Positions 1 through 64,000 of a DNA stretch of 64,000 bases are shown here, in pieces. This DNA comes from Tupaia tana (lineage: Eukaryota > Chordata > Mammalia > Scandentia > Tupaiidae). Position 1 is the stretch's first letter. Each line of letters starts with the position of its first letter. The stretch spans positions 90,299,475 through 90,363,474 of the forward strand of contig JAKSZU010000002.1 of assembly GCA_026018925.1 (NCBI GenBank). Direction: 5' to 3'. A program made the position numbers and the translations under genes. The notes under the pieces are model-generated. The model was given only the letters and a program-made list of their open reading frames with translations. It made no database searches and was not told the origin of the DNA.

Positions 1-253
1 GGACCAGCAGATGGTGTAATGGTTAAGTTGTTGGATTCCCACATAGTCGACACAAGTTTGAGTCAGGGACTCACAGCTTAAAACACACGGACAAGTATGT
101 GTATGTGCCCAAAATCCTGAGAGGAGAATGAAGGAGAAGCGATTGTGGCATGACCATGCCCCCTGGGTAGAGATTTCTTGCTTTCTGTCTCTCTGGTGAG
201 TGCATGTGCCCTATAGCAAAAATCTCTCTTTTGAGAAAGGGAAAGAAAAGGAT
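1..253 (+). repeat. tRNA-derived SINE, L-type
   Basis: Begins with the SINE head GGACCAGCAG at the window edge and runs through the tRNA-like head, the GAGGAGAATGAAGGAGAAG middle module and the end module CCCTATAGCAAAAATCTCT into an A/G-rich tail. The B box is decayed (AGTTTGAGTCA), so this is a moderately old copy. Its upstream TSD lies outside the window. Confidence 0.85.
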
Positions 254-1716
254 AACTTTTACATTTTGCATTCCAAAACTAAAGAAACTTGGTCTATTTA
301 AGAGCTAGATGGGACAGCCACTGAGCCTGACTGCGGGTTGCCACAGGCAGCACCACCCCCCCTTCAGTCCTGGGGCTGGGACCCTGAACTCCTCACATGC
401 TGGGGTCAGTGCAGGGGACCACAGTGATGAGAGCAAAATCCGCGGCCCTCTCGCAAACCCCGAGTGGCATGGGGTGACAGGTAGGCAGAGAGTATGTTAT
501 CCCATCCTTGGCTCACAGATTTATGGCAGAGAAGTTGGATTCCTTTATTCTCTTTGTAAAAGCAGCCATTGTCTTGAGTGTTACGCACCTCAGGGGGAGA
601 AACGACATCTCTAAATTCACTCTGCGTTATATAATAGAAGAAATAGATGACACATCAATGGAAGACTTGCAGGAAATGATGGTTGTGGCTCTTATATACA
701 GATTATTAGTTTGTTTCTATGAAGTAATTTGCATTTGGAGAGCAGAGTTACCCCAGCGAAGTTTCCGATAGGTCTTCCCATTGTGATGTGCCATCCATCA
801 GTGCTTACCGCACCAAGTCGGGTGTGCATGATTCTGCCCTCAAACATTAGCATTTCGACGACCACTGTATGAGCTCTGATCAAGAATTTTTCTATTGCTT
901 CATTTTTTTCCTGATTTCATCACACTGCTGTTTTTCAGCATAATTGAACAGCCTAGATGACATTGTGGTAGGAACCATCATGGTAAAAAGAAACAGTGTC
1001 AGATGATGCTCAGAAAAGTCCTGAACTCCACACTCCGGAATAATGACAAGACTAAATGATGTATCAAGGCCATCAGTTTCTCTGGATTACATTAATTGCT
1101 GATTTAGAAATTAAAGCAGTCATTTCCATGTGGTGCAGGTGACTAATTTGATAGTATTGATTTTACTTGAATGCCAAAGAATATTTCCAAAAGAAAAATG
1201 GATTAAATTCAAGTGTTAACATTTTAGAACAAAAACGAGGTAAGTGTTTTCATAATCAACAGTGGACAATAACACTTTAAGATCTAAAGCATTCGAATTT
1301 GCTGAACACCTTTTCATCTTTGAAATTTCCAATTGAAACTTTTAAAATTTATTTTGATGCATAAAACTTGTTTTGATGTTCCAAAAATGATGGAAAATGT
1401 CCTGTTATGTTTTGTGGACCCCTACATAACTCATCTTTTAGTTGACAGTTCTTAGGGAAATTGTTTTTTGTAGGGAGGGAGTTGGGACACAAGTTGAAGA
1501 AAGCATTGAGGTGTCACGTTCACTGGGAGATCTGACTGAGGCGGGCCTAGCAATTCCCTGACCTGAAGCTCCTAGGTCAGGGCCGCAGCTCACTGAGGTG
1601 AAGACACAACTTTATAGCTGTTCTCAATGCCTCATCATGTACCAGAAGAGGCCCAGGGGCAAGTTTTTCATGGTGATAAAAAGTATTAAGTCATGTTGCT
1701 ATATTACCATTGATTT

Positions 1717-1747
<31 letters not shown>

Positions 1748-2006
1748 AGAAAGGTAAGTTAGCGATTGCTTTTAACAGGGAGAGGAAGTGAATTTTTGTT
1801 GTAACCTGAACTTTCGGTTCACATGCAAGTATTTCCAGTGCCCCACATCAAACTAAATATGTGGGGAACGATGGCTTCATCCAGCTGTTGTGTTTTTACC
1901 ATTAAACAGTATTCCCAGGTTGTGTGCAGCGTGAATAAAGTATCAGTCCTTCTCAGTGTTCTCAGAGTGTGTGTAACTTCTGTCTGTATGTGACGCATTC
2001 ACGTAC
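254..2006. other. Unique non-coding DNA
   Basis: No gene or clear interspersed repeat seen. ORFs here are short, overlap each other and show no family features. A T-rich run at about 1717-1746 is the only simple repeat. Confidence 0.55.
1717..1746. repeat. T-rich homopolymer run
   Basis: About 30 bases almost entirely T. It could be the A-tail of an old minus-strand retroposon, but no recognisable body adjoins it. Confidence 0.7.
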
Positions 2007-2082
2007 TATAGGTTATCGGAAAAGTCATGATGTATTTCTGCATGGAAACAGAAAAAGGCATTGTGACTTCCCACAGCCTAAT
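2007..2082. mobile_element. Mariner-like MITE, copy 1
   Basis: A roughly 75-bp imperfect palindrome. The left end TAGGTTATCGGAAAAGTCA pairs with the reverse complement of the right end GTGACTTCCCACAGCCTA. The centre CTGCATGGAAACA is shared with copies at 3540, 13444 and 47458. TA dinucleotides flank it, as expected for Tc1/mariner. It is non-autonomous and has no transposase. Confidence 0.6.
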
Positions 2083-2360
2083 ACCTTCCTTTCCACGACT
2101 CTTGAAATGTAAGGAGTTACAAGAATCTGAATATGTCATGATTAACTCTAAATATTAGTAACCCATAAGATATTAGCAATTTTCCCATTATGGACTGTTC
2201 CTTGAAAGCAAGGGAGAGTATCATTTCCAGAGATTATTTTAGGTTCTTTAAGCTAGTTTGGGCCTACTGGGGTTAAAACGTTGAAGAAAGCATTAAAGTA
2301 ATGCTTTGGGTATTTCCTTTTCTTTTTATTTTTCTATTGAAGCAAAGCTATGAGGTTTTA

Positions 2361-2397
<37 letters not shown>

Positions 2398-3539
2398 CTT
2401 TTATTAGCTGTCTCAGCCGTGTTGAGATATACTTACTCTATTTATAATTTTAAGTTTTATTGGATTCTTAGGCATTCTTACCACCTCTGATATTTTCCCC
2501 AAAAAAGAAAAAAGCACTAAAGAATATTGCACAGTTCAAAATGAGAGTGCTTAAGGGATCCATCTAGATTTCGCTCTTGGTCTTAAATACAAGTACAAAT
2601 GCAAGACATTATCACTGCACCGATTTTTAAAGTAGGTTTTTCTTGGACATTAAAAACGGAAAAGAATCACATTTGCTGTCTATCGAAAATGTCACAATGT
2701 CCTAATATGTTTCTATTGTAACATTTTATAAACCATACTTTTCAAAATACTTTTATATTAAATCTGATGTTACAGAAAGCTTTTTAAGTATGTCAGAGTA
2801 CTAAGCAGATCATTCCCTTGTAATATGTGCGAAGACAGTATTATGGCCCTTCTTGTAAAAAAGAAAAACCTTCCATTTCTTTATGAGACTAGAAATTAGA
2901 CATTGTTACGTAAATGTGGCTCTTAGTGTACATTACAGAACTGGTGGGTGTACACTTTTCCCACTGTTGGGGGGTTCAAGTTGAAATATCCTACAATCTC
3001 GTAGCTCCAGAATGATTCATTTATCATTTTCACTTACATAATTGAATGGTTTTCCATCCAGGCTGTTTTTATTTATACAGTAAAACAAAAACCAACAAGT
3101 AGCTTGGTTTAATTTACGTTACACTTAAAATATTGCTCATTTCTTCTACAGGAGCCATTCAGGTCTATGTAGATTCATTCAGATCCAACTGCAGATTCAA
3201 GTTTCTTTCACCCTGCAAGATACAATGGAAATATTACTTTGTCTTTACGATAAAACCCAATCTCCTTCTACATACTAATTTGGCACTCACAGAAAATATT
3301 TTGATTCTCAAAGTTGAATGACAAAGCAGTGGGGGAAAAGAGAACCCCAGACCCTACTACCACATTTTTCTTGGAGCTGTGGGTGGGAGTCTCCTTTCTC
3401 AGAACATTTTCCTCTGTGTTATATCTTGTCTACAGAAGTTCTGATTTTCTATCTCAAAGTGTCAGTGGTCTTCATAGTACAAACAGTGTTTATCATTTTA
3501 CCAAGATAAAACAAGGGAACAAATATTAGACTCAAGTAC
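2083..3539. other. Unique AT-rich DNA with a GT microsatellite
   Basis: No gene or interspersed repeat recognised apart from the (GT)n tract near 2362. ORFs of 60-70 codons near 3.1-3.5 kb look like chance. Confidence 0.5.
2362..2394. repeat. (GT)n microsatellite
   Basis: About 15 GT units, with one GTGC interruption at the right end. Confidence 0.95.
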
Positions 3540-3621
3540 TATTGGGTCGTCAGAAAAGTTAAGGTGTGTTTTCCTGTTTTCCTATGCAAAAATGTGTCTT
3601 GAGTTTTCCGATGGCCCAATA
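3540..3621. mobile_element. Mariner-like MITE, copy 2
   Basis: Best preserved pair of ends. The left end ATTGGGTCGTCAGAAAAG mirrors the right end CTTTTCCGATGGCCCAAT closely, apart from a few changes. It is about 80 bp long with a CCTATGCAAAAATG centre. See copies at 2007, 13444 and 47458. Confidence 0.7.
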
Positions 3622-4035
3622 TTATCCATGAGCATGGTCTACATTAGCTCCACAGCACTGGATGTTCATTCAGACATATGGGAAATCTCAGTAGCCATCC
3701 CAAAGTGTCCTGAGTGACTGCTGTGCCTTAAGCAAAGTCTGGCATACGGTCTAAGCAATGTTGGTGTTGGAACCAGAGCTGGGTCCTGGCTAGGTGAGTG
3801 ACAGTAAGCTGTGCTTCTAGACTGTGCTGTGACTATAAGAACAAAGCCAGCACTTTGGGATAGTAAGCCTTGCTCTGCCAGTATTCTACAGTAACAAGTA
3901 TAGCCCACTGATGCTCCAATTTCATCCACATATTTAAAAATGCAAAATATGCATGATATCTGAGTGCCACTTTGTCCAAATTACAAAATGAGTCTTAGGT
4001 GTTAACTTATTCTTTTAAAGAAAAGAAAAGATTTG
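3622..4035. other. Unique non-coding DNA
   Basis: No recognisable repeat or gene. An 87-codon minus-strand ORF here has no family features and is probably chance. Confidence 0.5.
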
Positions 4036-4282
4036 GGAGCTATAAGGTGGCATAGTGGTTAAGGTGCTAGACTTCTATGAGGTCAACTCTGGTTCAAGTC
4101 CCATATCCAGCATCTTGAAACTCTTGCTGGGCACATGTGCATGCATGCCCAAAATCCCAGGAGGAGAATGGAAGAAAAGGGATTGTGGCATGGTCATCCC
4201 CTGTATGGGGTGATTACTCACTTCCCTATCACTGTCTCCAGGGAGCACACACATCCATGGGAAACACCTTAAAAAAAAAAAA
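4036..4282 (+). repeat. tRNA-derived SINE, L-type (old)
   Basis: Head GGTGGCATAGTGGTTAAGG, B box GGTTCAAGTCC, middle module GGAGGAGAATGGAAGAAAAG, CT-rich zone and an A12 tail near 4270-4281. Drift marks it as an older subfamily. Confidence 0.85.
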
Positions 4283-4696
4283 GGAATTTTTTTTCCCATC
4301 AATGATGTGTAAGTACTTCCAGCTGAAGGAAAGAAAAAGAAATTAAAAATGTACACTGTTTGTTTCCTTGAAGAGAATGGCTAAATAATAGTGGTTTCCT
4401 AAAATCTGATGTTTTGCATTTCAATTTCTTGCCCTTCCCTATGCCCAGGACCAGAGGTCTTATGCCACATGCTTGCCCACTGAAGCACCTCATTTCAAGT
4501 GGCGTGTGTATTTTCCTGATATAGTACCTGATGGCCCACCTATAAATAAAATTGAGCATTCTATTTTTAATAATTTGTATGCCAATTTGTATCCCTTGTC
4601 TGAATAAATAACCTAGTCACCATTGGGGGTGGGGAAGAGCTAGATGGGGCTTTACACATATCTTACCTGTCACTCGTTTTATAGAAAAATAAACCA
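4283..4696. other. Unique non-coding DNA
   Basis: Nothing recognised. Short minus-strand ORFs end in the adjoining SINE. Confidence 0.5.
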
Positions 4697-4981
4697 GGCC
4701 AGCAAGTTATATGGTGTTTAAGGTGCTGGATCTCATGTGGCTACTCTACACTTTGAGTCCCAGACCCAGTGGCCTGAAAAACACACGAGGTACATGTGTG
4801 TACTGCCCAAAATCCAAAGAGGAGAATGAGAGAATGGCAGAGAAGGGATTGTGGCGTGGCCATCCTCTTGGGAGGGATGGGTGATTTCTCACTCTCCCTC
4901 TGTCTCTGTCTCTATCTTTCTCCAGTGATCACACACAGCAGATGGCAAAAAATCTAAGTTAAAAAAAGAAAAAAAAAGAAA
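4697..4981 (+). repeat. tRNA-derived SINE, L-type (old)
   Basis: Head AGGCCAGCAAGTTATATGG, B box CTTTGAGTCCC, GAAGGGATTGTGGCGTGGCC in the middle module, CT-rich zone and an A-rich tail. The end module is degraded (GATGGCAAAAAATC). Confidence 0.85.
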
Positions 4982-5559
4982 CTAAAGTCCACTCTGGGAA
5001 AACTGTGTTAAGTTACATGGGACTAAAACCCAACTCCCCTCCCTCCTAACAGCCAGATTATCTAGTTTATCAGTGTAGGAATAGAACTTTTGATGTACAG
5101 TGCGCCTAGATCCTAAAGTTGCCTTGAAAATAAGTTACCCGTCCACTCGCCAAGTGAGAGACTGTTCTTGCCGGAGGATGTAAAGACTTACTGGAGCATC
5201 TGGAGGTCTTGACTCAGTTTCCCCCTTCCCTCTTCTGGAAGAGCTGTAGGGTTCTTTCTTCCCCTACAGAGGGACTCCAGGCTCCATCCTCACCTGCTAG
5301 GATATGAGCCATAGATCATCTCCAGTGCCCAGTCCATCATGAAGGGGTATAGTTTAAACTCCTAGAAAACCAGGTGACTGTCATTGCTCCCGTTTACTAA
5401 GGAGTTGTAGTCTGATTGAAATGCACAAAGAGAAAGACTCAGATGAGAGTCAGGTGAGACAAAGGAAGGGCTCCGCTAATACGTGACTCGCAGGCAATGC
5501 TGGGACCCTTCTTCCCTAGAGGCCTTCAAGTGTAGTAATGCCAATAAAGGTTGAGAGTC
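4982..5559. other. Unique non-coding DNA
   Basis: No ORF or repeat that I can support. Confidence 0.45.
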
Positions 5560-5895
5560 TTATCCAAAATGCTTGGGAGCAGAAGAATTTCCGATTTGAG
5601 TGTGTGTGTGTGGAGGGGGGATTTTGGAATATTTTCATATCCATAGGGAAATATCTTAGAGAAAGGAACCAAATCTATACCTGAAATTCACTTGTTTCAT
5701 ATCCATCTTATGTACATAGCCTCAAGGAAATGATATGCACCATTTGGCTTTTGCAGCATTTTGACCGCAACCCATCACATAAGGTTAAATATGGACATTT
5801 GCACTTGGGGCATCGTGTTGTGCTGAAAAAGTTTCAGATTTTGGAGCATTTTAGATTTCAGATTTTCGGATTAGGGATGCTCAATCTGTACTTAT
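5560..5895 (+). mobile_element. Old palindromic DNA transposon fossil
   Basis: The left end reads ATCCAAAATGCTTGGGAGCA. The right part carries the iterated phrase CAGATTTTCGGATTAGGGATGCTCAA with AAAAAGTTTCAGATTTTGG before it. This phrase set is typical of a widespread mammalian DNA transposon family whose name I cannot give securely. An 81-codon ORF here is chance. Confidence 0.5.
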
Positions 5896-6982
5896 TTGCC
5901 TTGGCTGTTATAGTAAAATTCTACCTGGAGCTGGAAGATGGAATAAATGACAGTTTTAAGTTCTTAAGTTTCTGACAAACCTGAGACTGCATTTCTTTCA
6001 TGTTAATGAGAAGCTGGGGGAGGGAGCAGAGGCCTCCCGCACCCACCAGCAGCAGTGGAGAAGGTGGGAGGTTCGAGCATTAGAGATTAGGAACAGCAGC
6101 GCTGACTCAGTCTCTCCCTGTCATCCTCTTCATCTGGAACTTCCAAACTTGCATCTTTCAGGTTTCCCAGAAGTAGGGTGACAATTCCTAAACCAATTTA
6201 CTTTGAGCTCAAAATCCATGACATACGTGTCTGTTTGTAGGACTCCTCTCAGCTCTGTATCAATCCATTGGTATCCCTGTTTCTGGAACTCTGCTTATTC
6301 CATTCTGTGATTGAGAATCACTTATTTACATGCTTGTCTCCTAGGAGACAGGAAAGCCTTTGAGGATGGAAATGATACAATCATGGTTCATGGACTGCAG
6401 CCTTGTTACAATCTGCCATCCTTTGTGTAGTGTCTCTTTCTCTTGAAAAATAAATGCAATTGTACTATTTTAAGGATTCAAATAGAATTTGGTATATTTA
6501 AATAGTAAATATTTGTTCAAGTGCAATTTTGTTATAACACTACCCAGAATTTTACAGAATTTTTTCAGGTGGTTTGTGACATTTATTATTGGAAGAAAGG
6601 CCTGATAGGGACCACTTAACTCTTCCATGCCAGAAGCAAAGGCTCTCATCAGTCAGCAGGATGGGGAAGGAACTGGCAACCCTCTGCTCTATCTATACCA
6701 GGTCCACATCTTTGAGGGCCAACATTCTACCTACCACACTCACACTGCAGCATGAAAACTATTCCAACCAGCACTCTGCTGGGCACAGAAGTCACTGTGT
6801 CTGGCTCTCACACAAGTGGCCATGCACCTACATTACCCTGAGAGCAAAGCTCTTCTTAAACTTTGTACCCTCATCAGACCACTCACTTGCCTCACCCTAG
6901 ACTCGGCCGTGACCTTCTATTAACTAACAATTCACTTTGGGACCTTTCTCCTCACCTGGTGCTGGTCTCATTATATGGACTA
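5896..6982. other. Unique non-coding DNA
   Basis: A 103-codon plus-strand ORF at 6589-6900 has no visible domain, signal or splice context and is treated as chance. Nothing else recognised. Confidence 0.45.
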
Positions 6983-7167
6983 GGGCCATGGTTCTGCAAA
7001 TATGACCCTGCACCAGCCATGCCAACATCACCAAGGGACCTGTAAGAAAGGTAGATCCTCAGGTCTCAGCTCAGCCCTGCTGAATCGGACACTCGGGATG
7101 GAGGGAGACCAGTCATCCGTGTTCTCCTCTAAGTGGTTCTGATGCCAACCTAAATTTGATAGCTATG
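6983..7167 (-). mobile_element. MER5A-like hAT MITE fossil
   Basis: The order GGTTCTGCAAATATGACCCTGC, CATCACCAAGGGACCTG, CCTGCTGAATCGG and TGGTTCTGATGCCA follows the MER5A layout: a near-palindromic internally deleted Charlie/hAT element. Strongly diverged, as expected for a pan-placental fossil. Orientation is given relative to the copy at 18410. Confidence 0.6.
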
Positions 7168-7416
7168 GATATGGAGTTGGGGATAAGGGTATTTATTGAT
7201 TGTTTGAATGTTTGTTCAGTTTTCTGAATGTGAATCTTCTGGAGCCACTGCCTGTCACCCCATCAAGTACTCCACCAACTGCAGCCTAAAAACAGCTGGT
7301 ATCCCCATCCCTACTAGTTCAAGTTCCTGGATTACTATAATCCAGAAACCAGAATCAGAGCCCTAAACTCTCACTTATCTAGGAGAAAGTTCAGGATGTA
7401 TAAAGAAAGGCAAGAT

Positions 7417-7540
7417 GGGCCAGCCTTGTTGCCTAGTGGTTAAGGGAGCCAGATCCCACATGGCTGACTATGATTCAAATCTCAGTCCCTACAGCTTAAA
7501 AATCATGCCAGACACATGTGCAATTAAAAAAAAGAAGAAG
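7417..7540 (+). repeat. tRNA-derived SINE, truncated
   Basis: The head GGGCCAGCCTTGTTGCC, GGTTAAGGGAGCCAGATCCC and a decayed B box GATTCAAATCTC are present. The body stops after ACACATGTGCAATT and passes into an A/G tail, so the middle and end modules are missing. Confidence 0.75.
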
Positions 7541-7587
7541 GTGAGAAAAATTGAGGGAGTTTAGTGTAAAAATAAAAAAGAAGATTA

Positions 7588-7856
7588 GGATCAACAGATG
7601 GCGTAATGGTTACGTCACTGGACTCCCATGTAATCGATCACAGTTTGAGTCCCAGACCTGGCAACTTAAACTCATGCTGGGTAGGTGTGTGTGCACGCCC
7701 AAAATCCTGAGAGGAGAATAGAGAGAAGGGATTGCAGTGTGGCCATCCCCCCATGAGGTGATTTCTCTCTTTCTGTCTCTCTGTCTCTCTCTATCTCTCC
7801 AGCAAGCACATGCACTCTATAGCAAAAATCTCTCCATAAAAAAGAGAGAGAGAGAA
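7588..7856 (+). repeat. tRNA-derived SINE, L-type
   Basis: Complete copy: head GGATCAACAGATGGCGTAATGG, B box AGTTTGAGTCC, middle module, CT repeat and the end module CTCTATAGCAAAAATCTCTCC, followed by (GA)n in place of a pure A tail. Confidence 0.9.
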
Positions 7857-8254
7857 GGTTACGGAGGGACATAATCTATGACTTCAGATATTTTAAGGAC
7901 CATTATGTAGAAGACATAAAGTTATTCTTTATAAATTAGAAGCAGTACCAATAGATCAAAAGTTACAGAGGATTTATGCCAAATGATAAGAAAGAACACT
8001 CTGACAATCACAAGTACACGTGGACACAGGGAATGGGCTGCCTGGGGGGTGATGGTGGCCCCTCACCACTCACACTCAGAAGGCCACAGGACTCTTGTCA
8101 AGGACTTGGGAGAGGAACTTGATGATAAGACAAGAATTGCCCTGGATCACCTTAGTCTCTTCTCCCATTGTGTAATCTCAATACCTTATAGGTCAGAGCT
8201 CTTCAACACACATACGAAGAGAGAAAGAGGGACGAAGTGAACTGATCACAATCT
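7857..8254. other. Unique non-coding DNA
   Basis: Nothing recognised. An 85-codon ORF at 7983-8240 lacks any domain. Confidence 0.45.
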
Positions 8255-8440
8255 CAAAGCATGCAATCCTGAACACTGTAATCTCAAACCTTGAATTATT
8301 GAAAGATCAAAACCCCTAGCATGTGAAATCCCTAGTGTCTAAAATTTTTTTAAAAAGTCGTAATTCCAAAAAATTAAAATCCTGAATGTTGAAATCCTAA
8401 AAACCAAAATCTGGAAAACCACGATTTCCACTGAAAAAGA
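8255..8440 (-). mobile_element. Iterated AT-rich block, left arm of an inverted pair
   Basis: The reverse strand repeats short phrases of the type CAGGATTTNNNTTTTGGAATT. It matches the style of the block at 10030-10165 in opposite orientation. This suggests the two ends of an old palindromic DNA transposon later filled by SINEs. Family not identified. Confidence 0.4.
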
Positions 8441-8474
8441 AAAGTATGTACAGAAGGGTAGAAAACTGAACTCC

Positions 8475-8665
8475 AGGTGCAGCCTCCGTGGCACAGTGGT
8501 AGTGCAATGCTCTGCAATGCTGGAAGCCATATGCAGAATCTGAGCTCGAGTCCCCATGCACACGCCCATGGTCCCTGCAGCTGGGAAGGCTGAGGGGGAG
8601 GGTTGTGCCACGAGACCCTGTTGGGGGTGCTTGTCTCTCTCTCCCCCAAATACATAAACTTTAGG
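8475..8665 (+). repeat. tRNA-related SINE, C-type
   Basis: Head GTGCAGCCTCCGTGGCACAG with GGTAGTGCAATGCTC and a B-box-like GAGCTCGAGTCCCC. It then has its own body: GCTGGGAAGGCTGAGGGGG and CCTGTTGGGGGTGCTT. The body matches 21648-21837 rather than the L-type, so it is a separate family. Confidence 0.6.
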
Positions 8666-8950
8666 GGCCAGCAAATGGCATAGTGGTTATGTTGCTAGAT
8701 TCCCACATGGCCAACCACAGTTCAAGTCCTAGACCTGGTGGCTTGAAACTTAAGCTGGGCGCATGTGCATGCATACCCAAGATCCCAGGAGGAGAAGGAG
8801 GAGAAAGGATTGTAGCATGGCCATCCCCAGAGGGGGAGGGGAATTTCTCACTTTCCCTCTCATCGCCTCTGTCTCTCCCCCCACCCTAGCACCGCCCCCC
8901 TACAAGCCACACACCCTAGGGCAGAAACCTCTATTAAAAAATAAATAAAC
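8666..8950 (+). repeat. tRNA-derived SINE, L-type
   Basis: Head GGGCCAGCAAATGGCATAG, B box AGTTCAAGTCC and middle module GGAGGAGAAAGGATTGTAGC. The end region is altered to a C-rich CCCCCCTACAAGCC before GGCAGAAACCTC and an AAATAAATAAAC tail. The next SINE inserted directly in that tail. Confidence 0.85.
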
Positions 8951-8953
8951 TTT

Positions 8954-9228
8954 GGGACCAGCAGTTAGCATAATGGTTATGTCACTGGACTCCCATGTAG
9001 TCGACTGTGGTTCGAGTTCTGGGCCTGGTGGCTTAAACTCATGCCGGGTGCGTGTGCATGCATGCCCAGGATCCCAAGAGGAGAGTGGAGGAGAGGGATT
9101 GCAGTGTGGCCATCCCCCCTGGTGGGTGATTTCTCACTTTCTGTCTCTCTGTCTCTCTCTGTCTTTCTGGCGAGCGCACATGCCCTATAGCAAAAACCTC
9201 TCAAATAAATAAATTTTAAACAAAAAGA
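8954..9228 (+). repeat. tRNA-derived SINE, L-type
   Basis: Head GGGACCAGCAGTTAGCATAATGG, B box GGTTCGAGTTC and a complete body ending CCCTATAGCAAAAACCTCTC with an AAATAAATAAATTTT tail. The near repeat of AAATAAACTTT and AAATAAATTTT around it fits a TSD formed in the A-rich tail of the preceding SINE. Confidence 0.9.
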
Positions 9229-9374
9229 AAGCAAGCTGAATTCTGGGAAAGGGATTAGTGCAGTTGGGTTGTACAAGGGTAGTTGCACTGTGTTAGGCAG
9301 AATATTACCTTGTTATTGTCTTTATCCAGAAATCAAGTATGGTTTAGGAAGTTGTATATGGGTGCCAAGTTGAC

Positions 9375-9795
9375 ATAAGGTGGATTTACGATGGTGAAAT
9401 TTTGGGGTTAACTTGACTGGATGAAGAAATACCTAGACACCTGGCAAAGCATTATTCTGATCTGTCTATGAGAGGGATTCCAGAGGAGACGAGTGTGTGA
9501 GTCTGAGTGGATGAGGTGGACAAGATCCACCCTCAATGTGGATGGGCACCATCCACTCAGCCAGATGCCCAGAGAGTACCAGTACAGGTGAATGGAGCTC
9601 TCTGAGAGCCGGGACAGACTTTCTTCTGCTTCCTGGGACATCAGAACTCCAGGCTCGCCTACTTTGGATTCCAGGACTTACACCGGTCACCCACCCCCAG
9701 CCCCAGGGTATTTCAGATGACCACAGTTCCGAACCCTACTGCATGCAGTTACCAAGCACAGTGATGCGGCTTACACATTTCACATTCTGACCTGT
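9375..9795 (+). repeat. Ancient mammalian interspersed repeat
   Basis: The phrases GGTTAACTTGACTGGATGAAG, TACCAGTACAGGTG, CCACCCTCAATGTGGATGGGC, CCATCCACTCAG and TGGGACATCAGAACTCC follow a common old mammalian repeat consensus (probably an ancient L1M-type 3' end). I cannot fix the subfamily. ORFs inside are shadows. Confidence 0.5.
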
Positions 9796-10029
9796 TTATT
9801 TATGAATATGGTTCATCTGCTCATAACGGTTACATCTGTGTGACTGCCAGTAGTATATCATCAGTAGTATACCTGGATGTTTATGCTTGCAAAAACATCT
9901 ACGTGATTATTGCCTATTTTATTACGTCTAGCAGCCTATGAGGTATTGTGTCGTGTTTTCATGCGTTTCTCAAGTAAGTTCCCTTTAAAAACATAAATAA
10001 ATGTCCTATGAGGAATTTTAAATTATTTT

Positions 10030-10165
10030 TTTCCAGAATTATATTTTCAAGACTTGAATATTTCAGCATTTTAGACTTTAGAGATTTTGATCTTTGGGAA
10101 TTTAGGAATTTTGATCATTTGGGATTATGGCATCTGGGAATTGTGTCTTTCAGGATTGTGGCCCA
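10030..10165 (+). mobile_element. Iterated AT-rich block, right arm of an inverted pair
   Basis: Short phrases such as GAGATTTTGATCTTTGGG and GGAATTTTGATCATTTGGG repeat in tandem and end with CAGGATTGTGGCCCAAACC. It mirrors the block at 8255-8440. Confidence 0.4.
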
Positions 10166-10283
10166 AACCTAGACAGACAGAGGGAAGAAGGGACAATGGG
10201 AATCACCCATAAAGTATTTGTATCGTGATTACTATATTTGGTCATTATTTATTTTTATTATAAAACATCAAGTTCACCTTCTT

Positions 10284-10560
10284 CGGCCAGCTCCATGGTG
10301 CAGTGGTAGTGTGCAACTCAGGAGAAGCAGGATCTCACGTGATGACTGCGGTTCAAATCCCCAGCCCAGTCAGCCCAGGACACACCAGGCCCCCAAGCAA
10401 GCACCCAAGATCTGTTTGGTTGAAGGGCTGGAGGAGGGAAATTAAGGCATCCCAGAGCTTGTGGAAGGTCCTCTCTCTCTCTCTCACTCTTTCTCTCACG
10501 TATGTCCACATGCCCTATCATGAATAAAGAAAGATAATTTACTAAAAATTTAAAAAAAAC
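10284..10560 (+). repeat. tRNA-related SINE, C-type/L-type relative
   Basis: Head GGCCAGCTCCATGGTGCAG with GGTAGTGTGCAACTC, B box GGTTCAAATCCCC, a distinct body (CAAGCACCCAAGATCTG), a CT-rich zone, CATGCCCTATCATGAATAAAG and an A-rich tail. The head resembles C-type while the end resembles L-type. Confidence 0.65.
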
Positions 10561-10954
10561 ACTTTTTTACGATCACCTTCCTACTCTGCGTTGAATTAGC
10601 TTGCTGTTCCATTTTACAATTAATGTGCATCTGTGAGCACACATAAACTCTGACTGGGAGAAGCAAAGCGGTGGTTCACTAATTTATATGATGTATGCAA
10701 GTAAGCTCCAGGAGCCAAGCCCTGCAAAGTAAGTGTGCAAATATAGGAGTCAAGATGCGAATGGCTTCTGTACTGAGGTGATCAGGCTGATTTGAGACTT
10801 GGCCTGGTAGGCAGTTCCCTAAGACGGAGATCCCAAGTAGATAAAAATTAAGAGCAGGGCTGGGCTCAGAAAGGTGTGATGATTAATCCAGAGGCAGAAA
10901 ATGAAATCTACTAATTTTAGGTTCATATTCCTTTTCTGCTTTTTCCCAAATAAC
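10561..10954. other. Unique non-coding DNA
   Basis: Nothing recognised. Confidence 0.45.
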
Positions 10955-11163
10955 TTTTTAAATAATTATTTAATTTAATTTATTATTATTAATATTATTA
11001 ATATTGTTATTATTTTAATTTAGTACAGGGCACATGTGCTCACCAGAGAGAGACAGAAAGAGAGAGGGAAAGAGACAAAGCAAGCCACCAGGTCTGGGAC
11101 TCAAACCGTGGTTGACCATGTGGGAGTCCAGTGCCTTAACCACCACACCACCTGCTGGCCCCT
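10955..11163 (-). repeat. tRNA-derived SINE, S-type
   Basis: The reverse strand begins GGGGCCAGCAGGTGGTGTGG and has a B box GGTTTGAGTCC, then goes straight from GGTGGCTTG into the CT-rich zone. It ends GGTGAGCACATGTGCCC followed by a long AT-rich tail. The middle module is absent. Confidence 0.85.
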
Positions 11164-11333
11164 TCCCAAATGACTTACAGACCTTGCTTCTTTTTTTAAA
11201 TTTCTTTTCCTCTGTCCCTACTACCAATAATCTTGTAGCCATATCTTCTGTAACCCCTTACCACATTCTAGAAAACATTGCTTTAATCCATTTCATTAAT
11301 GCTGTTAAAAATAAGAAGAAAAGATAGACTTGA

Positions 11334-11369
<36 letters not shown>

Positions 11370-12285
11370 AAAGAGAGAGAGAGAGAAAGTCATAGTAAGT
11401 TTAGAAATCAAATGCAAATTCATACACAGTTTCAAATATAAACATGGAGATGAGGATGGTCAGAGGACCAATAATAATTGTTTTATCTGTAAAATCAGCC
11501 TAGTGAGGCGTATTTTAGCTTCATTTATTAAAGCGCATACATTCCTGCCTTAATAAATACATATACACATCCATTATACGGTAAACGACTATTTATGCAG
11601 GAAGGTCAAGGACGTGATATGCTAATGAATTGAACATTCTAGAAATGAATTGCCTCCATTCAGCACCCTAGATGGAAACGTTCACTTCACATTCAATGCA
11701 CAACGCTGAGCAGCCTCAAACAGACTTTAATCTCTGATGATTTGGAGGCACATCAAGGTCCATTCCTCCTGCCAATCTCCCCTCTGGGCATCAGTTGTCA
11801 TTGTGCAGTGTTGTGGTCCTGGAGATTAGCCTGAAACTGTCTGATCTCACCAGTGACAGCCCCGGAAACTGCACTTTTGAATCACTCCCTGATAACTGTT
11901 GACTTCACGTTTGTCCTTTTCATAGCACAACGTAGTCAGAGCTGGCTGGAAAGACATTACTACTGCTGGGTGCTCCGGGTACAGAAATAACATCGGGACT
12001 GGGGACTAGGTCTTCGGCAATGGCTATGGAAGCCCATGCTTCCTCCATTCTCCCTGGGCGATTATCACTCTGGAGGCACAGGGAGTGGCTTGGGCCTCCT
12101 GCTGCTTCTCCCAGAAAAGTAGCTCAGCTCATAGCCCAGCATCCATGATCACTTCCACAGCGCCATCTTTGTAGGTGAAGATCCGCCTGTTTCACTTCCG
12201 TTCCAATATTGCCGTTAAGATCCTTTCTGCCTTCTCTGACAATGTTACATGTGCTCAATACTATAGCTATTTAAGAGGGAAAGAG
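11164..12285. other. Unique DNA with a GAAA repeat
   Basis: Apart from the (GAAA)n tract no repeat or gene is recognised. The 84-97 codon ORFs here run through the simple repeat or the SINE. Confidence 0.45.
11332..11386. repeat. (GAAA)n then (GA)n microsatellite
   Basis: About ten GAAA units followed by GA units. It is the source of a low-complexity Lys/Glu/Arg ORF that is not a gene. Confidence 0.95.
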
Positions 12286-12377
12286 AGACCAGCAGTGGCG
12301 TGGTGGTAAGTCGCCAGACTCCTATTGCTGACCTCCATTCAAGACCAGGACTCGATGGCTTAAAAATCACGCCAGGT
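12286..12377 (+). repeat. L-type SINE, 5' part (split by an S-type SINE)
   Basis: Head GAGACCAGCAGTGGCGTGG, a decayed B box and AAAAATCACGCCAGG. The copy resumes at 12570 with CACGTGTGCACG after a nested S-type insertion. Confidence 0.8.
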
Positions 12378-12380
12378 TGG

Positions 12381-12566
12381 GATTGACAGGTGGCATGGTG
12401 GTTTAGGCACTGGACTCCCATACGGCCAACCATGGTTCAAGTCCTAGATCTAGTGGCTTGCTTTCTCACTTTCTTTTCTTCTGTCTGTCTCTCTTTGGTC
12501 AAATTAAAAAATAAATAATAATAACAAATAAATTTAAATAAATAAATAAATATTTCTAAATAAAAA
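12381..12566 (+). repeat. S-type SINE nested in an L-type SINE
   Basis: Head TTGACAGGTGGCATGGTGG, B box GGTTCAAGTCC, GTGGCTTGCTTTCTCAC, GGTCAAATTAAAAAATAAAT and a long AT tail. The flanks AAAAATCACGCCAGG and AAAAATCTCAGG look like a decayed TSD. This makes it younger than its host. Confidence 0.85.
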
Positions 12567-12569
12567 TCT

Positions 12570-12765
12570 CAGGCACGTGTGCACGTGTGTGTGTGCACAT
12601 ATGCGCACACCAAGATCTGGGAAGAACAGAGGAAAAGGGATTGTGGCATGGCCATCTCCCCTAGGGAGAGACTTCTCACTTTGTCTCTTCATCTCTGTCT
12701 CTCTATCTCTCTCTCTCTCTGGTGAGCACAAGCACCCTAAGGCAAACCCTCTTCAAACAAAGAGG
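12570..12765 (+). repeat. L-type SINE, 3' part
   Basis: Continues the copy begun at 12286: GAGGAAAAGGGATTGTGGC, GGCCATCTCCCCTAGGG, CT repeat, GTGAGCACAAGCACCCTAAG and GGCAAACCCTCTTC. Confidence 0.8.
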
Positions 12766-13189
12766 GAAAGAATGGACAAATCCATGATAGCTGTTTATCT
12801 GTTTGTTCCAATTTATTCAAATCTTTCAGATGAATTTAAACAATCCTCTTGTCCATGATTTAAATGTTACAGATACTGCCAGCACAGCACCATGTTCAAA
12901 GCCGAAAATACACTTTTCACAAAGCTGGGGTGATCCTTCTCTTCTTACGACCCAATGTCTTCCTACGCACCCAGCTGCATGGAAGTTTCCTCTCCCCTCC
13001 TGGCCAACACCCATCCCAAGATCCCTCATTCTCTTGGCCATCAATGACCACGTGCTGCTCTCCCTGCCTCGCTGGTGTCTCCAGGATCCATCACCCTATC
13101 TGCCACTATCTTAGCCAGGACTGCAGTTTTGGGAGCTGAAAAGAACCACTTGGTCCACCCCTCTGCTTTTTCTATGAGAAAAATGACCT
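12766..13189. other. Unique non-coding DNA
   Basis: Several overlapping 70-100 codon ORFs on both strands cancel one another as coding evidence. Nothing recognised. Confidence 0.4.
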
Positions 13190-13443
13190 GAGAAATGAAG
13201 TTCATGGTCCTGGCTTAAGAATATGGGATTTGACCACGTCTCTCCAGACCATAAACAGCGCATAACCAGTTCCCTTTACTTCAACTCACCCAGCACAGAC
13301 TCTAGGCCATGCTTCTGAACCACTGCTGCTGGACTGCTTAGCTCCAAAACCTTCAGTGGTCCTCCCTTGCTTCCAGAATACAATTCAAATTTCTAAACCT
13401 AACATTCAATAGTCAAGCTCACTTTCTTCCCAGTTTTACCTTT
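13190..13443 (+). repeat. L2-like LINE fossil, part 1
   Basis: CTCCAAAACCTTCAGTGG, CCAGAATACAATTCAAATTTC and CATTCAATAGTCAAGCTCAC follow the L2 3'-end pattern (AAACCTTCAGTGGCTCCCC; AAAGTCCAAACTCC). A mariner-like MITE interrupts it at 13444. Confidence 0.5.
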
Positions 13444-13517
13444 TATTGGGTGGTCAGAAAAGTCCTGACTCATTTGTGCATAGAAACAATACGTCATGAC
13501 TTTCAGACAACCCAGTA
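13444..13517. mobile_element. Mariner-like MITE, copy 3
   Basis: Ends TATTGGGTGGTCAGAAAAGT and GACTTTCAGACAACCCAGTA are inverted repeats. The centre GTGCATAGAAACAA matches copies 1 and 4. It sits inside an L2-like fossil, so it is younger than L2. Confidence 0.75.
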
Positions 13518-13740
13518 TATATATTTGGCAGCCAAGCACTCTGACTCTCCCCTCCTCCCTCAGGACCCCTCACCCATCCTGGACGTGCTTTTACTCTCAC
13601 ACCTACGTGCGCATGGTTTGCAAGTCTGGGGATCCCATTTATATGTCAGGGCAAACGGCGTGTGCCCTGTTTTCCAAAAACTCTTTTCTGACTCCCCCCT
13701 AATTATCAGGGATCGTTCCTCCACTACAGTGGCATGGCTT
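13518..13740 (+). repeat. L2-like LINE fossil, part 2
   Basis: Continues after the MITE with TCCCATTTATATGTCAGGGC and CTTTTCTGACTCCCCCCT, which fit the L2 terminal region. A 122-codon ORF spanning the MITE and this segment is chance. Confidence 0.4.
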
Positions 13741-13824
13741 TTTGTTCATAACTGTCTTATGTCACCCTTTATGTGTAATAATTGTGTGAAGACACAACGT
13801 TATTCTCTGCTGATCTAAAGCTCC

Positions 13825-14088
13825 TTTTTTTTTTTTTGAGAGGTTTTCGCTATAGGGCGCGTGCGCTCGCCAGACAGACAGAGAGAAACATAGAGACAAA
13901 AAGTGAGAAATCACCCCCCAGGGGGGATGGTCACGCCACAATCCCTTCTCCTCCATTCTCCTCTCAGGATCTTGGGCACGCACGCACACGCGCCCGGCAT
14001 GAGTTTTGAGCCACCGGGTCCGGGACGCGAACCATGGTCGACTACGTGGGAGTCCAGCAACATAGCCATTACACTAACTGCTGGTTCC
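13825..14088 (-). repeat. tRNA-derived SINE, L-type, young
   Basis: The reverse strand starts GGAACCAGCAGTTAGTGTAATGG and runs complete to CCCTATAGCGAAAACCTCTC and a T11 run. Flanks TCTAAAGCTCC and TCTAAAGCTTC form the TSD. The B box is GGTTCGCGTCC (14022-14032), the variant discussed in the findings. Confidence 0.93.
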
Positions 14089-14553
14089 CATGGTCTAAAG
14101 CTTCTTAAGGAAAAGAGCCTACCTAGTTTATCTAGCTTCTCAATCAGCCAAAACTCTTCATATAGCACTCACTCACCTAGGATTTAGAAAGGAGTCGATT
14201 AGTTCTCATATCTTTGAGTTATGAGCCAGAAAACTTAGAACTGTATAATTTATCCAAGTCAAATGTTAAGTTTTTGTTCATCTATTTGTCATATACAGTT
14301 GAGGGGGAGACCAATTACATTACTTTTGTTATGGTACACAACTTAACTGTTAAAATAAACAATGTAACTGTCATCCACTTTCAAAGCATTTTAAATTAAT
14401 TATATACTACTAGGCTTATTTTACTCGGAAATGAAAAACAATATAAAATATCAAATAAATATTTTTTTCTCCAGAGCAAGTCTCACTGCCCCCTCCCCCC
14501 CACACACATTGACACACAAAAGACTAAAATTATCATAGAAACTCATCAAACGT
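14089..14553. other. Unique AT-rich DNA
   Basis: No gene or repeat recognised. Confidence 0.45.
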
Positions 14554-14573
14554 CTACTGCCATCTTGTGGCCA
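14554..14573 (-). promoter_or_regulatory. CTCF-like motif
   Basis: The reverse strand reads GGCCACAAGATGGCAGTAG, a close match to the CTCF core CCANNAGRNGGCAG. It lies in non-repeat sequence. Motif match only; occupancy unknown. Confidence 0.5.
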
Positions 14574-15204
14574 GATAAACGTTAACAAAGCATTTCATTT
14601 ATTTTCCTAAGCAGCCTCTGCTTAAACGTTAGATGATTAACCCAAAGTTAGCAGTCTTTTCATTAATGAAACCATTTGCTCAGCGAGTGGTTAGTCAAAG
14701 CCAGGGAAACTTTGGTTAATTGTTATCATTATGGAACCCTAAAATGGTTGTCAGAAATATGCATACAAATTATCTTAATTTTCTCATTCCTAATATCTAC
14801 GAAGAGGGAAAAGGAATGTCAGAAAAAGTGACTAGGTAGATTTTTTACAGGCTTTGCTTCTGGAAGCAAAAAAGCATAACGGTTGTTTTAATTAATGCTC
14901 TGGCAATTAGCAGTTTGCACCCCAAAGTACACAATTTGTGGCTGATGAGTCAGTTGTCTCTACTGAATTGCTTCCAAATAAGTAGATTTCTAAGCTGAAG
15001 AAATGCGTGTTTTTCCACTTTATATAACATTGGTATTTCACAGGAACTACTAGAAAGCCATCTTACGGCCATTCACATCTTGGAATTAGAATTCAGACTC
15101 ATTCATCAGACATGGGCATGAAATAGAGAAAACAAACAGGATAAAATATTAAACAAGAGAGTCATCTCCTTTTCTGTGGGAAAAGAACCCATCTTTACAA
15201 TTTT
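14574..15204. other. Unique AT-rich DNA, possible conserved block
   Basis: No ORF or repeat. Rich in TAATTA-type and TTAAT words (for example TTTAATTAATGCTCTGGC) and free of transposon debris for about 600 bp. That is compatible with a conserved non-coding element but does not show it. Confidence 0.3.
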
Positions 15205-15463
15205 TATTTTTTTTTTGGAGCGGTTTTTGCTACAGGGCATGTGCGCTCTCCAGAAAGACAGAGAGACAGAGACAGAAAGTGAGAAATTACCCCCCCAGGG
15301 GGAATGGCCACACCACAATTCCTTCTCCTCCATTCTCCTCTCAGGATCTTGGGCATGCAAGCATACACGCCTGCCGTGATTTTAAGCCATGGGCCAGGAC
15401 TCGAACCGGGGTCTTCTGCATGGAAGTCCAGCCACATAGCCATTACACCAACTGCTGGTCCCC
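15205..15463 (-). repeat. tRNA-derived SINE, L-type
   Basis: Reverse strand: GGGGACCAGCAGTTGGTGTAATGG, complete body, GCCCTGTAGCAAAAACCGCTCC and an A tail. TSD TACAATTTTTA (15197) and TACAAATTTTTG (15470). The B box reads GGTTCGAGTCC, but the stretch before it is altered. Confidence 0.9.
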
Positions 15464-15544
15464 ATCCCTACAAATTTTTGCTCTTCTGGTTTTTTAATGA
15501 TGAATCAATTATCTCTCTCACACTCTCCCTCTCTTCTTAACATG

Positions 15545-15772
15545 CTAGAGGTTGTATGCATCAGAGACAGAAAACAAGGGAAAGTAAGAAATACCCCCTC
15601 ATATAGGGGATAGTCCCGTTGCAATCTCGTCTCCATTTCTACCTCTTTTGGGGATTTGGGACACACATGTGCTGACACCTGGCGTGTTGTTCTTCAAGCT
15701 ACTAGGTCCAAGACTCAAACTACAGGGTCAGCCCTGTGGGATCTAATTGCCTTAACCACCAGTGTTGGCCCA
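15545..15772 (-). repeat. tRNA-derived SINE, old
   Basis: Reverse strand: TTGGGCCAACACTGGTGG, GGTTAAGGCAATTAGATCCC, B box AGTTTGAGTCTTGG, CACATGTGTGTCCCAAATCC and GGGGGTATTTCTTACTTTCC. Heavily diverged, from an early subfamily. Confidence 0.7.
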
Positions 15773-16000
15773 ATAACCTCCTATTTTAAATGGTGTATGT
15801 GCTCAGAATATTTTCCTTCTGTACTAAATAGTGTCCTTATTCAAATATCAACCCTGGCCACCTCTTCAGACATCTTTCTGCTATTATTTTGTCTCTAGGG
15901 TGCTTTATTGCTTTCTATTTGGCCTATAATAAAACTCACATCTGTCATTAAACTTATCTTAAAAACATAGTTTCTCATATGCATAAAAATTAGACCTGAA

Positions 16001-16257
16001 AGGGACCAGCAGTTAGCGTAATGGCTATGTCACTGGACTCCCGTGTAGTCGACTGTGGTTCGCGTCCCGGATCCGGTGGCTTAAACTCACGCTGGGCGCG
16101 TGTGCGTGTGTGCCCAAGATACCAAGAGGAGAATGGAGGAGAAGGGACTGCGGCGTGGCCATCCTCCCTGGCGGGTGATTTTTCACGTTCTGTATCTCTG
16201 TCTGTCTGGTGAGTGCACAAGCCCTACAGCAAAAACATCTCCAAAAAAAAAAAAAAA
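16001..16257 (+). repeat. tRNA-derived SINE, L-type, young
   Basis: Complete copy with GGACCAGCAGTTAGCGTAATGG, B box GGTTCGCGTCC (16057-16067), CCCTACAGCAAAAACATCTCC and A17. TSD AAAATTAGACCTGAAAG before and AAAATTAGACCTAAAAG after. Confidence 0.95.
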
Positions 16258-16272
16258 AATTAGACCTAAAAG

Positions 16273-17553
16273 AGAATCAGGACACTTAGTCCAAAGCCAG
16301 TTCACGTGAGGAGCATTTTACCTGAAATGATCATCCTGTATCTCTCTTCCCCTCCTGTGTTCGGGCTGAGCTCTCTGGGGGTCAGGATCACCATGCTTTG
16401 CATTTCTGTCCTTTACTCTTGCCTTCTTTGGTTAATCACTGTGTGAAAAAGTTTGGGAATTAACTGTCTGGTAAATTCATGCCCAGCCTTTAGAAGAGAA
16501 TCGAATATTAACTTATTTATTCATGGAACCAAAATATGTTGCCGGATTACTTAATGTCAGAACCTATGGGCAGCCTGTGAAGCTAAAGGTAAAAAATCAA
16601 TCCCCCTCCATCAGCTGGGACTGAGGAGAGTGAAACAGGAGACAATTATAGAACCGTCTGTCAAGTGCAATGCCAGAGGTCTACACGTGCTGCCAGGAGC
16701 TTGGTGTGGCTCGATGTACGTAGACCAGGAGGAAATGAGGGGTGACGATCCTAAAATGTAGGTAGAAACCAGATGCTAAAGGAGCTTTGCTCTGTGTTAG
16801 GGGATTTGCATTTTGTCCTTCGGGAAAGGAAGAGCTGACCATGCGCCTAACGCTGGCAAACAACACGGCAGTACAGAGTTGTATTTTATTTCTTCAGAAG
16901 CAACATAGAAGACAAGTATAAGGGAGTCAAGGCTGGAGTCAGGAAGACTCATTATGAAAGCCTTCCAGTAATCTTGGCTAAAATGATCAAACCCTGGACC
17001 AGGCAGCAGCAATGGAAAAGAGAGGACTCTCAAGGCAGTAAAAACAGCAAGACTTCATGACTGCTTGAATATGGAATCTGATGGCAAAAGGTGGACAAGG
17101 ATACTCTGGTTTCTGGCTTCAATGACTAGGTGAAGTATGGTATTCTCTAGGAGAAAGTCAGATCTTCTCCCCCATTGCAAGTTTTATGGCTGAGGCCTCT
17201 ACAACCAAAGACAACTTGACAAGAAGAAAGTATACAAATGTATTCAACTTGAATATACCCGGACACGGGAGCCTTCAGAAGTAAAAACCCAAAGAAATGG
17301 GGAAGTCTGTGTAGTTTTATGGACAGTCGTAACAAAGTATGACTAGAGGACGAGGAGTATCATCCAGTGGTGGTAAAGTGTGGGAACTCCACAAGGCCTT
17401 TCGCTCAGACTCTGCTCAGCATCACTGTGTGACAGTCTTTTCCGAGTTACAGGGCAAGATGCCTGTCACTTGTAGGTCTTCAGAGGCGAAAGGACAGAGA
17501 AGGTTAGAGAGTGACTTCCTAGGTTTCACTTTCTCCTTCAAGGTAGAAGGGAG
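16273..17553. other. Unique non-coding DNA
   Basis: Short ORFs on both strands only, none with a recognisable domain. No clear interspersed repeat. Confidence 0.45.
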
Positions 17554-17815
17554 ATGGAGCCAGCAGGTGAGTAGTGGTTGAGGCATTGGACTCCCACATG
17601 GCCAACTACAGTTCAAGTCCTGGACCTGGTGGCTTGAAACTCACATTGGGTGCATGTGTGTGCATGATAAAATTCCAAGAGAAGAATGGAGGAGAAGGGA
17701 TTGAGTATGGCCATCCTTCCTGGGGAAAGATTTCTCACTTTCTATCTCTCTGTCTCTGTCTTTCTGACAAGTACACATCCTTATAGCAAAAATCTCTTTA
17801 AAAAAATTTTTTAAG
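17554..17815 (+). repeat. tRNA-derived SINE, L-type
   Basis: Head GGAGCCAGCAGGTGAGTAGTGG, B box AGTTCAAGTCC, middle module GAAGAATGGAGGAGAAGGG, end CTTATAGCAAAAATCTCTTT and an A tail. Confidence 0.88.
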
Positions 17816-17954
17816 GGAGGGGAAAAGGGAAAGAGGCAGGTGAAAGTAAGCTTCCTGCTTCTGCTGTTTTCTCAGGAGCCAAGGTACCATATTTTGGAGT
17901 AGCCTGTTCTGAATTTGGACGATGCCATTTTAATGAATGAGGAAATAGAACAAA

Positions 17955-18170
17955 AATTTTTATTTTAGAGAGAAAGAGAGAGGGAAAGTGAGAAATCATC
18001 CTCTAATGGGGATGGTCATGCTATAATCCCCTCTCCTCCATCTCTTCTAGGGATTTTGGGCAGGCACGCACACATGGCCAGCATGTTTCTCAGCATGTTC
18101 TGGGACTCGAACTGTACTGTCAGCCATGTGGGATCCAGTCACCTTAACCTCCGTGCCACATGCTGACCAG
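17955..18170 (-). repeat. tRNA-derived SINE, old
   Basis: Reverse strand: CTGGTCAGCATGTGGCACGG, GGTTAAGGTGACTGGATCCC, B box AGTTCGAGTCC, GGAGATGGAGGAGAGGGG and a CT zone. The end module is lost into AAAATAAAAATT. Confidence 0.8.
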
Positions 18171-18409
18171 GAAATATAACTTGAGAAACAAGTGCGGAGG
18201 TCAGGATAACAGAAATCATGAGCCCAGAAGTTAGTGGTAGGGAAGTTTCAAAAAGAACAGAAAGAGGTCCCTGGAGAGATCTGGAAAACATTTGTGGGAT
18301 TCTGTAATTAGATCTGGATTAATTTAGCACATCTTAGAGAAGCGAAGTGATCCTAAACCAGAATGAATAGACTTGAGACATTCATAGAAACAGGGTAAAC
18401 CAGTAGTTC

Positions 18410-18527
18410 TTCACTGGAGCTGCATTTTAGAATCACCTAAGGATCTTTAAAAGCTACCAAGAATCCATCTGCATCCCAAACACATTAAAGCTCCAAAGTG
18501 ATTCTAATGCACAGCTAGGAGTTCACT
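18410..18527 (+). mobile_element. MER5A-like hAT MITE fragment
   Basis: CAGTAGTTCTTCACTGGAGC followed by TTTTAGAATCACCTAAGGATC and GTGATTCTAATGCACAGCTAG matches the MER5A pattern (CAGTGGTTCTCAAA; AGAATCACCTGGAGG). Confidence 0.65.
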
Positions 18528-19292
18528 GGGAAGAAGAGAAGACTCTTCTTTCTAGAATGTAATAGGAAAGAAATTTAAGAGATGAAAGAGGAGGTTAATA
18601 GGAGGTTGTTTTTAAGATAGGAGGTATTTGAGAATAAACTAAGTGGGCAAATACTAATTGAGAGTGAGAAAAAAAAAACAGGAAAGGAAAAAATTAACGG
18701 TGAAAGCTCTGAGAGGAAGTAGGAGGAACAGGAGGATATTTAAAATCAGCTTTGAATGGAAAGAAAGCTATCTGGGAGTCGGGTTAGTAAGAAAAGATGG
18801 GTATACACACAATTAAGTTTGTAGGTGGAAGGGGAGAACACTCTTCATTATCAACATGACAGTAATTAAATGCATCCTCAAACAGATCGGTTTGAACTGC
18901 CTCCTACTGTGAATAAACAAACTTGTAAAGAAAACATCTCAGGAGACTCCTTGCAGGAAGGATGGGCAGATAGACGCAGATTCCTTCCAGCTCTTGTTTT
19001 GCCTTTACTTCCTTAATCCCTACCCCCCACCATAGTGTGAACTTACTCTCAAGGCAGAATGGATCTCGCAAAGGTAGACGGCGTTCTCTGTCTCTTTCCA
19101 TCTCCATTGGCATTTGTCTTCTTCATCACCTTCAACAGTATGGATCCTCAAGAGGGTGTTATCGTATTCAATTTCAGAGAAACCATTTATGCTGTATCCC
19201 GCTCTGTGTATTTGTGATCTCACAGAGAACAAAGATCAAGGTAGAGGAGCTAAACCTTCAACGCGTGACAGTGCTGCAGATCATCTCGGTCG

Positions 19293-19339
<47 letters not shown>

Positions 19340-20277
19340 GTCTCCCTCTCTCTCCTTTATTTGGGGGACAGAGTATGTGTGTCATACGTTTGCTGAGCTC
19401 AGTACGATGCTGGCCTCGTCCTTGTACCCCTTGACAACCTTGCCCAGTAACGCCAACTGCAGTTCCTTTAAAGACATGAATTCTGATGTGTCAATTGCTC
19501 ATTCTGACTCAAAACTAGTAGCTCTGGGCCTTTCTTCAGGCTGTCTCCACATTGTTCTTGCAGCGTCCTCTGCTAGGAAGAACTTTCTGGTTTAATAGGC
19601 CAGAAATGCAGGGGGTTGGATAGGACGCTGCCTTGGTCACTTTCGCCTTTCTGAGCAGTAAAGCTAAGCCACGTAACACATGCAAGTCTGTTTAGTAGAC
19701 GTGGTTGGTCTAGGACTTTGAATAGCCAGCCTGGCTCCACCATAAACTATCTTTATTGGCAAGACTTCCACCCGCAGAACCATCCCTGATTGCTTTCGTT
19801 CAAATGAGAGCAAAATGGAGCCTTTTATATTTGAATGTGTTTAGACTTAGACTCTTAACAAGGTCTATTTTAGGCTCTCATTCCATGAAATAATCATGAT
19901 GCACAATAAATGTTTATGATCCCACACATGATCTGTTAACAAGATTATCATCTCATTTTCCTGTTAGAATCATCAAAAACAATCTGGTCCTTTGAAGAAA
20001 TGCTTTCAAGAAATATAACTCGAATCGAAACTGCCTTAGTTTTCTTTCTTTAAAAGCTATGTCTTGCTACAGGTAAGTACAGAAACTTTGGAGTTAGACA
20101 GACTCATTGACAGGCTAACCATCACTCTGCCCCCAGCCAGTCTTCATCCATAAAGGGGCAATAATGTTTGCCACCCCATGGCCACTGTGTCATCACACTA
20201 TACTGAAATCCTATAGGTAAAGCAACTAACATAGTGACTGCCTTATAGTGACTGCTTGGTAAGCATTAACTTGCTGG
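18528..20277. other. Unique DNA with a CT microsatellite
   Basis: ORFs of 70-119 codons at 18.9-19.6 kb run through the (CT)n tract and show Ser/Leu runs, so they are not credible genes. Nothing else recognised. Confidence 0.45.
19295..19354. repeat. (CT)n microsatellite
   Basis: Near-perfect CT units for about 40 bp followed by interrupted CT-rich sequence. Confidence 0.95.
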
Positions 20278-20465
20278 GGGCCAGCAGGTGGCATGGTGGC
20301 TGAGGCACTGGACTCCCATATGGTTGACCGTGGTTCATGTCCTCGAACAGCAGCTTGCTTTCTCTCATTCTCATTCTCTCTCTCTTTCTCTCTGTTTCTC
20401 TCTGGTGAGTGCATGTGTCCTATATAAATTAAAAAGTAATCATAACAATAAATTAAAAATTAAAG
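20278..20465 (+). repeat. tRNA-derived SINE, S-type with an L-type end
   Basis: Head GGGGCCAGCAGGTGGCATGG, a decayed B box GGTTCATGTCC and the short junction CAGCTTGCTTTCTC, but the CT zone ends GGTGAGTGCATGTGTCCTATAT. That is a remnant of the L-type end module, followed by the AT tail. It links the two forms. Confidence 0.8.
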
Positions 20466-20717
20466 TAACAATTCTTTTTAAAAAGGGCAACATTAACTTG
20501 CATTTTTATTAATATTGGAGAAAATTTGTATTGAGGGAAGATGAAGAGAAGTGGGACAGTGGTTCTTCAGAAGAGAAAAGGTGAGGCCTTTTGTTCTATT
20601 ATATCCTTTAAGTGCTGCTCTGTGGAGGGAATATTCCTGTCTTCTCTCTGTGTCAGGCAGAGTTACTCTTTACCTGAATTATCTGGGGTTTTCCTTTTTT
20701 TCTTCCTTTGTGCCTAT

Positions 20718-20764
20718 GTTTAATTGGCTATAGGGTATGTGTGCTTGCCAGAGAGATAAAGTGA
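20718..20764 (-). repeat. SINE 3'-end fragment
   Basis: GGCTATAGGGTATGTGTGCTTGCCAGAGAGA matches the reverse complement of the L-type end module. Only about 45 bp remain. Confidence 0.5.
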
Positions 20765-21647
20765 GTTTTTATTACAGAAAGACGAAGATTATTGTGATCA
20801 CATTTTTCCCCTTCATAATTTATGCTAGAAAGCTGACCACAAGAAAACCCTAGGAATATGGCATGCTTTTTCAATACTAACCTCACTCCTGGCTCTCTGT
20901 TTTGTTTTCTCTTTGCCTTATTTTTTGTTTTTATTTTAAATCTATAGTAGATAGCTAGGTTCTGTGAAGCTGTGTAAGCTGCTTTAAATCACTTTTTGCA
21001 TAAAGAATATCCCTGATCAAAGATAAATAATGGATAACCATATAAATTTTTTCCCTTTGGGTTCTAATGTTGAATAATCCATTATTTATCCCAGAACTTA
21101 GCAAGTCAGAATCTTGCTCCAAGCCAGCAAAATCATCTAAGGGGGTGCTCCACAATTCCTGCAGAGGTCACCTTTAGGCGTGAATGGATGATGCATTTGA
21201 AATGGCCCATTCATTCCGTCCTTGGCACAGATGCTGTTGTGGTTAATTATTTTCATGCTAATATGTGTGTATATCTTTTTTAATGTGGATACCAGACTGA
21301 AAAGTTGGATTGAGACCAATAATCAACAGATGGCAATCACTCGGGGTCATGACTGTCCTGGGCCAGATTTTCACCAGTGACTCTCAATTATATTGAGACG
21401 TATATGGAGACTTATAGTCCCAATCTGTCCTAGCAGTGGCTCCCCAAGGTCTGCATACCCACCCAGAACCATCCCACTGTGAAAGTCTGTGCACGCTTTC
21501 CTGAAAGGAAGAAAAGAATTGCCTATATATGCCTACCCAATGGTCCCAGAGTGAAGATTATAGAAATATTTCACTATCAATGAACTTGAAATGTCCCATA
21601 TTTTTATTTCTTCATATTAAGTGATGTTTCGAAAGCTAATTTTTTAA
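20765..21647. other. Unique non-coding DNA
   Basis: Nothing recognised. Confidence 0.45.
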
Positions 21648-21837
21648 TGGTAGTCATGGTGACACAGAAGTAATTCAATGCTCAACAAGGCTGAGGCCAT
21701 TGTGGGGAGGTCCAAAGTTTCACCCCAAGTTCTCCTGTGCATGCCAGGCATGCTCCCACATGAGCACCCGTGATCCTGGCAGACTGGGGCTGGTGGTAGG
21801 GTGGTTGTGCAGAGATCCTATTGGGGGTCTTCAGTCC
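21648..21837 (+). repeat. tRNA-related SINE, C-type
   Basis: GTCATGGTGACACAGAAGT, AATTCAATGCTC, then GGGGCTGGTGGTAGGGTGG and CCTATTGGGGGTCTTC. These parallel the copy at 8475-8665 module by module. The B-box region has decayed. Confidence 0.55.
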
Positions 21838-22414
21838 ACTTGGGTACAACAATCCACAAGGGTTCCACATTTTAGTTACACTATTTAATACGTAGAACAT
21901 AATGATGAGATTTCCCTCCATATTTCCCTTTGCATTGAGAACTATTTTCCTGCACTTACAGGAACCAGTTCATGGCAGCTCTTGCTGCTGCTGAGGCAGC
22001 TCAGTCATGCACCAAATTGACCCCCAGATGTTTAGTACTTTGGTGAGGACCTTTTTGAGTGAGAGTGATAGAATATTCTACTCAATCTGGATTAAGCAAA
22101 AACCAGGTCAACTGTGTTGGTCAACGTCACAGAAAACTCAAGGCCCAGAAGCTACTGTAAAATGCTATAATCCTGTGGCTCAGATCAGGGCCAGGTGTTG
22201 CTCTCTCGGAATCAGTCACCCATGCCGGCTTCAGCCTCAGATAGGAACTGTCTGCGTGGCAACCCCGTCAGCTCCAGTCTTACATCCTCACAACTGTAAA
22301 AGAAAAGAGATCTCCTCCTAACTGCTTCAGTAAGAGTCCCGGAATGCATTCTGATGCGCTTGACTTGAGTCACATGACCATCCACATAGTAGTTCACAGG
22401 CTTCAGGGAGAAGT
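21838..22414. other. Unique non-coding DNA
   Basis: A 104-codon ORF at 22007-22321 has no recognisable domain. Nothing else seen. Confidence 0.4.
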
Positions 22415-22790
22415 TCCACACACTGGGTGGCTGAAACCACAGACATTTGTCTCACAGTTCTGGAGAGTGGAAATCCAAGAGCAAGGTGTCGATTAGGCTG
22501 GTTCCTCTGAGAGCAGGGAGGATGTGTTCATGACTCTTTCCTAGCTCTGGTGGAAAGCCTTGGCTTCTCTCTATGCCTTCCTGTCCTCTTCCTCTGTGTG
22601 TCCAACTTACCCCTGTGTTTAAGGACAGCAGTTATATTGGATTAGGGCCCAACCTAGTGGCCTCATTTTAGCTTGACTGCTCTGTACAGGTTTATCTCCA
22701 AATAAGGTCACATTCAGCAGTATGAGGGGCTAGGACTCCAACCCATCTCTTTGAAGGAGATACGATTCAACTATAAAACCCCTAAAAATT
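22415..22790 (+). repeat. Ancient mammalian interspersed repeat
   Basis: CTCACAGTTCTGGAGAGTGG, CAAGGTGTCGATTAGGCTGG, TATTGGATTAGGGCCCAACC and CCAAATAAGGTCACATTC are hallmark phrases of an abundant old mammalian repeat (L1M- or LTR-derived; subfamily not fixed). Confidence 0.6.
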
Positions 22791-22960
22791 AAACACTGTG
22801 CAAGAGGGGGAAAAAAAGGACTGAGTGGCCAGTTCTGGGTCAATTGAGCACCTTGAGTGCTGGGAGTGGGATCAACTCCTTGAATATAAGCGATAAGAAT
22901 GAGAAAGGGCTGGGTACCCCAGGAAGACTCAGGCTACTCTGCTGAAAGAAGGGAGACAGC

Positions 22961-23220
22961 AAGTCAGCAGTTGGTATAGTGGTTAATGTGCTAGTTTCCC
23001 ATATAGTCAACCACAGTTCGAGTCCTGGACCTGGTAGCTCAAAACTCATGCTGGGAGCATGTGTGTGCATGCCCAAAATCCCAAGAGGAGAATGGAGGAG
23101 AAGGGATTGTGGTGTGGCCATCCCCCCAGGGGGTGAATTTTCGCTATCTATCTCTCTAACTCTCTCTGTCTCTCTGACAAGTGCACTTAACCCTATAGCA
23201 AAAAAATCTCAAAAACAAAA
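22961..23220 (+). repeat. tRNA-derived SINE, L-type
   Basis: Head AAGTCAGCAGTTGGTATAGTGG, B box AGTTCGAGTCC, middle module GAGGAGAATGGAGGAGAAGG, end CCCTATAGCAAAAAAATCTC and an A-rich tail. Confidence 0.9.
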
Positions 23221-25067
23221 CAGCAAAAGAAGGGGAATAGGATTTTGGGTGGACAAGGGCAATATTCGTTTTACTATTTAAATCAAAATAAGAGCACAAA
23301 TCTTTTGCACATGCCTTCTGAAGACCTGCCTATGGCCCACATATGAATAGCCAAATAAATTACTAAGTAAGTTCATATTATGATATTATTCTAATGAAGT
23401 CATAACATTCAAATTTCTCTTCAGCACTCCACTAGTTAGGAGAAATCTTGTATTTTAACATCATTTAAATAAGATGAAATAGCATTTGTCTGTTTAGATG
23501 CCAACAAGGGGGGAAGTAAATCTATCAGAAACCGACAAAATATTAATAACCCACACAGTCAACCACAGTTTGAAAAGACTGTGGACTCAGTTACCAAAGA
23601 CCGTGGACTCTGCAGTGGAGGAGCTGAGGGATGGACATGGCATTACCCTTGGCTGAGGGCTGGCCATGGAGGAAAACAGGAGAGACCAGCTGTGAGGCAT
23701 GATGTGGAATCCACAGTCTGGGCTTCCCACCACCCCCATGCATGTCACAGTCAGCATCAGGCATCAATCAAAGCATTTCATCCCACTGAACCTCGATAGG
23801 GCTCAGAACCAAATATGTGTGGTCTACATGCCTGACACACCCAGGTGTTATGTAGAACACACCTTTGTACCAGTACCTGGGGACTGGGCTCCTGGCAGCT
23901 GTTACCACCCAACCTGAATTAGCTTAAGAAGTGCAAGCCACTTGCCCTCCGAGCCTTAAACCCTCCACTGGGCCTTCTGGGGCCCAAAGAGGTTTTCTCA
24001 CTGGTCTCTCTCATGCCCATTTTGTCCCTGGATCTTATTTATATGCATGCTGAAGTGCTCAAGACATAGACTCACTGCCACCCGGGGCTGCTTTAATGGT
24101 ATTTAATACATTTTTTGGCTGGTGCACTTCTGTGCAAAGTAGAAACAGTATTTATGTCAGTGAATGTCATCACATCTTTCCAGTTTCCAGAGGCTCCAGA
24201 ATGCCTTTTTCTGACCATTGTTCGGGATACAGGCTGGTATTGTGCCAGCTTTCTCACTGCTAGTTCATTTCTTTAATAGCATCTTGGTGAGAGTCTTTTC
24301 AGAGCCCAGGGACTCCAGCCTCAACCCCTTCTATTAACTAAAGCTCCCTGAATAACCCTCCATCTGGTGCTGCCGTGGCATTTGATAAATACCTTGCTGA
24401 TTATTTATATGACTTTACCCTTATTTTGACAGGTTGATCACATTAGTCCGTATTGAAAGCAAGCTTTTGTTGTAAATGTCTTCCCACAGCTCCGGATCGC
24501 TGTGTTAAGTGATGTACTGAATTTCCACCAGGGCAACTTGGGGAAACAAGAAAAAGGAAAGTGCAGTCTAAAACAAAGGCAATTCTGAGAAGCAAGGAAA
24601 GGCACAAACCTCTACAGAGGTCCTGGTGACTATATTCATACCTCTGTCAGCACGTCTCTGACTGTAAACTGCTGTAACTACCAGGATCAATAAAGGGCAA
24701 GGCCTTGAGATAGTAATTATGCTAATTGGCAGTGACTAGAAAACAGGCGGGCAGCAGGATAAGCAGGCGATGTCTCCGGAGAAACAGACGCATTTGTTAA
24801 GGAGGCCAAGGTCTGGTACCCTCGATGAGGCTTTTCCTATAAGCAGTTTTCTAAGAAACACCAAATGCATTAGTCAACGTTATTTGAGCTCTTACCTCAG
24901 TAAAAGAGGATTCCAGGCATCACAGAACAAGATCAAAGAAAGACCGAGAACCTACCCTTAGAAAACGTGGAGCTTGGCTCAGTCTTCAGCACTGCTCCAG
25001 GACAAGCATGTACACACACATACACACACACCCAAACTCATTTTCACTGTGAAAAAAAAAAGGCAAT
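23221..25067. other. Unique non-coding DNA
   Basis: Longest repeat-poor stretch of the left half. A scrap at 23548-23575 (CCCACACAGTCAACCACAG) may be SINE debris. ORFs below 85 codons are unsupported. Confidence 0.45.
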
Positions 25068-25312
25068 GTGGCCAGCAGGTAGCATGGTGGTTAAGGCACT
25101 GGACTCCCACGCAGCTGACTATGGTTCGAGTCCAGAGCCCAGCAACTTGAAAATCACACCAGCTGCATGTGTGTACATGCCCATAACCCTTAGAGGAAAA
25201 TGGAGAAGGGATTGAGACATGGCCAGTCCCCCAGAAAGGGATTTCTCAGTTTCCCTCTCTCTGGCAAGCACACATGTCCTATGCCAAAAACCTTTAAAAA
25301 AAGTAAAAAACT
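25068..25312 (+). repeat. tRNA-derived SINE, L-type
   Basis: Head GTGGCCAGCAGGTAGCATGG, B box GGTTCGAGTCC, AGAGGAAAATGGAGAAGGG, a short CT zone, GTCCTATGCCAAAAACC and an A-rich tail. Confidence 0.88.
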
Positions 25313-25664
25313 GAGAACAAAGAAAACACCAAAGTAGTACCACAAGGAAAAAGGATCAATGTCAAAGGGGATGAATCACAGTAAGCCTCTTGTAGGTACC
25401 ATGTTTGGGGTGGGACTTTGACTAGAAAGAGGATGAAGGCATCTCAAGGAAGAGACTGATCCTGGTAGAGGAAGCTAAGAACCTCTGTCCCAGAAGCAGG
25501 CCAGTTGCCATTCACCATATTTCAATGGTAGGAAACAAATTACTAGATGTGAAGCTAAAAGTTCTCGATTACCATATCCATGAGTGTAACATGGACATTA
25601 CAATTGACCGAAGCTTTGGGTTCCCTCCTACACCCAAAATTCATATTTGAAATGCTAACCTCCT
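25313..25664. other. Unique non-coding DNA
   Basis: Nothing recognised. Confidence 0.45.
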
Positions 25665-25860
25665 GGGGCCAGCAGGTGGCATAGTGGTTAAGCACTGGAC
25701 TCTCACATGTCTGACTATGGTTTGAGTCTTGTACCTGATGGTTTGCTTTCTCATTTTCTCTCTCTCTGTATGTCTCTCTCTGGTCAAATTTAAATAAATA
25801 AATAAATAAATAGATGAGTAAAAATAATAAATAAAATTCAATTAATTATTTTTTAAAAAG
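25665..25860 (+). repeat. tRNA-derived SINE, S-type
   Basis: Head GGGGCCAGCAGGTGGCATAG, B box GGTTTGAGTCT, TGGTTTGCTTTCTC, CT zone, GGTCAAATTTAAATAAATAA and a long A/T tail that adjoins the next SINE. Confidence 0.88.
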
Positions 25861-25865
25861 AAGAA

Positions 25866-26136
25866 GGGACCAGCAGATGGCATAGTGGTTACATCGCTCA
25901 ACTCCCAGTAGTTAACTACGGTTCAAGTCTAGGATCCAGTGACTTAAAATTCACACCGGGTACATGTGTGTGCATGCCCTAAATCCTGAGAGGAGAATGG
26001 AGGAAGAGAGGTTGCAGCATGGTTATCCCCCCTGGGAGGGGGAGTGATTTCCAACCTTTGTCTCTCTGTCTCTCTCTGTCTCTCTGGTGAGCACACACAC
26101 CCTATAGCAAAAATCTTTCCAAGAAAAAAAGAAATT
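25866..26136 (+). repeat. tRNA-derived SINE, L-type
   Basis: Head GGGACCAGCAGATGGCATAG, B box GGTTCAAGTCT, complete body and CCCTATAGCAAAAATCTTTCC. It begins five bases after the S-type tail, so it probably inserted in that tail. Confidence 0.88.
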
Positions 26137-26219
26137 CTACCCGCCGATGTAATGGTATTGAAAGGAGAGACTTTTGAGAGATTAGGATCCCGGAGAGCTC
26201 TCTCACTTTCTTTCCACCA

Positions 26220-26396
26220 TGTAAGGACAGTCTGACCCAGAACCCACCCATGCTGGCATCCTGAGTTCAGACTTCCAGCCTCCAGAACTTTGAGAAATAA
26301 ATTCCCGTTGTTTATAAGCCACCCACCCAGTGTAAGGTATTTTGTTATAGCATTCAGAACAAACTGAAACAGACGCTGCCTTGGAACTGGTAAATA
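26220..26396 (+). repeat. Ancient mammalian repeat, 3'-end fragment
   Basis: CCAGCCTCCAGAACTTTGAG, AAATAAATTCCCGTTGTTTA, TAAGCCACCCACCCAGTG and GTATTTTGTTATAGCA are standard phrases of an old mammalian repeat terminus. Confidence 0.6.
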
Positions 26397-27191
26397 AACT
26401 AATTTACCACCATGGATGAATAGACACCCGAAGAATAGACAAGACAGTGATTTAGATTAACTCCCCGGCCGGGCTGCTGTGAAATTCTGAGCTGTCTAGT
26501 AAACACTTACCATTACAATTTTACACATGATTTTCTTTCATCATTTGAATTATATTTAAGCTTCAAGTATTAAGAAAGCCTAAGTAAAACTTAATTACAT
26601 GAAAATTTAGAAAGATAATTAGAACATCCTGGCTCCGTCCATATCAGATATCATGTATCTTAATCCTATCCTCAAAGCATCAGCTCTAGTTATGAAATAA
26701 TACTTTTCCCAGAAACTCGACTACAGAATAGTAAGTTAGTATTTTGGCCTTTTTACATATTTTATTCCATGGAAGAGCTGTGGGGAATCCTAAGTACATT
26801 CACATCCTAAGAATTCTATTTCATGTTTAAGGAAAATTCTGACAGTCTAGTTAATAGAGGAAAACATCAGAAGGGATTCAGCACAGAGCACAGGCCTCCC
26901 AGACACAGCCTCACAAAGAAAATCTAAACAGCGCCGTGACGTTAAACACTATTTATTTAGGAACGGTGAATTCCGCGCGAGGGTGTTCTATGAAGCTGGA
27001 CGCTGCGGAGAGAGCCCGGAAGTGTGATCATGAGCACGTCATTTCTGCCTTCCCGGTGGCTACAGCGTCCACTCTGCAGAAGGGGTGGAGGGGGCAAGAG
27101 CAGTATGACCTGGACTATCTTCCAGAGCGTTTCCCAGCAGATGCTGCAAACAAGAATGTAGGGAACATCTGTTGGCAAGGTTACATAACTT
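26397..27191. other. Unique DNA, locally CpG-richer at 26930-27210
   Basis: A 104-codon plus ORF and an 84-codon minus ORF overlap at 26936-27250. Neither has a domain, and the CTCF-like motif lies inside them. Confidence 0.4.
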
Positions 27192-27210
27192 CCGCCAGCA
27201 GGGGGCAGCA
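27192..27210 (+). promoter_or_regulatory. CTCF-like motif, strong match
   Basis: CCGCCAGCAGGGGGCAGCA agrees with the CTCF core (CCASYAGRKGGC) at every key base. It sits in non-repeat sequence and points right, towards the minus-strand motif at 28299. Confidence 0.65.
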
Positions 27211-27526
27211 CTGCTTAGATAATCTCCATTTCTTGCCCTTCCATATTTAGGAAAACCTATGGGAAAAGGGGATCGATCCCCTCAGCCCTTAGGAAGTCAG
27301 TAACACACAAGGAAGCCAAAGCCAAGGACTGCCTATGTCCTAAAGGGTTTGCACTGTCAAGGCACCAAGATCAACCTAACAGGTGTGTCAACTCACACGG
27401 ATATTTTCATTGGGGATGTTCCTTATAGTTCATTTTTACCTTTGTCTTTTCTGTATTACTAGTTGTTTCTAGTCAGAAGAAGAATAGTTTTGTATGGAAA
27501 TTTAAGATTTAAAAAATACAGGAACC

Positions 27527-27795
27527 GGGAACCAGCAGTTAGCGTAATGGCTATGTCGCTGGACTCCCACGTAGTCGACCACGGTTCGCGTCCCGGACCC
27601 AGTGGCTTAAAACTCAACGCTGGGCGCATGTACGTGCATGCCCAGGATCCCGAGAGGAGAATGGAGAAGGGATTGTGGCGTGGCCATCCCCCCTGGGGGG
27701 TGATTTCTCGCTTTCTGTCTCTATGTCTCTCTCTGTCTGTCTGGCAAGCACACGCGCCCCATAGCAAAAAGCCTCTCAAAAAAAATAAATAAATA
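27527..27795 (+). repeat. tRNA-derived SINE, L-type, young
   Basis: GGGAACCAGCAGTTAGCGTAATGG, B box GGTTCGCGTCC (27583-27593), complete body and CCCCATAGCAAAAAGCCTCTC. TSD AAAAAATACAGGAACC on both sides. Confidence 0.95.
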
Positions 27796-27817
27796 AAAAA
27801 ATACAGGAACCCAAGCC

Positions 27818-28086
27818 CAGACAGACAGGTAGCCTGGTGATTAAGGCAGCTGGATCCCACATGGTCAACTTCAGGGTTCAAGTCCTGGACCCAGGGCCTT
27901 TATAAACATTCCAGACTTATGTGTGTGAGTGCCCAAAACCCTGAGAGAAAAATGGAGGAGAAAGGGTTGTGGTGTAGCCATCCCCCTTGAAGAATGGTGG
28001 GTGATTTCTCACTGTCCTTCCTTTTCTCTCTGTTGTCAGCGAGTCTGCATGGCCTATGGCCAAACTAAAAACAACCACAACCAAAG
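27818..28086 (+). repeat. tRNA-derived SINE, old L-type
   Basis: GACAGACAGGTAGCCTGG, GGCAGCTGGATCCCACATGG, B box GGTTCAAGTCC, GAGAAAAATGGAGGAGAAAG, CT zone, GGCCTATGGCCAAAC and an A/C tail. Confidence 0.82.
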
Positions 28087-28627
28087 CACAGGAATCCTTC
28101 ACTGATCTCTCTCTCCCTAAATAAAGTCTCCCATTTGAAGTGGACTTTGAGATAGGGACTTCAGAGGCAATTCTTCAAGAAAATGACACATCATGTAATG
28201 GAGAGCCAGATGAGAACATTGTATGGAAGAAAACAACTCTTCATTTTGTAATGAAAGAACCAAAAAAAAAAGAAAAACGGAGACCATTAACTGACCTGTG
28301 CTGCCCCCTGCAGCTGAGAGGAAATGAGGCAGACACAAATGCATCTCTGCAGCTGCCTGTGTTCTCCATCATGCTTTATTTGTAAATGTTTGCTTAAAAA
28401 TTCAAGTTGTATTATAAAATAATGCTAAATTCCATCCTCTAATCAATTTTTAAAGCCCAGGTTTTATAGTAGGATTAATTTTACCTTATTTTCAAGATAA
28501 TGTAAACATCACTAGAAAACATTTGCTTCATTTCATAAGAATGCGTTCCTCTACAATACTTTGAAATTGAGATTATACATTGGGCTTGTATTTGGATGAA
28601 GCCTGTACTCTTAAAATGCTTCATCTA
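28087..28627. other. Unique non-coding DNA
   Basis: No supported gene. An 81-codon ORF at 28140-28385 is unsupported. Contains the CTCF-like motif at 28299. Confidence 0.45.
28299..28317 (-). promoter_or_regulatory. CTCF-like motif
   Basis: The reverse strand reads AGCTGCAGGGGGCAGCACA. The AGGGGGCAGCA core agrees with CTCF, but CTGC replaces CCAG upstream, so it is weaker than the motif at 27192. Confidence 0.45.
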
Positions 28628-28893
28628 GGGACCAGCAGTTAGTGTGGTGGCTATGTTGCTGGATTCCCATGTAGTTGACTGCGGTTCAAGTCCCGGACCC
28701 AGTGGCTTAAACTCAATGCCGACGTGTGCATGCGTACCAAGATCCCGAGAGGAGAAAGGAGGAGAAAGGATTGTGGCGTGGCCATCCCCCTGGGGGGTGA
28801 TTTCTCACTTTCTGTCTTTCTGTCTCTCTCTGTCTCTCTCTGCCTATCTGACGAGCACATGTGCCCTGTAGCAAAAACCTCTCCCAAAAAAAA
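28628..28893 (+). repeat. tRNA-derived SINE, L-type
   Basis: GGGACCAGCAGTTAGTGTGG, B box GGTTCAAGTCC, complete body and CCCTGTAGCAAAAACCTCTCC. TSD GCTTCATCTA before and GCTTCATCTA after the A9 tail. Confidence 0.93.
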
Positions 28894-28918
28894 AGCTTCA
28901 TCTAAAATTAGAGATCTG

Positions 28919-29160
28919 GGGCTGGCCCATAGCACAACAGTCAAACGCTATGCAAGGAAAGCCAGATCCCACATGGCCAGCCAGGGTTCAAGTCGTAGTC
29001 CCAGTGGCTTGAAAACATGTCAGACATACACATAGGCCAAGATCCTGACAGGATAGAGAATTGGAGGGAAAAGGATTACAGCATGACCAGGTCCTATGAG
29101 GAGGTGGGGGAGGTGGTGTGTGTGTGTGTGTGTGTGTATGTGTGTGAACCCTCTGGCCCT
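28919..29160 (+). repeat. tRNA-derived SINE, old, ending in (GT)n
   Basis: GGGGCTGGCCCATAGCAC, GCCAGATCCCACATGGCC, B box GGTTCAAGTCG, CCAAGATCCTGACAGGATAG and GGATTACAGCATGACC, then a GT microsatellite replaces the CT zone. Confidence 0.75.
29113..29146. repeat. (GT)n microsatellite
   Basis: About 16 GT units inside the 3' part of an old SINE. Confidence 0.95.
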
Positions 29161-29374
29161 CTGGCATTAGGTCCCATAAACCAAGACTGCTTGGGGGCTT
29201 AAACATCCGGAGACATTACCTAAAGAGCAGCAAGAGGCTGTGTTGCAGAGACGGCCATCACCCGAGAATTACAGCGACTTCAGTGAAAGCACTTCTCATC
29301 TCCAGCCTTCTTTTCCCTTCATGTCCCTGTCTTGGGCATCATTCAAGTGTTGGGATCACTTCAGGCAGGGTCGT

Positions 29375-29610
29375 ATCATGAAGAAAAGCCTGTACTTGGA
29401 GCTAGGTATACTAGGGTTTAAAATCCTGCTCTGCCCTTTACAATCGACTTGACCTTGAACAAATCACATATCCATTGTGAGCATACTTTGTCATCTCAAT
29501 ACAGAGAAAAAATAATGGCTATCTTATCAGGTTGTGGTGAGAATTAATTGAGAAAATATAAAACTGCCAAGGGTACATAGCACACACTCCGAAATGGTAG
29601 CTGGGAGTTC
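29375..29610 (+). repeat. MIR SINE fossil
   Basis: AGGGTTTAAAATCCTGCTCT, TTGACCTTGAACAAATCAC, TCATCTCAATACAGAG and TGAGAATTAATTGAG follow the MIR core layout. Confidence 0.75.
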
Positions 29611-29768
29611 TCCTGAGGGAGCCTGTGGTAGAAAGTCTCCAAGATGGCCGCCACAGCTCCTTCCCTCCCTATACGCACGTGGTGTTCCTCACGTCAGAAG
29701 ACAGATTTCACTCTCTTTTTCTGAGCCTGGACTAGTTTTAGTGACTAGTCTGACTGACAGAATGCAAT

Positions 29769-29925
29769 GAGGCCGGCAGGTGGTATAATGGTTGAGATGC
29801 TAGACTCTCATGTGGTCGACCATGATTCAAGTCTCTCTCTCTTTAGTCAAATTTCCTCTTTAAAAAAAGATAAGAGTAATAATAATTAATAAAATTAAAT
29901 AAATAATTCTTTTAAAAAATAAAGA
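29769..29925 (+). repeat. tRNA-derived SINE, S-type, shortened
   Basis: GAGGCCGGCAGGTGGTATAATGG and B box GATTCAAGTCT pass directly into a short CT run and TAGTCAAATTT with an AT tail. TSD AGAATGCAATG before and after. Confidence 0.88.
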
Positions 29926-29959
29926 ATGCAATGGCAGTGACACCCCTGTTGCTTCTACC

Positions 29960-30302
29960 TGAGGCCCTTAGGTGTTTGCTCTTATGAAGCTCTCTCTCAG
30001 GACCCAGCCCCCAGGCTAAAGGAAGCCCAGAATACATGGGGGTGCCATTGCAACCCAGCTGAGCTCCCAGTCACAGCATCAACTACAGATCATGCGAGAG
30101 AGCCATCTGACACATCAAGCCACTTGTGCCTTTAGACCTTCCAACTCCAATCGGATCAGCTGCAGCCACATGACAGATGCTAAATAAGAACTACGCAGCT
30201 GAGCCCAGACAATCCACTGGACTATGAAGGATAATCATAAAAAGCTATTTTAAGCCACTAAGTATTGGGGTGATTTGTTATGCATGCAATAATAGATAAC
30301 TA
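29960..30302 (+). repeat. Ancient mammalian repeat, 3'-end fragment
   Basis: TTTAAGCCACTAAGTATTGG, GTGATTTGTTATGCATGC and AATAGATAACTAGAACA are the classic end phrases of an old mammalian repeat. The part before 30100 is less sure. Confidence 0.55.
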
Positions 30303-30325
30303 GAACAAAGCTACAGGGAAATTTC

Positions 30326-30592
30326 CTTTTTTTTTTTTTTTGGAGATATTTTTGACATAAGGCATGTGTGCTCACTGGAGAGACAGAGATATATATGGAG
30401 AGAGATAAAGTGAGAAATCAACCCCCCACAAGGGATGGCCACGTTGTAATCCCTCTTCCTCCATTCTCTAGGGATTCTGGGCATGCATGCACACGCCCCC
30501 AGCATGAGTTTCATGTCACTGGGTTCAGGACTTGAACTGTGATCAGCCATGTGGGAGTCCAACACCTTAACTACCACATCGCATACTGGCCC
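30326..30592 (-). repeat. tRNA-derived SINE, L-type
   Basis: Reverse strand: GGGCCAGTATGCGATGTGG, B box AGTTCAAGTCC, GAGAATGGAGGAAGAGGG, CT/TATA zone and GCCTTATGTCAAAAATATCTCC with A15. TSD GAAATTTCC and GAAATTTTC. Confidence 0.88.
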
Positions 30593-30725
30593 TGAAATTT
30601 TCTGTTTTAAAGAGGAAATCATCAAAGCCCAGAGAAACCACTGCAAGGGAGGGGATTTTACTATAAGCCTTTATTTGTACTTCATAATTTGGTTTCTTCA
30701 GTCAGTGTTTCAAAACTTCCAGATA

Positions 30726-30990
30726 GGGAACCCGCAGTTAGCATAATGGCTATGTTGCTGGACTCCCACGTATTCAACCGTGGGCACCCGGTGGCTTAAA
30801 ACTCACACCAGGCGCGTGTGCGTGCGTGCCCAAGATCCCGAGAGGAGAATGGAGGAGAAGGGATTGTGGCATGGCCATCCCCCCTGGGGGGTGATTTCTC
30901 GCTTTCTGTCTCTCTGTCTCTCTCTCTCTGTCTGTCTGGAGAGTGCACATGCCCTATAGCAGAAACCTCTCCAAAAAAAAAAAAAAAAAA
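30726..30990 (+). repeat. tRNA-derived SINE, L-type, B box deleted
   Basis: GGGAACCCGCAGTTAGCATAATGG, then CGTATTCAACCGTGGGCACCC, where the GGTTCGAGTCC B box has been lost by a short deletion. The rest is complete with A18. TSD TTCCAGATA at 30717 and 30991. Confidence 0.93.
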
Positions 30991-30999
30991 TTCCAGATA

Positions 31000-31643
31000 A
31001 ATTCAATTCAGTTTTAAAGGGACATGTGGATGTTCAATAGATGTTAGCTGGAAATGAGGGAATGTTTCCTATTATGTACGTCCTCCGGAAGAAAACATCT
31101 AATGACCAACAATCAATCAAGAAGTTTCATTAAGAATCTATTATTTATAGGCCATTTTGGAATAGAAGCCCTGACCCAAGGAAGTTCAGATCTTATAAAT
31201 GCCCAATAAAAGGAGGTTAGAAATAATGGCAATGTACAAACTTGTTCTGTAGCAACTACAGACAATGAGTTGGCCAGGCGGGAATGCACGTGGGTTGATA
31301 GAGCTGGGAAATGCCTTTTGTTGGATCTAAGGCCCACACCTCAGCCAAAAGATCAGGTGGAGTGACAGAAAGGGCACTCTGGGCGAGAGGTTCAGGAGCG
31401 AGCGCCGAGAGGTGAGGCAGCACAAGGACCAAGGGGTGAAGACTCTGTGCTGGGATCAGTATTTGAAGCTGAGGAGGCACCAACGTAGGAGCGAACACGG
31501 AGCAATCGGAACAGCAGTGCGATCGTGCTGGCATGATCAGAGCCGCCTCGGGTCCATAACTGGAGGCCCTTTTGTTGGGAACTTGGTATGGTCTGGAAAA
31601 AGAAGATGGAAAGCTCTAGTCTCCTCAGACTGAAAGCATATGG
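31000..31643. other. Unique non-coding DNA
   Basis: Minus-strand ORFs of 92 and 122 codons lie here and partly read into the next SINE. No domains seen. Confidence 0.4.
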
Positions 31644-31918
31644 GTGGGCCAACTCCATGGCCTGGTTGTTAAGGCAACCAGATACCACATGGTCAGCCTC
31701 GCAGTTTGAGTCCCGGACCCAGAAGCCTGAGAAACCAGGTGCATGTGCCTGCGTGCCCAAAATCCCAAAAGGAGGGAGGAATGGAGGAAAAGGGATTGCA
31801 GCACGGCCATTCCCAAGGCAGGGGGTGGGAGAGGGGAGTGCTTTTCTCTCTCCTCTCTCTCTCTCTCTCTAGTGAGTGTATGTGCCCTCTAAGAAAAAGA
31901 AAAGAAAAGGGAGAAAAG
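31644..31918 (+). repeat. tRNA-derived SINE, old L-type
   Basis: TGGGTGGGCCAACTCCATGG, GGCAACCAGATACCACATGG, B box AGTTTGAGTCC, GAGGAATGGAGGAAAAGGG, CT zone and GTGCCCTCTAAGAAAAAG. Confidence 0.82.
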
Positions 31919-31970
31919 AAAGTGTGTGGGGTGACCCCACCTTGTTCCCCTGACCTAGAAAGTATGTATG

Positions 31971-32093
31971 TGGCTCAGCACAGACTGATCCAGTACCCTT
32001 CTGCCAGCCCCTAGAACAACATCATTAAGAGCCCGTTTGGTGGCAAGGATCAGAAGCAGAGAAGGCAGGAGAGCTGGCACAGATACCAAAAGG
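31971..32093 (+). repeat. Duplicated local segment, copy fused to a SINE
   Basis: From CAGTACCCTTCTGCCAGC to GGCACAGATACCAAAAGG this is nearly identical to 33394-33496. It then joins abruptly to an S-type SINE lacking its first bases. Flanking AAAGTATGTATGTGG (31959) and AAAGTAAGTATATGTGTGG (32292) resemble a decayed TSD around the whole chimera. Confidence 0.8.
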
Positions 32094-32172
32094 TGTGGTG
32101 GTTAAGGTGTTGGACACGCCCACATGGCCGACCTCAGTTCGAATCTCAGACCTGGTCTCTTGCTTTCTCACT

Positions 32173-32225
<53 letters not shown>

Positions 32226-32291
32226 CTCTCTCTCTCTCTCTGGTCAAATTAAAATAAATAAATTTTTAAAAATTAAATAAATTATTTTAAA
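32094..32291 (+). repeat. tRNA-derived SINE, S-type, 5'-truncated, fused
   Basis: Starts at TGTGGTGGTTAAGGTG without the usual GGCCAGCAGG, with B box AGTTCGAATCT, GGTCTCTTGCTTTCTC, a 70-bp CT microsatellite, GGTCAAATTAAAATAAAT and an A/T tail. Confidence 0.88.
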
Positions 32292-32296
32292 AAAGT

Positions 32297-33380
32297 AAGT
32301 ATATGTGTGGGAATCGCAGTGTAGGGAGCACTCCTCCACACAGAAGGGCAGCTCAGAGTACGGGATGGACACCGCCCTAGGTGCGTGGCTGGGGGTGTTT
32401 TCAGAGGTCTTCATTCTCATTGCTATCTCCTAAACACCAAAACAGAATAAAAAAGCGAAGGTGGGGATGTGGCCTAGCCAAAGTCACCTACTGGTTGATA
32501 GACAACCCGAACCCAGGTCTCCTGCCCTCCTGATTGGGCTTGCACCCACCTGCTCCACCTGATCCAGATTTTGCTTTGTTCAGGGCCCACCAGTGTCTCC
32601 AAATGACTTTGTTTACAGCACAGAAGAATGCAACAAGGCCGCTCTTTAAAGTCGTTTTGAGAAATGGCATATTACTCTTTGTTAGAAATAATGATACTGA
32701 TTGCTAGACCAAAATAGAGAATGTCTATCACCGAAATAATTCAAAAAGCTATTTTTGTGGGTCACAGTCTGTGTGATAAAAACCGTCATTTTAGTTGACT
32801 TTAAAGGACACATCCCTCTGTAAATCCATACAGCGTGCTGTATTCTGTCGGCTGAACGTGACACCTTCCACAAAGAGTGTATAGATGACTCTGATTCCTA
32901 GTGGAGGTAGGACAGATCAATAAAGTTGACAGTTCACAGAAGAGGTCTTCATTACTAAATTATTTGGGGAGGTTTCATAAGTCGGGAAAACTAATCTGCA
33001 ACTAATGCCCTTTCGGTGCCACTTATCCCGTATTCATCTCCTCACACGGTCTCTGAAGGAACAGGAGTGTGGAGTTTTCCCTCCCCATCATCAATTACAA
33101 ATATGTCCTTTTTTTCCCCTCTCTGTGAAATTGCATTTTTTTATAAATTGCCCTGTGCCGGTGCCTTGTGAAGTAAACATCCAAATTCCTGAGGCATCTG
33201 TGTGTGCCTGAGACGATGAGTGGCAGCCTCCCCGGGCACTGCTGGAGCCAGGCTGGCCCCGCTCATGGGAGGGCTGGGGGGGAGGGGAGACGCCGCACGC
33301 CAGGTCATGAAGCTGTTGGTCCACATTCCCTCTATTGATCCATAACGGCCGTTTGGCTTGCAAGAAGCCTGTGGCCACAG
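32297..33380. other. Unique DNA, CpG-richer at 33180-33380
   Basis: A 265-codon minus-strand ORF (33091-33888) crosses this block and the SINE at 33586. Half of it is SINE and a CT microsatellite, so I do not accept it as a gene. No domain recognised. Confidence 0.45.
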
Positions 33381-33497
33381 GCACAGACAGAGCCAGTACC
33401 CTTCTGCCAGCTCCTAGAACAACATCATTAAGAGCCCGTTTGGTGGCAAGGAACAGGAGCTGAGAGGGCAGGAGAGCTGGCACAGATACCAAAAGGC
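33381..33497 (+). repeat. Duplicated local segment, likely source copy
   Basis: GGCACAGACAGAGCCAGTACCC to AGATACCAAAAGGCAGG. Here the homologous stretch sits in continuous unique sequence, while the 31971 copy is cut off at a SINE. That marks this one as the probable source. Confidence 0.75.
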
Positions 33498-33585
33498 AGG
33501 AACCATTTGCAGATGCCCACCAGAGCCCAGTTCCCTGCTGGAGGACCTTTGAGCCTGGTCCATCTGCTAGGAAAACTAACATGGT

Positions 33586-33772
33586 GGGCCAGTAGGTGAC
33601 ATGGAGGTTAAGGCGCTGGACCCCACATGGCTGCCTAAGTAGTTCGAGTCCTTGACCTAGACTCTTGAAAATCACGCCAGGCATGTGTGTAAGCATTCCC
33701 AAAATCCAAAGAGGAGGATGGAGGAGAAGAAATTCCAACATGGCCATCCTCCCTACAGGGGTGATTTCTTGC

Positions 33773-33819
<47 letters not shown>

Positions 33820-33882
33820 CTCTCTTTCTCTCTGACAAGCACACACCACCCTATAGCAAAGACTAAAAAAAAAAAAAAAAAT
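33586..33882 (+). repeat. tRNA-derived SINE, L-type
   Basis: GGTGGGCCAGTAGGTGACATGG, GGTTAAGGCGCTGGACC, B box AGTTCGAGTCC, middle module, (CT)n of about 45 bp, CCCTATAGCAAAGAC and A17. Confidence 0.9.
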
Positions 33883-33883
33883 T

Positions 33884-35049
33884 AACACTGGACATGCTTC
33901 AAAGACCTGAAAGGATTAACTATGTGTTTTACAGGCAATCATTTCCTGGATGACACAGAGGTGATGTTTATAGAAGAAATCTTTATTTTGAAATCTAATG
34001 GGACCATCTGAGAATGTCCACAGTGACACAGTGATGCTTACAATAAAGTGGATTTAAACATAATCATTTAAAATAACTTTTAAATGTCACCCCTTCATAG
34101 TGAGAGGCTCCAGAAAGAAGATGTAGCATATAAAATAATCTTTATTTTTTCCTTCTGATTTTCAGGCATGGCTCCCTTTACGTACTCCTGTCAGAAAAAC
34201 CTATTCAATTTGCTTCCCTTTACAAATATTGTGTGCATAGTAAACATGGCATGATATGCTTCACGTCAGATTTTTTGGCCTTTATTACTAATTCATTCTG
34301 GTTTCCTTGTGTCTCAGTAACTCCAGAAAGTCAGGGCATAGCCAACATTTAATATATAACATTTTTATTGAAGGCTTGTGCTCCTTCAGCCAAATTTGCC
34401 CTTTGAAGTTACTAAGAACGAAAAACATTACCAACTATTTGATCAGGTTATGTTTAAAAGAACATGAATTAATCAGTCGTTCACATTTACTCAAAGCCCT
34501 GGTTTTCTGGAAGATCCATATGGAGGTATTTTAGGCTCAGGTACTTAGAGATGGCTTACCCTTTGTTTGTTTTTGCTAGTGTACAAGAAAAAATGTAATT
34601 GAACTTCTTGGTGTTCTCTGATTTTGTGGGTGAAGGAGCCCTGTTAAGGAGACAGAGGACAAGCCTTGGTGAACATTAGTTATTACAGTTTGGAAGAAGA
34701 TTGTGGCTCCTCTTCATAAGAGTTTGTATTATCAGGGCGAGACCCGGTTTTTTGCCGCTGATGTGCAGGCTGAGAAATGCCTGTCACCTCCCTTGTCAAG
34801 TGGCTGCAGGTGCTGTTGCCACAGTGCCCATCAGCCCCCAGCCTTACACCGGAGGGAGGGGAGAAAGTCAGCATGAACTCCCCAGCCACAGGGCTCCAGC
34901 CTGGTGCATACATGGTCTGACAAGTGCATTATTATATGCCTAATTCCAGAAAGCCAGTCCCATCCTCTTCTGGACTCCACACAGAACTGTACTTAGCATA
35001 CCCTGTTAAGCAGCCCCTTGCACCTTTATGTGAAAGAGACACAGGTTGC
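33884..35049. other. Unique non-coding DNA
   Basis: Nothing recognised beyond short ORFs. Confidence 0.45.
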
Positions 35050-35065
35050 TGTCTCTCTCTCTCTC

Positions 35066-35346
35066 TTTCTTTCTTTTTTTTAAGAGAGAGTTTTTTGCTA
35101 TAGAGTTCATGTACTCACCAGAGGGTCAGAGAGAGACAGAGAAACAGAAAGAGAGAAATCAGCCCCCTCCCCCAGGGAGGGGGATGACCATGCCGCAATC
35201 CCTTCTCCTCTACTCTCTCAGGATCTTGGGCAGGCTTGTGCATGCAACTGGCATGAGTTTTAAGCCACCAGGTCCAGGACTCGAAATGCGGTTGGCTATG
35301 TGAGAGTCCAGTAATGTAATCATTAACCTAGCCATCCGCTGGTCCC
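35066..35346 (-). repeat. tRNA-derived SINE, L-type
   Basis: Reverse strand: GGGACCAGCGGATGGCTAGG, B box ATTTCGAGTCC, GAGAGTAGAGGAGAAGGG, CT zone and CTCTATAGCAAAAAACTCTC. Confidence 0.88.
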
Positions 35347-35489
35347 TCACAGGTCTCTGTTTAAGATAGTTGCACAAACTAATGCTACCGTGGACATTGA
35401 CCAAGTTTACTAAATTGAGCTTAATGAGGCTGAACATGGCTGGTCTTTTAACTGACTTGCTAGACCTTTTTATTTTTCTATTTAAAGAA

Positions 35490-35643
35490 TTATTGACTTC
35501 ATTTCATTTATTATTATTATTCAATTAGACCAGAGAGAGACAGAAAAAGAGAATGAGAAAGCAAGCTCTCAGGTCCGGGACTTGAACTGAAGTCGACCAT
35601 GTGGAAGTCTAGTGCCTTAACCACCACACCACCTGCCAGCCCC
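35490..35643 (-). repeat. tRNA-derived SINE, S-type
   Basis: Reverse strand: GGGGCTGGCAGGTGGTGTGG, B box AGTTCAAGTCC, GAGAGCTTGCTTTCTC, CT zone, GGTCTAATTGAATAATAATA and an AT tail. Confidence 0.87.
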
Positions 35644-35885
35644 TATTTATTTATTTTTAATTTGAGGGAGAAGGGGAGAAAGCAAGAGATCTTTTTACAA
35701 GGTCTTACCATCACGATCCTCCTGCCGCCCAGTTAGCTAGGATGACCAGCACATGCTATACAGCTCCTGGACTGTTCCAGGTCGGCCCATATCCAACCCA
35801 AGCCTCCTATGTGGCCCCAGCCTTGCATGGCAGTGCCCTGCCACTTATGCCACCGTGGCTGTGTCCCAACTTCTATTTTACTTCA
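35644..35885 (-). repeat. tRNA-related SINE, E-type, old
   Basis: Reverse strand: GGGACACAGCCACGGTGGC, AGTGGCAGGGCACTGCC, AGGCTTGGGTTGGATATGGG and CTTGCTTTCTCCCCTTCTCC, then an AAATAAATAAAT tail. A tRNA-like front but a different body from the L-type; compare 37608 and 60604. Confidence 0.5.
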
Positions 35886-36671
35886 AAAAATTTTCCCTTT
35901 GATATTGACAAGTGTTGATTTAGGTTTTTGAACCTATATATCCAAGAAATGTGTACTTAGAACATTCCACAAACGAACACTAGTGTCTTAAAAGAGTCTC
36001 ACATTCTCCTAGAGTATGCTCTTTGGTGGCGCCAGATGACCAAATCAAGGGGTTCCAGTTCTCTGGTTGAACCTCCTTCTCCAACTACGTCCTTCAGGTG
36101 CACGCCACACTTCAGCATGAAACAGTAGAAAGCCAAGCAGGAGTCAGAGCGAAGCTCCAGGGAGAGGAGTCTTTGTCAGGACCCCGAGGCCTGACTTTCA
36201 CATGGCCCTAAGCAGAGGGGGAAATGATGTCTTTGTGACTCAAATATGTTGGAACTTCATGTCATAGAGTCTGAATAAGAAAGTGTCTGGGAATTTGAAT
36301 GGACCCAATGGACTGGTTTTTTGGCCATAAATGTCCTCTGAGAAGGTTCAGGGAAAGCCTAGATTTGTATATTGCAGAAAGGCAGGATAGATATTGGGGA
36401 TTTCAAACCCCATCTTTGTCCACTAGAAACAGAGTTAGCATAAAGTGCCAAAGTAAGAGGGACATATACACCAAATGGGACCAAACCGTACCCTTGAGAG
36501 TCTACTCAACTGCCGACTATGAGTCCCAAATTTGGTTGTCATCAGTTTAGCAAGTGTTCCCAAGGAATTTAGACCCTATCACTACAGGACATCTTATACA
36601 GCATCTTGCCTAACCTTTTATATGGGCAGATCCCAGGAAGTATTTCAAGATCATCAGAAACAAGTTTTCTA
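35886..36671. other. Unique non-coding DNA
   Basis: Nothing recognised. An 83-codon ORF at 36299-36550 is unsupported. Confidence 0.45.
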
Positions 36672-36792
36672 GGCCCCAGCAGGTGGTGTGGTGGTTAAGG
36701 CTCTGGACACTCCCACATGGCTGACCATGGTTCAAGTCCCAGACCTTGTGGCTTGCTTTCTCACTCTCTCTCTCTCCTCTCTCTCTCTCTCT

Positions 36793-36835
<43 letters not shown>

Positions 36836-36904
36836 TGGTCAAATTACAATGAATGAATGAATAAATAAAATTAAATTAAATAATTCTTTAAACAAACAAA
36901 AAAG
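36672..36904 (+). repeat. tRNA-derived SINE, S-type
   Basis: GCCCCAGCAGGTGGTGTGG, B box GGTTCAAGTCC, GTGGCTTGCTTTCTC, CT zone turning into (GT)n at 36795-36834, GGTCAAATTACAATGAATG and an AT tail. TSD CAAGTTTTCTAG and CAAGCTTTCTAA. Confidence 0.92.
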
Positions 36905-37607
36905 CAAGCTTTCTAAACACACAGTGAGTTACCTAATAATTACTTTATGCTCTCTTTTCTCCAAGGAAGGGATGAGGAGAGGGAACTAGACCACAGAGCG
37001 ATATTGCTGAAAGAACTGTAGGCCAGAGACAGGCTCTGCACATTCACACCCATCAGGCAGGGCCCAGGAGGCTGGCTCAGGCCACTGTGTCTGTCAGAGA
37101 GCACGGTCCACAGGGAGATGTGAGTTGTGAAGTTACAGAGATTTATTCTGTATGACAGATTTCAAAAAGTTCCTGGAGAAATGGAATTAAAGTCTGAGCT
37201 TATTTTGGTGCCAAAAATAAAAACCAAAACCTTGAAATTCACTTATTTTCTCCATACTACACATTTTCTGTAAAATGTTTAGAGACTCCTCAGATGTGGC
37301 ACTGAGTCTGTAGTTTAGGTCCCACAGTCCTGATACCCTCATTCTCCAGGCATGACTCGCTGAGACATTTTCTACTCAGTCGTCCTTTTCCAGTTCTTTT
37401 TAATGAATCTGTCACTAATATTTATATTCTAACCTGTTAAATATAATATAGAACAAAATATAAAGAAATGCAAATTAGCAAACGAACACGTATCAGCCAG
37501 ATTGTACTGAATATTTATTGTCTTGGGTATTCACTGTTATCAATCATGATATGGTTTAACCTTGGCACAGTTTCTGTGCTGATATAAAATAAATCCATTA
37601 AAAAGTG
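36905..37607. other. Unique AT-rich DNA
   Basis: Nothing recognised. Confidence 0.45.
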
Positions 37608-37840
37608 TTTCAGTTTATTTATTTCTTCCATGAGAAAGAAAAAAAGAAGAGAGAAAGAAAAAAGAAAGAAGGAAAGAAAGAAGAAAGAAAGAGACAGTAC
37701 CTCAAACAATGTCTTCATACCACAACCCACCTCAGCTTTAGCCAGCCCAGCATCATGGAAACACACATGCCAACATGTTCAGTGAGGTCTCCAGACACCA
37801 ACCCAGAACCTTCCCAAGTGGATCAGCCTCACAGACCATC
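37608..37840 (-). repeat. E-type SINE-like element with a GA-rich tract
   Basis: AGTTTATTTATTTCTTCC, a GAAA-rich run (37633-37693), then ACACCAACCCAGAACCTTCCC and GTGGATCAGCCTCAC. The last phrases parallel ACACAAACCCAGAAACCTCC and GTGGGTCAGCCTGG in the copy at 60604. Family unnamed. Confidence 0.45.
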
Positions 37841-38059
37841 AGGTTTTATCATGGCACCACTGTTCAGCCCGTTAATTAGACTTTGTTAACATAGAGACAG
37901 GCCTATGCTAGATCTTTTCAGTGACTCTAGCACACCATGAATTTTACCAAGATTTTACTGAGGCCCTCCTAGCTGTTCCCTGTTTAAATTTTTACCTTTT
38001 CTGTATGAGAACAAGGAGGTCATTTATCATTTGAAAAGAAAAGAATAAGGTGAAGGAAT

Positions 38060-38245
38060 GGAAAGGACATGGACTTGGAAGAAAACCAGCCTGGATTTGA
38101 GTCCTGGTTTAATATCAAAGGACCACAGTCATGTTACTGAAACATTCTGGGATTCCTAATTTACACGGGTGAACTGAGACCTTGCTTGGTTGTTGGGGAA
38201 TTTGATGAAATAGTATAGAAAGCTTCTAGCACATAGAGATGTTGA
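38060..38245 (+). repeat. MIR SINE fossil
   Basis: GGACTTGGAAGAAAACCAGCC, GGATTTGAGTCCTGGTTT, GTTACTGAAACATTCTGGG and ACGGGTGAACTGAGACC follow MIR order. Confidence 0.65.
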
Positions 38246-38269
38246 TGTTTCTTACTGTTGCCAACCTCG

Positions 38270-38425
38270 GCACCTCCACTAATTTTACCCTCATGACTAC
38301 TGCCAACAGAGTGACTGCAGGAAATCAGAACTTCAGTTTCCTCTTTCATAAAACAAAAATTATTTCTCCCTCATAGAGTTATGAAGACAAAGAAACGCTG
38401 ATGCCTAGAAGTGCTAGAAACATGG
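38270..38425 (+). repeat. MIR SINE fossil, partial
   Basis: TCAGTTTCCTCTTTCATAAA, TCTCCCTCATAGAGTTATGA and CCTAGAAGTGCTAGAAAC match the second half of MIR. It directly follows another MIR-like unit. Confidence 0.6.
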
Positions 38426-39159
38426 CCTCCGTTTAATATATTTTAGTTCAAAATCTGTCCCTCTTCCCATTTCCTTAACAAGAGCAGAGAATTCTTCAAG
38501 CACCTGTAATTCCCAGGCTAGTAGTTCATTCTGATCTTGAGATTAAATTAGAGCCTGCAGGGTCACCTGAAATGTGCTCCAAATTAGACCTGAAGTCTGG
38601 ATCCGTGTCTGGGAAAAGATTCATACATTACTACCAGGCTTGCCAGGTCTGGATGGATCTTCAGGCTGCAGAGGAAGCAGGAAGTGTGTGCACAGGAGTA
38701 TGCCTCTAGCAGCTCTTCGTCCCTGTCCTTCAGGGACTCCAGTGCCAAGAACGAGTCCTGCTGGAGCACTGGCAGAGAGTCTAACTCCACCTATCCATCG
38801 GGCCTCGGCCTGGGCCTGCTCTCGGTTCAGTGAGAAGAGGATCTTTCTTCCGACTGCCGTACCTGGGGCTTACTCACCATTTCCTACTTCCTGGTCAGAG
38901 ACAAGAAAACAGATGACCTTTGTGTGCACAGTGGGATCCTGTGGTGTAAGGGTAGCCTGATGCAGGCCAAATGCAGCTTCCACAGCAACCTGGCAACTGC
39001 TAGGTGCTTCCGCGGCCTGTGGCAATAGTAGAGAAAAATGAAGACAAAGCCCAAAATATGCTTCATCTCATACCCCAACACATAGCCTTCATTACCCCTC
39101 CTCCTTTTTCCCTGCGTTCTATGTACCTTCCTCCCAAAGAACAAGAAAGCTGCTGCTTA
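38426..39159. other. Unique DNA with a 128-codon ORF
   Basis: The plus ORF at 38574-38960 starts without a convincing Kozak context and has no domain. An overlapping minus ORF is equally open. Treated as non-coding. Confidence 0.4.
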
Positions 39160-39246
39160 TCTGTGCGTATGAAAGCAAGAAATCACCCCTCAGTGGGGAT
39201 GGCCATGCCACAATCCCCTCTCTTCCATTCTCCTCTCAGGATTTTT
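39160..39246 (-). repeat. L-type SINE, 3' part, split by HAL1
   Basis: ATCACCCCTCAGTGGGGATGG, CCACAATCCCCTCTCTTCC and ATTCTCCTCTCAGG are the middle module in reverse. The same SINE resumes at 42142 with its head. The A tail and end module are missing. Confidence 0.85.
39230..39246. repeat. TSD of the HAL1 element, left copy
   Basis: CTCCTCTCAGGATTTTT is repeated at 42142-42158. The T end merges with the element's tail, so the exact boundary is ambiguous by a few bases. Confidence 0.9.
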
Positions 39247-39251
39247 TTTTT

Positions 39252-39695
39252 ATTTCAGTTTATTTATTTGCATTCATTCACTGAACATCATTACAGCATA
39301 CAAAATGAGATTTTCCATCCAAAGTACACTATATATTGTCTCAATCAAGCACATCAACAAACATGTTATTGTCAGCAAATGATCTTCCATTTCTTGTCTT
39401 CTGTATGTTTTGCTTTCCCCCCCCCCATCCTTGATTCCCTATCTCCTACCCTCTCCCATCTCCCACTCTCCTCCCACACTGTCTCTGGTATCTATGTTTG
39501 CTTTCTATACTGTTTTCTCCTCACATTTTATTGTATCGCCAAAGACCCTGATCAATCCAAATACCCTCATAGCAAACACAGGTGATACCCACATTTCCAT
39601 GAACACAAGTCTTACTTTACGCATCCTATAAAGTAGCACCTAGCTGTGGCTACATATCCTACTACAGTCATTAAATAGATATATATTTTTTTTCT
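39252..39695 (-). repeat. HAL1 3' UTR, distal module
   Basis: Contains GCATACAAAATGAGATTTTCC, a polypyrimidine run with CCCTATCTCCTACCCTCTCC (G-rich on the element strand) and GTCTCTGGTATCTATG. Each has a counterpart in the proximal module at 39700-39965. G-rich polypurine tracts are common in mammalian L1 3' UTRs. A 193-codon plus-strand ORF over this region is antisense and low-complexity, not a gene. Confidence 0.75.
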
Positions 39696-39699
39696 GAAA

Positions 39700-39965
39700 C
39701 TATTTTTTTTGTAACTCAATTTACATTCCTTCCCTAAGCTTCATCACAGCATACAAAATGCAATCTCCCATCCAGTACACACTGCATAGTGACACAATCA
39801 TGCACATTACAAAAAATTTTCCATTACTAGTTCCTAGAATTACTTCCACCCCTCTTTCTGACCCTCTGTCCCTTCCCATCCTCTTCTCACACCACCTCCG
39901 GTGTCTACAATTGTCCTTCATTCCCTTCCCACCCACATTGCATTGATCACACAATTTCCTACATA
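39700..39965 (-). repeat. HAL1 3' UTR, proximal module
   Basis: CACAGCATACAAAATGCAATC, CCCATCCAGTACACACTG, CCCTCTGTCCCTTCCCATCC and CACCACCTCCGGTGTCTAC parallel the distal module in the same order. This indicates an old tandem duplication. Confidence 0.75.
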
Positions 39966-40249
39966 ATCTAACTACTTTCAATGGTGAGTTCACTCATTAC
40001 TACTAAGAAAACCAGTTTTAACTTAACTCAAAGAAGTGCCAAGGAACTTTGCTTAAAGCCAGGAAACAAGTTAGGATTCTGTTCAAATGGAAGGTGCATG
40101 AACCTATCAGTTCCATGTACTTTTATCTTCTGTTCTGGTTCAATTTTCCTGATTAAATTCTGGGATATAATATTCAACTCCAGACTTGTCCCGATGATTA
40201 AGTTGGCCACTTTCATAGTTTTTGGACTCTTATTCCCATGTGTCTGTGT

Positions 40250-41251
40250 TTAATTTTCTTGATACAACACACCCTTGAGAACTTCTTGGAGATCTGGTCT
40301 GGTGCTGGTAAATTCTTTCAGGTTTTGTTTATCTGAGAATGTTCTTGTCTTTTCTTCCCACCTGAAAGATAATCTTGCCGGGTACAGTATTCTTGGCTGA
40401 AATTGCTTCTCTCGTAACACTTTGAATATATTTTCCCATTCTCTCCTCACTCGCATTGTTTCTGATGAGAGATCTGCTGTTAGCCTGATGGGATGTCCTT
40501 TGTAGGTAACTTGATGTTTCTCTCTTGCCAATCTTAGTATCTTGTCTTTGTCTGCGGTTTTGGTCAACCTGGCTATAATGTGTCTTGGAGAAGATCTTCT
40601 TGGGTTGATTCTATTTGGGGTCCTTTGTATTTCCTGGGACTGGATCTTCAAATGCCTCTCTAGGTTTGGAAAGTTTTCTTGCAGGATTTCATGGAATAGA
40701 TTATCAATGCCTTTATGGGTCTCTTCACCTTCTGGAATGCCAATTATCCGGATATTTGGACGTTTGATGGTATCCAGTACTTCTTGCATATCATTCTCAA
40801 ATTTTGGGGCCATTTTCTCAGTCTTCGTGGTGGATTTTTCTAAGCCAGCCATTTTCTCTTCTACATCTGAGATTCTATTTTCTGAATGATCTAGTCTGCT
40901 TTTAATACTTTCAAGGGAGATTTTGACTTCTTGTATTATAGCCTTCATCTCTAGCAGTTCCTTTTGAGTCTTTTGTAAAGTGTGTAATTCCTCTTTTAGA
41001 TCTTGCAAGAATTTCCTCATCTCCTGGAACTCAGTAACTTCTTTCTCCTTTCTCTTTAGCACTTCATTATCTCTCTTTTCTTCCATCTCTGTTAGCTTCG
41101 ACATTATGAATGCTCTAAATCCCTTATCAGACATTTCCATGAATTTCACCAAACTGCTTGTGGATGAAGGAGAGTTACTCTTTTCCATTGGAGGAGAGGT
41201 ATTTTCTCGTTTTCCCATATTTCTCGTGATCCGACGGTGATTTCTTGTCAT
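40250..41251 (-). CDS. LINE-1-type ORF1 protein of a HAL1 element, intact
   Basis: A 333-codon uninterrupted frame, close to the 338 residues of human L1 ORF1p. Order seen: a basic, Ser-rich N-terminus (residues 1-35); a charged heptad-like coiled coil (about 50-155, with many Glu/Lys/Leu and ending near EEKMAGLEKS); an RRM-type domain beginning NIRIIGIPEGEE (about 170); and a C-terminal domain with PRHIIARLTK, KGHPIRLTADLS, RREWENIFKVL and QPRILYPARLSF. These are the conserved RNA-binding stretches of mammalian ORF1p, including the paired arginines of RREW. ORF1p normally trimerises on its RNA as a chaperone. The start at 41251 is the first ATG of the frame; another Met lies 11 codons in. 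No ORF2 follows, so the reverse transcriptase must come from elsewhere. Confidence 0.9.
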   Translation of the reverse strand: MTRNHRRITRNMGKRENTSPPMEKSNSPSSTSSLVKFMEMSDKGFRAFIMSKLTEMEEKRDNEVLKRKEKEVTEFQEMRKFLQDLKEELHTLQKTQKELLEMKAIIQEVKISLESIKSRLDHSENRISDVEEKMAGLEKSTTKTEKMAPKFENDMQEVLDTIKRPNIRIIGIPEGEETHKGIDNLFHEILQENFPNLERHLKIQSQEIQRTPNRINPRRSSPRHIIARLTKTADKDKILRLAREKHQVTYKGHPIRLTADLSSETMRVRREWENIFKVLREKQFQPRILYPARLSFRWEEKTRTFSDKQNLKEFTSTRPDLQEVLKGVLYQEN

Positions 41252-41499
41252 CAGATGGATGGTATGTTTCTTTCAAATTCTTGAAGTTAAGCCTCAATGT
41301 TCAGGAGAAAGCAGACAGAGGTGTTCCAGAATCTGTTTGCTGTTCTGTTGTAATCGCACACTAGCTTTGCTTGCTGGAGGCTGAATTATGAGTAGAAAAT
41401 CTTCATTTCTCCTGTCCCCTGAAATATCTAGTTCCCAGTAGCCATGCGGAATCCTCTGAAGGAAGGGCTCAACTCTCCTCGGTTCCAGAGGTCTTGCTC

Positions 41500-41796
41500 T
41501 TAACGCTGGGATATACTGCCTCTTGCTTTAACTGTTTGGTTCACTCTGCATTGACAACTAATGGACAGGTCAAGCTGTGTTCTTAGATCCCAACACGGCA
41601 GGATGTTAATGTGAGCATAAGTAAATTGTGCTAAATTGGTCTGCCCTCCTCCATCCGGGTTCAGCAGAGGCAGCCATCCTGCAAAAGCGAATTTCTGAGC
41701 AGGTGGACCACGTGAATTCTCTGAGCCGGGGGTCAGTCTGCCCAAGGCATTGGAACCCAGCCACCACCAAGGGCTCCAAGAAAGCAGTAATTGCAA
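41500..41796 (-). other. Upstream ORF in the HAL1 5' UTR (98 codons)
   Basis: Open on the element's sense strand between the 101-codon uORF and ORF1. Trp-rich start, no recognised domain. It may be fortuitous. Confidence 0.3.
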
Positions 41797-41825
41797 ACGG
41801 CTCAGCAGGTGCCTGGCCTGGTTTC

Positions 41826-42131
41826 TTATTGCTCCTGTAGGTCCTTAGGGGTCTCCTTCAGATTCCACTTTCCCACACAAAGTTGCTGATGATCGGGTCT
41901 GTTCTCCTGGCAGGGTAAGTCCCATCGATGAAACAATACTGCTTCTGTTGCCTCCAACCTCAGGAGCTCAAATTTTCCTGAAAGTGGGGTCTCGGTCCTG
42001 AGACCATCACCCACACAGCGGTTCTTCACCGGTCTTTCACCTCCTTTGCTGCGCTGGCGAACCGTTTTATCGCGTCCGCGCGCCGTTCTTCTGCGCCCGA
42101 GCGCTGGCGCATTGTTCTTCTGCGCCGGCAT
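41826..42131 (-). other. Upstream ORF at the HAL1 5' end (101 codons)
   Basis: Its ATG lies about ten bases from the element's 5' end, so it would be the first AUG of a full-length transcript. The product is strongly basic in its first half (MPAQKNNAPALGRRRTARGR). No family recognised. It could be a true small protein, a translational regulator or chance. Confidence 0.35.
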
Positions 42132-42141
42132 TCAGTTCTGC

Positions 42142-42275
42142 CTCCTCTCAGGATTTTTGACGTGCACCCACATGCCTCCAGTGTGAGTTTCAAGCTGCCA
42201 AGTCTGGGACTCGAACCATAGTTGGCCAAGTGGGAATCCGGCAACATAACTATTGTGCCATCTGCTAGTCCCAGC
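42142..42275 (-). repeat. L-type SINE, 5' part, split by HAL1 (includes right TSD)
   Basis: Starts with the right TSD CTCCTCTCAGGATTTTT. The reverse strand reads GGGACTAGCAGATGGCACAATAG, B box GGTTCGAGTCC, GGCAGCTTGAAACTCAC and CATGTGGGTGCACG. It completes the SINE begun at 39160. Confidence 0.88.
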
Positions 42276-43610
42276 AAAGCTAATTTTTTTTTTACAGCAT
42301 TTCATGTTCACTTAGGGTTCAGTTTAATCTATTCACATTTTATGGGTCATTTAGGGAGGGCTGAGGAATATCTTATTTTATATTGTTGGTGAGGCCTTGA
42401 CTCATTATAGCAGGGCTCATTTTCATTTTTATTTCTCAGTTGCATCTGCCAACCACCCTAGAAACTATTTGGTAATGGATACAGGCAGTCCATACAATGC
42501 ATTTTTAGAATCCACTGTATTTGGCACTAGAAGAACAAAGACAGATTGACAAATGGGGTGACAGCTCCAATCTCCTTGTCCTGTGGGGCCTTGGATAATT
42601 GATCTGAAATGGATCCTTTTGTCTGCCATAGAATTTTATTGGGTAGGGAGATGCTATCTATCTTTTATGGTCCAAAAGCTAAAATCTCAATGAACATGTT
42701 GTTTCACCCAGTGCCACTTAACTCTGCAGGGTCAGGAAGCAATAGCAGTGAACTGCCCACCCTGGAGCCCAACACCTAGGTCAAGGTGAAGCCAAGGGGC
42801 AAAGGTCTCCAGATGACCCCGAGTCAGGGCAAAGGTACACACCAGCACAATCTGATTCTCTGGTTGTAAAGCTAGGGATGTGACCCTGCCTGCTTACAGA
42901 GAAAGACACTGGCAGACATTACAAAGCTTCCCCTGGGTGTTTGGCACCAGAATTGAGTAGCTGATATGAACCCTCATCTTCAAAAACTTAAATTTTCTTA
43001 AAGTAACTCTGAGCCCACAGCTGCATTGCAATTTTGCCATCCTTGGGTTCTCCTGTCCTTTCCGGGTTGCACAAGTTTGGGGAAGCTTATACCATGCTTG
43101 GAAAGGCAAAGGGGCCTGCCTGGTCACACCAGCACCCCCACTGTCCCAGCCACGGCCACACTTTGATGCCAGCATCCTGTGCTGCTCCATGCCCTTATTG
43201 AGGCCTGAGGGAACTCATGGTAGCTGTGTGTCCTAGTCTTGGAGCTTCCCGCCCTGAACATACCACCAATCTTCCTCCTGGGGCCTTCTGCCTCTCCAGG
43301 GCAAAGCCAGGGAACCCACCCTTCTCTATGCCTTCAGACCTTTACCTGCTTCCAGGCCAGGGAAGCTTTTTCTCCTATGAAAGGCCCGCCACAGCCCACC
43401 ATGGCTTGTCTTACCGAGACATTCTGCCTCTTTCCCCAAATGTTTACTCCCCATTGAGAATCAGGTTTTTAGAATACAAAAGCCAGGAATTCCAGCCAGG
43501 TAAGTCTGGCTTCTCCACATGGAACCCTGAGGCACAGAAGCACATAGGAAACAGAGAGAAATACAGAGAGGGAGAACCAGGAAAAAGTCTACTTAACAAC
43601 TCCAAACCTG
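42276..43610. other. Unique non-coding DNA
   Basis: ORFs of 98 and 136 codons (42894-43190 minus; 43217-43627 plus) show no domain. The latter reads into a SINE. Nothing else recognised. Confidence 0.4.
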
Positions 43611-43849
43611 TAGCCCACAGATGGTGAAGCAGTTACATCACTGGACTTCCACACAGCTGACTGCAGTTCAAGGACCAGACCCAGTGGCTTGAAAGCCAGC
43701 AGTTATGCGTGCATACCCAAGATCCCAGGAGGAGAATTGAGGAGAAGAGATTGAGGCACTGCCGTCCCCTTTCAGGGGTAATTTCTCACTTTCCTTCTCA
43801 TGTTCTCTGTCTCTCTCAGGTTAAAAAAAAATTCTACAAAGAAAAAAAA
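43610..43849 (+). repeat. tRNA-derived SINE, L-type, first of a same-site pair
   Basis: TAGCCCACAGATGGTGAAG, a decayed B box AGTTCAAGGACC, GGAGGAGAATTGAGGAGAAG, CT zone and a shortened 3' end with A-rich tail. Flanked by CTCCAAACCT at 43600 and 43851. Confidence 0.87.
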
Positions 43850-43860
43850 GCTCCAAACCT

Positions 43861-44133
43861 AGCAACTAGCACATGGCATAGCGGTAAGATGCTAGACTCC
43901 CACGTGGTTGACCGCGGTTCTAGTTCCAAGCTCAGCAGCTTTAAACTCACCCCAGCGTATGTGCTGGGTGCCCATAAATTCCAAGAGGAGATTGGATGAG
44001 AAGGGATTGTGGCATGGCCATTTGCCCCCCCCCCCCCCGCCCCCGCCACCCCAGGGGTGATTTCTCACTTTCTGTCTCTCTGCCTCTCCAGTGAGCACAC
44101 AGCCATATAGCAAAAAGCTCCTAAATAAATAAA
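43861..44133 (+). repeat. tRNA-derived SINE, L-type, second of a same-site pair
   Basis: AGCAACTAGCACATGGCATAG, B box GGTTCTAGTTCC, middle module with a C14 run (44025-44038), AGCCATATAGCAAAAAGCTCC and AAATAAATAAA. Flanked by CTCCAAACCT (43851) and CTCCAAATCT (44134). Confidence 0.88.
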
Positions 44134-44143
44134 CTCCAAATCT

Positions 44144-44533
44144 GATGGGAAGTGTGGAGTGGGGGTGGGGGGATGGGGAATAGAAGAATGTTAATCAGCG
44201 GGAGCAAAACTATAGATAGGTAAGAGGAATCATTTCTTGTGTTATCAAATATAGCAGGGAGAATAACATTAACAGCTTACTGTATATCTCAGAGTAGTTG
44301 AGAAAGAGAATCTTGAGAAAGAGAATCTTGAAGGTTCCCTTGCAATGAAGGGTATATTAATCACTTTGATTTAAAAATTATACAAATATAAAAAATTTCA
44401 TACAAATATAAGTCTGTGCAATTATTATATGTTGACACATTTTTTTAAACCTCCAAATCTTGTTGCATGGTACCAATAAACATAGAACTATGTTCCAAAT
44501 GAAGGTCTAGCCTTCTTTTCAATAAATTGATTG
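44144..44533. other. Unique AT-rich DNA
   Basis: Contains two tandem copies of GAGAAAGAGAATCTTGA (about 44299-44332) and a repeated ATACAAATATAA word near 44380-44410. No gene. Confidence 0.5.
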
Positions 44534-44718
44534 GGGGTCAGCAGATGGCATAGCATTTACGTATTGGACTCCCACATGGCTGACCATGGTTCAAGGCCCT
44601 AATTCGGGGGCTTGAAAATCGCACTGAGCATGTTTGTGTATGCCCAAAATCCCAGGAAGAGAATGGAGGAGAAGGGGTTGTTGCAGCGTGGCCATCCCCC
44701 CTGAGGAGTGATTTCTCA

Positions 44719-44758
<40 letters not shown>

Positions 44759-44812
44759 AGTGCATGCTCCCTGTGACAAAAACTTCTTAAAAAGAAAAAA
44801 AGAAAAGAGAAG
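44534..44812 (+). repeat. tRNA-derived SINE, L-type
   Basis: GGGGGTCAGCAGATGGCATAG, B box GGTTCAAGGCC, GAGAATGGAGGAGAAGGGG, (CT)n of about 30 bp, GCTCCCTGTGACAAAAACTTC and an A-rich tail. Confidence 0.9.
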
Positions 44813-44941
44813 AAATAGATTGAACGTTTACAAAGAAAAGGAAACTCTAGGCCTTCTATTCTCTGTTTTTGTGCAAGGAAGTTGAGAGGGAAGCTAAAGG
44901 TTTATTTTCAAAATACCATTTATTCACCCCTTACCGATTTG

Positions 44942-45629
44942 TCTGAATATCTTTTTTTTTAAGAGAGTTCAGACGTTCTAATTTTTTTTAATTTATTTAT
45001 TTACATTCATTCACTGTACATCATGACAACATAAAAAATGAGATTTTCCATCCAGAGTACACTGTATATTGGCTCAATCAAGCACATCAACATACATGTT
45101 ATCGTCAACAAATAATTTTCCATTTCTTGTTTACTATGTTTTGCTTTTTTTTTCCTCGTCCTTGATTCCCTATCTCTTACCCTCTGCCATCTCCCACTCT
45201 CCTCCCACACTGTCTCTGGTATCTATGTTTGCTTTCATACTGTTTTCCCCCACATTTTATCAAGTCACTAAAGATCTTAATTAATCTAAATGTTTCCATA
45301 GCAAGCACAGCTGATATATGCATTTCTATGAACACAAGTCCAACTTTAGGCATAAGCCTCAGTGAGTAGAATGAACATCCTATAAAGTAGCACCTAGCTG
45401 GGGCTATATAGCTTACTGCAGTCATCAAATAGGTATTTTTTTTTCTGAAACTTTTTTTTTCAACTTAATTTACATTCTTTCCCTAAGCATCGTCACAGCA
45501 TACAAAATGTGATTTCCCATCCAGAATATACTACATAGTGGCTTAATCATGCATATTATTATCACAAATTTTCCATTTCTAGTTTCTAGAAATTTTCACC
45601 CCTATTTCTGACCTTCTGAATATCTTTTT
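44942..45629 (-). mobile_element. 5'-truncated HAL1 3' UTR copy with TSD
   Basis: TSD TCTGAATATCTTTTT at 44942 and 45615. The body (44982-45614) matches the two-module 3' UTR of the element at 39242: ATTCATTCACTGTACATCATG, GTCTCTGGTATCTATG, then GCATACAAAATGTGATTTCCC. It stops within the proximal module, so ORF1 is absent. Between two A runs (element strand) lies a 21-bp foreign stretch at 44961-44981. Confidence 0.85.
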
Positions 45630-47006
45630 AATTTGTGGACAATGTCGATCAAGTTCACACCCTCTTTTTTGTGCACATCATTTGCAAATGAGTAAAAATC
45701 ACTAATACCAAGAAGGCGTTCATAACTGCCGTCCATGAAGACCAAGCTCTGCCTGTGGAGTCACTCTTGTGTTCCAGTGACCTCAGTTGAGTCAGTCCGA
45801 GGCCACATGGGCTGAACTAGTGCACCTTCATTTCATGAAACACAGTCTATAAAACACCAGCCTTGTAAAACTCCGATTTGGCAGGTGGTTTTTGCAAGAG
45901 CTGTAAAACCTCACAAGGAGATGTGCCCAAGGATTGCTTTAAATATCAAGATGTCCTTGAATTTTAAAAATATGTGTACAGATAAACAGGTAGACAGATA
46001 TACATACATATATATATATATATATGAATCAGGAGGTTATATGTCATTTTACAAAAGTACGTGTACTCACACTCAATGAAATAAATATTAAGCCAGATAG
46101 AATATTAGGTTTCACCAATGGAAAAAAAGAAAACACCCTGCCAGACCTAAATAGTTGTTCCCATATTTCAGAGAGCTATGAGTGACTCACCAGGCCACAA
46201 ACCCAGCTCAGAGGTAGGCCTGGTTATGAGGCAGGACCGGCACAACGGGTTCTCAGGCTGGTGGTTAATGGAAAGGGTAAGCTAAGAGTGGCCCTCCGTG
46301 AGCTGCCAGGGAAGGGAGTAAACAAGGACCTTTAGCTATCCCCCCGCGACATCATCTTTCTTCTCCGAAAAATTGCTAGTGTTCTTTGACCAACTTTCCA
46401 TTTCCCTAATCTCTTAGTTTGTAAATATTTGTTTCTGTGTGTTTAAGCAGTTAATCTGGAAAGGATACCCTAATTGGATGGACAGGAAGAAAATGTACCA
46501 GATATAAATAACTGTTTTCCTGAATAAAAATTTATATAAAAAAAAAAAAGTAAGCATTTTAAAAGTTCCTACCTACCCACATTCCTGTGAAGGGGAAAAA
46601 CTCTTCCTGCAGGAGGAAAACTGTCCACGTGGTGCATCATATTGGAACAGCCTGAGGGTTGTTGAGGCCTGAGGTTGGCTTCGGGTTCTCCACACCAGGC
46701 TTTGGAGGTAAAACTCAGCTTTGACCACAGCTAAGCTTTACTGTAAAGAGCCTCTGGGCAGTAAGTCCTGTGTAATTAGAAACTGGCAAAGGACGAGAGT
46801 TGTTGTTACAATACTCAGAGGCAGGGTTATGACAGAATAAGCAGTTTGTGCATTTGAGTTTGGCTTTTCATCGTAAGCTTTGAAAATTTTATTGGATGTA
46901 AATATCCAACGAATGTTCATTGAGTTCATAAAGGTCCATGAGGAAATGAGCAGACTCCTTCCAGGGCTCTACTATCTAGTTTTACCTCTTTTCTTTTTAC
47001 TTTTTT
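45630..47006. other. Unique DNA with a (TA)n tract
   Basis: No gene or clear interspersed repeat. (TA)n near 46000-46025 and A11 near 46538-46549. Confidence 0.45.
46000..46025. repeat. (TA)n/(CATA)n microsatellite
   Basis: TACATACATA followed by about eight TA units. Confidence 0.9.
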
Positions 47007-47240
47007 TTTCTTTTTTTTTTTTTAATGATAGAGAGCACATACATTAAAGAAACAGAGAACAAGAAAGCACCCTCGACAGGACCTTGTCATGCCACAGTTC
47101 CCTTTCCTCAGCTCTCCAACTCCTCAGGATCCTGGGCCCCTACATACATTCCCAGAGTGTTTTCAGGCTGACTCAGGGAATCGAACCCACGGTTGGCCAT
47201 GTGGCTTTCAGCACTACAGTCCAGTATGCTGTAGACTATG
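47007..47240 (-). repeat. tRNA-derived SINE, very old
   Basis: Reverse strand retains GTGGGTTCGATTCCC (B box), GAGTTGGAGAGCTGAGG and AACTGTGGCATGACAAGG, then a T-rich tail region. The head is much rearranged. Confidence 0.6.
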
Positions 47241-47457
47241 TTGCTAAGGTTGAACCAGCCTTTCTCTTAACTCTGTTTCTCTTTTCTTCTTCTACTTGCA
47301 GCAGTGGGTAGTGAGTGTGAGACTGCTTGTAAATATGATTCTTTGGAATGATCCAAGGAGTAATCAGGTCAAAATGATAGCCACAGACCCAGTTCTCTGG
47401 GATATTTTGAGGAAGTCATATCTTCTCCTGCCTTTGGTCAGAAAAAGTATGACTATT
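47241..47457. other. Unique non-coding DNA with an acceptor-like site
   Basis: CTCTTTTCTTCTTCTACTTGCAG at 47279-47301 is a good splice-acceptor consensus, but no open downstream exon with a donor is evident. Probably chance. Confidence 0.3.
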
Positions 47458-47538
47458 ATTCAGTTGTCAGGGAAGTTATGACGCATTTTTTGCATAGAAA
47501 AACATAAAAAAGAATGTCACAACTCTCCTGACAATCTC
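47458..47538. mobile_element. Mariner-like MITE, copy 4
   Basis: TTCAGTTGTCAGGGAAGTTA at the left pairs with CACAACTCTCCTGACAATCT at the right. The centre TTGCATAGAAAAACA is the family signature. Confidence 0.65.
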
Positions 47539-47774
47539 TTATAAGCATATATCTCTTTACGTGGCTATTAAAAAAATCAAAATTTACCTGTTTTAACAGA
47601 GTAGCACAGGATGAATCATTTGATAGCCAGCCTTGGTGAATTTTGCCCACAAGAATGTCAAATTTCCCTTTTTTTGAACTTGCCCACCATCTACTTACAT
47701 TCCAGATGTCTATTCTTAAAGTACACACCTTAAAGTGAGCAACGAAATTTATAATTATGAGAGTCTGCCACTGG

Positions 47775-47823
47775 AAAAAAAAAAAAAAAAAAAAAGAAGA
47801 AGAAGAAAAGAAAGAAAGAAAAA
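47775..47823. repeat. A-rich (A)n(GAA)n tract
   Basis: A21 followed by GAA and GAAA units. It accounts for the low-complexity part of a 147-codon minus-strand ORF, which is not a gene. Confidence 0.9.
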
Positions 47824-49395
47824 CTGCCAGAAGGAACCTACACCACCCACTAAAGGATTGTTCTTGGCGTGATGACTGAGGTGTGGTACATTTGCACATG
47901 GTAATATGAGCTGTCCTGTCTTAAGTGGCAATAATGCTAGGGGATACTTTTCTTCTTTGAGTTATATTATTATCCCCTCAAATGAGACATATCTCAATTT
48001 TGAATCATGACTGTGGGATGTGTCCACACCCATCTCACCCCAACATATGTAAATTGCATTTCTCCCAAGACTCTCAGCTATGAGAGAATGCAACCGTCAA
48101 TATTATGAAAGTGGCTCGGCTGCAATGTTTGCTTTCCTGTGCTCAGTCACTCGAGCAGTCCAAGTGACACAATTGACAAGGCGGAACAAGAAATTTATCC
48201 CTTCAAGATGGAGCATTTTGCAAAGGAGGCTGAGTTTTGGAGCAAACTAATGGTAAGTTGAATGAAGTGTTTAAATATCAAGGACATCATGCTGGGCATT
48301 TTCCTTATGGCTTTTTATAAAATTAAGATGAAAGGGGAATTTATAATCAAAGGATTGTAGTCTTGCTCGTTATTTTTGAAGTGAAACATGCCTTCCACAT
48401 ACCAAATGATGTTTGTGATAAATGCCTTTGAATGAGCTGTTTGAGTGTAAATTTTTCTAATTTCGATGAACATTACTGAGCAGCTTGTGAACATAACAAG
48501 ACATTATGACCTTACTGAAGCAAGGTACCCACTGACGGAAAGGAAGTCTAAAGTCAAGCTAGATTTTTAACATGTTTCTCGGAACTCTATGTTCAATTGT
48601 TACTTTTGGTTGTCTTTAACCATACCTCTTTTAAGATTTTATCTATACTCATGTGTGGATGGATGGGGGTGTGTGTGTATATGGGAATTATGATCAGAGA
48701 GCATAATAAATGAGCATACCAATGTTGACTAAGACTTTAATGCTTTTTGAACTGGACGTATTCAGACCTGCCATTTTCCCTTTATGTCGCTAAGAACTGC
48801 TGAGTTTGCTTCAGAAGAACTGGTAGAGTCTTGAAAACATTATGTCGTAGAATGGCAAATTCCCAGGCCTTGGGGACCCTGGCTACCCATCATGTGTTAT
48901 AGTTGAATAAACTGGACTCTCCTGACCAAAAGAGCCCATATTTAAGCTACACCCCACGCCCTCATCCAGGTTTGTTTCAGTCATTATATCTTACTAATCA
49001 AATCTTGTTTTCTTCTTTCTGTGAATTTAAGCCTTATTGGACATAAAAAAAAATCCCATTGCAAATACAGGAGAACTTTAGATTGGATGACACCAAATTA
49101 TCTTTCATTGACAACAGTGTGGTCCATCTGTCTTTTCCCTGGGAGTTATGACTTGTACTATCTTCCTTGACATGAAGTTGACTCCAGGAGTATTTAAACA
49201 TTGGTTTCTAGAGTAATTTACCTCTGTTTATTAAAGAATATTCGCTCTATCTGATGTCTTGGATTTTAACGCGATATCTAAACAGGTAAACCATTGTGTA
49301 TGATACTTTTGAAAGGAAGAGAGTAATGAAATAAGGTACTCTTTCCAGACATAGCCTCAAAAGGACAATTTGTAGATCCATATTCAAGCTTTTGG
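47824..49395. other. Unique, repeat-free DNA
   Basis: About 1.6 kb without identifiable repeats, unusual for this window. It contains one exon-like segment at 48108-48252. Confidence 0.45.
48108..48252 (+). other. Exon-like open segment with a donor site
   Basis: One frame is open from 48108 to a consensus donor (ATG then GTAAGT at 48253). An internal ATG at 48208 has a good Kozak context (AAGATGG) and gives MEHFAKEAEFWSKLM before the donor. There is no homology I recognise, no promoter and no next exon in view. It could be a first coding exon or coincidence. Confidence 0.2.
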
Positions 49396-49557
49396 AAATT
49401 ATTGTTTATTTAATATTATGTATTATTATTATTCAATTTGACCAGAGAGAAAGAGTGAGAGAGTGAGAAAGCAAGCCACCAGATCCAGGACTCGAACCAC
49501 ACTCAGTCATGTGGCAGTCCAGCACCTTACACACCGTACCATCTGCCAGACCCTCAA
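49396..49557 (-). repeat. tRNA-derived SINE, S-type
   Basis: Reverse strand: GGGTCTGGCAGATGGTACGG, B box GGTTCGAGTCC, GGTGGCTTGCTTTCTC, CT zone, GGTCAAATTGAATAATAATA and an AT tail. TSD TTCAAGCTTTTG on both sides. Confidence 0.92.
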
Positions 49558-49571
49558 TTTTCAAGCTTTTG

Positions 49572-51449
49572 ATACCTCTGCCTTAGTTTAACCAATTCGT
49601 TCATTCATTCATTTAGCACGTTGACAAGTTGTATTATGAATACTCATTCATTTCTAGACTTTTGTAATATGAATTTTTTTAAAGTGTTGTTTTAGTTGAG
49701 TTCATTTTGATAAACTTATAGAGGGAAAAAGTGAAAAGGCTGGTTTGTTTGTTTGTTTTCCTCCATGCCATCCAGGCAAGGAGAACCTGTGCTCCATGGG
49801 GCTGGAAAGTGAGGTATCAGCAGGCTGCTTGGATGAGCTCCAGTATCCTGAAAACAACCCTTGGGGCCCACACAAAGGCAAGGGCTCAAGAAATGCACAA
49901 AGGGCTGAGATGTAGGCAGAATCCTCCCCAGGCAGACCACCCCTCCACTTCCACCTCCATCCAAGGAGGTTTCCAGGTGAGATAGCCACGTGAGAGGACG
50001 TCAGCATTACAAAGTGAACCTACCGTGAAATTCAACCTAGCCTGTTCTGTTAAACTTCAGCCTAGTTTGAAAATCTCTCCTCTTTCCGAGCCTTTCTTCC
50101 CCACCTGGCTGCACCTCAACTACCAGGTGCTGTCACCAGTGCCCCTGGCAGATGAGTGGTAACTTCTCATGAGAGAGGCAGGTCAGCGAACCAGATTCTG
50201 CCTTGGGGAGCTGGCAGCAGCTTAGCAGCCTCTCCTCAGTCCTTCCAGGTATGGAATGGACTTACCTGCCAACTCAGACAGCCAGGGACAGGCACAGGCC
50301 AGGGTGGGAGGGGCTGAAATTCACAAGGAGCCATAGCTGCTTGGAGCCTGTGTGAATCAACAGAAATGGATTTCAGAGCACCTGGTGTGTTTTAGAGTGT
50401 CTTTCTACTATAATTAGTGTACACAACCTCTTTTGCGGTCAGCAAGTTGCTATCTTAACAGTATAGATTGTGAGACATAATAGAGATTTAATAACAGGCT
50501 TGGCACCCTCTGATTGGCGAGCAGGCCGGGAGTGGGAAGTATAAGCCTCTGCCCTCAGACGTTGGTGAATTCTTACAGAAAATCAGATGTCATCTCTCAG
50601 CCTTCTCTACCAGGAGGACCAGGGTTCATTCCTCCATAGAGTTTCCTGGTCATGTTTGGTTCTTCGTGCACCTGAGTTCACACGTCTCCTAAGGCCAGCA
50701 AACCTTCCTTGCCCTTCATTCTCTATTCCTTGAATTAACCAAGTCCTTTCTAGAAAATTTTCCAGGTACTAGGAATTTCGAGGGTTTAAATTGTCTCTTC
50801 CAGACAATACTCCTGCCTCCTGGTACATTTTTCCCCCTCCAAACTCCTCCTCATAGTGCTATGATCCAATTTCCTAAGGTCTGCTTCTTTGCTGCTATTT
50901 GAACAACACACTTTTCTTCTTTTTTCTTTCCTATCTTAGTTTCATTTCTAGTTTTTTTGGCCCTCCCATCTCTCTCCTCTGTCTTTATTCACGTCAGCTT
51001 GTCCACTCACTGATAGCTGGTGACTTGTAGTATAGTTCAACGTAGGTGATTCATTCTTCTAAGCCTATACGTAGTTGTATTTGACATAAATAAAGTATCT
51101 CTCCTCTATGGGAAAAAGAGGTGCATAATTCACCTGATACTTTGAAAGGGTAGGCAAGTTACCAGGTCAAGTACACAAATGGAGATAATTAAGCGATCGT
51201 GTGTTTAGATGGACAGGTCTTGGATTTCAGGAGAAATTCTGAGTCCAGAAGGCAAGGACTTTATAAGACCATAAAATCTTTTATTTAACCTGCTCAGTCT
51301 TTTTGGAGTCATTGTTTTGTTCACATGTTTAGCCAACACTTCCAATTCAGAATTCAAGTACCAATCCAGAGACAGAACTTCCTTGGCAAGGTATCAGACC
51401 GTAGTCTGCGGGAGCTGAGCACAGTGGTCCACGCATTCTCCTCACCACA
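49572..51449. other. Unique non-coding DNA
   Basis: Largest repeat-poor block of the window. A 101-codon minus ORF at 49702-50007 is matched by an open plus frame and has no domain. No gene supported. Confidence 0.45.
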
Positions 51450-51640
51450 TTTTCAAGTAGTCCTTGGGGCCTCTGAACATTTTAGCTTCCACCTCTGATC
51501 CAAGTAATCTCATCATTTTACAGAAAAGGAAACTGAGGCACAGAGAAGTTACTTTTCCAATATTACCCAAGTAGTAGTGGTGAGGATTAGAGCTGAGCCT
51601 TGTCGTGAGCCCTTAACCCTCTTTCTCCTCTGTTTTGGGA
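51450..51640 (-). repeat. MIR SINE fossil
   Basis: CATTTTACAGAAAAGGAAACTGAGGCACAGAGAAG followed by ATTACCCAAGTAGTAGTGG and GATTAGAGCTGAGCC is the MIR core in reverse orientation, unusually well preserved; the phrase spans 51515-51549. Confidence 0.85.
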
Positions 51641-51842
51641 CTATAGTTATTTCCGAGTACAGGATTGGGAAGCTTGGCAGGCTAGGGGAAGGCACAGGCC
51701 AGAATGTGGCAAGATGCTCTTCATTGAAGAGGGACATCAAACTACAGGTCATTCTGAAAGCAGGAGCCTGGGAGATCCAGGAAGATAGAACTTCTCAACT
51801 GTGACTTTGAAATGAATTTTATATTATTGTATTTACTACTTT

Positions 51843-52075
51843 CTTTTATTAAGAATTATTTTATTTAACTTTATTTACGTGTGTGTGTGTGTGTATGTGT
51901 GTGTGTGTATATATATATATATTTTTTTATTTTTTATTTTTTTTTTTTTTTTTAATTTGACCAGAGAGGGACAGAGTAAAGGAGAGAGAAAGCAAGCCAC
52001 CAGGTCTAGGACTTGAACTGCAGTCAGCCATGTAGGAGTCCAGAGCCCTTAACCACCATACCACCTGCCGGCCCC
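51843..52075 (-). repeat. tRNA-derived SINE, S-type, with microsatellite tail
   Basis: Reverse strand: GGGGCCGGCAGGTGGTATGG, B box AGTTCAAGTCC, GGTGGCTTGCTTTCTC and GGTCAAATTAAAAAAA, then a tail expanded into (TA)n(CA)n. TSD TTGTATTTACTA at 51826 and 52075. Confidence 0.92.
51880..51922. repeat. (GT)n(AT)n microsatellite
   Basis: Grown inside the A/T-rich tail of the S-type SINE. Confidence 0.93.
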
Positions 52076-52225
52076 TTGTATTTACTATTTTCAATGCCAA
52101 GAAAGAACATGCTTCATAGTTAGCTTTTCCTCTTGATTTCAATTGTTTGAGTTAAAAAAAAAAAAAAAGAATGTGGAAATAGTTCCATTGTGATACATTT
52201 TAATCTTATAAAAAATATCCCAAAT

Positions 52226-52470
52226 TGGGCCAGCCACATGATAACTGACTATGTGGTTCCGGGCCCAGACCAGGTGGCTCAAAAACCACACTGGACACGT
52301 GGGTGTACATGTGCATGTGCCAAAAATCCCAAAAGGAGGAAGAAATGAAGGGACTGCGGTGTGGCCATCCGCATGGGCAGTGCTTTCTCACTTTCCCTCT
52401 CTCTCCCTCTCTCTCCTCTCTGTCTATATCCAGTAAGGACACCTGGCCTCTGGCAAATTAAAAAAAAAAT
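52226..52470 (+). repeat. tRNA-derived SINE, old L-type with head deletion
   Basis: ATTGGGCCAGCCACATGAT is followed by an abbreviated head without a clear A or B box, then GGAGGAAGAAATGAAGGGAC, GGCCATCCGCATGGGCAG, CT zone and CTGGCCTCTGGCAAATT. Confidence 0.75.
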
Positions 52471-53464
52471 CACAAATTTATAAACAAAACTTACTGATAA
52501 AAAAATATCTGTGTACTTCTTTCTTGTCCACTTTCCTCTCCTAATCTCATTTAATTTTCGTAGAACTCTGGCCTGAACTGTTGGTGCAGTTAGTCTCTGT
52601 CTTGAATATGCTAAAATGACATTGGCTGTTGGCTGGAGGCTCCGAAGGCACAGCCTCCCACAGACACAGTGGCGCTGTGATCTCCGCGGGCTCACAGGGC
52701 CAGCAGGAGGGGGCCACCATCATCCTGCCTATCATTATTGATGTGGCTTCTGCGACCTCTGCTGTGTTTCTGTCCAGTATGGTTCTGGATGCAATTCAGA
52801 AAACACCTGCTGAAATCCTTGCAAGAAACCTATGCGTGTGCCAAGGCGAGGTGATTGGTGTCGCTCTTGAACAACGTGAAGGTCAACCTCTTGGCTCTCT
52901 TTTAGCAGTTATTTTAATGCGAGTCAGAATTCTTTACTGACTGAATTTTAATGCAGGCTGGCATTTCTACTCTTTGCATAGTAGCACACAAAATAGCTTT
53001 TTATCTGAAATGGAAGAAGGATGGAGATTTTTCAAGGCATTTAGAATTGGAGGATAGATATGGAAGAGAGCTCTCTACAATCTTGAATTGCAGGAAAGCT
53101 TTAAAATTAATATTTGATCTCTTCTTTCATTCCTCCATCCTCGTCCTCCTCACAGCAATTATACCTCTGTGTCTGCTTTCTCTTCTTTTGGGAGCTTCGT
53201 TTTCCCCTGCTTTCCAAACTCTCAGCTTCTAGTTGAAATAACAAGATCTCTTCTTTTCCATCAGTGAAGATCTATCATCAGTCCTACCACTTACGCTCTT
53301 GTCCTCTATACGGGCTGTACATGTCCATCTACTGTGTAAATGTGGCAGCTGCAAATGAGAGGAAAAAACACTGTAGAAGTAATGGCACTGAGCATTGACA
53401 ATAGCATGTTACCATACATAAAAAGTTCATGTGACCCGAGACCACATTTGTATAATAACATTAA
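52471..53464. other. Unique DNA with short ORFs
   Basis: A 103-codon plus ORF (52629-52940) and a 93-codon ORF (52951-53232) lie in tandem without domains or splice sites I trust. The overlapping minus ORF enters the SINE. Coding status unsupported. Confidence 0.4.
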
Positions 53465-53600
53465 TGATGATACAGTAACAATAACTAACATTTATGGCTA
53501 GTGTAGACGGTGCTAGAAACTTGCTAGGTGTTTCATAGGTATTATCTACTGTAATCTTCACAATGCCTCTATCTTCCTGTAAAATGAATGAGATAATAGT
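53465..53600 (-). repeat. MIR SINE fossil, partial
   Basis: ATAACTAACATTTATGGCT, GGTGCTAGAAACTTGCTAGG, TTATCTACTGTAATCTTCAC and AATGCCTCT is the MIR 3' region in reverse. Confidence 0.65.
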
Positions 53601-53699
53601 CTATGTGGGACAAGGCTTAGCTTTAGGCACCAAAACTTTAAAGGGGTACAAACTGACCAGCGCATGTTGCAAAGTGAGGGTGGTACTGGCTGAACAGAG

Positions 53700-53763
53700 T
53701 GGTGATTCTAAACCTTGAGCCTGCAGTGAAAACTTCTGGAAGACTGCTTAAAACACGGAGAGT
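53700..53763 (+). mobile_element. MER5A-like element, left part (split by a SINE)
   Basis: GTGGTGATTCTAAACCTTGAGCC and GAAGACTGCTTAAAACACGG match the start of MER5A. The remainder lies at 54001-54130. Confidence 0.55.
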
Positions 53764-53985
53764 TGGGACTAGCAGTTGGCATGATGGTTATGTGGCTGGA
53801 CTCCCACATGGTCGACCGTGGTTTGAGTCGCAGACCTGGCAACTTAGCACTCATGCCAGGTATATGTGCATATGTACCAAAAATGCTGAGAGGAAAAGGG
53901 ATTGCAGCATGGCCATCCCCTCTGGCAGGGAGGTTATTTCTTCCTTACTATCTCTTGCTGTCTCTCCAGCAAAAATCTCTCTAAT
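53764..53985 (+). repeat. tRNA-derived SINE, L-type, nested in MER5A
   Basis: TTGGGACTAGCAGTTGGCATG, B box GGTTTGAGTCG, a shortened middle module AGAGGAAAAGGGATTGCAGC, CT zone reduced, and CCAGCAAAAATCTCTC. Confidence 0.88.
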
Positions 53986-54000
53986 TTTGTTTTTAAATTA

Positions 54001-54130
54001 TAAAATATGGATCACTGGGACAAGCACTATGGTTAAGGGTGGGCCCCCAAAATTTGCATTGGCCTTCACAACAAGTTGCTGGGTACAGCCTATGCTGCTG
54101 ACCCAGGGAGCACTCCAAGAATTGCTGGCC
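54001..54130 (+). mobile_element. MER5A-like element, right part
   Basis: GGGTGGGCCCCCAAAATTTGC, CACAACAAGTTGCTGGG and ATGCTGCTGACCCAGGGAGC correspond to the second half of MER5A. Confidence 0.6.
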
Positions 54131-54220
54131 AATCGCTCACAGCTGTACTACATCTGAAGCAGGGGAAGGGACCCAGAATGCATACTGGGGGGCTGCTCTG
54201 GGGTGCGTGAAAACCTCCTG

Positions 54221-54498
54221 GAACCAGCAGTTAGCGTAATGGCTATGTCGCTGGACTCCCACGTAGTCGACCACGGTTCGAGTCCCGGACCCGGCGGCTT
54301 AAACTCACGCCGGGCACGTGTGCGTGCGTGCCCAAGATCCCAAGAGGAGAATGGAGGAGAAGGGATTGCGGCGTGGCCATCCCCCCTGGGGGGTGATTTC
54401 CTGTTTTCTATCTCTCTGTCTCTCTCTGTCTGTCTGGCGAGCACACGCGCCCTATAGCAAAAACCTCTCCAAAAAAAGAAAAAAAAAAAAAAAAAAAA
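54221..54498 (+). repeat. tRNA-derived SINE, L-type, young
   Basis: Near-consensus copy. A box TAGCGTAATGG (54232-54242) and B box GGTTCGAGTCC (54275-54285) with tRNA-like spacing, every CpG of the head kept, CCCTATAGCAAAAACCTCTCC and a long A tail. TSD AAAACCTCCTG at 54210 and about 54499. Confidence 0.97.
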
Positions 54499-54509
54499 AA
54501 AACCTCCTG

Positions 54510-54969
54510 TAGACTATAGAAGGCTGCAGTGTGTTAGCCATAACCAAGGACTGGAACTAGGGTCAACGAAGGTGACATTGAGCCGAACACAGTCTGAGAA
54601 CATACGGAGTGGGCTGGTGGGAAGGGCAGCAAACCAGGGAACCTGGAAAGTGCTTACACGTAGGAGGATGGGGGTTGCCAAGCGGGGGTGACAAAATAGT
54701 GGCCCTTAGGCTGAGCACAACCTGCAGATGTGTCCCACTGAAAGTGTGCAGGGCCATTAGGCGTGTTATCATAAATGCTGTGAGAATGTATACCCTCCTG
54801 TTCCGAGTCCACTCTCTCTAAGCCCCAGCCAATTCACCCCGCTGTCCTCACTGGCCTGGAGCCAAAGCCTCTGAGATAGAGGTAGCCACGTAACACATGA
54901 ACATTGGATTCTTGTTTTGTTTTGTTTTCCCCTAATCTGTGTTTCAGACTCTAAACAATGAGAGAAGAG
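54510..54969. other. Unique non-coding DNA
   Basis: Nothing recognised. Confidence 0.45.
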
Positions 54970-55243
54970 GGCTAACCTCTTAAGACAGTGGTTAAGGGAG
55001 CAGGATTCCACATGGCCAGCCACAAGTTCAAATTCTAGCCATGATGGTTTGAAAAACATGTTGAGCATGTGTGCATGCATGCCCCAAATCCCAGCAGAAT
55101 GGAGAAATGGAGGAGAGAATATTGTAACATGACCACCGCCCACCCCCCCACCCTGGGGAACGCTTATTCCCTCTCCTTGTCTCTCTTTCTCTGTCTCTCT
55201 TTGGCAAGTGTCTGTGCCTTCTGACAATTAAAACAAAGAAAAA
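54970..55243 (+). repeat. tRNA-derived SINE, old L-type
   Basis: GGGCTAACCTCTTAAGACAG, GGTTAAGGGAGCAGGATTCC, B box AGTTCAAATTC, CAGAATGGAGAAATGGAGG, CT zone and GTGCCTTCTGACAATTAAA. Confidence 0.82.
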
Positions 55244-55718
55244 AAGGTAAATCGATCCAAGTTTGTTCCCTTACAGGAAACAAACCAGCAATTGCACACT
55301 GGGAGAAGACCCACTGGAACGTAACCATGCCCCAGTGGCAGCCACTCGGACATTGCTAGTCAGTAGAACGTGTCCCAGGGTTCCTTTTCAGTAGCTTGCA
55401 ACTCTGGTTCCAGGTTAGTACAGGTGACCTGAGGTGGGTACGGGGCCTCCATGGTAAAGACGGCAAAGAACTGTGGGTAAGCTCCTCCTCCTTTCCTCCC
55501 TACAAATAGTGCCCTAGGTCTATCCACCCTGAGTCTAGGGGGCTGTTCCACCTGCTGGGAGACAAACGACCCCTTTTGGAATCTGACAAGCCAGACAGTG
55601 AGAAGTCTTAGAAGACCATGACCAAACCTGAACAGGAGAGATAGGGAAGAAAGGCTTTATGTTGATTATAGAACATCTGATGCCAGGGGTGCAGATTTAT
55701 AGGAAGAATAGCTTATAT
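55244..55718. other. Unique non-coding DNA
   Basis: Nothing recognised. Confidence 0.45.
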
Positions 55719-55733
55719 AAGAGTTATATAGGG

Positions 55734-56000
55734 AGGGACTAGCAGTTAGCGTAATGGCTATGTCGCTGGACTCCCACGTAGTCGACCGCGGTTCGAGTCC
55801 CGGACCCGGCGGCTTAAACTCACGCCGGGCGCGTGTGTGTGCGTGCCCAAGATCCCGAGAGGAGAATGGAGGAGAAGGGATTGCGGCGTGGCCATCCCCC
55901 CTGGGGGGTGATTTCCTGCTTTCTGTCTCTCTGTCTCTCTCTGTCTGTCTGGCGAGCGCACGCGCCCTATAGCAAAAACCTCTCCAAAAAAAAAAAAAAA
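55734..56000 (+). repeat. tRNA-derived SINE, L-type, young, left of a same-site pair
   Basis: GGGACTAGCAGTTAGCGTAATGG, B box GGTTCGAGTCC and a near-consensus body with CpGs intact and A17. TSD AAGAGTTATATAGGG at 55719-55733 and 56001-56015. Confidence 0.97.
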
Positions 56001-56011
56001 AAGAGTTATAT

Positions 56012-56293
56012 AGGGAACCAGCAGTTAGCGTAATGGCTATGTTGCTGGACTCCCACGTAGTCGACCGCGGTTCGCGTCCCGGACCTGGTGGCTTACAACT
56101 CACGCCGGGCGCGTGTGCATGCGTGCCCAAGATCCCGAGAGGAGAATGGAGGAGAAGGGATTGCGGCGTGGCCATCCCCCCTGGGGGGTGATTTCTCGCT
56201 TTCTGTCTCTCTGTCTCTCTCTGTCTGTCTGGCGAGCGCACGCGCCCTATAGCAAAAAAAATAACCTCTCCGAAAAAAAAAAAAAAAAAGAAA
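56012..56293 (+). repeat. tRNA-derived SINE, L-type, young, right of a same-site pair
   Basis: AGGGAACCAGCAGTTAGCGTAATGG, B box GGTTCGCGTCC (56069-56079), near-consensus body and AACCTCTCCG with A tail. Flanked by AAGAGTTATAT at 56001 and 56294. Confidence 0.97.
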
Positions 56294-56310
56294 AAGAGTT
56301 ATATTTGCAA

Positions 56311-56460
56311 GGCTAGCAGGTGGCGTGGTGGTTAGGGTACTGGAATCCCACATGGCCAACTGCAGTTCGAGTCCTAGACCTGGCAGCTTGCTTTCTTGCT
56401 TTCCCTTTCTCTCTCTTTCTCTGTCTCTCTCTAATTAAATTTTAAAATAATAATAATAGC
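56311..56460 (+). repeat. tRNA-derived SINE, S-type
   Basis: AAGGCTAGCAGGTGGCGTGG, B box AGTTCGAGTCC, GGCAGCTTGCTTTCTTGC, CT zone, TAATTAAATTTTAAAATAAT. Confidence 0.9.
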
Positions 56461-56469
56461 ATATGGAAT

Positions 56470-56650
56470 TGAGCCAGATCCCACATGGCCAACCATGGTT
56501 TAAATCCTAGTCTGGGTGCCTGCTCCAAATCCTGATGAGAAAGAAAAATGTAGTATGACTGTGCCCCAATGGGGATACACTCTCTCTCTCTCCCTCTCTC
56601 TCTCTCTCAAGCACCAGAAAGAGAGAGAGCATATGATAAAAAGTTTAAAT
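56470..56650 (+). repeat. SINE fragment, old
   Basis: GAGCCAGATCCCACATGGCC, B box GGTTTAAATCC, TGCTCCAAATCCTGATGAG, GACTGTGCCCCAATGGGG, CT zone and GCATATGATAAAAAG. Confidence 0.7.
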
Positions 56651-56838
56651 TTTTTGACAATAAAAATAATTTAATTTAAGAAAAAGACTTTCTGGGGAAA
56701 GAAAGAAGAAAGAAAAATGGACACGACAGCAAGAACTGACAAGACCAAATTAAGAAATACAAACTCCAGATCAATCGTTAGGAGAATATACTAACTGTGA
56801 TGAACGCTTTGTCTCGTGACATTGAAAACACAGTGAGA

Positions 56839-57088
56839 GGGACCAGCACTTAGCATAATGGCTATGTCACTGGACTCCCATGTAGCCGACCGCAGTTTGA
56901 GTCCCAGACCTGGTGGCTTAAATTCACACCAGGCGCATGTACATGTGTGCCCAAGATCCCGTGAGGAGAATGGAGGAGAAGGGATTGTGGCGTGACCATC
57001 CCCCCTGGAGGGTGATTTCTTGCTTTCTGTCTCTCTCTGTCTTTCTGGTGAGCATGCGCGCCCTATAGCAAAAACCTCTCCAAAAAAG
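56839..57088 (+). repeat. tRNA-derived SINE, L-type
   Basis: GGGACCAGCACTTAGCATAATGG, B box AGTTTGAGTCC, complete body and CCCTATAGCAAAAACCTCTCC. TSD GAAAACACAGTGAGAG at 56824-56839 and 57089-57104. Confidence 0.96.
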
Positions 57089-57104
57089 GAAAACACAGTG
57101 AGAG

Positions 57105-59330
57105 AAAGGGCTAGAGGGTGCTTCAGAAGAAGCCTTCATTGGCATGTCTGAACAGCCTGATTAAGTCTTTGCCATCTTTGCCTTCTGGTTTTGGTTGCTA
57201 GGTACCTGCCATTTTAATCCCCGGGCAAGCACACTGCCTTCTCCCCTGCGAGCGTTCTGGAGTGGAACCAGCTTTGCAGGCGGCAGAGCTAGAAACAGAG
57301 TGTTCCCTCTTTCTCGAAGCCTCTTTCCATTCACTCTCTTTTCTTTCCTTCTTTCCCTCCTTCCCTCTGATTCCCCTTCCTTTCTGATTCTCTTTTTACC
57401 ACAGTCAATGTGACTGACTACAAATAAGGAAAGAAAACAAGGAGGAGAGCACGGTACAGGTTTTTTTTTTTTTCAATAATAACTTTGGCAGGTAATTTTT
57501 GCACACAGAGAGTGAGTCGTTTGCTTATAACTGAGATCAGGAGTTGTATTCCTCCCAGGAGGAAAAACACTTATATTGACGTGTTTATGTTTTGGAATAA
57601 TAATATTTGTCCATGTGAAAATATGTGTGATTCCTTTCTGCCACACCATATGGCTTATTACTATTCATAATCCAAACAGTAGCAGCTGCGGCAGAATGCG
57701 AGAATGAGTTTTCGTGAAGTAAAAATGGGCCAACTATTGGAGACCCGATGTCGCCTCCACTGTATCACAGTGACCAGAAACCTACAAATCCATCTCCTCC
57801 ATGCATGCGTTGAGTTCTATCCATTATCATTCTATCCAGTAGAAGTCTTATCCAACCCTCCTGCCACTCAACCTGCGGTCTTCTGTCTTGGGAACATGAG
57901 TGTGTATTATCCAAAACTGTTGGCAACTGAAGGTCGCGTTGGGTTTCGTTGACTGATGACAGCTGCCAAAAAACTCGCAGAGTTTTTCCCGTTTCTCCCC
58001 TGTGGTTTCCTACGTTGCTGAACCACATTATGTATTTGTGGTTAATCAGACACATGGGGGCACTGAAGCAGCTAATGACCATCCCCTGCCTCCCAAACCA
58101 GGCATACTTGGCAAGCGTCTGACGTAACGGAAAATGTAAGTAACACTTTCTACAGCCCATTCGAATGTGGTTTGCAGAAACCCTTGAGGTTCTAGAAGGA
58201 AGTCATTTGTAGACTAGGTCCTGGAGGCTACTGTAGAAACCGCCACAATCCACAGCACGAGATACACGAATTGTGCCAGAGAAAAGTGTCTTCAAGACTT
58301 ATTTGTATCCTTACATAGTCATTCTGAGTAGCCCCCAACAAAGTTGGAGGTTTTCGAAAAACAAAACATTCTTTATGCTGATTCTACACACCAATATCTA
58401 GACCGTAAGTCTTAACCAAATGCTCCAAAACTTGAGCCCAGTATAAAAGTCTATAGAAAACTGCTTCGATTTTCCATGTCAGTCGCATTTGCATGAGGTA
58501 TTAGAGCGTGCAGAGTGTCTTCAAATATGTTATTAGTAATTGAGACTTTTTTCCAAGAAGCCTGTCAGGTGACCCGAATCAATGGACATTCATGAGAGTG
58601 GGATACTATCTCTGTCTGGCATGCTTTTGTCCTGCTCTCCCCACAACAGGTATCACTAATTTCCGACTTGTATCAGTCGTCTCCAGAAGCCATTTATCTT
58701 TTTCAGGTGTCTGTTGGTCAGTGCTTTAAGTACCTGCTGCTTTTATCACAAGTTATAATAGGGTGATTTGTCAATGTCATTTGTCTCTCTTGGCAACAAG
58801 AGAGCAACTCAAAGATACTACAGAAACTGTCCGCCTACCTGGCCTTTAACCACACTCCTCTGACTCAAAATGGCATTTCTACCTCTGTCATTCCAGGCCT
58901 GGTCAAGAGGTCTTAGAGTGAACCCTTGCACGTCACTGGCCATCAGCCTTTGCCTTCAAAGTGCAATAGATAATTGTTTCAGAAACTCAGAATAACAGAG
59001 TATCTGACAACAGAATATCTGACAACATTCTCAAATCACTTTTTGTATTTAGGAACGGAGTGTATGTGTATGTTTCTGCTCTGATTCCTGTTTCCTATCA
59101 TCACAATCAGCCTGACTCAGGCCAAGTAAGTGCTTGTCCCTAGATCCCTGTAATGTGATTTCAGGAATAAATAGTCCAAATACGTCTTCCTGATAGAGTA
59201 TGCTTTGAATCCCACTAGGAGGGGTCTTTAAAAATTCACAGAAAATGCATATTATGACAAAACTATGTATGGGTTTTAGGATTTTTTGCACCAAAATAAA
59301 CTCATACTTTAATTCCATTTTCTACAAACT
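57105..59330. other. Unique, repeat-poor DNA
   Basis: About 2.2 kb without recognisable repeats. ORFs, including 131 codons on the minus strand at 57765-58160, overlap an 82-codon plus ORF and show no domain. No gene supported. Confidence 0.45.
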
Positions 59331-59770
59331 TTTTAAAGCCCCCACATATTTATCTACTCATGCCTTTCCCTAATCCCCAGAAAACCTTCACCCCAAAGAC
59401 TCAGCCTTGCCCACTTCCTGCACCAATCCTGACCCCCAGCCATCCTCATTTGAGTGGTGATTAGTTCCACTGTCCTAGGCCTGGTATCAGGCGGGCCTGG
59501 AATGGGCTGCTCTGCGGACCCTCTTGTGAGCTCATGGCCCAGTTGGCCAGTGAGATGCGGGAATGCTGCTGTTTCTTTCTCATTCTCAGGCAGTATTGTT
59601 CAAACCCAAGCACCCTCTCCCTGCCCACGGCTGTGCTGCTGAGGATGCTCAACCCTTGATCCTTCTGCAGTCCTCTGCCTCGGGGCTTCTTCCAATTGTA
59701 TCTAGTCATGGGCCACATTATGATTTTTCAGGGTCCTCAGCACTTTTGCCTTCATGAATCTCTTCCTCCA

Positions 59771-59772
<2 letters not shown>
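59331..59772 (+). other. GC-richer block ending in a long A run
   Basis: From about 59331 GC content rises above its surroundings, then stops at the A37 run. This could be a retrocopy of a transcript or an old repeat (CCTTCATGAATCTCTTCCTC resembles one). Overlapping ORFs on both strands give no clue. Confidence 0.3.

Positions 59773-59809
<37 letters not shown>
59773..59809. repeat. Poly(A), 37 bases uninterrupted
   Basis: Longest pure homopolymer of the window; no SINE body precedes it. Confidence 0.97.
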
Positions 59810-59812
<3 letters not shown>

Positions 59813-59917
59813 ATATTTTATAACTTTAGTCCTATAAAGATAATATATATCAAAACATTTCATTTGACCTAAAAGCATGTTTTTCTTCTGATTTTAATTT
59901 CTTGTGTTTTGTTTTTT

Positions 59918-60150
59918 GGGTTTTTTTATTTGCCAGAGGGTGCTCACCAGAGAGGGAGAGAAAAAGCACCCCCATGGGTACATGCTGTAGCACAATCCTT
60001 TTTCCTCCATTTCTTCATCTCATCAGGATTTGGGGCACACATGCATGCATGCTCAGCACATTTTTCAAGCCACTGGGGCTGGAATTTAAACCCGGGTTGG
60101 CCATGTGGGATTGGGTCCCAGTACACAGCATTTAACCAATGTGCAATAAT
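59918..60150 (-). repeat. tRNA-derived SINE, old
   Basis: Reverse strand: GCATTATTGCACATTGG, GACCCAATCCCACATGGCC, GGGTTTAAATTCC, CATGCATGTGTGCCCC and GAAATGGAGGAAAAAGG, then a CT zone and GGTGAGCACCCTCTGGC. Confidence 0.78.
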
Positions 60151-60296
60151 GCTATCTGAGTTTTTGTGGGCCTCTGAAAGTCCCATGGGCCGTAAGCATG
60201 GGTAATCAACCCTACTTGAACACACACCTTTGGCTTGACATCAGTATTGCTCAAAGTTCAGCCGTTTTCAAACTACACTTAAAATTTGTATCATAT

Positions 60297-60525
60297 TGGG
60301 CAGGCAGCTAGATCCCAAACGGCTAACTATGGTTCAAATCCCAACCCTGACCCTGGTAAAACTCACCGGGTACATGTGTGTGCATGCCCAGCACCCCAAC
60401 CGGATGGAGAAATGGAAAAGGGATTGCGGCATGACCACACCACATGTCACCACGCACTATCTCCATCTCTGTCTCTCTGTCTCTCTCTGGCAAGCACATG
60501 CATCCTATGACAATTTTCAAAATAT
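60297..60525 (+). repeat. tRNA-derived SINE, old
   Basis: TGGGCAGGCAGCTAGATCCC, B box GGTTCAAATCCC, GGGTACATGTGTGTGCATGC, GGATGGAGAAATGGAAAAGG, CT zone and GCATCCTATGACAATTTTC. Confidence 0.8.
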
Positions 60526-60603
60526 CATATTGCACTTCACTAATACTCAATTTCATCTATTTTTTTCTACCCCCATCTGAAATGTTTATAACTGTATTTT
60601 TTA

Positions 60604-60895
60604 AAGTTTATTTGTTTCTTTATTCTAAAGAAAAGGAGACAGACAGAAAGACAGGATCCCTACTGGGTCTTGATATTGCAATGCACCCCTAGCCTTAATC
60701 AGACCCAGATCATGGGCATACACCTGCCCAGTGTACTCAGGTAGGTCTCTGGACACAAACCCAGAAACCTCCCATGTGGGTCAGCCTGGCATGTAAAGGA
60801 GACTACAGGACATGAGTTCAGGACCTTCCCATGTGGGCCCAGAGCTGCAGAAGGATGACTTTCTGCTGTGTCACTGTGGCTAGTGTATGACAACT
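60604..60895 (-). repeat. E-type SINE-like element
   Basis: The reverse strand begins CTAGCCACAGTGACACAGC and has GGGTCTGATTAAGGCTAGG, CAGTAGGGATCCTGTC and a CT zone before AAATAAACTTT. It shares ACACAAACCCAGAAACCTCC with the copy at 37608. Confidence 0.5.
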
Positions 60896-60916
60896 ATATC
60901 CTTAAAAGAAAGTTTA

Positions 60917-61015
60917 GGGGCCAGACCTCAGTGCGACTCTGAACACAATGCTCTGGGAAGCATCAGAGCCCTGTTTTGCAGTCCTGGGTATCACATGTGC
61001 TCTTTTCATCCTGTG
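60917..61015 (+). repeat. SINE-like fragment, possibly C-type
   Basis: GGGGCCAGACCTCAGTGCG and ACACAATGCTCTGGGAAGC recall the C-type head. No B box is recognisable. Confidence 0.35.
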
Positions 61016-61240
61016 CATTAATGACTGGCTCAGTCCCTAGCTCAAAGGAGCCCATGCCATTCAGAGTTTTTCGCCTTCTGACACCCAGCCATTGTCCAGG
61101 TTCTTGCTCCAAAGCAGATCAACCAACCAGATGTACCTAACTAAATGAAGCATTGGCAGGGCATTCCCACCCATCTTGTTGGACTTTCCCACACAATACC
61201 ACTGATTGTCACAATCCTGACTTGTCATTTCCCTCTAGGA

Positions 61241-61421
61241 CAGTGATGTCCAATAAAACTTTCTGTCTGGCAGAAATATCCTATCTCTGCCCTCTGGGTA
61301 TTTCTGACTCGTGTGCATTAGACGTGCAGCTAGTGTGACTGAGGAACTTTTTCATTGCATTTGGTATTCATTCATCAAGATGTAAAATGACTATAGGCTA
61401 CCGTATTGAAGAGGACAGCTC
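61241..61421 (+). mobile_element. hAT-type MITE fossil
   Basis: Left end CAGTGATGTCCAATAAAAC; the right end CTACCGTATTGAAGAGGACAGCT is its inverted counterpart. The centre GTGACTGAGGAACTTTTTC matches a widespread mammalian hAT MITE consensus. I do not commit to a family name. Confidence 0.6.
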
Positions 61422-61561
61422 TTGACTCTATGATTTTGACTGATGACAATCTTTCTTGTGTTCTAGATCCTGTCCCAGAACTGTTCAAGTTAGATTTCCT
61501 TCCCTTTTCCTCAGGCCTATCACACCACTTGGCCAAGTCTATTGGTGAAATGGATGGTACT

Positions 61562-61757
61562 GGGCCGGCCCTGTAGCCTAGGTTGAGGTTAAGGGAGCTG
61601 GATCACTCATGACTGACTTCAGTTTGAGTCCTGGACCAGCAGGCTGGGGAACATGCTGGGTGCATGTGCATGACCAAAATCCTGACAGGATGGAGAAATG
61701 AAAAAAAAAAAAAAAGATTGTGGTGTGACAACACCCCACTAGATGGTGCTTTCTCTC

Positions 61758-61791
<34 letters not shown>

Positions 61792-61815
61792 ATCTCACTT
61801 CATCTCTGACAATCA
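61562..61815 (+). repeat. tRNA-derived SINE, old L-type
   Basis: TGGGCCGGCCCTGTAGCC, GGTTAAGGGAGCTGGATC, B box AGTTTGAGTCC, GGATGGAGAAATGAAAAAAA, CT microsatellite and CATCTCTGACAATCATG. Confidence 0.82.
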
Positions 61816-62540
61816 TGACAGAATAGGAGAAAGAACAGGGACCTACACTGTTATTAGTTATTTATACCTGACTGTGCAAAACAACCCTGAGATGAGAATG
61901 ACAGAGAGAAGCAGGAAGAGACCATGGAACCCTGTGTGCTGCAGGGAGCCCTCGGGAAGTGGGCAAAGGGCAGAAGGGAGGGATCAAGGGATCAAGGATT
62001 AAGTGCCTTCTCCTTTTCAGTTGTGCAACAATACCCAAAATCTAGACTACATTGCTAGTTTATTTCCTGAACATTCTCCTCTTTGTCCCTGTGCAGACAG
62101 TGGTCAGTCAACATCAAACATCAGGTCCAGTGTAAAAAGTTTACTCACAGTTTGTTGTTAACCTGCTCCACCTAGAAACTGCAGTTCAAGCTGGCTTCAG
62201 GCTCCAGGCTTCAGCGTTTGAGTCCATGAGCTGACTGAACTGAAGCAGATGCATGGCAAAGCTTGGCACTCCTGCATGTACTCCATTGACATCACAGGAA
62301 ATGTGGCTCTGGAGGGTCGCAGTGATGACCCTCACCTGTGTAGCACACACAGTGACACCAGGCCACTCCTACCTCACCCCCACCATGGCTTCTTTATAGA
62401 CTAAGCCTCCCATTCTGCGTCGTGTCAGCCTCTTCTGGGAGATCATGAACTCAGAGATAGCCACCGTGGCTGGAGCTTGTGATAAGGGATCGTATAACAC
62501 TATCAATTTCCTAAACCAATCATGGAATTCCATTTCTCTT

Positions 62541-62543
<3 letters not shown>
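61816..62543. other. Unique non-coding DNA
   Basis: Nothing recognised. Confidence 0.45.
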
Positions 62544-62578
<35 letters not shown>

Positions 62579-62813
62579 ATTTTTGCTATAGGGCGCTTTG
62601 CTTGCCAGAGAGAGACAGAGAGACAGAAAGCAAGAAATCACCCCCCAGGGGTATGGCCACACCGTGATCCCTTCTCCTCCATTCTCCTCTCGGGATCTTG
62701 GGCACGCACGCACACGCGCCTGGCGTGAGTTTAAGCCACCAGGTCCGGGACGCAAACCACAGTCGACTACGTGAGAGTCCAGCGACATAGTCATTACGCC
62801 AACTGCTGGTCCC
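62544..62813 (-). repeat. tRNA-derived SINE, L-type, young
   Basis: Reverse strand: GGGACCAGCAGTTGGCGTAATG, B box GGTTTGCGTCC (62748-62758), complete body, GCCCTATAGCAAAAATCTC and a tail of more than 25 A. Confidence 0.95.
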
Positions 62814-63175
62814 GAAAAATTTTTTTAGTAACAAAAAGAGATGCACAAAAGGTGATCTTTATTCTTCCACCGGAAGAAAGTTCCATTATTGGGTCTACAA
62901 CTGAGGGCAGAAACTATGACAGCCACTTTCATCCTTCAAGTATAGGGTGACCTATTGGATAGTAGAGGGGAGGGGTGGACAGGGTCTCTGAGAGCCTTGC
63001 AGAGCATGTAGAGCATGCTAGATAGCATTGTACAGTGCAACTAACCCTGCAATAATCTGGACTTCCTGTTTGTTATAAGGAACCTCCTAGTATGTTATGC
63101 TGGTTTAAACCAGGTCTTCTTTTATTAGTAGCTAAAATCGTTACAGATATAATGATCATAAGTTGGGGAGGTGGG
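62814..63175. other. Unique non-coding DNA
   Basis: Nothing recognised. Confidence 0.45.
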
Positions 63176-63419
63176 TTTTTTTTCCCCTCCATAGGGTACA
63201 AGCATTTACCTGAGAAAGACAGTAAGAAGAAAAGTGAGAAATCATGCCCTAGAGAGTATGGCCACACTGCAATTCCTTCTCCTCCTTTCTCCTCCTGGGA
63301 TTTTGGGTACACATGCTCCCACACCCGGCGTGATTTTCAAGCCACTGGGTCTGGAACTGGAACTGTAGTCCGCTCTGTGGAAGTCCAGAGTATTAACCAC
63401 CACACCATCCGCTGGCCCT
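63176..63419 (-). repeat. tRNA-derived SINE, L-type
   Basis: Reverse strand: GGGCCAGCGGATGGTGTGG, AGTTCCAGTTCC in the B-box place, GGAGAAAGGAGGAGAAGG and TACCCTATGGAGGGG, then an A run. Confidence 0.83.
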
Positions 63420-64000
63420 GATAAAGTATGGGGTTCTTATTACTTCTAACTTGACTTCCACCTTCCCCCACCCCAAGAAAATGAACAATGTATAGCTTTA
63501 GCATCTCACTTTGCGGATCGGAGAAATTCTCTTTTGTGACACAGTTTCTTACTTTACTTCTTGAATGCTTCTCTGTATAAATCACTACCAAACATTGCCT
63601 ATTTCTTCATCTTTGACATGGAAAAAAGGCATTAGACAAGCGTTCCTTTCCACTGTATGGAAACTGACTGAACACAGTAATAAAAATAAATAGTAGCGAT
63701 AAGACATGGCCATTTACTATAATGCCTTTAATTAGAAGTATAAAATATAGTTTTCTTGGCATCTTTGAGAATAAAGCCTTTTTCTGGTAAGCATGAAGTA
63801 CTGAGCGCTTATTTAATGGACCCAATTCTATTTCCATTTCCATTGTGGAGAAGGTGCAAATAGAGTAGCTTTTCCCCCAAGGCAGAAACCCTTCAGGGAG
63901 CCTGTCTTCACTAATGCGTGTATCGATACACATGCATATTCCCCATTAATACTAATAGAACCTAATGCGACTGTATAAATCACCTGAATTTTGTGAATCT
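63420..64000. other. Unique non-coding DNA to the window end
   Basis: A 108-codon minus ORF at 63607-63933 has no recognisable domain. Nothing else seen. Confidence 0.4.

Follow-up and report, generated by a model that had tools for sequence, protein, structure and literature searches.

A HAL1-type element of Tupaia tana very probably retrocopied from a spliced host-HAL1 transcript

HAL1 (half-L1) families of mammals are multi-copy, L1-derived elements that carry ORF1 only, end in a poly(A) tail and are flanked by target-site duplications (TSDs). They have been described as dependent on L1 enzymes (PMC5322556), and several independent origins in mammals are described (PMC5753468). A second described process is spliced 5′ transduction, for which SVA_F1, with an exon of MAST2, and pt_SVA_D6, with an exon of STK40, are given as examples (PMC6139936). 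In both, according to that source, a GC-rich host first exon was spliced to a non-autonomous retroelement and the two retrotransposed together. The element analyzed here, located in a 64,000-nucleotide stretch of Tupaia tana DNA (the window), has features of both systems. It belongs to a recently active HAL1-type, i.e., ORF2-less L1, family, likewise multi-copy and with ORF1 only, an A tail and TSDs, and its 5′ part resembles the spliced transductions. Like processed retrocopies (retropseudogenes), it also shows intron loss, an A tail and a TSD.

The element in the window and its leader

The whole element occupies positions 39247-42141 on the reverse strand (2895 bp). It is bounded by exact 17-bp repeats, CTCCTCTCAGGATTTTT at 42142..42158 on the 5′ side of the insertion and an identical CTCCTCTCAGGATTTTT at 39230..39246 on the 3′ side, and the perfect TSD of the original prediction was confirmed. 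So was an uninterrupted ORF1 of 333 codons (40250..41251, reverse strand) with the expected ORF1p blocks. Its product contains an RRM (PF02994, E = 5.9e-33) and a C-terminal domain (PF17490, E = 7.3e-22), and the alignment with human ORF1p (2ykp) spans residues 114-332 (E = 1.3e-64). The region after ORF1 measures 1003 bp and includes a short A tail, which bears out the anticipated 3′ UTR of about 1 kb. This region begins with the ORF1-ORF2 spacer and a remnant of the ORF2 start (40154..40249, reverse strand), as seen in alignments to two L1 loci that have both ORFs, L048 and L049. After the spacer, the first ~20 codons of ORF2 are recognizable, with GTG for the start codon, before the homology fades out. 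The statement that nothing resembled ORF2 was nearly right, the exception being this short stretch. The HAL1 3′ UTR itself (39247..40153, reverse strand) contains an internal diverged duplication, at about element positions 2162-2450 and 2573-2895, which is also present in most fetched HAL1 copies. A second, older and 5′-truncated copy of the 3′ UTR lies nearby in the window (44982..45618, reverse strand), with 80% identity to element positions 2274-2893.

The leader preceding ORF1 has the predicted length of 890 bp, but only about its first 150 bp are CpG rich (18 CpG, observed/expected ratio of 1.33, versus 0.53 across all 890 bp). The first 661 bp align in order to five exons from a duplicated locus of the host, situated on contig C242; the four GT-AG introns between these exons are absent. 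In the window, all five exons lie on the reverse strand. Exon E1, with the CpG-rich start (element 1-256; 41886..42141), is 97% identical to C242:6523628-6523883, where a GT donor follows; seven of its eight mismatches to the source are at CpG, and transcription of the host locus probably starts in this region, as judged from the sequence. Exon E2 (element 257-385; 41757..41885) matches C242:6522828-6522960 at 100%, E3 (element 386-463; 41679..41756) matches C242:6486109-6486188 at 98.8%, and E4 (element 464-501; 41641..41678) matches C242:6485973-6486013 at 100%, each with an AG acceptor and a GT donor in the source. The 5′ part of E5 (element 502-661; 41481..41640), which matches C242:6483236-6483402 at 99% and has an AG acceptor there, extends to the point of the HAL1 insertion in the source. 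On C242, a HAL1 is found within the last exon, directly behind E5, and two paralogues run through the insertion point in E5 without a HAL1, representing the empty site. The word AAGACCTCTGGAAC (41482..41495, reverse strand), also present behind the HAL1 tail in the HAL1-bearing loci L009 and L010, is a TSD relic of this older insertion. Native HAL1 5′ UTR sequence occupies 41252..41480 on the reverse strand and starts at the edge of a monomer of ~123-125 bp that is tandemly repeated in other copies. The label "full-length HAL1" thus misdescribes the window copy, whose leader is mostly spliced host sequence and not the 5′ UTR of the family.

Over 2,892 aligned bases, the window copy and its source show 25 mismatches, of which 13 fall at CpG. 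Its HAL1 part is closer to that of L009 (15 mismatches) than to that of L010 (23), and the window copy pairs with L009 in the tree (support of 98). The exact E4-E5 junction tag has a single occurrence in the genome, in the window copy. Two ORFs in the host-exon part had no hit in Pfam at E ≤ 1, and the host unit may be non-coding. MAGE genes cluster on the X chromosome, and we considered whether C242 is this chromosome and the host unit an X-linked testis family. This proposal was rejected, as 22 of 26 MAGE matches are on contig C1197 and none on C242, which is probably an autosome.

A second chimera and the proposed origin

Another locus, L011, joins exon pairs from the 5.437- and 5.445-Mb paralogues (98.6-100% identity) to E5-HAL1 and is flanked by a 14-bp TSD; these assignments cover all but about 320 bp of L011. 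Across E5 and the start of the HAL1, it shares 99.8% identity with L009 and 99.5% with L010, and its HAL1 body has 22 mismatches to L009 and 20 to L010. The tree pairs it with L010 (support of 100), which together with its upstream exons suggests L010 as its parent, although the parent of the window copy can be named with more confidence. Among the 23 candidates, all scored, matches to the host exons outside C242 are limited to the window copy and L011, plus two weak ones (79% and 76%).

These observations make it very probable that the family is of the HAL1 type and that the window copy arose by retrocopying of a spliced host-HAL1 transcript, i.e., by a spliced 5′ transduction. In the proposed scenario, an L1 would have lost ORF2 except for a short stretch at its beginning, giving rise to an ORF2-less family that kept an intact ORF1 and a 5′ UTR of tandem monomers and spread recently in the host mammal. 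A duplicated host unit on C242 would then have received one HAL1 in its last exon, in the sense orientation. A transcript initiated in the CpG-rich E1 would have run into the HAL1-holding exon, lost four introns by splicing and used the HAL1 poly(A) site as its 3′ end, and target-primed reverse transcription of this chimeric RNA into the window locus would have generated the 17-bp duplication. The family, the junction, the exon order, the splice-site sequences, the empty paralogous sites and the TSD are read directly from DNA; from these we infer the transcript, namely its start in E1, its splicing and its 3′ end at the HAL1 poly(A) site.

A different reading agrees with this origin but holds that a host transcript which happened to contain a HAL1 was retrocopied like any processed mRNA, the HAL1 having no role in mobility. 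The two differ on the contribution of ORF1 and of the HAL1 3′ end. L1 is generally known to retrocopy ordinary mRNAs, and neither chimera has visible offspring: each exact junction tag, including that of L011, occurs once in the genome, and no subfamily founded by either of them was found. Conversely, ORF1 is intact in each chimera, each terminates in the HAL1 tail, and two such events involve one duplicated unit, none of which proves that the HAL1 part mattered. We regard a passive role of HAL1 as a serious possibility, somewhat short of even.

It is very improbable that the window copy is a full-length HAL1 driven by its own CpG-rich promoter of 890 bp. A perfect TSD around the whole unit, the intact ORF1 and the CpG-rich head would fit such an element, but element positions 1-661 are low copy and map to exons separated by introns on C242. 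Furthermore, other copies either have tandem monomers upstream of ORF1, about nine in L028, or start at a monomer edge, with many beginning near element positions 662-685 behind a TSD.

The ORF1-only family and coexisting L1s

We searched the host genome with the whole element and scored the best 40 of 9,170 candidates, ordered by how closely they resemble the window copy, a procedure that favors contiguous copies. In all 39 other scored copies, the 3′ UTR follows ORF1 with no ORF2 in between, and they are contiguous from ORF1 to the 3′ end at 96-99% identity. A less biased test used exact tags, which occur 3,448 times for the ORF1 end and 2,332 times for the other tag. Of 71 sites taken in contig order from the first 100 listed, 70 fit the ORF2-less junction, 51 as judged from the expected tag spacing and not by reading the sequence, and 19 from fetched sequence that passes directly into the HAL1 3′ UTR; the remaining site has a nested insertion. 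ORF2 followed the ORF1 tag at none of the 71 sites checked, and no related copy with ORF2 before a window-type 3′ UTR was seen among them. The prediction of an ORF1-only, HAL1-like family and not one deleted L1 therefore holds. The remnant of the ORF2 start does show descent from a two-ORF L1, but the same junction in the 39 copies and at the tag sites makes a single deletion event outside of any such family exceedingly unlikely.

The lineage has been recently active, as was also predicted: 119 of 121 scored ORF1 protein matches are stop-free, 37 matches share an identical score, and the terminal branch of the window copy is 0.41%. The 333-codon ORF is open in 21 of 39 fetched copies, versus 15.6-19.7 expected if all parents were intact and decay was then neutral. 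In line with L1-type insertion, TSDs of at least 13 bp flank 32 of 40 copies, versus 7 of 200 mismatched controls. Searches of viral and genomic contig collections with the ORF1 protein returned 2 and 24 pattern-matching stretches, respectively, none of which was confirmed as a relative.

The original prediction also took the open reading frame to imply either selection or youth. Youth accounts for the window copy: with so few mismatches to its source, its ORF could be open without any selection acting on this copy. For the same reason, and because 118 other scored ORF1 matches are equally stop-free, retention of the window ORF1 by the host as a gene, to which the open frame might have pointed, is extremely unlikely. 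Across the lineage, purifying selection on ORF1 is likely but only partly shown. Survival of the ORF by chance is unlikely because old ORF2-less copies reach a distance of 0.142. Comparison of shared with singleton variants in ORF1 gave p = 0.53 at all sites and 0.022 without CpG; for variants in four or more copies, p was 0.54 and 0.38, so that one of four tests overall reached 0.022.

Intact two-ORF L1s coexist with HAL1 in this genome. Among 150 scored reverse-transcriptase matches, 65 fall within a frame of 1,290 codons or more that has no stop, and both L1 loci that were read, L048 and L049, have intact ORF1 and ORF2. They resemble HAL1 by a homologous ORF1 (62% and 67% identical) and a common spacer and ORF2 start. 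In contrast to HAL1, their ORF2 is open and their 3′ UTRs are not alignable to the HAL1 3′ UTR, for which blastn found no match in either at 1e-3 and nhmmer gave a single hit at E = 8.2. The ORF2 protein of such co-resident L1s would be the reverse transcriptase that copied the window element, and the ORF1 protein made from the RNA of the element itself would help its mobility. More tentatively, an ORF1-only lineage might keep its ORF1 protein under selection to capture L1 ORF2 protein in trans; landing in host exons might then create mobile chimeras with their own RNA chaperone, host first exons being repeatedly tried as new 5′ ends.

Comparison with known systems

HAL1 and spliced 5′ transduction are each already known; their combination was not reported in the literature searched. 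Relative to HAL1 of other mammals, the family described here stands out by its largely stop-free ORF1 matches, many with one common score, which argue for recent activity, by a 5′ UTR of tandem monomers and by a 3′ UTR unlike those of L048 and L049. With numerous intact copies of ORF1 and intact L1s in one genome, it becomes testable whether ORF1 protein from an ORF2-less RNA helps that RNA compete for ORF2 protein.

Unlike processed retrocopies, the window copy would come from a chimeric host-HAL1 RNA, and its ORF1 is still intact. Unlike SVA_F1 and pt_SVA_D6, it carries five exons of a duplicated locus and an element that codes for ORF1, joined via the splice acceptor of the host exon in which that element had inserted, and both it and L011 were found once each, with no visible subfamily. 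The two chimeras would represent a young example of a non-autonomous L1 relative gaining host exons by splicing, in parallel to SVA in apes.

Structure of the HAL1-type insertion and its family

The element, a HAL1-type insertion of 2,895 bp on the minus strand, occupies positions 39247 to 42141 and is flanked by exact 17-bp repeats; it is numbered 5′ to 3′, the window position being 42142 minus the element position. Its ORF1 runs through 333 codons without interruption, contains both L1 ORF1 domains and is clearly similar to human ORF1p, which bears out the original prediction of an ORF1-only element. The leader before ORF1 measures 890 bp, and 1,003 bp follow it. The 3′ UTR contains one unit in two diverged versions (39247 to 39569 and 39692 to 39980; 75% identity across the best 102 bases), the first version also being A-rich at its end. 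This duplication is visible in most fetched HAL1 copies and would fit an early fusion of two 3′ ends.

The absence of ORF2 could reflect a deletion in a single L1, with related copies retaining ORF2 between ORF1 and this 3′ UTR. Searching the assembly (2.95 Gb) with the whole element yielded 9,170 candidates, the best 40 of which were scored, the window copy included. The 39 others are 96 to 99% identical and continue unbroken from ORF1 to the 3′ end in every case. Because whole-element ranking favors contiguous copies, we added tag counts. A tag of 18 bases from the ORF1 end was counted 3,448 times in the assembly (reversed control, 1), and one of 22 bases from past the deletion junction 2,332 times (control, 0). 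The second tag lies 150 to 260 bases downstream on the same strand in 51 of the 100 first-listed ORF1 tags (expected spacing, 202). Of the remaining 49, the first 20 were fetched and their sequence read, so that 71 of the 100 listed sites were checked. Nineteen of the 20 run on into the HAL1 3′ UTR at 84.6 to 96.7%, and one is broken near element position 1973, apparently by a nested insertion. As ORF2 was seen at none of the 71 sites (51 by tag spacing, 20 fetched), the related copies do not have the ORF2 expected of a single deleted L1, and the family originally proposed stands. On contig C111, the three intact ORF1s among the scored matches of an ORF1 protein search (29.59, 33.77 and 66.45 Mb) all carry the ORF2-less junction tag. 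At another locus, L018, a HAL1 sits inside an older HAL1 copy (flanking pieces, 87% and 81%), a further sign of a long-lived ORF2-less lineage.

Two-ORF L1s of the same genome, L048 and L049, have both ORFs open, with ORF2 frames of 1,290 and 1,343 codons; a reverse-transcriptase domain search gave 24,721 candidates, and 65 of the 150 that were scored lie in a frame open for 1,290 codons or more. The HAL1 ORF1 is 62% identical to that of L048 and 67% to that of L049. The HAL1-L1 DNA alignment spans the spacer and fades just past the start codon of ORF2, an ATG that is replaced by GTG in HAL1. At the protein level, the ORF2 remnant matches the N terminus of L049 ORF2, and the best short match in L048 ORF2 lies elsewhere. 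Beyond the remnant, the residues do not outscore shuffled sequences, and the HAL1 3′ UTR has no alignment to either of the two L1s compared.

The native HAL1 5′ UTR carries tandem 123- to 125-bp monomers, about nine in the locus L028, and many copies start near a monomer edge, behind a target-site duplication (TSD). TSDs of at least 13 bp flank 32 of 40 HAL1 copies versus 7 of 200 mismatched pairings; most open with A-rich words, which fits L1 endonuclease, under a detection rule that favored such words. A second, truncated HAL1 copy (44942 to 45629, minus strand) is flanked by AAAAAGATATTCAGA. About 20 extra bases separate its first A-run from the second and may represent something like a short 3′ transduction. 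Elsewhere in the window, two near-identical tRNA-like SINEs lie head to tail (55719 to 56291; period 280, 93% matches), with a similar word before each; this is a young tandem or nested insertion.

Host exons in the leader

The leader, taken originally for a CpG-rich 5′ UTR of 890 bp, was misread: CpG-richness is limited to its first ~150 bp, and its exon matches on contig C242 indicate that most of it derives from a host transcript captured after splicing. Among the other copies, L009 and L010 come nearest, and these match the window copy unbroken only from element position 498 on. When positions 1 to 664 were searched against the assembly (23 of 23 candidates scored), pieces were found on C242 in order and on one strand: E1 (element 1 to 256) at 6,523,628 to 6,523,883, E2 (255 to 387) at 6,522,828 to 6,522,960, E3 (385 to 464) at 6,486,109 to 6,486,188, E4 (461 to 501) at 6,485,973 to 6,486,013 and E5 (498 to 664) at 6,483,236 to 6,483,402, with the HAL1 of L009 directly behind E5. 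GT and AG are present at the ends of all four source introns, whose donors and acceptors are ATCATCAG/GTATGA and TCTTTTAG/CAACTT (intron 1, E1-E2), GGCTGG/GTAAGT and CTACCCAG/GTTCC (intron 2, E2-E3), TTTGCAG/GTACCC and TCTCTCCAG/GATGG (intron 3, E3-E4), and GAGGGCAG/GTGGGC and CATTTGCAG/ACCA (intron 4, E4-E5).

In L009 and L010, HAL1 starts at about element position 662, preceded by its own target-site repeat AAGACCTCTGGAAC, and C242 paralogues at 2.65 Mb and 17.26 Mb cross the insertion point without HAL1. Exon order, splice sites, a HAL1 behind its own TSD and the empty paralogues point to an order of events in which HAL1 would have inserted into the last exon of a pre-existing host unit, the region would then have been duplicated, and a spliced host-HAL1 transcript would have been retrocopied to give the window copy. 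An ORF2-less HAL1-type family, with the window copy as a retrocopy of such a transcript, is very probably the correct reading of these sequence comparisons. The window copy differs from the source exons at 10 of 660 bases (8 at CpG) and from the source HAL1 at 15 of 2,232 (5 at CpG), versus 23 mismatches to the L010 HAL1. If each site changes at about 2.2e-9 per year, non-CpG mismatches place its age at roughly a million years. The donor unit is multi-copy on C242 (2.6 to 17.4 Mb); exons 1 and 2 are present as two pairs near 5.44 Mb, and the first exon is rich in repeats and CpG. Two ORFs tried gave no Pfam match, and the unit may be a gene that has been duplicated and is either non-coding or evolving fast.

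A second chimera, L011 (contig C275), has a 14-bp target-site repeat of its own. It comprises E1′-E2′ (identity to the paralogue at 5.445 Mb, 99.4% and 100%), ~320 bp without assignment, E1-E2 (identity to the paralogue at 5.437 Mb, 98.6% and 100%) and E5-HAL1 (99.5% to L010, 99.8% to L009). In the HAL1 body, L011 differs from L010 at 20 positions and from L009 at 22, too similar for its parent to be told by identity. In the tree, L011 pairs with L010 at a support of 100, and L009 pairs with the window copy at 98; L010 is the candidate parent of L011, a less certain assignment than L009 for the window copy. Because the two retrocopies use different exons from different paralogues, they are separate events. 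The L011 E2-E5 junction tag and the window E4-E5 junction tag each occur once genome-wide, and no offspring of either copy was visible in junction-tag and host-exon searches of the assembly.

Age and tests of selection on ORF1

The 333-codon ORF is open in 21 of 39 fetched HAL1 copies. If all parents were intact and decay proceeded neutrally along each copy's own terminal branch (median, 0.7%; window copy, 0.41%), 15.6 to 19.7 of 39 would be open, with indels assumed to number 0.10 and 0.06 per substitution. An ORF1 protein search (best 121 of 88,337 scored, window copy included) gave 119 of 121 stop-free matches, and 37 rows agree in E-value (2.5e-201) and in score (676.9 bits) and so are probably one protein; as the search lists best matches, neither count is a family-wide rate.

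The dN/dS check among ORF1 copies that accompanied the original prediction came out mixed. With stops counted as nonsynonymous, singletons (99 nonsynonymous/63 synonymous, plus 9 stops) and variants in at least two copies (30/25, plus 4 stops) do not differ (p 0.53); removing CpG sites gives 86/51 (plus 8 stops) versus 12/17 (no stops), p 0.022, and variants in at least four copies versus singletons give p 0.54 for all sites and 0.38 without CpG. Singletons likewise lie below the neutral ratio, which would be ~2.4 to 2.6 for transition biases between 4 and 6. These counts are suggestive of selection, not decisive. Between HAL1 and L049, ORF1 has dN 0.17 and dS 0.93, which includes time preceding ORF2 loss and is much like L048 versus L049 (dN 0.17, dS 1.11). 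Of the 19 fetched tag sites that are contiguous, five are separated from the window copy by a 3′ UTR distance of 0.12 to 0.14. If half of this is surviving-lineage change, an unconstrained ORF1 would still be open with a chance of ~0.0002 to 0.002, at an assumed indel ratio. Purifying selection on ORF1 at the lineage level is likely.

Relation to known elements

Published accounts present HAL1 as an element with ORF1 only, a poly(A) and TSDs that relies on L1 enzymes (PMC5322556) and that has several independent origins (PMC5753468); it is also mentioned in PMC4859970 and PMC4161310. No report of a HAL1 with spliced host exons was found in the accessible text of the literature searched, whose coverage excludes most subscription papers. 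The account of SVA_F1 and pt_SVA_D6 describes GC-rich first exons captured by splicing (PMC6139936). A HAL1 carrying host exons is a new combination, the components of which are each of a known kind.
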